A stretch of DNA of 30,108 nt from the IMG/VR virus record IMGVR_UViG_3300047335_000038, positions 1 through 30,108 of that record; one strand, written 5' to 3'. The translations under genes and the position numbers were made by a program. Positions 1-30,108 of the stretch are shown in pieces. Below the pieces are notes generated by a model. The model made no database searches, was not told the DNA's origin, and was given only the letters and a program-made list of their open reading frames with translations. This stretch comes from a virus. Every line of letters begins with the position of its first letter. Within the stretch, counting starts at the first letter, position 1.

Positions 1-541
1 CGGACGCCGTGGCTGTTCCGGCAGCACTTGCAGCGGCGGCAGTAAACGTGACAGCGTTTCCGGCAGTCGAGTATGCATTCGTTTGCACAACAACGACGGC
101 ACCGGAGGACGAAGCAACATACGAAGCTGCGAAAGTCGTGTTCTTGTTGAGCATGCGGGCAACGCCTGCGGCCAGAAGTTGCAGTTTTCCCGCGTTTCGA
201 GCTGAAACGGTCGTTTTATTGGTAAACGTGCCGACATTTACCGTAATGCTGTCGCCGACGGCGAACGTGCCGCCCAGCGTTATGGTTCCGAACGAAGAAG
301 TTCCAGCGGTTTCATAAGCGCCGATGCCGGAGACGAGGTTCATCGAGACCGCACCCGCAACTGAGCCGGAAAACACATATGACAGCGCAACAATTTTATG
401 GTTCAGGCCGAGCGGGTAACGAGCTTCCACAACTGTAGGAGCAACGCTCGCCGCAAGAGTAATCGGCTGAAACACAATCGGGAACCAAGAGTTGTACCCT
501 ACGGAGTTTTGACGGCGACGTTTCGACTTAATTACAGACAT
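1..541 (-). CDS. Virion structural protein, tail or fibre-like (partial, runs off the left edge)
   Basis: The frame is open from the ATG at 541 down to base 1 (180 codons) with no stop, so the C-terminus lies outside the window. The start is preceded by AAAGGG six bases upstream. The protein begins with a short basic stretch (KSKRRR) and then becomes Gly/Ala/Thr/Val-rich and probably all-beta. Residues 81-160 carry a pattern common in phage tail and baseplate proteins: GTITLGGTFAVGD, then NVGTFTNKTTVSA, a helix with LLAAGVARMLN, and SSSGAVVVQT...GNAVTFTAAA. This resembles repeat domains in which a beta-strand pair is followed by a short helix. It is separated from the upstream HNH gene by two hairpins, so it likely has its own promoter. 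The structural role is inferred from pattern and from its place at the end of a head-gene operon; the exact virion part is unknown. Confidence 0.6.
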   Translation of the reverse strand, partial: MSVIKSKRRRQNSVGYNSWFPIVFQPITLAASVAPTVVEARYPLGLNHKIVALSYVFSGSVAGAVSMNLVSGIGAYETAGTSSFGTITLGGTFAVGDSITVNVGTFTNKTTVSARNAGKLQLLAAGVARMLNKNTTFAASYVASSSGAVVVVQTNAYSTAGNAVTFTAAAASAAGTATAS

Positions 542-633
542 GTGTTGCCCTTTACAGATTAGCGGCTCGGACTGTATCGCCGCAAGCGCATATTATGTAT
601 TAAGTTTAACACATATTTAGGGCATAATTCAAA

Positions 634-663
634 CAAAACGCACACCTCGCAGTGTGCGTTTTG
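634..663. terminator. Bidirectional hairpin, candidate terminator
   Basis: A perfect 12-bp inverted repeat (CAAAACGCACAC, loop CTCGCA, complement) lies between the HNH gene and the partial structural gene. The AAAA/TTTT ends of the stem supply short U-tracts in both directions. It may back up the stronger terminator at 746-772. Confidence 0.55.
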
Positions 664-745
664 TGCTTATGAGTGACTAAAGCTTCGTCGCGCACAATGA
701 AGCGTAAGTAGGTTCATTGCAACTCAAGAATAGTATTCAACAAAC

Positions 746-772
746 AAAAACGAGATACCTTTCGGTATCTCG
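746..772 (-). terminator. Rho-independent terminator after the HNH gene
   Basis: On the minus strand a 9-bp stem (CGAGATACC with its complement) is capped by a GAAA tetraloop and followed by TTTTTG. It lies 17 bases past the stop of the HNH gene at 789. Confidence 0.85.
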
Positions 773-788
773 TCCCCGCTTCTTTGGG

Positions 789-1538
789 CTAGGGAAGCTT
801 TCGTCTGTAATCAGCCCGTGCCTTGCAATGCTTTGAACAGTACACGGCGTCAGAACGCCTGGCTTCAAACTCCACGCCGCATGGACAGGTCCTCGCATGA
901 ACTTCAGCCCGTTTCCGTGAACGATAGTACAGTTTTATAAAGCTTTCGGGGAGCTCTAGGGCTTCCTTGCCCTCGGGCAGCTCCTTTTGTGACCGCTTTA
1001 AGTATTGAACAGCGGCTAGCATTACAGTAAGATCGTCCTTGAACATGCCTAGGCCGTTGTTGCAATTTTTGCACAGCAAGCCGCGCACAAAGCCGGATTC
1101 ATGACAGTGGTCTACGTGCGGTAGGATCATCAAAACGTGGCAGATCGCACACTTGTTTTTTTGGTGCGTCACGAGGGCGCGATAATCGTCTATATTTAAC
1201 TCATATTCACGGCGAAGTTCTCGTTCGTATTCTTTTGGGCGGTCCCTTGCCGCGTTCGCGGCTTGAAGCCGCGCTAGGCGATAGTTTTCGTCGGCGGCAT
1301 ATCGTTCATTTGAACGTTCTTGTCTACGGGCACGATTTTCCGCATACCATCCTGTTTTGCTTTTGTAATCGGCTTTGTTTTTCTCAGACTTTACTTCGTC
1401 GGGCAACGCAGCGTATCGTGCATTTCGTTGGGCATTGCGTTTGTCCTTATTTTCTGCGTAGTATTCTTTTCGTTTTTGGTAACGTTTTTTTTCCTGAGCC
1501 TTCTTTTGTTCCGGCGTCATGTTTTCCCAACGAGGCAT
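789..1538 (-). CDS. HNH endonuclease, recombination endonuclease VII type
   Basis: The 249-residue product carries a typical endonuclease VII zinc/HNH core in its middle third: KCAICH, then PHVDHCHESGFVRGLLC, CNNGLGMFKDD. This gives two CxxC zinc pairs and the catalytic DHCH. The N-terminal ~110 residues are a highly charged Lys/Arg/Glu helix, and the C-terminus adds a second Cys/His knuckle (CPCGVEF...YCSKHC). I chose the ATG at 1538 because AAAGGAG lies 11 bases upstream; the GTG at 1550 overlaps that site. Family members resolve branched DNA or act as homing nucleases. The gene sits alone between two terminators, downstream of the capsid gene, which is typical of a mobile homing-type insertion. 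A second member is at 21717. Activity and target are inference. Confidence 0.88.
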   Translation of the reverse strand: MPRWENMTPEQKKAQEKKRYQKRKEYYAENKDKRNAQRNARYAALPDEVKSEKNKADYKSKTGWYAENRARRQERSNERYAADENYRLARLQAANAARDRPKEYERELRREYELNIDDYRALVTHQKNKCAICHVLMILPHVDHCHESGFVRGLLCKNCNNGLGMFKDDLTVMLAAVQYLKRSQKELPEGKEALELPESFIKLYYRSRKRAEVHARTCPCGVEFEARRSDAVYCSKHCKARADYRRKLP

Positions 1539-1542
1539 AAAT

Positions 1543-1570
1543 AAAAGCACTCCTTTCGTGAAGTGCTTTT
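1543..1570 (-). promoter_or_regulatory. Hairpin between the capsid gene and HNH, overlapping the HNH ribosome site
   Basis: A 9-bp stem (AAAAGCACT and its complement) encloses a 10-base loop. On the minus strand it is followed by TTTTATTT, so it may terminate the capsid operon. The HNH Shine-Dalgarno GAAAGGAG straddles the loop and the 3' stem, so read-through RNA would have a partly hidden ribosome site. Confidence 0.5.
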
Positions 1571-1608
1571 ATTATACTAGTGTGGGGTTACGTTGTCAAA
1601 TTATGTTC

Positions 1609-2556
1609 CTACGCGCCGGAACTTCCCACAATTCCGCGCGCGTCCACGGCGCCCCATACTGCGCGGAACTCGGTTTCTTGGATCATTGAGTTTGTCGGAT
1701 CGTCGACGTAGGAGCGTTGTTCGTCCCACTTTACGTCAGCAAAAACGGTGTGAGCGTCGGTGCCGGGGTCGCCCTTGCCAGCAAGCACGAACCACGGGAA
1801 CGGACCTGCCGGGTTAGCGGTCAAGTATTCAATCGGCATCGGTTGAATGGTTCCGGCAACGACGTTGACGCGGTTCTCATCCGAAGTCGGATAATAGCTT
1901 GACGAGAGGACTTCCTTAGCCGTTTGGTCAAGACCTAACGGGTAGATCAGTTGCTGTGGCGTGCGGTACGATTTAAGGCCGCGGTCATCGGGAATATCGG
2001 CCATAAGGACGTAAGCTTGCTGCAATGTATCGGTGGTCAATGAAACATTGCCGAGGAAGTTGCTGTATGCATTGACGCCGGGTTGTGAGCTTGCGCCGAG
2101 CAGCGGATGTGCGGCAGAGCAAAGCGGCTGACCGTCGCCGAGGGTTACAGCATTGTTGAAAGCAAGATTAAAGACGTTCCAGAACAAGAATTCTTTGGTT
2201 TGATCTGAAGAGTAGCGCAATTGACCGGGAAGTTTCGGGATGATGTGCTTCGCATCTTCGCGGGTCATCTCTTTAGTGACGATGTAGCGGAGAGCATACG
2301 ACACGTAAGGGAACAGGCTAGGCGTGCCTTCTTTTGAGTAGTCAACCACCGGCACTGCGCCTTCGGTCTTCTCGCTCAAAGTTCCAAAGCCGACAAGCGG
2401 CATGGTTTGGAAGAAGGAGCGATCAGCGTCGCCCTTGTACATATTAAAAACGCTGGGGTAGCGGAGCGGCTTGAACGGTGCCGAATTAGAATAGATTTTA
2501 TCGAGCAGCTTAACCTGCGCGTTAAAATAGGTTCTGGTATTGATAATTGATCCCAT
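1609..2556 (-). CDS. Major capsid protein (HK97-fold type)
   Basis: The 315-residue protein begins directly in structured sequence, with no signal or delta-domain-like leader. It contains features seen in phage capsid proteins: a long N-terminal arm, an E-loop-like region (PVVDYSKEGTPSLFPYVSY), a helix with FWNVFNLAFNN, the element LCSAAHPLLG often found in Mu-like and related capsid proteins, and a late beta region (KWDEQRSYVDDPTNSM). AGGGAG lies eight bases before the ATG, and the stop of the upstream decoration gene overlaps that site. It is last in a two-gene operon with its own promoter (3182-3210), which suits the most abundant virion protein. Assignment rests on these motifs and on its position after portal and scaffold. 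Confidence 0.82.
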   Translation of the reverse strand: MGSIINTRTYFNAQVKLLDKIYSNSAPFKPLRYPSVFNMYKGDADRSFFQTMPLVGFGTLSEKTEGAVPVVDYSKEGTPSLFPYVSYALRYIVTKEMTREDAKHIIPKLPGQLRYSSDQTKEFLFWNVFNLAFNNAVTLGDGQPLCSAAHPLLGASSQPGVNAYSNFLGNVSLTTDTLQQAYVLMADIPDDRGLKSYRTPQQLIYPLGLDQTAKEVLSSSYYPTSDENRVNVVAGTIQPMPIEYLTANPAGPFPWFVLAGKGDPGTDAHTVFADVKWDEQRSYVDDPTNSMIQETEFRAVWGAVDARGIVGSSGA

Positions 2557-2568
2557 TTAATTTACTCC

Positions 2569-3147
2569 CTAAACCAATGCAGCGCCGAAGAAGGTGACTC
2601 CAACCGATGCGCCCAGGTTGCCTACGTCGTTGCCGACTGAAGCGAAGGGACCGTTGGGTTTTGTGGTGATAACGCCGACCTTATTTGAGGCGGTCGGGTC
2701 AAACACGTAGAAGCCGGTCGTGCCGTCGATGGCGATGCCGACTTGCGTTCCGATGTTGGCTTGTTGTGCGCCGCCAGTTACCCAGCCAGTTGTTGCGGTC
2801 AAATTGCCGATAACCAGGTCGTCCGGCAAGATTTGTGCAACGAGGGTTTGTCCAGGAGACAACGGAAGGAGCGTGCCGACTTGAGAAATACCGAGGGCGT
2901 CGATCGGGCTGTACGCGCCGATGTTTGCTTCGCCCCCGTAGTTTGCGCGTGAATCATGCGCCGCAACACCAGCGATGCCGGTTGCCACGTTTGCGGCTGC
3001 CGGAGCGATGAGGCCGCCCGCTAAGACAACAAGCGCACCATCAAGGCACGTTGCCGAGGCCGAAAATGACCGCAACGGTACAACGCCGGTCTGTCCTGCC
3101 TGAGATTGAACAATCGGCGTTTGTGCCGTATAAGTAATGCCAGCCAT
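2569..3147 (-). CDS. Probable capsid decoration or head-stabilising protein
   Basis: The 192-residue protein is rich in Gly, Ala, Val and Thr with very few charged residues and looks all-beta. It ends in a hydrophobic Ala/Val tail (VGVTFFGAALV). Its place, immediately upstream of the capsid gene and sharing its promoter with a 12-base gap, is typical for decoration proteins and head fibres. AAGG lies just upstream of the ATG. I do not recognise a named family, so the function is inferred from composition and gene order. Confidence 0.6.
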   Translation of the reverse strand: MAGITYTAQTPIVQSQAGQTGVVPLRSFSASATCLDGALVVLAGGLIAPAAANVATGIAGVAAHDSRANYGGEANIGAYSPIDALGISQVGTLLPLSPGQTLVAQILPDDLVIGNLTATTGWVTGGAQQANIGTQVGIAIDGTTGFYVFDPTASNKVGVITTKPNGPFASVGNDVGNLGASVGVTFFGAALV

Positions 3148-3181
3148 TTAGGGCCTTTCAATAAAAAGGTTTCTCCTGCTA

Positions 3182-3210
3182 ATCATATAATTTTAACACA
3201 ATGCGGTCAA
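3182..3210 (-). promoter_or_regulatory. Sigma-70 type promoter for the decoration/capsid operon
   Basis: On the minus strand TTGACC (3205-3210) is followed by a 17-base spacer and TATGAT (3182-3187), each one mismatch from consensus. Transcription should start near 3175, giving a leader of about 28 bases before the ATG at 3147. It lies just after the terminator of the preceding operon. Confidence 0.8.
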
Positions 3211-3218
3211 GCTTATAA

Positions 3219-3247
3219 TACAAAAAGAACGCTTTTCAGCGTTCTTT
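3219..3247 (-). terminator. Rho-independent terminator between head operons
   Basis: On the minus strand a perfect 10-bp stem (AAAGAACGCT and complement) with a GAAA loop is followed by a T-run ending TTG. It follows the stop at 3273 and precedes the capsid promoter. Confidence 0.85.
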
Positions 3248-3272
3248 AGGCAATTTGTTACCTTAGCGGCAA

Positions 3273-3830
3273 CTAATTGGCTTCTTTGACCTCAACTTCG
3301 GCTTGGACTCGTCCGCCTGTTTGTGAACGAAGTTGGTTGTTTAGGAAGTTAAACGCATCATTGCGTACCGTCTTTTGGATGGCAACAGCTTCGCGCCATT
3401 TGTATAGCTCTTTGACGGCTTGCGGTTGAACTTCAACCAACACCACGTCTTTGACCTGAACGCACTCTTGCCCAGCCATTTTGTGTGTCGAGATGGGTGC
3501 ATCCATGTCGTCGCGAAACTCGTCAACGGTAACAATGCGGTACATCTTAGACCGCACTTTGCCCATGATTTCGTCAGACTTTTTGCAGTTTACCCACGCA
3601 TAGGCACACCCCGGGCTAGGGTGCTTGAGAAACTTTTCAGTCTGGGAAAAGATTTGTGTGTTGTCGCCGGGGCGAGCAGACACGTCCACAAGGTCCTCAA
3701 GAGCCATGAATTTACCGTTCGGCAAGGCCACGCGAATGGAACTGCGGGTTTTTTGGTCGTTCTCTTGAAGCGCCTGGACTTGCTCAGAAGCCGAAGGCGG
3801 AAGATACGGGTTATTTTTGCGAGCAGGCAT
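3273..3830 (-). CDS. Conserved-type phage head-operon protein, function unknown
   Basis: The 185-residue protein has a basic, Pro-containing N-terminus (MPARKNNPYLPP), a central mixed alpha/beta region with three cysteines, the segment APISTHKMAGQECVQVKDV, and a C-terminal helix (KELYKWREAVAIQKTV) ending in an acidic tail. Phages often have an unnamed gene of this size between scaffold and capsid, with a similar layout of a structured core whose strand reads as a channel-like VVLVEV. Its ATG shares one base with the scaffold stop (TAATG), so the two are translationally coupled. A structural or morphogenetic role is inferred only from position. Confidence 0.6.
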   Translation of the reverse strand: MPARKNNPYLPPSASEQVQALQENDQKTRSSIRVALPNGKFMALEDLVDVSARPGDNTQIFSQTEKFLKHPSPGCAYAWVNCKKSDEIMGKVRSKMYRIVTVDEFRDDMDAPISTHKMAGQECVQVKDVVLVEVQPQAVKELYKWREAVAIQKTVRNDAFNFLNNQLRSQTGGRVQAEVEVKEAN

Positions 3831-4633
3831 TAGAGGTCGCCTTTCTTGTAAAGCTCATGAAGATCGGAATCTTTGAGTCCTTGCGCTTTTCCAAGTTCCC
3901 AGGCGTACTTTTGTTGTTTTGAAAGTTTAAGTTGGACAGGAGTTCCACCGCGACCGCCCGAACCTGCAAACGGCGGAGGCACGTTGCGCCGAGCGTTGTT
4001 CTTTTCTTGGGTTTCAGCAGCAAGGCCGCGAGCGGTTGCGCGAATTATCTTTAGATTATCTTCAAGCTTTGACGGGTCAGCGGAAGCTAGTTGCTCTTGG
4101 GTGAAGGCAGAAACCAATTTATCAAACTCGGCTCTAGTGTCACTATCCATCCCAGATGTGGAAGCGTATTGATTGATGGCAAAACGTGTATTCTGCGCCG
4201 CCACCGGGTATAAATTCCGCTTGTTCGCCTCTTCCGCCGTCCGTTGGCCCTGCATGAACACCTCAAGAAGAGCCTCCCCAGGATTCGACGCAAACTTTTG
4301 GTTTAATTGATTGATCGCGTCTTGTCGTGCTTGGTCATTAGTTGAAGGAAACAAGCTGGTTGGGGCGTTGTAATGCGGCGTTTGCGGAACGGGAGCTGCC
4401 GGGGCCGTGTAAGGTTGATACATTGGCGCTGCGGAAGCCTTTAAAGCTTCGTTTTCGGCCTCTAAACGGGCAAGACGCTTTGTAACGTCGTCTTTATCGG
4501 ACTTATCGTTACCGTCTTCAACTTCTGGGTAAAAGTTTACCGTTGTTGATTCTTCGTCATCCTCGAAGGGAACATCTAACAAACGAAGAATAGGGTCTTC
4601 ATTGTCATCGCTATCACTCGGATATAGGGCCAC
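3830..4633 (-). CDS. Probable capsid scaffolding protein
   Basis: The 267-residue protein has the usual scaffold design: a very acidic N-terminal 50 residues (DSDDNEDP, PFEDDEEST), a coiled-coil segment (VTKRLARLEAENEALKA), a Pro/Ala/Gln-rich linker (MYQPYTAPAAPVPQTP), a helical middle, and a basic C-terminal end (VQLKLSKQQKYAWELGKAQG). Scaffolds bind capsid subunits through such a positively charged C-terminal helix. It lies between portal and capsid genes. Its start overlaps the preceding gene by 20 bases. No protease motif is seen, so it is not an obvious protease-scaffold fusion. Confidence 0.72.
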   Translation of the reverse strand: MALYPSDSDDNEDPILRLLDVPFEDDEESTTVNFYPEVEDGNDKSDKDDVTKRLARLEAENEALKASAAPMYQPYTAPAAPVPQTPHYNAPTSLFPSTNDQARQDAINQLNQKFASNPGEALLEVFMQGQRTAEEANKRNLYPVAAQNTRFAINQYASTSGMDSDTRAEFDKLVSAFTQEQLASADPSKLEDNLKIIRATARGLAAETQEKNNARRNVPPPFAGSGGRGGTPVQLKLSKQQKYAWELGKAQGLKDSDLHELYKKGDL

Positions 4634-4886
4634 GGTGAAACACCTCGTCTAACCATTCGGGTACATCTAGCTCACATTCTTCATAAGCTCTTGTAAATCC
4701 TGCATGTAGCTCTTGCATTGCTATGACAATTCCTCGGCGTTCTCCGGGGTCAAGCGTTGCATCTGTCACGAGCTTCAACACCCAGGTTTTGAGCATGGGC
4801 TTGAAGCAAACGTCGAACAAATGTTCAAAAGCTTGTGAGTCGAGAAACGACCGAGCAAAAGACTTGATTTCTCTTAAATCAATCAC
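4614..4886 (-). CDS. Small protein between portal and scaffold, function unknown
   Basis: I place the start at a GTG whose last two bases are the first two of the portal stop (GTGA overlap), giving a 90-residue, largely helical protein. Upstream codons in this frame only mirror the portal C-terminus and look non-coding. It contains FARSFLDSQAFEHLFDV, a positively charged middle, and an acidic end (ECELDVPEWLDEVF). There is little Shine-Dalgarno sequence, so translation is probably coupled to the portal. I do not recognise the family. Confidence 0.6.
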   Translation of the reverse strand: MIDLREIKSFARSFLDSQAFEHLFDVCFKPMLKTWVLKLVTDATLDPGERRGIVIAMQELHAGFTRAYEECELDVPEWLDEVFHRGPISE

Positions 4887-6817
4887 GGATGGGGTTGTCC
4901 AGGCGGCCCTTGCTGCTTGCTGGGAGATACTTTGCCATGATTCATGGCAGCCAAGACCATCTGTTGTTGTTGCTGTTGTTGTGCGGCTTGAGCTTGCTGC
5001 GCTGCTTGTTGCTTTGCCTCGTCCTGTGTGCCGATGAGACGCGTTACTTCGGGAATATCGTACGTTTCGACAATCATCGAAGCCATGGCCCAAATTCTTT
5101 CGAGATTACCTTGCATAAGCGGCGTTTGCATCAGGAAATTCGCCAGCATCATCATGTCATTGCGGCGATTCTCTTTGTCGAGCGGGCCGCCCATCCCAGC
5201 GATGCCGAGCGTGTAGTCTAAACAAAGTACTTCTTTCGGAATGACAACTTTCTTGACACCCTGGCTTGACTGATCGACCGATTCCATTTGGTTTTTGCCG
5301 TATTGCTTATACAGGCCGTGAATATAGTCGAAGATTTCGAGCATCCATTCACGAACAAGGCTAATAACCATGTTCGTTTGCATTCCTTGGACTGCTGCTT
5401 GCTGTTGGGCTGCTCTAGCCGATCTTTGCTGCCCGCCGCCGTTTATCGAGCCCGCAGGTGGGTTTCCTGCCGTTTGCGGGGCACCTGTGATGCGCGAAGC
5501 GTACTGAATAAGCATTTGTTCTTCTTGCATGTTTGCAGGAGGAACATCCGGTAACGGCAAGAAAGCGACAGAGCCGGGCTTGCCGTCGATCACGGTTCCG
5601 GGTCCGATGCTCATCTCTTCGCCTCGGATTCGGACCCCGGACGGGTCTTTCATAACGGTTGGGTTCGTGGCCCAATCTAGAAGATCAAGGCGGCTGTTGT
5701 GCTGCGCGTTTATTTCATCGGACAGACCGCGAAGGCGTTCGACAAGCGAAAACCCGTAAAAACGGTTAGGACGTGGGAACACAGCCAAAGGCTTGAAGGG
5801 GCGACCCTGCCAATAGGGGAAAGGGCAATACGCCACGAGCATGCGCGAGCGGTCGTGAACCCACAGCATGTTTTCTTCGGGTACTCCGTCGCCGTCAAGG
5901 TCGTATTGGTTGGTGTAGATAACCCAGATTTCGACCGGCCCACGGTTCATTTTTACACCGTCCGGCGGGGCGACAGCAACGTCAACAACGTCGATACGGT
6001 TGTTTATCTGATACGTGCTCGTGCCTTGTCGATCATACGACAAGTCTCCCTGTGCTGTAGAAACGAACGATAAAACCTGTTCAACACGTTCAGCATCGGC
6101 GATACCTGCCTTGACGAGCTTAAGAAGGTCTTGCTCGCCCATATACTTTTTCCGACAAACGGCATCTGCCGAGTCAATGGTCGTAGAATACGCTGGGATA
6201 AGAAGAAGATCGCGCAATTCTACCGATTCAAGGCGCGGCGCGTCGTATTTGACCATCTTTATGCGCTGCTTTTGCATACTCATATTGCCCTGTTGGTCGG
6301 GCACTTGAGACATAATCTCGCGTTCTGTTTCGGTAAGGTCCCACAGTATTTCTGTAATGCCTACGCCGTCGCGTGCGGAGAGGTGGATGCCCGAACGAAA
6401 CGCGGACTGCCACTTGTTTTTAACGTACTCGCCATTGTAGAACTGTTCGACTTGATGCGCGTAGCTTTGGGACTCGGGATCGTTACCGCGAACGGAGAAC
6501 GGGCGCGGCAGAATCGCCGAGCCCGCGATGCGCGAAACAAACTCTTCTAGTTCCGATGGGATAAGCGGGACGCAAATGTTTGCGGCATTTTCCCACGGTG
6601 CGTCGCGGTCGCGTTCTTCAATCCGCATCTCATACATGGCGTTCCACAAGTCAAGACTGCGGTCTAGTGCCGACCGGTTGCCGAGGTTTATGTCGATTAA
6701 CGTCATGGCGGTTTCACCGAGCGAAGTCCAGACGGCTTCGTCGATCTTTGGATAAGGCAGTTCGACCGAAGACTCCGGCTCAAAAGTCGAAGTCTCGTCC
6801 ATCTTATTTTTAGCCAT
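4883..6817 (-). CDS. Portal protein
   Basis: The 644-residue protein matches large phage portals. It has an N-terminal helical region with RDRDAPWENAANICVPL, a common portal motif where WENA(S/A)N...P is followed by variants of the wing domain, then PRPFSVRG, the beta-rich wing, LRGLSDEINAQHNSRLDLL (the long stem/crown helix region, typically IN(A/E)..N...D), and a Gln-rich, probably disordered C-terminus (QQAAQQAQAAQQQQ). Portals form the dodecameric ring through which DNA is packaged. I prefer the ATG at 6817 over a TTG at 6835, which would overlap the upstream gene. Neither has a strong ribosome site. It directly follows the secreted repeat protein with a two-base gap. Confidence 0.9.
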   Translation of the reverse strand: MAKNKMDETSTFEPESSVELPYPKIDEAVWTSLGETAMTLIDINLGNRSALDRSLDLWNAMYEMRIEERDRDAPWENAANICVPLIPSELEEFVSRIAGSAILPRPFSVRGNDPESQSYAHQVEQFYNGEYVKNKWQSAFRSGIHLSARDGVGITEILWDLTETEREIMSQVPDQQGNMSMQKQRIKMVKYDAPRLESVELRDLLLIPAYSTTIDSADAVCRKKYMGEQDLLKLVKAGIADAERVEQVLSFVSTAQGDLSYDRQGTSTYQINNRIDVVDVAVAPPDGVKMNRGPVEIWVIYTNQYDLDGDGVPEENMLWVHDRSRMLVAYCPFPYWQGRPFKPLAVFPRPNRFYGFSLVERLRGLSDEINAQHNSRLDLLDWATNPTVMKDPSGVRIRGEEMSIGPGTVIDGKPGSVAFLPLPDVPPANMQEEQMLIQYASRITGAPQTAGNPPAGSINGGGQQRSARAAQQQAAVQGMQTNMVISLVREWMLEIFDYIHGLYKQYGKNQMESVDQSSQGVKKVVIPKEVLCLDYTLGIAGMGGPLDKENRRNDMMMLANFLMQTPLMQGNLERIWAMASMIVETYDIPEVTRLIGTQDEAKQQAAQQAQAAQQQQQQQMVLAAMNHGKVSPSKQQGPPGQPHP

Positions 6818-6819
6818 GA

Positions 6820-8526
6820 TTAAAGGCCGATGCAAGAAACATAGGGAGTTTGAGTTGCGCCGGAGTTGTTGCTAATTGTGACGGTCGTGGTAGTAATTGT
6901 ACTCGGATAAATCCCTTGGGAACCGCCCAAAGCCGGGGAAACGCCAGCTACGGATTGCTGAACTTGACAAACGGGGGCCGTAATATAAGCTACTGCGAAC
7001 GTGTAAGTGCGTGTAGCACCGTTTGCTACAGTCGGCCCGCTGTTGTATTGTTCGATGTGCGGAGCTTGTGTTGCCGAAGTCTGTTGAGTGCCGTTCAAAT
7101 ACGTTGTGATGCATCCGGCCGGTGCGTTTGCAATCTGCCCGCTCGTTGTTGCTTGAAGGCATCGTCCAGATGTTAAGGTGCTTGATGCAAAATAGCCGGC
7201 TACTCCAAGATCCCCCGAGGCGTCAAGAGACATTTCAGCAATGCCGTTTCCTCCGTCGATGGCATCCCACAGGTACCCGTACACCCCAGCGGTGCTGCAT
7301 TCTATGGCATATCCTGACGGGCAAGCAAGCCAGATAGATTGATGGGCAGACCCAACCGAAGACCCCAAACGAAGGCCGACTGCAATACTTCCGGTCGTAT
7401 TCCCAGGGTTAACAAACGAATCGGCTGCTTGTACTTGTCCGGTATACATAGGAGCTTCGTTGGGTGTCAATGTAACAGATGGGCCGGTTGGGCTTCCCAC
7501 TGTCAATAGGTTGTTGGCCGAAGTAATATTTGAAACCGTCGCTGTATTGGTTGATGAAATTGTGTAGCTGTTTGATGAGGGGGTTGCAACCGCTATGCCC
7601 GTACCCGCCGTAATCACAGGCGGCGTTACTGATACTGAAAACACGCCGGGAGACGGCGTTGCGACCATCACGTTTGTGCTTCCCGCAACCACGCTTACCG
7701 GCGTCTGGGTAGGTGCCGGGCTTGGAGTTACTACGGTGAGCACGTACGTGTTTGCTGACGGGGTGGCTACGGTCAAATTTGTATTTGAAGAAGTAATATT
7801 CGGCGGGGGCGCTGTTGCCGCAGAAACCACAAAAACGCCGGGGGCTGGGGTCGCTACGGTTACGTTAGACCCGGCTTGTACTGATACAGGGGTTGCGGTC
7901 GGTGCGGGAGTAACAGTGCTAGAAATAACAAAAACGCCCGGTGAAGGCGTTGCGACGGCGATTCCGGTTCCGGCTTGCACCGAAACCGGGGTTGGGCTAG
8001 GCCCGGGACCGCATCCCGTACAACTTATCGTTGCAGTGTTTCCTGCATTCGTTACAACAATCTGGCCATATCCGACAACATTTGTTCGGCCCCCATTTAC
8101 GCCTGCGCCTAAAACGCGATTTATGCCGCCGCCTGCGTTAAGAGTAACAGAAGGAGTGCCGGAAGCAGAAGTTCCATCGACACGAATAGCAACCATTGCA
8201 GCGCAATTAAAAACATACGACCCCGCAGCAGTTTCTACAGACTGCGAGGTTGTACCGTCAGGCGAAACAGTCACAAGCGCAGGTGTCCAAGTTGAAGTCC
8301 CTTTATAAAGACCCTCAACACCCATAGATCCGCCTGCGGTGTTTATGGTAAGGGCACAAGCTGACTGCCCCGAAAGGCCCGTAAGAACAAGGTAAGGAGC
8401 GGCGGGAGAAGTGAGAGGGTTTCCGGTAAGGGTGAGAAGCGCAAAATCCGCTTGAGCGGGCATCGGCGGTACGACTGTTAAAAGTAACGCGACGATCAAC
8501 GCCAGCGTGATACGGATTCTACGCAT
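6820..8526 (-). CDS. Secreted, repeat-containing fibre-like protein with a Sec signal peptide
   Basis: The 568-residue product starts with a clear signal peptide: basic MRRIR, a hydrophobic core at residues 8-19, and an AQA-D cleavage site after residue 26. The mature part is Thr/Ser/Pro/Gly-rich. Residues ~175-345 hold about six imperfect 25-32-residue repeats around a TPVSVQAGTGIAVATPSPG-like core, separated by Pro/Thr linkers. The C-terminal third resembles tail-fibre or adhesin heads (SLDASGDLGVAGYFASS; RTYTFAVAYITAPVC) and is notable for several cysteines, which suits an oxidising location. AGGAG lies five bases before the ATG. The gene lies between the Lys-rich proteins and portal, where phages normally have no exported protein. 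It could be a fibre, a host-surface protein, or a lysogenic-conversion adhesin; I cannot decide. Confidence 0.7.
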   Translation of the reverse strand: MRRIRITLALIVALLLTVVPPMPAQADFALLTLTGNPLTSPAAPYLVLTGLSGQSACALTINTAGGSMGVEGLYKGTSTWTPALVTVSPDGTTSQSVETAAGSYVFNCAAMVAIRVDGTSASGTPSVTLNAGGGINRVLGAGVNGGRTNVVGYGQIVVTNAGNTATISCTGCGPGPSPTPVSVQAGTGIAVATPSPGVFVISSTVTPAPTATPVSVQAGSNVTVATPAPGVFVVSAATAPPPNITSSNTNLTVATPSANTYVLTVVTPSPAPTQTPVSVVAGSTNVMVATPSPGVFSVSVTPPVITAGTGIAVATPSSNSYTISSTNTATVSNITSANNLLTVGSPTGPSVTLTPNEAPMYTGQVQAADSFVNPGNTTGSIAVGLRLGSSVGSAHQSIWLACPSGYAIECSTAGVYGYLWDAIDGGNGIAEMSLDASGDLGVAGYFASSTLTSGRCLQATTSGQIANAPAGCITTYLNGTQQTSATQAPHIEQYNSGPTVANGATRTYTFAVAYITAPVCQVQQSVAGVSPALGGSQGIYPSTITTTTVTISNNSGATQTPYVSCIGL

Positions 8527-8534
8527 TTTAACTC

Positions 8535-8783
8535 CTAGTAAGCGTTCGGTACGTTTGATTTACCGGATTTCTTTTTCTTTTTGGTGTCTTTTTTAGCCGG
8601 GGGCAGCCCTGAATTGAATTTATTATCTTTGGGCTCCGGTTTTTGGGGGATGTCGGGCTTCACTTTTGACTCAACGCGGCCCTTAACTTTAAGGACTTGC
8701 TTCTTGCCTTTGGCTTGGTCCGACTTGGCCTCGTTTAACATGGCTTTCTTGCCGGGGCTTTTAACCGACTTGTCTTTAGCCAT
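8535..8783 (-). CDS. Very Lys-rich small protein, possible nucleic-acid binding
   Basis: The 82-residue protein is more than a quarter lysine, with runs such as KKDTKKKKKSGK and interspersed Pro/Gly/Ser, so it is predicted disordered and strongly basic. Its ATG directly follows the stop of another Lys-rich gene (TAAATG). Composition suggests DNA binding or charge neutralisation, as in protamine- or histone-like proteins, but no family is recognised. It may be packaged with DNA or act near the terminase; both are inference. Confidence 0.65.
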   Translation of the reverse strand: MAKDKSVKSPGKKAMLNEAKSDQAKGKKQVLKVKGRVESKVKPDIPQKPEPKDNKFNSGLPPAKKDTKKKKKSGKSNVPNAY

Positions 8784-9056
8784 TTACTTGCCGTTCTTAG
8801 ATTTCTTTTGCCCCTTGACTTGAGCCGAGACTTTCTTTTTCATTGCGCCAACAGACGGAATGTGAACTTCAGTCTTGCCCTTGTCTTTGGCATCCATTGA
8901 GATGCCTTTGCCCTTGGCTTTGCCGCCTGCGGATTTCATGGATTCATGGAGACTTTTCGGGGTTTCTGAAGTTTCTTTCTTCATTCCACCGTGACCGAGC
9001 GAAGCATGAAGGCTCATCGGCTTCATTGCGGGTTCGCCCTTTTTCTTCATTGACAT
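8784..9056 (-). CDS. Lys-rich small protein with a short internal repeat
   Basis: I take the ATG at 9056, which has AAAGG at good distance within the palindrome CCTTTCGAAAGG; upstream codons (MLLWRILRT...) lack support. The 90-residue protein is basic and low complexity, with Lys, Gly, Ser and Met dominating. MKPMSLHASLGHGG and TPKSLHESMKSAGG look like two copies of one motif. It is paired with the next Lys-rich gene, suggesting a shared job or a duplication. Function unknown. Confidence 0.62.
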   Translation of the reverse strand: MSMKKKGEPAMKPMSLHASLGHGGMKKETSETPKSLHESMKSAGGKAKGKGISMDAKDKGKTEVHIPSVGAMKKKVSAQVKGQKKSKNGK

Positions 9057-9117
9057 AAGATACGACCTTTCGAAAGGAGTCCTGCTAATTGTACGCAAAA
9101 TGCGCCATAAAAGCAAA

Positions 9118-10737
9118 CTAAGTCTCGTATCTGGTGCCTCGTCGCCATATGCCGGTCGCTTCGTTTACTCGCGCCTGCTTGCGGCGCCGAACCCATTCTT
9201 CGTCCACCGGGTTAAATTCTTCGCGGTGCCCGTCTTCGCCCGGCTGGGTGTGCCCGATGTGCATTGCTAGGCTGTCGATCTCATCATCGTGGGCGGGTAG
9301 CGAGGCCATGCTGAAGGAGTCTAGTTGCTCGACGAGCGTCTTCAGACCGGGTTTGAGAATGATCGAACGGTTGTTCCAAGGTATTTCTAGCATGACGATG
9401 CGTTCTTGCTTAGGTACGCCTCCATGCGAGACTTCCTGAATGTTCAGCGAGACGCCAAGCGGCTCTAGCTTACGAAGAAGGGCCTCGACCCAATGAAGGT
9501 AGTTTCCCACGGCCTCGATGAGTAATATATCGGGCCTGTAAAAGAGTATGTAACCAGCCACTTTCTCGATGATTTCGGTCGGGGTTCCTTTGAGTCCGGC
9601 GGACTCGCATACCCACCAGCGGGACATGCTATCTGTACCGACCAATGTGATTCCATGAAAGTCTGACTTTGCAGTACTCTTTGATCCTGCCGTGTCCCAT
9701 GCCATAGTGGTGAAGACAGGATACTGCCCATTCGCGGTTTTGATGACGGCTCCGGTTTTGGTTCGAAAATAATCAAACTCCACTTCTTGCAGATGTTCCA
9801 TGCGAAAAGTTTTGTCTTCTTCGGCAATGGTTTGGTTAAGATAGTTCGCAGCAAACCTGCGCGGCCCCATGTCAACTTTGATAATGTCGAGAAACTCGTG
9901 AGTCAATCGAGTAGGAAAGAAAAGTCCTCCGGGCCCGTCGTAACAACCACGGATAAGTTTTATATACCGAGGCTTTTCGCCTCGTCTGACACGTTCTTCA
10001 TCTCGGCGAATAAGGCGTCCGTATGCATCGTCTGCGTGCCAGCGTGTGCCAACAATGAGAAGCGTTCCTCCGGGCTCAAGATGTGGGAATAAACTAACGA
10101 GGTAGTCATATACTTTATCTCTGCTTTCTTGAGTGTAGCAATTTTCTAAGTTTACAAGATCGTCCGCGATTATGAGGTCGTAATGGGAGCCCGTAACGTC
10201 AGCTCCAACTGCCGCGGCCTGAACAGACGGCTCACGGAGCCCGACGTTTCGACGCCGGGCCACCGTAAACTCAGAGTCTGACCATTTGTCGACCCGGCCT
10301 TCGCTTTTCCAATCATCGCCGTACGCGGCCATAAAAACTTCATTCCGATCAAACGTGCGCCGTACGGCGGAAAGCCGCTGGCTCGCCTGCTTCGCTTTAT
10401 GGCTTGTAATAAGTATGCGCGCATTTGGGTTTCGAGTAAGTACAGCACTAGACAGCGCCTCCACCGAAATCGAAGTTTTGAAAGTATCGCGGGGAAGAAG
10501 AATAAGCGCAGCCTTTTGCGAACCGTGGTCAAAAGTACAATCACCGACGGACCATTCGAGCAGGTTGCAAAGCTCGTAGTGCGGCTGTGGGCGCATGTCG
10601 TCGTAACCCGTGATGTCCGTACAATAATCGTACAGCCATTCGGGGCGCACAAACTCTTCGACGGCAGGTTCAATTTTGGGGACTTGCAAGCTTTTGTTTA
10701 AATTAGCAAACAAGTCTCTAAAAAAATCTTCAGGCAT
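9118..10737 (-). CDS. terL: Terminase large subunit
   Basis: The 539-residue protein has the full two-domain plan of the packaging motor. The ATPase part has an adenine-binding region, a deviant Walker A LLPRDTFKTS (~81-89), Walker B YDLIIADD (~186-193) and coupling motif VGTRWH (~229-234). The nuclease part has AWDTAGS (Asp ~348), LLIEAV (Glu ~408) and HDDEIDSLAMH (Asp ~484-488), an RNase H-fold acidic triad. It cuts concatemers and drives DNA into the prohead through the portal. GGGAGG lies 12 bases before the ATG. No convincing small subunit is seen next to it; it may be one of the unrecognised small genes upstream. Confidence 0.93.
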   Translation of the reverse strand: MPEDFFRDLFANLNKSLQVPKIEPAVEEFVRPEWLYDYCTDITGYDDMRPQPHYELCNLLEWSVGDCTFDHGSQKAALILLPRDTFKTSISVEALSSAVLTRNPNARILITSHKAKQASQRLSAVRRTFDRNEVFMAAYGDDWKSEGRVDKWSDSEFTVARRRNVGLREPSVQAAAVGADVTGSHYDLIIADDLVNLENCYTQESRDKVYDYLVSLFPHLEPGGTLLIVGTRWHADDAYGRLIRRDEERVRRGEKPRYIKLIRGCYDGPGGLFFPTRLTHEFLDIIKVDMGPRRFAANYLNQTIAEEDKTFRMEHLQEVEFDYFRTKTGAVIKTANGQYPVFTTMAWDTAGSKSTAKSDFHGITLVGTDSMSRWWVCESAGLKGTPTEIIEKVAGYILFYRPDILLIEAVGNYLHWVEALLRKLEPLGVSLNIQEVSHGGVPKQERIVMLEIPWNNRSIILKPGLKTLVEQLDSFSMASLPAHDDEIDSLAMHIGHTQPGEDGHREEFNPVDEEWVRRRKQARVNEATGIWRRGTRYET

Positions 10738-10969
10738 TTGGAAATTTGTCCTCCCATGTGATTTGTTTTGGAAGGGTTTTGATAATAGTTCCTTTTGGGA
10801 TTACTTCTTTTCCTGAACGTAAATCTTTAATATAACGAACCGTTGCATCCCAGATGTCGTACGGAAACATCAAGTCATCGAGTCCGATTCGAAGAACAAC
10901 GTGCTTTCCATCAATGAATACGCGAGGAACATTTTCAGGGTATGCGTCAAAATCGTTTCCGAAACTCAT
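10730..10969 (-). CDS. Small protein upstream of terminase, function unknown
   Basis: The 79-residue protein overlaps the terminase start by eight bases and shares a base with the stop of the preceding gene. A GGGGGGAA ribosome site precedes the ATG. The sequence has a beta-rich half (VPRVFIDGKHVVLRIGLDD), an amphipathic helix (YDIWDATVRYIKDLRSG) and a basic C-terminus. I do not recognise it. A terminase small subunit is possible by position but no helix-turn-helix is evident. Confidence 0.6.
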   Translation of the reverse strand: MSFGNDFDAYPENVPRVFIDGKHVVLRIGLDDLMFPYDIWDATVRYIKDLRSGKEVIPKGTIIKTLPKQITWEDKFPNA

Positions 10970-11379
10970 TATTCCCCCCAGTTAATGTCAAGGTCGTCAA
11001 GGTGCTTGTTGTATTTATTCCATTTGAGTTTTAATTGCTTGACAAGAACTTTTTCTATGTACGTCGCGATCTTATGTTCGTCGAAATACGGTGCTGCCGG
11101 GTCAATGCCGGGCTCGTCGTACTGAACTTTGCCTTCGTCGCGACGCTTTTCAAAATCTATATCAAATGCGTCAATTTGCTTTTGACTTATCCCTCGGTCT
11201 AAGCATAGAACAGCTTCGGTCAGTTCATGGATCGCAACAGAAACAGTTTCGCGCCAATCGCCGGTATTGGATACATAAATTCGAAGTGTTTTCGTCTGCA
11301 AGTCCCAAGTGTAATCGCCGCAGGTTGGATACCGCTGTTGACTGTGCGGTATAACCTCGATGTAAATGTGCTCAATCAT
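10969..11379 (-). CDS. Protein with a zinc-peptidase-like HELTE motif, function unknown
   Basis: I choose the ATG at 11379 (136 residues); an upstream TTG at 11400 has no better support. The protein begins with beta strands (HIYIEVIPHSQQRYPTCGDY), then has VSVAIHELTEAVLC, where a helix carries H-E-x-x-E, followed by FDIDFEKRRDEG and PAAPYFDEHKIATYIEK. Similar layouts are common in unnamed phage proteins, in which HExxE and a later Glu/His might bind metal. A classical HExxH is absent, so peptidase activity is uncertain. It lies between the amidase and the terminase genes and overlaps the next ATG by one base. Confidence 0.6.
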   Translation of the reverse strand: MIEHIYIEVIPHSQQRYPTCGDYTWDLQTKTLRIYVSNTGDWRETVSVAIHELTEAVLCLDRGISQKQIDAFDIDFEKRRDEGKVQYDEPGIDPAAPYFDEHKIATYIEKVLVKQLKLKWNKYNKHLDDLDINWGE

Positions 11380-11406
11380 GTCCACGTCTTCCGTCTTCAA
11401 GCACGG

Positions 11407-11946
11407 CTATGTTTTTTGGTGGAGGTTTTCTGAGATGTACTCTTTGATGCCGGGGAGCAAGGCGAGGAATTGAGAGCCAGGGCAGAGAGTTGAATAGTCT
11501 GCCGTGTCGTCTGGGTAGAAGAGTTGAGCCACTTGTGCATGGCCGATAGTTCTGACGATACTTGGGAAAATCGCATGTAAATAAACTCCAAGGTCTTTAG
11601 CTGATTGAATTTGCATCGCGGTCGGCGGCCCCGTATAGCCGGGGTCGCCGTATTCGAAGTTCCCGAGCACGCAGACATTTATCGACTGCGTGTTCCGGCC
11701 GTATGCCGCAGCGGGCACGTATTGATTTTGTCGCCCGGTGTAGATCGTGCCGTCTGGGCCGATAAGATAGTTGTAGCCGATCTCCGCCATGCCTCGAGCT
11801 TGGTGTTCGAGATTGATCGCAAGCGGGGTTTGGTCTGGGCTTCCGGCAGAATGGTGATAGATAAGGTCCGTTATCTCGGCCGTGTCCCGGAGCGTCATCT
11901 GCGAACGCGGGTTCGGGTACACGACGTAAGTTATTTTGATCGCCAT
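11407..11946 (-). CDS. N-acetylmuramoyl-L-alanine amidase endolysin (Amidase_2/PGRP fold)
   Basis: The 179-residue protein is a single-domain T7-lysozyme-like amidase. It shows LIYHHSAG (zinc His ~31), IGYNYLIGPDGTIYTGR (the catalytic-Tyr region), SINVCVLGNF, IGHAQV (zinc His ~136) and STLCPG (zinc Cys ~155). It cleaves the bond between MurNAc and the stem peptide to lyse the host. I use the ATG at 11946, one base after the stop of the preceding gene. There is no signal peptide or cell-wall binding domain, so release should depend on a holin, and one is encoded just upstream. Confidence 0.93.
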   Translation of the reverse strand: MAIKITYVVYPNPRSQMTLRDTAEITDLIYHHSAGSPDQTPLAINLEHQARGMAEIGYNYLIGPDGTIYTGRQNQYVPAAAYGRNTQSINVCVLGNFEYGDPGYTGPPTAMQIQSAKDLGVYLHAIFPSIVRTIGHAQVAQLFYPDDTADYSTLCPGSQFLALLPGIKEYISENLHQKT

Positions 11947-11947
11947 C

Positions 11948-12217
11948 TTACGCGGGCATCGAACTGGCTTCATACCAGGTTGATTTGATCTTGAAGATAA
12001 CGGGTGCTAACACACCGCTAAGGCCCGTCGCAAACGCTGCGAGGGAGAGCGCATCGGCCTCGCGAATGTCATTGTTAGTTCCATCTGCGGCTGTCATGAC
12101 AGCGAAGGATGCGTTGTACTTTACGCCTTTGACGTAGTAGCTGAACGAGACGGACTTGTTGCGAAGAGCGGCTTGTAACACGGTTGCATAGACAAAGATC
12201 GAGTTAAGCAGCGTCAT
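11948..12217 (-). CDS. Lysis-cassette small protein with one hydrophobic segment, function unknown
   Basis: The 89-residue protein lies between the holin candidate and the amidase. GAGG is placed seven bases before the ATG, and it overlaps the holin gene by 14 bases. It has a short polar first half (KSVSFSYYVKGVKYNASF), the segment TNNDIREADALSLAAFAT and a possible C-terminal membrane helix (GLSGVLAPVIF). Position suggests a role in lysis, such as a second holin or antiholin, but hydrophobicity is modest and the family is unknown. Confidence 0.55.
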   Translation of the reverse strand: MTLLNSIFVYATVLQAALRNKSVSFSYYVKGVKYNASFAVMTAADGTNNDIREADALSLAAFATGLSGVLAPVIFKIKSTWYEASSMPA

Positions 12218-12479
12218 TTTTTACCTCAGTTGTCATAGGTGTTGAAGGAGTGATAATGGTAATCGGCGTAACGGGCGGAAGGGGGGTCGTTGTGGTCGGG
12301 TTGCCAAGGATACGGAGAACCTGCGCGGCGAGCGTGCCGACCAGGCCGAGAACCGCTAGGACGGTAGTTCCGTGAGTACCGAACAAGAGGCTTACCTGCC
12401 CGGAGAACGCGGCGTCCGCCGAGAGACTCGCGAACCCGACGATGGCCGACAACAACGTGAACACATCAATCTTGTGCAT
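12204..12479 (-). CDS. Putative holin
   Basis: The 91-residue protein has two hydrophobic segments, FTLLSAIVGFASLSADAAF (~7-25) and TTVLAVLGLVGTLAAQVL (~38-55), separated by a short turn. A Pro/Thr-rich linker and a charged C-terminus (TTEVKNDAA) follow. This is a class II-like holin design: it would form pores that let the signal-less amidase reach peptidoglycan. GAGG lies eight bases before the ATG, and the gene is two bases after the GroES-like stop. Assignment relies on topology and on the adjacent endolysin, not on sequence similarity. Confidence 0.68.
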   Translation of the reverse strand: MHKIDVFTLLSAIVGFASLSADAAFSGQVSLLFGTHGTTVLAVLGLVGTLAAQVLRILGNPTTTTPLPPVTPITIITPSTPMTTEVKNDAA

Positions 12480-12481
12480 AA

Positions 12482-12880
12482 CTAAAACCTCAAACTAACA
12501 AGCGGGGGATCAAACGTGGCCTGTACGGCCTCGACGTGAATGATGCAAATCGGGGCAAGCTCTCCGTCAAACATCGGCTCGTCCATCTCAACCTCTTCCA
12601 GAAGCTCGTCGGCGAAGCGGTGAATCATGACGTGCGAACCGATATGCAGATCGGAGTACTTCTCGTGGCCGTACGGAAGCGCAACCACATGAGCAAAGAA
12701 TGTTGGGTGCTTCGAATTCCGATCAACCCACAGACCGGACGGGCGGTATCCTGTCGGTTTGTACGGGCGAATCAAAAGACGGTTTGAACGGATCGCTTTG
12801 ATCTTCGTCTTTTCGACCATCGGGTGAGCAAGCTCAATGTACCGAAACGGCGGGAAGCGGTACTTCTCCCTAGCCATCAT
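12482..12880 (-). CDS. Divergent GroES-like (Cpn10 fold) protein
   Basis: From the ATG at 12880 the protein has 132 residues. Its order of elements follows co-chaperonins: SNRLLIRPYKP at the N-terminal strand, a mobile-loop-like stretch with SGLWVD, AHVVALPYG, then GSHVMIHRFADELLEEVE (the dome-like VGDxVxF...G region) and ICIIHVEAVQATFD at the C-terminal strand. It is longer and more acidic than the clear GroES at 13609. The alternative start is a TTG at 12940 with a better AGAGG site but a 71-base overlap with the zinc-finger gene. The GroES assignment is by fold pattern and should be treated as probable. Confidence 0.55.
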   Translation of the reverse strand: MMAREKYRFPPFRYIELAHPMVEKTKIKAIRSNRLLIRPYKPTGYRPSGLWVDRNSKHPTFFAHVVALPYGHEKYSDLHIGSHVMIHRFADELLEEVEMDEPMFDGELAPICIIHVEAVQATFDPPLVSLRF

Positions 12881-12895
12881 CTTCTCGGCTAGGGA
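12867..12895 (-). promoter_or_regulatory. Hairpin enclosing the start of the GroES-like gene
   Basis: A perfect 9-bp inverted repeat (TCCCTAGCC and complement) flanks an 11-base loop that holds GAGAAG and the ATGATG start codons. The stem also includes the zinc-finger gene's stop. It could tune coupling between the two genes. Confidence 0.45.
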
Positions 12896-13616
12896 AGCGT
12901 AGTAGTGAGGCTTGGGTTGCGGGTTTGTGATATTCGACAATTTCGATAACCTCTTGGGGTTTAGCTTCGTCGGGAAAATTTTCAGCTAAGAACTCTTGGT
13001 GCGGGGTTCGTTCTCTAACAAACTCCGTACGAGTAATGTTTGGTTCTGCGACGGCGGGAGCGGCATTAGTTCGTCGCAGTTCCGAAGCAAGGTGCTCAAG
13101 TCCGTAGCTGACAAGGAGCGACGCAACATCCCCCGGGTTCGCATTAACTGCGAGAGCCAATTGATAGACGCTGATAGTCTGGTTTTTTGGTAACTCACAG
13201 ATAACCTTACTTGTGGGAAATGTGGCTTCTTTTAAGAGCTTTTTTAAATGGAGCTTGTGCCCTTTGGTAAATCGCTTTTTGAGCTTTCGCTTGTCGTTGA
13301 GAGCGGCTGCAAACCGAGAAACGACAGCCAGATTGTAGGCAGCGAGCCCGTCTCGGTTCGTGATAACTCGCGTAAGGTATCCAAGCCCGCTTGGGACAAC
13401 GTACGATTTCCTGGGAGTAAATCGTTTGTTCTGGGGACGTTCGCCAAGGTTAGCTTTTGTTTCCCGTCTAACATGTCCAGCCTCGTGGGCACGCAGGCCC
13501 GGATACGTTGTGAAGACTCGTTCGCACTTCTTGCACTGCTCGTTGATCTTGTAGCAGCGGGGACAGCGGCATGCGCCGGGCCAATGTTTCGGGCCAGGCT
13601 TCTCCCAATCAGTCAC
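12870..13616 (-). CDS. C2H2 zinc-finger protein with an IF2N-like segment
   Basis: The 248-residue product starts at a GTG overlapping the GroES stop by eight bases. Near the N-terminus, CRCPRC is followed by CKKCERVFTTYPGLRAHEAGH, a textbook C-x2-C-x12-H-x3-H finger with the hydrophobic Phe and Leu in place. The middle is Lys/Arg-rich (DKRKLKKRFTKGHKLHLKK). Residues ~145-178 (TISVYQLALAVNANPGDVAS) resemble the N-terminal domain of initiation factor IF2. The C-terminus is acidic and probably disordered. Classical C2H2 fingers are rare in phages. It probably binds DNA or RNA; the target is unknown. Confidence 0.7.
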   Translation of the reverse strand: MTDWEKPGPKHWPGACRCPRCYKINEQCKKCERVFTTYPGLRAHEAGHVRRETKANLGERPQNKRFTPRKSYVVPSGLGYLTRVITNRDGLAAYNLAVVSRFAAALNDKRKLKKRFTKGHKLHLKKLLKEATFPTSKVICELPKNQTISVYQLALAVNANPGDVASLLVSYGLEHLASELRRTNAAPAVAEPNITRTEFVRERTPHQEFLAENFPDEAKPQEVIEIVEYHKPATQASLLRFPSREDDG

Positions 13617-13920
13617 CGATGATGCAGAGGATATCTTTCTCTGCTACGACAAGATACTCGCCCTCATCATACTTGATCGCCACCCCCGAAAGTCTCCCAA
13701 AAACTACCCGTTCGCCTTCCATCACGGTCAGCGGAACTGTGGTACCATCTGGGTATGAGGTGCCGGGGCCGACAGCAACGACGGTCCCACGCCTCAGAGC
13801 ATTGTCCATGTGCCCCTGCGGGAGAAAGACGCCGCCGGCTGTCTCAGTCTGTTGCTTGTCCTCGATCAGTATCACCGTGTCGAACAGAGGCCTTGGTATC
13901 GCTGATGGTTCGTCGCTCAT
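13609..13920 (-). CDS. groES: Co-chaperonin GroES (Cpn10)
   Basis: The 103-residue protein carries nearly all GroES landmarks: IPRPLFDTVILIED at the N-terminus, the mobile loop TETAGGVFLPQG, RRGTVVAVGPGTSY, VPLTVMEGERVVFGRLSG and the C-terminal strand EYLVVAEKDILCIIGD. It would cap GroEL. Phage co-chaperonins such as T4 Gp31 replace host GroES during capsid protein folding. GGAG lies four bases from the ATG. No GroEL is present in the window, so it likely works with host GroEL. Confidence 0.9.
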   Translation of the reverse strand: MSDEPSAIPRPLFDTVILIEDKQQTETAGGVFLPQGHMDNALRRGTVVAVGPGTSYPDGTTVPLTVMEGERVVFGRLSGVAIKYDEGEYLVVAEKDILCIIGD

Positions 13921-14104
13921 GTTGCTCCAATGATCGGTAACGCTTAGTAGGTGAAAGTTTCAAACTCTTCCAAGTCTTTCCGGCTTTGATCTGGTGAACC
14001 GAGGCCGGGGAGATGTCGTACTCTTTCGCAATCAGCCGGTAAGGTCGCCGGTCAGCATGGATCGCGCGGGCCTGCTCCTCGGTTAGGAAACTCTTAAACG
14101 GCAT
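13844..14104 (-). CDS. Small helix-turn-helix DNA-binding protein
   Basis: The 86-residue protein has an HTH at its N-terminal half: FLTEEQARAIHADRRPYRLI, then AKEYDISPASVHQIKAGKTW, where the second helix ends in the recognition-type SVHQIKAGKTWKSL. Small phage proteins with ARAIRAD...IAxxYxVS...IxxGKTW are common and are probably regulators. The C-terminus overlaps the GroES gene by 77 bases and may be a non-conserved extension. The ATG shares a base with the upstream stop (TAATG). It may regulate the late arm. Confidence 0.68.
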   Translation of the reverse strand: MPFKSFLTEEQARAIHADRRPYRLIAKEYDISPASVHQIKAGKTWKSLKLSPTKRYRSLEQHERRTISDTKASVRHGDTDRGQATD

Positions 14105-14307
14105 TACAGGTCTACACCGAAGTTAAAGTGCATAAATATTTTTATGCGGGAGAGCAGGTCTTCAGCGTCCGCCTTCGAAGATGTCCCAGAGAGGACAGCA
14201 CTTTGGGCCGATGTGGAAAAGTACTGCTCATCAAAGATCATCCCGCACGCATTACAGATGTACGGGAACAGGGCATTCCCCGTACAGTGGTTGCAGCCTT
14301 CGTTCAT
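14104..14307 (-). CDS. Small zinc-ribbon protein
   Basis: The 67-residue protein has two CxxC pairs (CNHC at 5-8 and CNAC at 18-21), which should bind one zinc, then an amphipathic C-terminal helix (ADAEDLLSRIKIFMHF). TTGAGG lies five bases before the ATG. Function unknown; nucleic-acid binding or an adaptor role are both possible. Confidence 0.6.
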   Translation of the reverse strand: MNEGCNHCTGNALFPYICNACGMIFDEQYFSTSAQSAVLSGTSSKADAEDLLSRIKIFMHFNFGVDL

Positions 14308-14347
14308 AGTGGCCTCAATTATATTAAATGTGGTCTAACATATTTAA

Positions 14348-14378
14348 GCACGCGGACCTAAAAGTCCTGTGCGTTTTT
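14348..14378 (+). terminator. Imperfect hairpin followed by T5
   Basis: GCAC and GGAC pair with GTCC and GTGC around a six-base loop, followed on the plus strand by GTTTTT. No plus gene lies upstream, so it may stop antisense or stray transcription. Weak support. Confidence 0.3.
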
Positions 14379-14385
14379 GGGCGGG

Positions 14386-14412
14386 AAAACAAAAAGAGGA
14401 CCTAAGTCCCCT
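14386..14412 (-). terminator. Rho-independent terminator after the first late-arm gene
   Basis: On the minus strand a 7-bp stem with one GU pair (AGGGGAC / GTCCTCT) and a TTAG loop is followed by TTTTGTTTT. It lies just beyond the stop of the gene at 14456 and could separate that gene from the rest of the late arm or act as an attenuator. Confidence 0.65.
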
Positions 14413-14455
14413 TTCCGCTGCCTCACTTGGAAACACTATCTCGTTCTTGGCTTGT

Positions 14456-14683
14456 TTAGCTCGTCGGCGCGGTAACCGTGACGTTGCCCGGGGGGGTCTG
14501 GCTGTACACCGTGTTAAACGGCGTTGCCTGCATCGAGTACACGACCCGGATAGTCGCGAGGTGGCCGTCAGCCTGCAACAGAAGAAAGTCATAATACGTT
14601 CCGTCGCTTGACGCGAACGCCATAACGGCATTGCCCTCGCCGTCGTAATACACTTGGCCCGGGATACTCGGCACTGCCTGCAT
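14456..14683 (-). CDS. Small unknown protein, first gene of the left arm
   Basis: The 75-residue protein is predicted beta-rich (GQVYYDGEGNAVMAFASSDG, then YDFLLLQADGHLATIRVVYS) with a Pro/Thr-rich C-terminus. GGAGAG lies a few bases before the ATG. It is the first gene after the strong leftward promoter at 14750-14779, with its own terminator downstream. I do not recognise it. Confidence 0.6.
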   Translation of the reverse strand: MQAVPSIPGQVYYDGEGNAVMAFASSDGTYYDFLLLQADGHLATIRVVYSMQATPFNTVYSQTPPGNVTVTAPTS

Positions 14684-14749
14684 ACACTCTCCAAAAATCT
14701 TGCGGGAAGACTTTGGCCCGCGTAGTTTGGGAGCCTTCCCTATCCATTA

Positions 14750-14779
14750 AGTATACGTTGGGAAACAGGAAGGTGTCAA
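14750..14779 (-). promoter_or_regulatory. Strong leftward sigma-70 promoter
   Basis: On the minus strand a perfect TTGACA (14774-14779) is followed by an 18-base spacer and TATACT (14750-14755). It reads towards the late arm and should start near 14742, about 60 bases before the first gene. Confidence 0.8.
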
Positions 14780-14818
14780 CAGCAACAAATTGAAGTGCTT
14801 CACAGATATTTTTTTAAA

Positions 14819-14860
14819 CCCACCCCCTAACCCCCATTGTAAAGATTCCCCCCCGACCCC
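14819..14860 (-). other. Potential G-quadruplex on the minus strand
   Basis: Read on the minus strand the region has five G-runs: 4, 7, 5, 5 and 3 bases. The spacers are two bases, 12 bases, TTA and T. Four or more runs of three or more Gs meet the usual sequence rule for a quadruplex, although one loop is long. It lies 40-80 bases upstream of the leftward promoter. Confidence 0.6.
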
Positions 14861-14869
14861 GTTAAGTTA

Positions 14870-14959
14870 TTGGTTGGCTTGCAGGAACTTTACTGTTGGT
14901 TGGCTCAGTCTTTACGTTTGTAAAGAGTTGGTGTTGGTTGTGTTAAGACTTGGTGTTGG
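14870..14959 (+). repeat. Short direct repeats in a G/T-rich tract
   Basis: TTGGTTGGCT occurs at 14870 and 14896 (26 bases apart). TTGGTGTTGG occurs at 14928 and 14950 (22 bases apart). The spacing of roughly two helical turns resembles iterons, but the tract is low in complexity. Confidence 0.5.
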
Positions 14960-15205
14960 GTTGGTAATGGATGTGTGTTGAGTGTGTGAAGGCCTCGCAT
15001 GTCAAGTCGTTACAGAAGCTTGATGTCAAGTAGGAGTCGGTTAAGAAACCCTAACTGTCCGCTATCGAGAACGCACACTGCGCCCCAAAGGTCCTTCCTT
15101 TATATAGCCAGCTTTACCGAATGTTGATTCTTCTCGAGTAAAACGCCACAAATGAGCACGAAAAGCTTTACTTTTGTTAATTTTTCTTTACAAATCCGGT
15201 GATTG

Positions 15206-15219
15206 TTAGGCATGCCTAA
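15206..15219. promoter_or_regulatory. Perfect 14-bp palindrome, candidate operator
   Basis: TTAGGCATGCCTAA is its own reverse complement and sits in the AT-rich part of the divergent region. It would suit a dimeric repressor. Confidence 0.45.
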
Positions 15220-15358
15220 TTTCGGTATTAGGTTTGCATATCCACTATAGCGTACAACATGTCAATAGTGATAATGATTTTCACTTTCATTAGATGAAGG
15301 CAGTCGCTGACATCACTTTCTGTGTGTTGGAAGTTAACATGTGCTTGACACTATTAGA

Positions 15359-15387
15359 TTGCCAGGTTGAGTAGTGGTTGATACAAT
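15359..15387 (+). promoter_or_regulatory. Early promoter P1
   Basis: TTGCCA, a 17-base spacer and TACAAT. Upstream at 15345 is TTGACACTATTA and downstream AATTGAAGCATAGAAAG; both are repeated at P2 with identical spacing. Confidence 0.72.
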
Positions 15388-15412
15388 TGAAGCATAGAAA
15401 GGCAGGTTTATT

Positions 15413-15625
15413 GTGAGTGTTGATCAGGTTTACGATGAGGCAGATGTCGCACATGTGAACGAGCTAAAGGGCTTATATTATGAGGCGCAAGCGATGCGTG
15501 ACGATGTGCTGAATTGGAAGCACCAGAGTGCTGCCTCAGAAGCCTTATACGTGCGGTTAAAGCAGATGTGCGACCGTTTGAATGACATGGTGAATGACGC
15601 GCTTGAAAGCCTTCGTACTGCGTAG
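15413..15625 (+). CDS. Small helical early protein, function unknown
   Basis: The GTG start follows AGGCAGG by six bases, downstream of P1. The 70-residue protein is acidic and nearly all helical (DVAHVNELKGLYYEAQAM, then RLKQMCDRLNDMVNDALES), probably a coiled-coil dimer. It is the first gene of the early arm. Similar tiny first genes in phages often target host proteins, but nothing here shows that. Confidence 0.6.
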   Translation: MSVDQVYDEADVAHVNELKGLYYEAQAMRDDVLNWKHQSAASEALYVRLKQMCDRLNDMVNDALESLRTA

Positions 15626-15628
15626 TTA

Positions 15629-15637
15629 TGCTACAAT
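15629..15637 (+). promoter_or_regulatory. Extended -10 promoter for the predicted ncRNA
   Basis: TGCTACAAT is a perfect TGn extension plus a five-of-six -10. No good -35 lies at normal distance, which extended -10 promoters can do without. It begins four bases after the stop codon of the gene at 15413. Confidence 0.55.
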
Positions 15638-15640
15638 AGG

Positions 15641-15744
15641 AACGGCTGTACGTGGGCAACACGAGCGCCTGGCAATAGGGAAAGACCTACCCGTGGCCGT
15701 TCACGTTAACCGGCAGCAAGCTCCTAGGAATAGGGGCTTGTTTT
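15641..15744 (+). ncRNA. Predicted structured small RNA
   Basis: The stretch lies between an extended -10 box and an intrinsic terminator, has no open frame worth calling, and folds well by eye. Its 5' end (AACGGC at 15641, CGTGGG at 15651) pairs with CCCGTG (15690) and GCCGTT (15696), giving a 12-bp stem with GU pairs and a TGTA bulge. A small inner hairpin (TAGG/CCTA) sits inside, and the 3' end is the terminator. I do not recognise a known RNA family. Confidence 0.5.
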
Positions 15745-15747
15745 CTT
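15717..15747 (+). terminator. Rho-independent terminator
   Basis: A 9-bp stem with one GU pair (CAAGCTCCT / AGGGGCTTG) and an AGGAAT loop is followed by TTTTCTTTAT. It ends the predicted ncRNA and separates it from promoter P2. Confidence 0.8.
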
Positions 15748-15756
15748 TATATGCGC

Positions 15757-15799
15757 TTGACACTATTACCTTGTTTGCCTTATTGGTCTGTGAGATAAT
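15757..15799 (+). promoter_or_regulatory. Early promoter P2 with shared upstream element
   Basis: TTGACACTATTA at 15757 and GATAAT at 15794 are 37 bases apart, exactly as at P1. TTGTTT lies 17 bases before the -10. The tract after it, AATTGAAGCATAGAAAG, is identical to P1. Confidence 0.65.
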
Positions 15800-15824
15800 T
15801 GAAGCATAGAAAGCGAGGCCAAAT

Positions 15825-16049
15825 ATGTTTGTGCAGCCGATAACGAAAACGACCAAAACGTCCAAGTTTGTGTTGACGCCTGAAGAAAAACAAGCGCGTA
15901 AGGCGATGATCGACAAACTAACCGAAGAGGTCATGTTGCGTGCTGAGGAGTTCATGCCGCGCAGCGCGATTACGCGAGCAAACACTCGCAAGGCCGTTGC
16001 GAAGGCCTACGACCTAAAGATCCGCGAAAAGATCATGGCAGCGCTATGA
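15825..16049 (+). CDS. Small basic early protein, function unknown
   Basis: GAGG lies six bases before the ATG. The 74-residue protein has a Thr/Lys-rich start, then helices (LTPEEKQARKAMIDKLTEEV, RANTRKAVAKAYDLKIREKI) and is net basic. The pattern suggests a compact helical protein, possibly nucleic-acid binding. The next frame starts in its stop codon (ATGA). Confidence 0.6.
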   Translation: MFVQPITKTTKTSKFVLTPEEKQARKAMIDKLTEEVMLRAEEFMPRSAITRANTRKAVAKAYDLKIREKIMAAL

Positions 16050-16207
16050 GTGAGATGCCAGCTAGCTGTGATTCCTGGGAGCTTGATAACGGCTAGGAGT
16101 ATCGCGATTCGAAGCCTTGCGTGATTTGCAGAGGTGATGCATACGAGAAGGTCAACGGCAAGCCGACCTGTGTCGATTGCTTAGAAGAAGGCCCAGACGA
16201 AGAGTAA
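16046..16207 (+). pseudogene. Zinc-ribbon small protein interrupted by an in-frame amber codon
   Basis: The frame starts at an ATG overlapping the previous stop, runs 16 codons, meets TAG (16094-16096) and then continues for 36 more codons to TAA. The part after TAG is a good zinc ribbon (PCVICRGDAYEKVNGK, then CVDC, with an acidic tail). It has no in-frame start of its own that would keep all four cysteines, although AGGAG follows the TAG. Other genes here use TAG as a normal stop, so general recoding is unlikely. It is a mutation, a sequencing error, or amber read-through. Confidence 0.5.
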
Positions 16208-16214
16208 AGAAGAG

Positions 16215-16247
16215 TTAACCTGCGAATTGAAGCAAGTGTGAGATAAT
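16215..16247 (+). promoter_or_regulatory. Early promoter P3
   Basis: TTAACCTGCGA and TGAGATAATAC are spaced exactly as at P4 (27 bases from TTAACC to GATAAT). There is no standard -35 at 17 bases. Confidence 0.5.
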
Positions 16248-16284
16248 ACGTACATAGAAACCGCGCTAACGAAAGGCAGTTATC

Positions 16285-16449
16285 ATGAAGTTTGAAACTC
16301 ATTACTTTATCCGTTCAAACAATGCTCAAACGTTTACAGTTGGAGTTAACTCTGTTGCGAACGGCGACACAATACTAAGTTGCGACATCGTTACTTTTGA
16401 CAACGAGAGCGAAGCGATTGCTGAATACCGAAACTTGGTTCTTGCCTAG
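16285..16449 (+). CDS. Tiny early protein (beta-beta-alpha pattern), function unknown
   Basis: This 54-residue gene follows P3, with GAAAGG ahead of the ATG. Strands FETHYFIRSN, FTVGVNSV and LSCDIVTF are followed by a helix ESEAIAEYRNLVL. The layout (strands, then an F-x-x-x-E-A helix) recurs in the next genes. No family recognised. Confidence 0.6.
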   Translation: MKFETHYFIRSNNAQTFTVGVNSVANGDTILSCDIVTFDNESEAIAEYRNLVLA

Positions 16450-16483
16450 ATTCTTCAATGCAAAAGTTTGAGGAGAAACAAGC

Positions 16484-16672
16484 ATGATACGAGTACAGTT
16501 AGACCCTAATACTGTTGTGAAGGCGGCAGTCCTCGACAAGATCGCAGGCGGCTGGAGTGTCACGGTGAAGATTATCAGCGAAAGCCCTTCGCGTAAGCTG
16601 TCGACGCAAAACTTCAAGGACATAAAAGACGCCTACGCATACCAGGACGCGATACTGAAAGGCTGGCGCTGA
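16484..16672 (+). CDS. Tiny early protein (beta-beta-alpha pattern), function unknown
   Basis: GAGGAG precedes the ATG. The 62-residue protein has strands (IRVQLDP, WSVTVKIISE), then NFKDIKDAYAYQDAILKGW, matching the general plan of its neighbours. Its stop is one base before the next ATG, so the two are co-translated. Function unknown. Confidence 0.65.
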   Translation: MIRVQLDPNTVVKAAVLDKIAGGWSVTVKIISESPSRKLSTQNFKDIKDAYAYQDAILKGWR

Positions 16673-16673
16673 C

Positions 16674-16862
16674 ATGTCGCAGATGAAGCGATACGACGCA
16701 GACCTAGAGGACGAGCTACTCCTCCAAGCGATTACGGTTGAGCCTGATGGTTCTTACCTCGCGCGGTTCCGCTTCGACGATATCGAACTGAAGTCGAACT
16801 TTAAGACGCGTGCACAAGCCGTTGCATGGTACTACGAACTCGATGAACATTTCTACCCGTAA
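16674..16862 (+). CDS. Tiny early protein (beta-beta-alpha pattern), function unknown
   Basis: The 62-residue protein has strands LLLQAITVEPDGSYLARFRF and IELKSNF followed by the helix TRAQAVAWYYELDEHF. It is acidic. The plan is the same as in the preceding and following small genes, which suggests divergent duplicates. Coupled to the preceding gene. Confidence 0.65.
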   Translation: MSQMKRYDADLEDELLLQAITVEPDGSYLARFRFDDIELKSNFKTRAQAVAWYYELDEHFYP

Positions 16863-16869
16863 AGGGAAC

Positions 16870-16902
16870 TTAACCTGCGATAGCTGCGAAGTATGAGATA
16901 AT
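16870..16902 (+). promoter_or_regulatory. Early promoter P4
   Basis: TTAACCTGCGA (16870) and TGAGATAATAC around 16897 repeat P3 with identical spacing. Confidence 0.5.
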
Positions 16903-16925
16903 ACATACATCAGGAGGGCGACAAC

Positions 16926-17144
16926 ATGATTAGGTTTTTAGGGTTATCGTTTCGAGTTATTACTATTGTTTGCATCTTATGGAACACCACAAAGTTTAAC
17001 TATCAACATTCGCTCCTCGCGATTGTTGCTGTGATTGTTATCTCGCATATGTATATAAAAGATGCGGAAAAAGGAACTAAAGCTTCTGCTGTTGTTGCCG
17101 ATGAAGAATATACGGCAGGGTTTACCGCCACTCCCCTGCTGTAA
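16926..17144 (+). CDS. Small membrane protein
   Basis: An excellent AGGAGG lies seven bases before the ATG. The 72-residue protein has two hydrophobic segments (LGLSFRVITIVCILW and SLLAIVAVIVISHMYI) separated by a short polar loop, then a soluble Ala/Thr-rich C-terminus. This predicts a two-span inner-membrane protein. Early phage membrane proteins are often superinfection-exclusion or host-modifying factors; that role is speculation here. It is followed by a terminator. Confidence 0.65.
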   Translation: MIRFLGLSFRVITIVCILWNTTKFNYQHSLLAIVAVIVISHMYIKDAEKGTKASAVVADEEYTAGFTATPLL

Positions 17145-17164
17145 GTAGACACGGACGTTACCTG

Positions 17165-17192
17165 AAAAACCTCCAGAAATGGGGGTTTTTTT
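17165..17192 (+). terminator. Rho-independent terminator
   Basis: A 10-bp stem with one GU pair (AAAAACCTCC / GGGGGTTTTT) and an AGAAAT loop ends in seven Ts. It closes the P4 unit. Confidence 0.88.
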
Positions 17193-17231
17193 GTTGTTTG
17201 TTTGCTTTGTTCTTAACAGAGACGTAACAGT

Positions 17232-17267
17232 TATTACCTAGCAATTATGAACAAGAGGCTTTATAAT
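17232..17267 (+). promoter_or_regulatory. Early promoter P5
   Basis: TATAAT (17262-17267) is followed by TGGAACATAGCAAGCGA, close to the downstream tract of P2. TATTACC lies 30 bases upstream of the -10, as at P2. No good -35. Confidence 0.55.
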
Positions 17268-17297
17268 TGGAACATAGCAAGCGAAACGAGGCATACA

Positions 17298-17525
17298 ATG
17301 AAAGTTACATTACTCGGATGGCGCATCACCGAAATCGACGGCCTCTTTTACGGCGTGCATACAAAACTAAACTACGGTGCTGTATCTCAAACAGTCGAGT
17401 CGTTTGCAACAATAGAAGAAGTAAGAGCATGGCTTGATGAACAGGATAACCTTGAAAAAGCTAAGATCAGTCAACCTGAGTATTTTGACCGATACTCGCC
17501 TGAAGGATGGTTCTACGGAGCCTAA
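17298..17525 (+). CDS. Small early protein (beta-beta-alpha pattern), function unknown
   Basis: I use the ATG at 17298, with GAGG six bases upstream; an upstream ATG lies over promoter P5. The 75-residue protein has strands (KVTLLGWRITEIDGLFYGVH, LNYGAVSQTVESF) then the helix TIEEVRAWLDEQDN and a polar tail rich in Tyr. It shares the small-early-protein plan. No family recognised. Confidence 0.62.
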   Translation: MKVTLLGWRITEIDGLFYGVHTKLNYGAVSQTVESFATIEEVRAWLDEQDNLEKAKISQPEYFDRYSPEGWFYGA

Positions 17526-17550
17526 TCGACAAACAGAAAGGCAGAAAAAA

Positions 17551-17694
17551 ATGATTGAACGGTTAGCAGAGCACGCAATACGCCTTAGCGTACGTCTGAA
17601 TATCCCGCTCTACGATGCAGTACAAGTTGTCACGAAGCATCTCACACAAGAGCAGCATAACGAAGTCTTACGATACATCGTAAGCTCACACTAG
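17551..17694 (+). CDS. Tiny helical protein, function unknown
   Basis: AAAGG lies ahead of the ATG across an A-rich gap. The 47-residue product is helical (MIERLAEHAIRLSVRL, then YDAVQVVTKHLTQEQHNEV). Too small to classify. Confidence 0.5.
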   Translation: MIERLAEHAIRLSVRLNIPLYDAVQVVTKHLTQEQHNEVLRYIVSSH

Positions 17695-17720
17695 AACTAA
17701 AGTCTTAAGGAGAAGCTGAC

Positions 17721-17915
17721 ATGTTTTACGAAATTACTCAGATGTACGGTGAAAACTACGAAACTGTCTTTAATGTAAAAGTTTACATGCGCCTTGGGCA
17801 GCACGAAGTAATTCAAGTTGATCGGCACTTTGGTGCGACAACTTTCGAGGACGGTGTAGCAATCGCACGACTCTTAATTGACCGACGCTTGGTAAAGGAT
17901 GGCGCGTATGACTGA
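17721..17915 (+). CDS. Small early protein (beta-beta-alpha pattern), function unknown
   Basis: AAGGAG lies eight bases before the ATG. The 64-residue protein has strands FYEITQMYGE, YETVFNVKVYMRLG and HEVIQVDRHF, then a helix (FEDGVAIARLLIDRRLV). It shares the layout of the other small early proteins. The following gene starts inside its last codons (ATGACTGA). Confidence 0.62.
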   Translation: MFYEITQMYGENYETVFNVKVYMRLGQHEVIQVDRHFGATTFEDGVAIARLLIDRRLVKDGAYD

Positions 17916-18063
17916 CTCAAAATGCACATGCGACGAACAATACTGCGACTCCTGCCTAGAAAAAGAAATGGCGTATTATTACCGCGAATACAAGGCAGGC
18001 GTACTTGATCCAATCCCTTCTCACATCGACGCATGGAACGAGAAACAAGCACTTCGCCGCTAG
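17908..18063 (+). CDS. Tiny cysteine-cluster protein
   Basis: The 51-residue protein begins KCTCDEQYCDSC, a CxC plus CxxC cluster that should hold one zinc, followed by a helical acidic/aromatic part (LEKEMAYYYREYKAG). It overlaps the previous gene by eight bases. Its CDxC element resembles the CDSW of the amber-interrupted frame at 16046. Function unknown. Confidence 0.55.
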   Translation: MTDSKCTCDEQYCDSCLEKEMAYYYREYKAGVLDPIPSHIDAWNEKQALRR

Positions 18064-18074
18064 CACATACACAA

Positions 18075-18136
18075 GGGCCGCGTTGTCCCATCCCACCGAA
18101 GCGCAAGCGGAGGTGGTGATGGGACGTTAGCGGCCC
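18075..18136 (+). ncRNA. Long bulged hairpin, possible RNase III-type processing site
   Basis: Three stems stack: GGGCCGC/GCGGCCC (7 bp), GTCCCATC/GATGGGAC (8 bp) and CCACC/GGTGG (5 bp). They are separated by a small GTT/GTTA internal loop and a one-base bulge. The 14-base apical loop can form GC-GCAA-GC. No T-run follows, so it is not an intrinsic terminator. It fills the gap between two genes of one transcript, as T7 RNase III sites do. Confidence 0.6.
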
Positions 18137-18151
18137 ACTGAAAGGCATACC

Positions 18152-18400
18152 GTGTTGCATATATACGATCAAATTCTTGCTCGCCGTAACGCCCTAGAAG
18201 ATGCCGAAAAGGCCCACAAGCTTATGCGCGCAGCCCTTCGTGAAAAGATACAAGAAGATTGCCCGCACCTCCTGGTTCCCGGCGCATCCTCATGCAGTCT
18301 TTGCCTAAAGGTGCTCCAAGAAGAACGTCAAGACGACGTGTACCCAGCTTGGGTAAACTCACTACCGTGGATATGGGGCGAAGAGAAGCGAGACCAATAG
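18152..18400 (+). CDS. Small protein with coiled coil and Cys/His cluster
   Basis: The GTG start has GAAAGG at good distance. The 82-residue protein starts with a coiled-coil helix (YDQILARRNALEDAEKAHKL, continuing to about residue 33), then CPHLLVPGASSCSLC, a possible zinc site, and a Trp-rich end (WVNSLPWIWG). It is the last small gene before the primase-helicase. Function unknown. Confidence 0.6.
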   Translation: MLHIYDQILARRNALEDAEKAHKLMRAALREKIQEDCPHLLVPGASSCSLCLKVLQEERQDDVYPAWVNSLPWIWGEEKRDQ

Positions 18401-18476
18401 TTCGACTGTGACGCATTGCTAAGCAAGCATCTGGGACTTCATATCACGTAGTTCGGCAAAGATTGTAGGACTCCTT

Positions 18477-20150
18477 ATGGACATTCGAAAAATCCCTGGA
18501 ACTAAGGGCATAACGCTTAAGTCCGGCACAAAGATTCCCGATACGAGCATTCATCCTCGTGGGTACCTCGATTCTGTAGATGCGTCGACGATAACCTCCT
18601 CCGATTGGGGGCTGATCGTCTCGGGTCAGTACATTGTCCTCGACGTTGACGCGCCCGAAGCAGTACCGGAGGACCTCGAAGCCCGCCTGCCTGCAACGTA
18701 TGTGCAAGAGACAAGGCGTGGCCGGCACTATGTCTACCAAGTACCGGAAGGCTTCGAACCGTCTGAACACCTGAACATCAAGCTCAAGAACAACGGCGCG
18801 ATTTATGCTGACGTAAAAGTAAACGGGTACATCGTCGGCACAGGTTCGACCGTCGAAGGATACACGTACCGCGACAACGCCAGAATGCCCGTAATGGCCC
18901 CTTCTTGGCTCCTGGAGGCCGTTAAGAAGCCTCGGCATACAAATATGCCGTCCGACAATAAAGGTCGCTCAGGCGTACCGAACGGCGAACATGAGAACTT
19001 CTTGTTCAAGGCCGCTGCCTGGGCACGCGGACAAGCTGGACTCTCGGACGATGCGCTCTTTAAGTTCTTGCGTCGCGGCCCTGCCGCAGTTTTGGAAGAA
19101 GTAGATGAAGCTCAACCTTTCGGCGACCATGACTTCGCTCGCATCGCACGTTCAGCGGGACGGTATGAAGCTGCGGATAATATCACTGACACAAGCCTTG
19201 CTCCGGCAGCATGGAGAACGGCGCTTGACGTTGATACAACTTTGCCTCTTATGGATTGGCTGGTATATAACTTTATACCGCAGCGAGAACTATCTCTCGT
19301 ATACGGTAACGGAGGTATCGGCAAAAGTACTCTCGCCTCGTGGCTGGCGGCTAACGTACTCACTCGCGGCGGGTCTTTCGGATTTGCAGGGGTTGAAGAG
19401 CCTTTTGCTCGGTTCATTGCACGGACAAAACTATCTGCGCCACACTTACAACTCGAAGCCTTTGGACGGCTCGTCGACATAAGTAACACCTGGCGGTTCC
19501 CGGACGATGAGGACAAGCTTCGCTCAGCCCTCGAGCAGTACCCGTTAGATGTGCTGTACTTCGATTCGATTTATACTCACTTTGGGACGATCCAAGGGCA
19601 CGAAGGCGTTCGCGCCCGTACAGCCCTCTCCCCGCTTGCGGCTATCGCTCAAGAGATGGGCGTAACCGTAATCGGTACGTTTCACGAGAACAAAGTCGGC
19701 GACCTTATGGGATCGGTTGAGATGCAAAACGTGTGCCGCGTACTGTTACATGCGACGAGGCCCAAAGGGCGACCTTTCCGTCTCTCGGTCAAGAAAACAA
19801 ACTTCAACATGCCCGACTATGACTTGCAGTTTAACGCTGCAAGCTCCCCCGCCTCGGCGCTTGACGGTACGCCTTGGCTAGAGAAGAACGAAGAGGGCCT
19901 GATTGTGCCCGTTAGTCTCCATTACTTAACAAACAGCCTAAAGGTAAACCAGGACTCTGAGGCAGAAGATATGCCCGGAGAGTATAACCTTGACCGCATT
20001 GAAGAGACCCCCGAAGAAACGGTTTTAAGGCTTATGCAAAACCACGACATTTTACGGATTCATCACATCGAAGAAGAGACCGGCTGGTCCCACTCAAAAG
20101 CTGGCCGATACCTCAAGAAAATGAGAGCTTCCCTCGTAAATGAAGCATAA
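18477..20150 (+). CDS. Primase-helicase: Prim-Pol domain fused to a RepA/RecA-like ATPase
   Basis: The 557-residue protein has an N-terminal Prim-Pol domain (~1-160). It shows the catalytic D-x-D in YIVLDVDAPE, GRHYVYQV (the sxH-like motif) and YADVKVNGYIVGTGS. A linker follows, then a AAA/RecA-type ATPase with Walker A YGNGGIGKSTLA (~275-285) and Walker B DVLYFDSI (~357). The sensor-like segment VIGTFHENK is followed by a C-terminal winged helix (LRIHHIEEETGWSHSKAGRY). Such fusions prime and start replication of plasmids and phages. AGGA precedes the ATG. It starts the replication block and would act near the divergent region. Confidence 0.88.
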   Translation: MDIRKIPGTKGITLKSGTKIPDTSIHPRGYLDSVDASTITSSDWGLIVSGQYIVLDVDAPEAVPEDLEARLPATYVQETRRGRHYVYQVPEGFEPSEHLNIKLKNNGAIYADVKVNGYIVGTGSTVEGYTYRDNARMPVMAPSWLLEAVKKPRHTNMPSDNKGRSGVPNGEHENFLFKAAAWARGQAGLSDDALFKFLRRGPAAVLEEVDEAQPFGDHDFARIARSAGRYEAADNITDTSLAPAAWRTALDVDTTLPLMDWLVYNFIPQRELSLVYGNGGIGKSTLASWLAANVLTRGGSFGFAGVEEPFARFIARTKLSAPHLQLEAFGRLVDISNTWRFPDDEDKLRSALEQYPLDVLYFDSIYTHFGTIQGHEGVRARTALSPLAAIAQEMGVTVIGTFHENKVGDLMGSVEMQNVCRVLLHATRPKGRPFRLSVKKTNFNMPDYDLQFNAASSPASALDGTPWLEKNEEGLIVPVSLHYLTNSLKVNQDSEAEDMPGEYNLDRIEETPEETVLRLMQNHDILRIHHIEEETGWSHSKAGRYLKKMRASLVNEA

Positions 20151-20167
20151 ACATACTTAATTTTGTA

Positions 20168-20211
20168 CCAATCCCACACATATAAAAAGGTAAGGAAACA
20201 TGTGGGATTGG
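20168..20211 (+). promoter_or_regulatory. Hairpin upstream of the helicase gene
   Basis: A perfect 11-bp stem (CCAATCCCACA and complement) has a 22-base loop containing AAGGTAAGG and the ATG of an 18-codon frame. It could gate translation of the leader frame and, through coupling, the downstream gene. Confidence 0.5.
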
Positions 20212-20256
20212 GAAATTTTGAAGCACTTACATTCATTCAAGGACGTATTACCATGA
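20200..20256 (+). CDS. Possible 18-residue leader peptide
   Basis: The frame MWDWEILKHLHSFKDVLP has AAGGTAAGG just upstream, two Trp in its first four codons, and a stop overlapping the next ATG (ATGA). The two early Trp codons and the hairpin recall attenuation leaders, but this is inference. Confidence 0.35.
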   Translation: MWDWEILKHLHSFKDVLP

Positions 20257-20534
20257 ATCCTTTTTACTACAACCCTAACCAAAATCCCGGCGACTTGTTT
20301 TACCATTTTTCTTGCAAAGAGGTCGAGAGCCTGAATGAAGTTATCAATCGAGTTGCGTCCTCATCAACAAAAAGTCGCCGATCAAACGCACGCCGTCGAC
20401 AGGCTGATATATTTATGGAGCCCGCGACTTGGGAAAACACACCTAGCAATAAGTTTCTTGCTATCGAGAAACGTCGCGCGAGCCGTCGTGACTTGCCCTC
20501 TCGTCGTAGCGCCGACATGGCATCATCTGCTTGA
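20253..20534 (+). CDS. Doubtful frame overlapping the helicase start
   Basis: A 93-codon frame begins MNPFYYNPNQNPGDLFYHF with AAGGA nine bases upstream and is coupled to the leader frame. Its last two thirds run over the helicase gene in another frame and become Arg/Ser-rich, which looks like a shadow. Either the first ~28 codons belong to a recently changed gene, or the whole frame is chance. Confidence 0.22.
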   Translation: MNPFYYNPNQNPGDLFYHFSCKEVESLNEVINRVASSSTKSRRSNARRRQADIFMEPATWENTPSNKFLAIEKRRASRRDLPSRRSADMASSA

Positions 20535-21717
20535 GCAAGCCGGGCTAACTGTCCACAATGCCTATAAAGGCACCGTGCGGGGCGCTGGTGAGCGATTAGC
20601 AGGCCCTGGAGTCTTATTACTCAACGACGATAGACTAGCCGCCTTAAAGCCTGCGATTTTCAAATGGAAGCCGGAAGCCTTTATCGGCGACGAGTCCCAT
20701 CGGTTTCGAGGCGTGTCCTCTGGCCGAGGCCGGGCCATGCGGGCCATCGCGAAGAAGTGCAGGTTAGTCCGCCTCCTGACCGGGACGCCAACCCCGAACC
20801 ACATGGGCAACCTGTGGGGGCAAATGGTAGCCATTAACTCTGAACTATGGGAATCCTCTTTTGAGAAGTTCGCACGGCGTTTTCTTATCCGCGACAGCTT
20901 GTTCCCATCACGGATACTCGGCGTTATCAACCAGCCGGAACTGCGCCGAATGCTCCTCGCGTCCTCGAACATACTTAGGCGGGAAGAAGTCTACGGACCC
21001 GACACTTGGCAAACGGTTAACCGGGATGTGGAGCTTCCCCCGAAGGCCCGAAAACTTTATAACACCCTGGTTAAGGAATGGTTAGCCGAAAACACGTTTG
21101 GCGAAGAAACTATCGCGGTACCGCACATGCTTAAACGCATGACGCGCCTGCACCAATTAGCAAGCGGATACATAACGGACGAACAAGGAAACATGCATGA
21201 AGTACACACAGCCAAAGTCGACGCAGTTATTAACGACCTCGAAGACATTATTAACGCCGGAGAGTCCGCCGTCGTGTTCCACCAATTTTCCTGGGAAGGC
21301 GAGACATATGCACGAGAAATCGAACGCAGACTTGGTTGCCGAGTCGTTTCAATCAATGGAGCTAGTTCTGCAAGCGATCGGGAACTTGCAATACGAACTA
21401 TTAACGAGCCTGGTCCCCCCTGCGTGGCCATCGTTCAGACGCAAGCGGGCGGAATTGGAATTGGTCTCGCGGGTGCTACTCACGCTCTCTTTGTCTCTCA
21501 GTCATTCAATTTCGATGACGAGGAGCAAGCCCGAGACAGAATCTACGCCCCCGGCGAACGAAAAGTCGTAACGTATTACCGGGCTTTACAGACTATTGAT
21601 ACTTATATCGCAAGAGTGTTAGAGGGTAAAGCGAATATACATGAGAGCGTTCGTTCTGCGGATATTCGGGAACTCGCGTTCGGCGAACTTACAAACAACA
21701 GTAAAGGAATATTTTAA
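20335..21717 (+). CDS. SNF2-family DNA helicase/translocase
   Basis: The 460-residue protein has the SF2/SNF2 motifs in order: LRPHQQK (Q-motif region), SPRLGKTH (motif I, ~30), DESHRF (motif II, DESH, ~118), LLTGTPTPN (motif III, ~148), SAVVFHQFS (IV), QAGGIGIGLAGATH (V) and EEQARDRIYAPG (VI). This compact form without accessory domains is common in phages near primase and polymerase, and probably acts in replication or fork remodelling. The start follows a weak GAGAG site. The next gene's ATG shares its stop (TAATG). Confidence 0.9.
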   Translation: MKLSIELRPHQQKVADQTHAVDRLIYLWSPRLGKTHLAISFLLSRNVARAVVTCPLVVAPTWHHLLEQAGLTVHNAYKGTVRGAGERLAGPGVLLLNDDRLAALKPAIFKWKPEAFIGDESHRFRGVSSGRGRAMRAIAKKCRLVRLLTGTPTPNHMGNLWGQMVAINSELWESSFEKFARRFLIRDSLFPSRILGVINQPELRRMLLASSNILRREEVYGPDTWQTVNRDVELPPKARKLYNTLVKEWLAENTFGEETIAVPHMLKRMTRLHQLASGYITDEQGNMHEVHTAKVDAVINDLEDIINAGESAVVFHQFSWEGETYAREIERRLGCRVVSINGASSASDRELAIRTINEPGPPCVAIVQTQAGGIGIGLAGATHALFVSQSFNFDDEEQARDRIYAPGERKVVTYYRALQTIDTYIARVLEGKANIHESVRSADIRELAFGELTNNSKGIF

Positions 21718-22193
21718 TGAGTAAATACTTTGCATTAAAAGCAACAAACTGCAAAACATGCAAAGTAAAAATTGTATATGCAGCAAAAGAATGCCGGAGT
21801 TGTTATGATAAAACATTAAAGGCAAGAAATCCCGAGTATAAGCAAGCTCAGAGAGATAACCACGCTAAATGGGCAGCAAAGAATCGCAAAAAACTCAACG
21901 CTTACGGAAAAACATGGTTAGCCAAAAAAGATCCCGATTGGCTACGTGACGCCTGGCTGCGAAAGAAGTATGGAATATCTTTAGACATTTTTAATGAAAT
22001 GTTTGAATCTCAAAAGGGGGCTTGCAAAATTTGTTTTCGCGCAGGTTTAACACTTTGCGTAGATCATTGCCATGAGACTGGAAAAGTACGCGGGTTGCTG
22101 TGTAGACGCTGCAACTACGGTTTAGGTTACTTTTCAGATAACTTAGAATCATTTAAAAACATCATAATCTATTTGGAGGAACACAGTGAGTGA
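21717..22193 (+). CDS. HNH endonuclease, recombination endonuclease VII type (second copy)
   Basis: The 158-residue protein has an N-terminal zinc knuckle (CKTCK...CRSC), a basic helical middle (RDNHAKWAAKNRKKLNAY) and a C-terminal endonuclease VII core: GACKICF, CVDHCHETGKVRGLLC and CNYGLGYFSDN. The core matches the gene at 789 closely, while the rest differs. It is tightly packed between two genes by overlaps, so it looks integrated in the operon rather than a free-standing insert. It may resolve recombination intermediates or be a homing nuclease. Confidence 0.88.
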   Translation: MSKYFALKATNCKTCKVKIVYAAKECRSCYDKTLKARNPEYKQAQRDNHAKWAAKNRKKLNAYGKTWLAKKDPDWLRDAWLRKKYGISLDIFNEMFESQKGACKICFRAGLTLCVDHCHETGKVRGLLCRRCNYGLGYFSDNLESFKNIIIYLEEHSE

Positions 22194-22485
22194 AGAGATT
22201 GTAACAAATTCCCAAGGCGGCATGCAAAGTGACATCGGGGTTGCTTACCATTTAATACCGCCAACGGCCTTTCAAAAAGTTGCTGAAGTGTTTGCTTACG
22301 GAGCCCGTCGTTATAGCCCGAACAACTGGAAACTTATTCCAACAGAAGAACATATTAACCACCAGGTTAACCATGCCTACAAACACTTAAGCGGCGACAC
22401 GACCGAGGAGCATTTAGCCCACGCCGCATGCCGGGCCCTTATGGCCTTGCAGCTTTATCTTGAGGAAACAAATGCATCAGCTTAA
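22186..22485 (+). CDS. dATP/dGTP diphosphohydrolase-type domain protein (DUF5664-like)
   Basis: The GTG start has GGAGG at good distance. The 99-residue protein contains hallmarks of this phage family: GGMQSDIG, YHLIPPTAFQKVAEVFAYGA, RRYSPNNWK, a His-rich helix (EEHINHQVNHAYKHLSGD) and EEHLAHAACRALMALQLYLEE. It is all helical with several His/Glu that could bind metal. The family is named from a phage dNTP hydrolase linked to modified-base pathways; here only this domain is present. A nucleotide-pool role fits its neighbours. Whether it hydrolyses dATP or dGTP is not shown. Confidence 0.75.
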   Translation: MSEEIVTNSQGGMQSDIGVAYHLIPPTAFQKVAEVFAYGARRYSPNNWKLIPTEEHINHQVNHAYKHLSGDTTEEHLAHAACRALMALQLYLEETNASA

Positions 22486-22732
22486 AATCGACAGCACGAC
22501 CGCAGTTATTATGCTTTCGCTCCTTAGTAGCGCGGAAAGCCCGCTAACCACTGACGAGATAGCCGCTCAGTTTCCCGTCAAGCGTCATAAAACGGTTATT
22601 TGTAACGTCATAAAAGGCCTTCTGCTCGCCGGAAAAATAAAAACGGCAGGCAAGAAACCTACCGTAGGACCGACGGGAAAAGCCTGCCGCGCCTGGACGT
22701 ACGTGCTACGTCAAAGTAAGGCCTTGTCGTAA
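22472..22732 (+). CDS. Small winged-helix-like protein
   Basis: TGAGG precedes the ATG at 22472; an in-frame earlier ATG lacks support. The 86-residue protein reads as a winged helix: VIMLSLLSSAESPLTTDEIA, then HKTVICNVIKGLLLAGKIK and a beta wing (RAWTYVL). It overlaps the preceding gene by 14 bases and runs 22 bases into the convergent integrase gene. A DNA-binding regulator is plausible. Confidence 0.6.
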   Translation: MHQLKIDSTTAVIMLSLLSSAESPLTTDEIAAQFPVKRHKTVICNVIKGLLLAGKIKTAGKKPTVGPTGKACRAWTYVLRQSKALS

Positions 22733-23565
22733 CTATCTCTGAGGTCCTCATCGCACATCTGAACATATCCTGTCGTTGTTTGGATGCTGTTATGCCCCAT
22801 CAGTTTTTGTAGTTTGTAAATGTCCATCCCCGCTTTATAGAGAGAGGTGGCGTATGTCCTCCGAAGAGTGTGAGTCGACCCCGCAAACCCGGAATTTTCA
22901 AGAGATTTTTTCACGATTTGATAGACTGACCAATGAGTTAGGCCTTGCCCTGTTTGAGTTAGGAAAAGCTTGTCGGAAGTCGACGTTGGACGCCGAGAAA
23001 TATACTCGGTCAGAGCTTCTGCAACTAACGGAGGGAAAAATACTCGCCGTTGTTTATTGCCTTTTCCAAGAACAACAAGCGAACGAGATCCAAGATCAAG
23101 GTCCTGTACCAAAAGATTTGCGGCCTCCGACCGGCGAAGGCCGGTTGCTAGAAGCAACTGAAGAATTAAACGATTGCGAGTTTGCCTGTAGGTATTGTCT
23201 GGGCGACTGCCGTTGGTAAGCGTCTGCACCTCTGTTTTCGTTAGCGGATTTAAAACGCGAATCGGAAGTTTAGGCCGAACAATTCCCGCGCAAGGAGACT
23301 TTTCTAAAATCTCTTCATCAACACAAAACTTGTAAAACGATTTCAAAACAGCAAGCGTAAAACGAACACTTCCCGCTGTTAGTTTTCTCTCCTCGGAAAG
23401 GTGCCTTTGATATGCCCGTATGTCAGATTTTTGTACTGCTAACAAGTCTCCGTTCTTTTCTCGAAATCGTAGAAGCTGGCGATGATAATTACTTACTGTG
23501 TGCTCGGACCCGCTCTTTGATCGAAGCAATTGAAGAAATTCCGCTAAAACGTCTAAGTCTGCCAT
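22711..23565 (-). CDS. int: Tyrosine recombinase (integrase, XerC/D-like)
   Basis: The 284-residue protein has an N-terminal SAM-like domain (EHTVSNYHRQLLRF) and a complete catalytic domain. Active-site residues are Arg144 (TGLRRSEA), Lys168 (GKGNKQR), His232 and Arg235 (THTLRRTYAT), His258 (LMGHNS) and Tyr267 (TTTGYVQM). It would insert the phage at a host site or resolve dimers. It is on the opposite strand to the early genes, convergent with the winged-helix gene. Length is short, as in Xer-type enzymes. The 3' region holds a start-less frame (see 23572-23733), and attP may be near. Start has no clear ribosome site. Confidence 0.93.
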   Translation of the reverse strand: MADLDVLAEFLQLLRSKSGSEHTVSNYHRQLLRFREKNGDLLAVQKSDIRAYQRHLSEERKLTAGSVRFTLAVLKSFYKFCVDEEILEKSPCAGIVRPKLPIRVLNPLTKTEVQTLTNGSRPDNTYRQTRNRLILQLLLATGLRRSEAANLLVQDLDLGSRSLVVLGKGNKQRRVFFPPLVAEALTEYISRRPTSTSDKLFLTQTGQGLTHWSVYQIVKKSLENSGFAGSTHTLRRTYATSLYKAGMDIYKLQKLMGHNSIQTTTGYVQMCDEDLRDSYDKALL

Positions 23566-23571
23566 AACCGG

Positions 23572-23733
23572 TTACATCGCAAAAATGGAAGCAATGCCTT
23601 TCTCGGTTTTTTCATCGGTCGGGCCAGGATACCCCATTAGTCCCGAAACGGGTTGGGCTATTTGCGCGTGATTTACGTCACTAAAAACACTACCAATTAT
23701 CCTAGTAATCGTCGTTTGTATCGTAAACGTAGA
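23572..23733 (-). other. Start-less protein-like open frame beside the integrase
   Basis: On the minus strand a 53-codon frame is open from a TGA to a TAA and ends seven bases before the integrase ATG, but has no ATG, GTG or TTG until near its end. Its translation looks protein-like (RIIGSVFSDVNHAQIAQPVS, then YPGPTDEKTEKGIASIFAM). Candidates: an attP carrying the 3' end of a host gene, a decayed gene, or chance. No other feature except promoter pieces is seen between 23566 and 23771. Confidence 0.35.
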
Positions 23734-23771
23734 TCAGAGGTAAAGTTAACGTAAATATAAAGCGTTAGTAC

Positions 23772-23801
23772 TTGTTAGGAATTATGGGTAAGCCGTAGAA
23801 T
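23772..23801 (+). promoter_or_regulatory. Candidate promoter for the Ala-repeat gene operon
   Basis: TTGTTA, an 18-base spacer and TAGAAT lie just before the gene at 23823, whose ribosome site AAAGGGAG is seven bases from the ATG. It restarts early transcription after the integrase insertion. Confidence 0.5.
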
Positions 23802-23822
23802 AGAACAACAAAGGGAGAAAAC

Positions 23823-24614
23823 ATGATTATCACCGCTCGACTCGACACGTTAGCAAACGTGAAGCTTCACAAAGGCAATAACGGCATGAACGCGCCTTGC
23901 ATCATGGACATGGTTGATTATATTACCGGGGGCGATGGAAGCAACGACGCGCCCGCTTGCGCTTCGAACGCCGTCGCGCAATTCGCAATCGGACTTAACG
24001 ACGCAAGTGTTTTTGTCGAGTTTCGACAGGAGCTTCTCCCGTTCGCGGTTCGAATCGCGGGGACGGCTGGAACACCGGAGCAAGAGCAAACACGCGCGTT
24101 CATCCTTGCCGATTGGGCGGTACGAGAAATAGGACCGCTTGCGCTTGAGGCAAACGGTCTGATCGAGCAAGCCGAAGCGTTGCGAAACCTTGCACCGATA
24201 ACCGGCGGTGAAACTGCTGCTGCTGCTGCTCATGCTGCTTATGCTGCTTATGCTGCTTGTGCTGCTGATGCTATTGCTGCTTATGCTGCTGCTGCTCGTG
24301 CTGCTTATGCTGCCGCTCGTGCTGCCGGTTATGCTGCTACTGCTGATGCTGCTGCTGCTGCTCGTGCTGCCGCTCGTGCTGTTTATGCTGCCGGTTATGC
24401 TGCTACTGCTGATGCTGCTGCTGCTGCTCGTGCTGCTTATGCTGCCGCTCGTGCTGTTTATGCTGCCGGTTATGCTGCTGATGCTACTGCTGCTTGTGCT
24501 GCTGATGCTACTGCTGCTGCTCGTGCTGCTTATGCTGCTAATACGAAACATACGCGCGTAGTATGGGATATGTGCCTCGAAGTGTTAGACAAGCTAATCA
24601 AGGTGACGGAATGA
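23823..24614 (+). CDS. Ala-rich repeat protein with a conserved N-terminal domain
   Basis: The 263-residue protein has a globular N-terminus (~1-125). It resembles a widespread unnamed family of phage and actinobacterial proteins: HKGNNGMNAPCIMDMVDYIT, PACASNAVAQFAIGLND, AGTPEQEQTRAFILADWAVR and LEANGLIEQAEALRNL. Residues ~130-240 are an Ala/Tyr/Arg repeat (AAYAA, ARAVYAAGYAATADA) likely to form long helices, and a short helix closes it (VVWDMCLEVLDKLIKV). AAAGGGAG is well placed. It is the first gene of the ThyX-polymerase operon. Function unknown; the helix could be a spacer or assembly module. Confidence 0.68.
   Translation: MIITARLDTLANVKLHKGNNGMNAPCIMDMVDYITGGDGSNDAPACASNAVAQFAIGLNDASVFVEFRQELLPFAVRIAGTAGTPEQEQTRAFILADWAVREIGPLALEANGLIEQAEALRNLAPITGGETAAAAAHAAYAAYAACAADAIAAYAAAARAAYAAARAAGYAATADAAAAARAAARAVYAAGYAATADAAAAARAAYAAARAVYAAGYAADATAACAADATAAARAAYAANTKHTRVVWDMCLEVLDKLIKVTE
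24211..24540 (+). repeat. GCT-rich coding repeat
   Basis: The Ala-repeat part is made of near-identical DNA units starting at 24321, 24387 and 24462 (66 and 75 bases apart). Each begins GCTGCCGGTTATGC; the first two agree over about 50 bases. Such tracts change length by slippage. Confidence 0.8.
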
Positions 24615-24838
24615 GCCCGGAAGACTGCGTTCATAGTGGAGCAGTCTTTTGTTTCGATTGCTGTTACGATTCGTATAAACGTGCTCTCGCCGAAATAGCC
24701 CGCCTCAAAGCCGATAACGAAAGCAAGGATGCGAAGATCAGAGAATTTATTTTTGCTTTTGATGAGCCACCGACATACATAGAATCAGAGCGTTACCTGA
24801 ACGCTATTCGTGAACTACGCTCGGAGGTTGAGGGATGA
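24611..24838 (+). CDS. Small coiled-coil protein with N-terminal cysteines
   Basis: The ATG overlaps the previous stop (ATGA) and has AAGGTGACGGA ahead. The 75-residue protein begins with cysteines (EDCVHSGAVFCFDCC), possibly a metal site, then a coiled coil (YKRALAEIARLKADNESKDA) and a short helical tail. Its last codon overlaps the ThyX start. No family recognised. Confidence 0.6.
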   Translation: MSPEDCVHSGAVFCFDCCYDSYKRALAEIARLKADNESKDAKIREFIFAFDEPPTYIESERYLNAIRELRSEVEG

Positions 24839-25455
24839 GCAATAACGCAGTAAGCTTGCAAGGTTTTTACGGAGGCGACGTGACTCACGCGACCGCTGCT
24901 TGGACCTCGACCAATACATCCCTAACACCTGAGCGGCACGCTCGGGTACCGGCCTTGCTTGCGATGCTCGCTGCCAATGAACACGGTACTCCGTTCGAAC
25001 GTAGTTTGCTCCATTTCCACGCAACCGTCGACACAGCCACGCACATTCATTTGCTAAAGCATCGGCATTTTTCAATAAACGGCGAGTCGGCACGGTACAA
25101 AGAATACACGGAAGACAAGGCATACGTTCCTGACGATTGGGACGTTAACGCTAAGAACGAATTGAAACGCCAAACAAAAGAGGCGTATGAAACTTACCAT
25201 AATCTTCTCGAATCAAAAGTTTCCCTAACAGAACGAAAACGACTTAAAGAATCCGCACGATATTTTCTGCCGTATGCGATTCAAGTTAATTTAGATTTCT
25301 CGTGTAACTTCCGCGCCTTTGTTCATTTTCAAAAACTTCGTAACTCAGAACACGCACAATTAGAGATTCGGCACATAGCGCAAAAAATGTTAGAGCTTGT
25401 TAAAACTGAAACCGGAGGCGCGTTTGAACACTCCCTTGCCGCGTTTGGAATGTAG
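24835..25455 (+). CDS. thyX: Flavin-dependent thymidylate synthase ThyX
   Basis: The 206-residue protein carries the ThyX signature KHRHFSINGESARY (residues 75-88), a version of RHRx7S with Lys for the first Arg. The flanking conserved parts are also present: NEHGTPFERSLLHF upstream, and NFRAFVHFQKLRNSEHAQLE with IRHIAQKM near the C-terminus. It makes dTMP from dUMP with FADH2 and methylene-tetrahydrofolate. It is coupled to its neighbours by overlaps and would feed the adjacent polymerase. Several signature changes (Arg to Lys, NE to NG) are unusual but the core is kept. Confidence 0.9.
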   Translation: MSNNAVSLQGFYGGDVTHATAAWTSTNTSLTPERHARVPALLAMLAANEHGTPFERSLLHFHATVDTATHIHLLKHRHFSINGESARYKEYTEDKAYVPDDWDVNAKNELKRQTKEAYETYHNLLESKVSLTERKRLKESARYFLPYAIQVNLDFSCNFRAFVHFQKLRNSEHAQLEIRHIAQKMLELVKTETGGAFEHSLAAFGM

Positions 25456-27784
25456 AGCTTGCCCCCTAGCTGAGGGATGTTTAACCAATAACATGCCGGG
25501 AGTTAACCGGGGTAGTATTTTAATTGTCTTTAGTAGCCCAAGTGGTGCCGATGATATCCACGGAGGCTATGACGAAAATGCAAAAGAATCCCGACTTCTT
25601 AAAAGTATTCTTACTGATGCCGGTCTTAGTAGCGAGCATACTTCTATTGGCTATGCTACAAGATGCTATGGGCGAAAAGCCAATTCCTCAGACATTGACG
25701 CCTGTCGAGCACACCTTAAGAGCCAAATAGAAGCCCTACAGCCGTCGGCAATTATCGCCTTGGGCCAAGATGCCCTCAAGAGCCTCACGAAGCTCTCAGG
25801 GGTCAAGGATAAGCGCGGCGGGTCATTCCCGTTGCATGCTGTTTTTGGGTACGAGTGTCTGGTGTATCCGACATACGGCCTAGATGAAATTATCCGCGTG
25901 CCGACGTTCCGCAAGGTGGTTACGTCGGACTTCCGCCGCGTCCGCGACAAGGACATGCCCGAGGACTTCGTTCCGTTTGAGTTTTTCCAAGTCGGCGACA
26001 AGCTGCCGTTTTCGGAAACCTGGGCATTTGATGGGGAGTGGGCAACCGGCGGCAAGATCGTTGATTATTTCACCATGCTCTCTTGCAGCAATGGAGCCCA
26101 AACCTACGTCGCGGTCGGAGAAACAAACATACGCCATATGCTAGACGGGCTGCTCTGGGCAGCCAAGAACGGGACGGAGCTTATAACTCACAACGGATGG
26201 TCTGCCGATCTTCCGATTGCTCGTAAATGGGGCTACGAAATGCCTTACGGAACTGATACAATGGTATTAGCGTACCTCGAAGACGAAACGCAGCCGTTAA
26301 AATTAGAATCATTATGTGTTAAACATCTCGGTGTGCCTGGGTGGAAAAATGACTCTTGGGAAGATTTTGATCCGTCTTCGTTTGCGGCTGCTCAGTATGC
26401 GGCTCGGGACTCTCGATATACTTATCGACTTTATTATAAATTGTCTGGGCTGCTTGGAAAACGAGTACGAACGCACGATCTCATCCTTCGACCGGCTCGA
26501 ATCGCGTTGGATCATCAAACGCAGCGGGGTATATGGATTGACCCCGTTCCTGTCGCCCGAGAGCGCAAAATTGCTGAAGAGGGTAAACGAGATTCCCTTG
26601 CCGCCCTCCGTTCCATGTACGGACAAGTCTATGGAGAAAAATCCGGCTCCGGATTTAACCCAGGCTCCTCCAAACAAGTGGGCGAGTATCTCCAAGCAGT
26701 TGGAGAAGTCCTTCCCCGAACCGACTCAGGAAAACCTGCTACGGGGATTGAGGTACTTAAATCCATCGACAACCCCTTTACCCAAAAGCTCATCGAATAT
26801 CGTTCCCATTCCAAGACCCTTAGCACTTACGTCGTACCCTACGAAGCGACAATTGCCACAGGGGACGGCCGTGTCCATCCTGATTTTACTATTGTGCGCA
26901 CTCTTACTGGTCGCTCTAGTGCTCGTAATCTCAATGTTCAGAACCTAGATCGCGACTTAAAGGGGTTTTTCTTTGCTCCACCTGGTCACACTTTTCTTGC
27001 TGTCGATTACTCTGCTATCGAGTTTCGTTTGGCTGCCTGGTTTGCACGAGAGGAAACCATCCTAGAGCGTTTTGCTAAGAATCCCGACTGGGACCCGCAT
27101 TTTTTTCTTGCTTCGATGTTTTATAAAAAAGATTTCAAGAACGTTTCTTCTCAATTGACAGGCTGGGAAACATGGCAGCAAAAACCTCTGAAAACCTGGC
27201 TAAAAACTAATCCCGCCTGGGCTTTTCGGCGTCAGATAGCCAAGTCAGCAAATTTTGGACTCATGTTTTTGGGAAATCAAATCACGTTGCATGACTACGC
27301 CAACAAAAGCGGCGTTAAGATGGACCTTCAGACCGCAAACGATATATATTACTTCTGGCATAACACGTTCCCCGGCTTCGCGAAGTTTTACCATGACGTT
27401 CGCCAGGAGATCGAAACGACGGGACAGTCGGCCTGCCCGACAGGTCACGTCCGCCATTTTGGGGATTGGTCATTGCTCCTGCCGCACATGCGCGGTGAAG
27501 CTTTGCGCCAGGCTGTTAACGTCAAAGTTCAAAACTTTGCGGCGCATCTCGCATACATCGCGATGGCCGAACTAGACCGCCTGGGGTATCCGATGGTCGG
27601 TTTCGTTCACGACTCTTTCTTCTTTGATTTCCCTTCAGAAGCCGAAGCACATGCTGCTAAACCTATAATTGAGCAGGTAATGTGTGACTATCCGAGGAAG
27701 TATTTACTCGACCATTTTAACGTGAATTTAGACATTCCGCTTGCTGTTGAATTTGAAGAGAGAACTAATAATGGGCGAGTCTGA
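25424..27784 (+). CDS. Family A DNA polymerase with N-terminal UDG-like domain and proofreading exonuclease
   Basis: I use a TTG start with GGAGG five bases upstream; a more 5' ATG at 25397 lies deep in thyX. The 786-residue protein has three parts. A UDG family 4-like domain (~1-170) has four likely Fe-S cysteines (CRAC, then RCYG and IDAC) and ALGQDALKSL. A 3'-5' exonuclease has AFDGEW (Exo I), THNGWSADL (Exo II) and YAARDSRYTY (Exo III). The PolA palm/fingers have DYSAIEFRLAAWFA (motif A), RRQIAKSANFGLMF (motif B) and FVHDSFFFD (motif C, with Ser where most have Glu). UDG-like domains fused to phage PolA are known, for instance in SPO1-type phages. The UDG active-site loop looks degenerate, so it may be structural. 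Confidence 0.92.
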   Translation: MNTPLPRLECRACPLAEGCLTNNMPGVNRGSILIVFSSPSGADDIHGGYDENAKESRLLKSILTDAGLSSEHTSIGYATRCYGRKANSSDIDACRAHLKSQIEALQPSAIIALGQDALKSLTKLSGVKDKRGGSFPLHAVFGYECLVYPTYGLDEIIRVPTFRKVVTSDFRRVRDKDMPEDFVPFEFFQVGDKLPFSETWAFDGEWATGGKIVDYFTMLSCSNGAQTYVAVGETNIRHMLDGLLWAAKNGTELITHNGWSADLPIARKWGYEMPYGTDTMVLAYLEDETQPLKLESLCVKHLGVPGWKNDSWEDFDPSSFAAAQYAARDSRYTYRLYYKLSGLLGKRVRTHDLILRPARIALDHQTQRGIWIDPVPVARERKIAEEGKRDSLAALRSMYGQVYGEKSGSGFNPGSSKQVGEYLQAVGEVLPRTDSGKPATGIEVLKSIDNPFTQKLIEYRSHSKTLSTYVVPYEATIATGDGRVHPDFTIVRTLTGRSSARNLNVQNLDRDLKGFFFAPPGHTFLAVDYSAIEFRLAAWFAREETILERFAKNPDWDPHFFLASMFYKKDFKNVSSQLTGWETWQQKPLKTWLKTNPAWAFRRQIAKSANFGLMFLGNQITLHDYANKSGVKMDLQTANDIYYFWHNTFPGFAKFYHDVRQEIETTGQSACPTGHVRHFGDWSLLLPHMRGEALRQAVNVKVQNFAAHLAYIAMAELDRLGYPMVGFVHDSFFFDFPSEAEAHAAKPIIEQVMCDYPRKYLLDHFNVNLDIPLAVEFEERTNNGRV

Positions 27785-27989
27785 TTTTTTATCCCGGTTT
27801 CAGCTTGGCATGTCGGAGATGGCGTTCGCCCTTCAAAAAACTTCGGATAAGCTCCAAATTCTCGAACAAGATCTTAAGTACGTCAAAGAAAACGCGGAAT
27901 CCTTGGCAAAGGACGATATTGCTCAGATTGCGGATGCTGTTATTAAGCTGTCACGGTATGTTCGCGCTGTTTCGGACTACTTAGCATGA
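27771..27989 (+). CDS. Small coiled-coil protein, function unknown
   Basis: The ATG at 27771 overlaps the polymerase end by 14 bases, with GAGAG upstream. The 72-residue protein is nearly all helix (MAFALQKTSDKLQILEQDLK, then KENAESLAKDDIAQIADAVI) with heptad-like spacing. It may oligomerise or accompany the polymerase; no family is recognised. Confidence 0.6.
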   Translation: MGESDFLSRFQLGMSEMAFALQKTSDKLQILEQDLKYVKENAESLAKDDIAQIADAVIKLSRYVRAVSDYLA

Positions 27990-28144
27990 TTGATTTTATT
28001 TTTGATTTTCTCGCTCAGTGCATCGTGGTAATTGCGATTATTTTAATTTTTGGTGTCATGCATTATGTAGTAAGCGTTGGGCAATGGCCTATTGCTGTGA
28101 TTTTGATTTTAATTGCTATTAGTACGGCTTTAAACAAACGATGA
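27986..28144 (+). CDS. Tiny two-span membrane protein
   Basis: A 52-residue frame starts at ATGA overlap with the previous stop and ends in the next ATG. It has two hydrophobic segments, QCIVVIAIILIFGVMHYVV and WPIAVILILIAISTAL, a short loop and a basic end (NKR). The overlaps on both sides support it. Function unknown. Confidence 0.55.
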   Translation: MIDFIFDFLAQCIVVIAIILIFGVMHYVVSVGQWPIAVILILIAISTALNKR

Positions 28145-28956
28145 AGGTTTACAGCATGTCTGCCGTTCAGACGTTCAAGCGTTGCGCGAAAAAGTTTGAA
28201 ATTCAATACGAGTTGTTGCTTGACGGCGCAAAACGCAGCGCCGCGCTAGAAATGGGCTCGAACTTTCATAAGATCATGGAACGATTTGCCAAAGGCGAAC
28301 AATTTGATGACATTCGCCACGATTCCGACCCGGAAATGTACGACGTAGCGGCGGCTTATCTGTCGCACAACGGTTTTCCTTCGGGAGAAATGTGGGCAGA
28401 AGAGCCCATTTATGTAAAAGTTTTGCCCGACACGTATATTCGGTTTACGCCGGACCTTTTGTTTAAACGCGGCGATACGTACGTTATTCGCGACTACAAG
28501 ACTTTTTCTAAGCTGCCGTCGCGCGACCATGACCTCGACTTCCAAGCTCGACTTTACATAACGCTTGCAATGAAACACCTCGGAACAAAAGATGTTGTGT
28601 TTGAACACGAGTACGTTCGCACAACGCCCCCAAACGTGCCAAAAGACAAAGCTGGCAATGTGTGGGAAACTTACGAGTGCTACATGAGTGACCAACTTGT
28701 CGTCGCCGAATCTGAGGCCAGGCAAGTCTACAAAGAATTAATCCAAGATTTGAAAATGCTTGAATTAACTCGGGAAGATAAGTTTTACACCCGGTCCTCA
28801 CAAAAAGGCGGCGGGTATATGGACTGCGACAAATGCAGCGTTAAAGAGCTTTGTAAGGCAGATTTAACATACCAAGGGTTACAAAATGTCGATCTTAGCT
28901 ATAACATAGTTAAGAGAGAGCCTTTACTACTTCCGAAGGAATATGAAAATGTTTAA
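28141..28956 (+). CDS. Cas4/RecB-like PD-(D/E)XK nuclease with an Fe-S cluster
   Basis: The 271-residue protein has the RecB-family nuclease motifs: SNFHKIMER (His ~43), RFTPDLLF (Asp ~105), VIRDYKTFSK (Asp ~118, Lys ~120) and LDFQARLYI (Gln ~135). Four cysteines suit the AddB/Cas4 Fe-S arrangement: Cys15 in FKRCAKKF and Cys229, 232 and 238 in DCDKCSVKELC. These phage Cas4-like exonucleases probably resect DNA ends for recombination. No CRISPR genes are present, and the partner is likely the ATPase at 29221. Its start overlaps the previous stop. Confidence 0.88.
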   Translation: MKVYSMSAVQTFKRCAKKFEIQYELLLDGAKRSAALEMGSNFHKIMERFAKGEQFDDIRHDSDPEMYDVAAAYLSHNGFPSGEMWAEEPIYVKVLPDTYIRFTPDLLFKRGDTYVIRDYKTFSKLPSRDHDLDFQARLYITLAMKHLGTKDVVFEHEYVRTTPPNVPKDKAGNVWETYECYMSDQLVVAESEARQVYKELIQDLKMLELTREDKFYTRSSQKGGGYMDCDKCSVKELCKADLTYQGLQNVDLSYNIVKREPLLLPKEYENV

Positions 28957-29224
28957 CATTGATCGCATTAAGAGCTTAGAGCACCATTTGCAGCTTAAAT
29001 ACAGCGACACAGAATCACGGGGGGATCAACACAGGCCAAAATACGGAAAAATTTTTTTAGTAGACAGAATTGAACGACTTGAACGTCACATTAGCGAACT
29101 TGAAAATCGGCTCGAAAAAATGGCTATTGCAACAGCGGTTCCGCTTGAAACAGATTACAAAATGACAAACACCCTTTGCCCAGACGGTGTATACCGCCTA
29201 ATTGATGTGAAAAAAGAATCATGA
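28949..29224 (+). CDS. Small coiled-coil protein with an internal repeat
   Basis: AAGGA lies eight bases before the ATG at 28949. The 91-residue protein has two copies of a related motif, NIDRIKSLEHHLQL and LVDRIERLERHISELE, with a basic linker between, forming a coiled coil, and ends with a beta-like segment (GVYRLIDVKKES). It lies between the nuclease and the ATPase, with overlaps on both sides, suggesting it works with them. No family recognised. Confidence 0.6.
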   Translation: MFNIDRIKSLEHHLQLKYSDTESRGDQHRPKYGKIFLVDRIERLERHISELENRLEKMAIATAVPLETDYKMTNTLCPDGVYRLIDVKKES

Positions 29225-29973
29225 TTTATTACTACGACACAGACGGAAAGGGCGCACGTTCAATCTCGGACGTTTTGCAAGCAAAACCTAAAGAAATTAC
29301 GCGCATTGCAGTTAACACCTATGCGGAATTCGACCATCATGTCGCAAGCATAGCTATGAAAGTAACACCAAACGACTTAGTCATTCTGGACACCGTTAAT
29401 ATGCTTGCATCTATGTATCGAGGAGACACCGCGTTGGGGGTTGATCCGCTTCGGGATCTCTGGGAACTACGGTCCAAGATTATCGGCAATCAAAACCACG
29501 GTGCTGCGTATGTAGGGGCTAGTACAAGCATTATTCGCCGTTTGAAAAATTTGTTTCGCTGCGGTGAAGGAGCGCGAATAATCGTCACAGCTCACGAGGC
29601 CGAAAAAGAAGATCAAACTACCATCCCGCCGACAAAAAAACGAGCCCCCGACGTAAACCCGGATTTTCTAAAAGAACTTATGTCTTCTTCGTCAGACGTT
29701 TTTCGTTTGTGGAAAATACACGAAGACATTGCCGACGATGAGGGAACCGTATTGTTACCTTCGGACTCGCGAATTCTCGGGCTTCGTGAAACGACAGAAT
29801 ACGTTGCCAAGTTTGCAACACCGCTTGCCGATTCGTCTCGCATAAAAAAAGCACTTCCAAACCCAACACTGCCCAAATTATACGAGCACCTCGGCTACAA
29901 ACCCGACTGGTTGTTAATTTACGGCTCTTACGGAAGCGGAAAATCTACGCTTGCAACATCGGAATTAAGGTGA
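29221..29973 (+). CDS. Sak4/RecA-like ATPase with apparently permuted motif order
   Basis: The 250-residue protein contains the parts of a phage Sak4-type (RecA-fold) ATPase but in rotated order. It begins with the strand that normally follows the P-loop helix (IYYYDTDGKGARSI). Walker B comes next (NDLVILDTVN, ~51-60), then a sensor-like IVTAHEAEKED (~121-131) and FRLWKI. Only at the very end comes Walker A, LLIYGSYGSGKSTLATS (~231-247), with GSYGSGKS at 235-242. The frame is continuous and starts by ATGA overlap with the previous stop. Function would be single-strand annealing or recombination ATPase, next to the Cas4-like nuclease. The permutation is seen directly; folding is inferred. Confidence 0.72.
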   Translation: MIYYYDTDGKGARSISDVLQAKPKEITRIAVNTYAEFDHHVASIAMKVTPNDLVILDTVNMLASMYRGDTALGVDPLRDLWELRSKIIGNQNHGAAYVGASTSIIRRLKNLFRCGEGARIIVTAHEAEKEDQTTIPPTKKRAPDVNPDFLKELMSSSSDVFRLWKIHEDIADDEGTVLLPSDSRILGLRETTEYVAKFATPLADSSRIKKALPNPTLPKLYEHLGYKPDWLLIYGSYGSGKSTLATSELR

Positions 29974-30048
29974 CGGGAATTCGCACGTAATAGCAGGTAA
30001 GACTTAACCAAAACGCGAACAATTACAAACACTGTTTAAGGAGTTTTT

Positions 30049-30108
30049 ATGAGTGAAGATATTGTATATAATTTAAGTGACATTGTTGATTTTGGTACAT
30101 CAGTACCG
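30049..30108 (+). CDS. Start of a further early gene (partial)
   Basis: AAGGAG is placed six bases from an ATG, and the frame stays open to the window end (20 codons, acidic, beginning MSEDIVYNLSD). Too little is visible to identify. The 75-base gap before it shows no clear terminator. Confidence 0.5.
   Translation, partial: MSEDIVYNLSDIVDFGTSVP

Follow-up and report, generated by a model that had tools for sequence, protein, structure and literature searches.

Gene content and layout of the early region

The window, meaning the whole stretch of DNA that was analysed, covers 30,108 bases of a virus record that is a tailed phage by gene content. The - strand carries terminase, portal and capsid-type genes, and the + strand carries those for primase, helicase and DNA polymerase; a tyrosine integrase is encoded at 22711-23565. 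The relatives found among cultured phages are remote only, with about 25% identity for the polymerase and about 23-30% over part of the portal protein. The primase-helicase is one ORF in the window and two separate open frames, 45276-46289 and 46388-46675 (L041, L043), in a related phage, G002. The divergent region of the window possesses TTGTAAAGAGTTGGTGTT together with a degenerate second copy at 14919-14962, and it has TTGTAAAGAGTTGGTGT in common with the matching region of G002 (L048, 2930-2948, - strand); the TTGTAAAGAGTTGGTGT site is possibly an origin or a regulator site.

A gap of 120 bases (window 15626-15745), which separates the stop codon of an early gene of 70 aa from the promoter of the next gene, is located near the beginning of the + strand early region. 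The features in and around this gap are as follows.

15413-15625, + strand: upstream early gene, 70 aa (ORF)
15629-15637, + strand: extended -10 element TGC-TACAAT, TGCTACAAT (sequence)
15643-15746, + strand: candidate small RNA, or 3' UTR of the 70-aa gene (gene-free gap, predicted folds)
15703-15714, + strand: mostly single-stranded linker before the terminator (predicted fold)
15713-15746, + strand: intrinsic terminator with a 12-bp stem (15715-15742), GGAA loop and T-rich tail (terminator scan, folding)
15756-15799, + strand: promoter of the next gene, TTGACACTATTA element plus TGAGATAAT (repeat of the promoter at 15344-15387)
15825-16049, + strand: next early gene, 74 aa (ORF)

The 70-aa gene has no PHROG or Pfam match, and no relative of the 74-aa gene was found in PHROG, Pfam and protein searches. 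A sequence-only reading had described the stretch as gene-free, and indeed no convincing gene was found between 15626 and the start of the next ORF at 15825. A 71-aa ORF at 15594-15809 was dropped, its start lying inside the preceding gene and no ribosome-binding site being seen. A short ORF with a GTG start at 15652-15678 (8 codons) was also dropped as a leader peptide, because it is very short and a transcript starting at 15643-15645 would lose its AGGA.

Promoter-like element, terminator and their co-occurrence

The extended -10 element noticed earlier before the stretch is present three bases past the stop of the upstream ORF; no -35 hexamer was found 17-18 bases from it. Both strands of the window were scanned for TGN followed by at least five of six matches to TATAAT, which gave a total of 12 sites on the two strands together. 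Five of these are on the + strand in early-region gaps between 15379 and 16894, and the four besides the one at 15629-15637 all sit before genes. The phage therefore seems to use such promoters, which makes it plausible that about 100 bases are transcribed separately here. Transcription usually starts 6-8 bases past the -10 element, and from the position of the element the transcript would start at 15643-15645.

The promoters of the neighbouring genes are related to each other by repeats. A 73-base repeat with 73% identity links the promoter of the next gene (15746-15818) to that of the first gene (15334-15406), and the two have in common TTGACACTATTA, an extended -10 and TTGAAGCATAGAAAG. Both TTGACACTATTA and TTGAAGCATAGAAAG are missing around the extended -10 at 15629-15637. 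A second repeat pair, 16204-16263 and 16859-16910, displays TTAACCTGCGA and TGAGATAATAC(G/A)TACAT at equal spacing. The two pairs give the impression of two classes of co-regulated promoters that carry operator-like elements.

The strong intrinsic terminator reported at the end of the stretch was recovered as a stem-loop at 15715-15742 of about -18 kcal/mol. It is one of two strong clean + strand terminators in the 15-18 kb region. The second, at 17164-17191 after the gene 16926-17144, is of like build, with 12 pairs and a GAAA loop.

The co-occurrence of the two elements was compared with 1500 dinucleotide shuffles of the gap, using a terminator cut-off of -14 kcal/mol or better and a distance between the elements of more than 60 bases. 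An extended -10 arises in 2.1% of the shuffles and a terminator in 2.3%, and both together at that distance in one of the 1500; this test was devised after the feature had been seen, so its value is overstated. The promoter-like element and the terminator thus occur together in the gap more than expected by chance, and a promoter-terminator unit is a plausible and fair reading of it.

Alternatively, the stretch could be no more than the end of the 70-aa transcript, comprising its 3' UTR and terminator, with the extended -10 as a chance match and no independent RNA; such a 3' UTR might be trimmed to a stable fragment. This has a considerable probability, although we would not bet on it. A terminator about 90 bases past the stop and just before the next promoter is the expected end of an operon, and the -10 element is without a -35. 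G002, too, has a terminator and then a promoter separating early genes, and no such RNA; the layout is therefore not special. However, an extended -10 of such quality would be a chance match in only 2.1% of the gap shuffles.

Predicted fold and possible targets of the candidate RNA

The entire stretch folds at -42 kcal/mol, with a z of -2.25 against shuffles, which is largely the contribution of the terminator. Without the terminator the value is -23.5 kcal/mol (z -0.90), and 34 of 200 shuffles are equally good, so the upstream part of the RNA is not unusually structured.

The ends of the stretch had been proposed to pair in a stem of 12 bp interrupted by a TGTA bulge. By letters, 7 outer pairs (GAACGGC/GCCGTTC) and 6 inner pairs (CGTGGG/CCCGTG) are possible, including two G-U pairs, but this form lies 3 kcal/mol above the minimum and the inner six pairs have a probability of 0.002-0.010. 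The outer part was predicted as follows.

15640-15646 with 15696-15702, + strand: outer 7-bp stem GAACGGC/GCCGTTC, pair probability 0.52-0.57 (fold of 15638-15746)

This outer stem can form only when transcription begins no later than about 15641, its probability being 0.0 for starts at 15642-15646. For starts at 15642-15644, pairing of ACGUGGGC with GUUCACGU is predicted to be preferred. When a read-through RNA beginning at 15390 is folded, its single minimum-energy structure lacks the outer stem in the proposed form. An alternative pairing of GCCG with CGGC, earlier taken as a hint of switching, is possible by letters, but there are many near-equal folds and no evidence of a switch. The predicted structure is therefore uncertain, given the improbable inner pairs, the dependence of the outer stem on the start and the many near-equal folds. 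A long bulged stem and switching are not supported by the folding model.

The fold also bears on a cis-acting element like put of phage HK022, in which a folded RNA would modify RNA polymerase and let it read past the terminator at 15742 and on into the genes beyond. The HK022 putL site is about 70 nt, lies just past PL and has two stem-loops (PMC9378689), and here the promoter-like element and the terminator, in an early region, are likewise about 70 bases of RNA apart. This likeness is one of length and position. The candidate has a loose ensemble instead of two stable stem-loops, with near-equal folds, a z of -0.9 without the terminator and start-dependent pairing. Moreover, beyond the terminator there is a separate promoter for the next gene, and no conservation was found. 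A put-like element is thus very improbable.

The predicted linker before the terminator could offer a site for base pairing. Over 12 bases, TAACCGGCAGCA (15707-15718) is complementary to 24320-24331, and the letters of that site recur in repeats at 24386 and 24461. All three sites are on the coding strand of the alanine-rich gene 23823-24614, with a duplex of about -24 kcal/mol each. A trans-acting RNA binding the mRNA of this gene through the linker could make use of them, yet at least 12 complementary bases in phage sense transcripts are reached by 30 of 300 shuffled RNAs. The sites are also inside a low-complexity GCTGCT repeat away from the start codon, and the duplexes of the candidate RNA with ribosome-binding regions are no better than those of shuffled RNAs. 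We provisionally take the complementarity as chance, and regulation of this gene by the RNA is most improbable. The gene possesses a long in-frame GCT-rich tandem repeat at 24214-24539, coding for alanine-rich repeats, with 66-base units in about 4 copies and 9-base units in about 36 copies.

Related phages and interpretation of the gap

Covariance searches had been suggested as a check on the candidate. That against Rfam gave 0 matches in the window at the gathering cut-off. At E 10 there was nothing credible, with two unrelated weak matches in the stretch, the best being a rimP leader (E 4.5) aligned mainly to the terminator. A CRISPR-repeat mimic was dropped, as the sole weak match covers the terminator. 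A custom covariance model (R1, built from the single sequence) found only itself above noise; its only other match in the window was the terminator at 17164-17191 (E 0.22), which is terminator-driven. No match was obtained by blastn of the stretch against phages and plasmids, by an exact 33-mer of it in viral contigs or by a 20-mer in genome contigs. The gapped stem pattern gave 8 matches in viral contigs, each overlapped by open reading frames and taken as chance.

The neighbour, primase and polymerase proteins gave no relatives as single queries, and the terminase gave two. Related phages in the viral contigs were located by terminase and helicase alignments.

G002, 49.4 kb: terminase 51%, helicase 54% and polymerase 56% identical
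G005, 49.7 kb: terminase 45% and helicase 44% identical
L053, 50.3 kb: helicase 45% identical
L052, 52 kb: helicase 45% identical

For G002 and G005 the early regions were read, and those of L051-L054 were scanned for extended -10 elements and terminators. A like RNA was absent from the four related phages by blastn (G002, G005) and the single-sequence covariance model, though at 44-54% terminase or helicase identity they are too distant for a strong negative.

A decoy role had also been suggested. 6S RNA forms a hairpin with a bubble at its centre and measures roughly 180 nt; the candidate is about 100 nt, with no such hairpin predicted and no credible Rfam match, to 6S or otherwise. Nothing supports this role.

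Phage-encoded small RNAs are a known kind and include lambda OOP, whose transcription starts at a dedicated promoter, pO, as well as VpdS of VP882, 24B_1 of phage Phi24B and PreS (PMC12197685). The candidate resembles them in layout: a stretch of 50-300 bases devoid of genes, flanked by a promoter-like element and a terminator. For the known RNAs, however, expression has been shown, several with targets, whereas for the candidate no homologue and no credible target were found.

We infer a short early transcription unit in the gap, which would give a separate non-coding RNA of about 100 bases, with a probability of a little under one half (about 0.48). Host RNA polymerase would start at the extended -10 at 15629-15637, at about 15643-15645, and transcription would end at the terminator, at about 15742-15748. 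The same terminator at 15715-15742 would also end read-through mRNA of the 70-aa gene and shield the promoter of the next gene. Our guess at the likeliest mode of action, should there be one, is that the RNA pairs in trans by way of the unpaired linker 15703-15714, as many phage small RNAs do. Arguing for the transcription unit are the rarity of the two elements together in shuffles, the four sister elements before genes, the ORF-free gap and the strong, clean terminator. The absence of a -35, the missing neighbour elements, the ordinary fold without the terminator, the lack of a homologue and the post hoc statistic argue against it. The earlier proposal of an RNA with its own promoter and terminator is thus partly supported: its promoter-like element and its terminator stand, and its structural part is not supported. 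A fuller version, in which a small RNA peculiar to this phage lineage is made early and independently of nearby promoters and regulates phage or host genes by base pairing, appears rather unlikely.

We find no evidence of a new mechanism for the candidate RNA. Since phage small RNAs are already known, even a favourable outcome adds one member, and the general picture is unchanged on present evidence. If the stretch is transcribed, this phage group without close cultured relatives would gain one lineage-specific small RNA.
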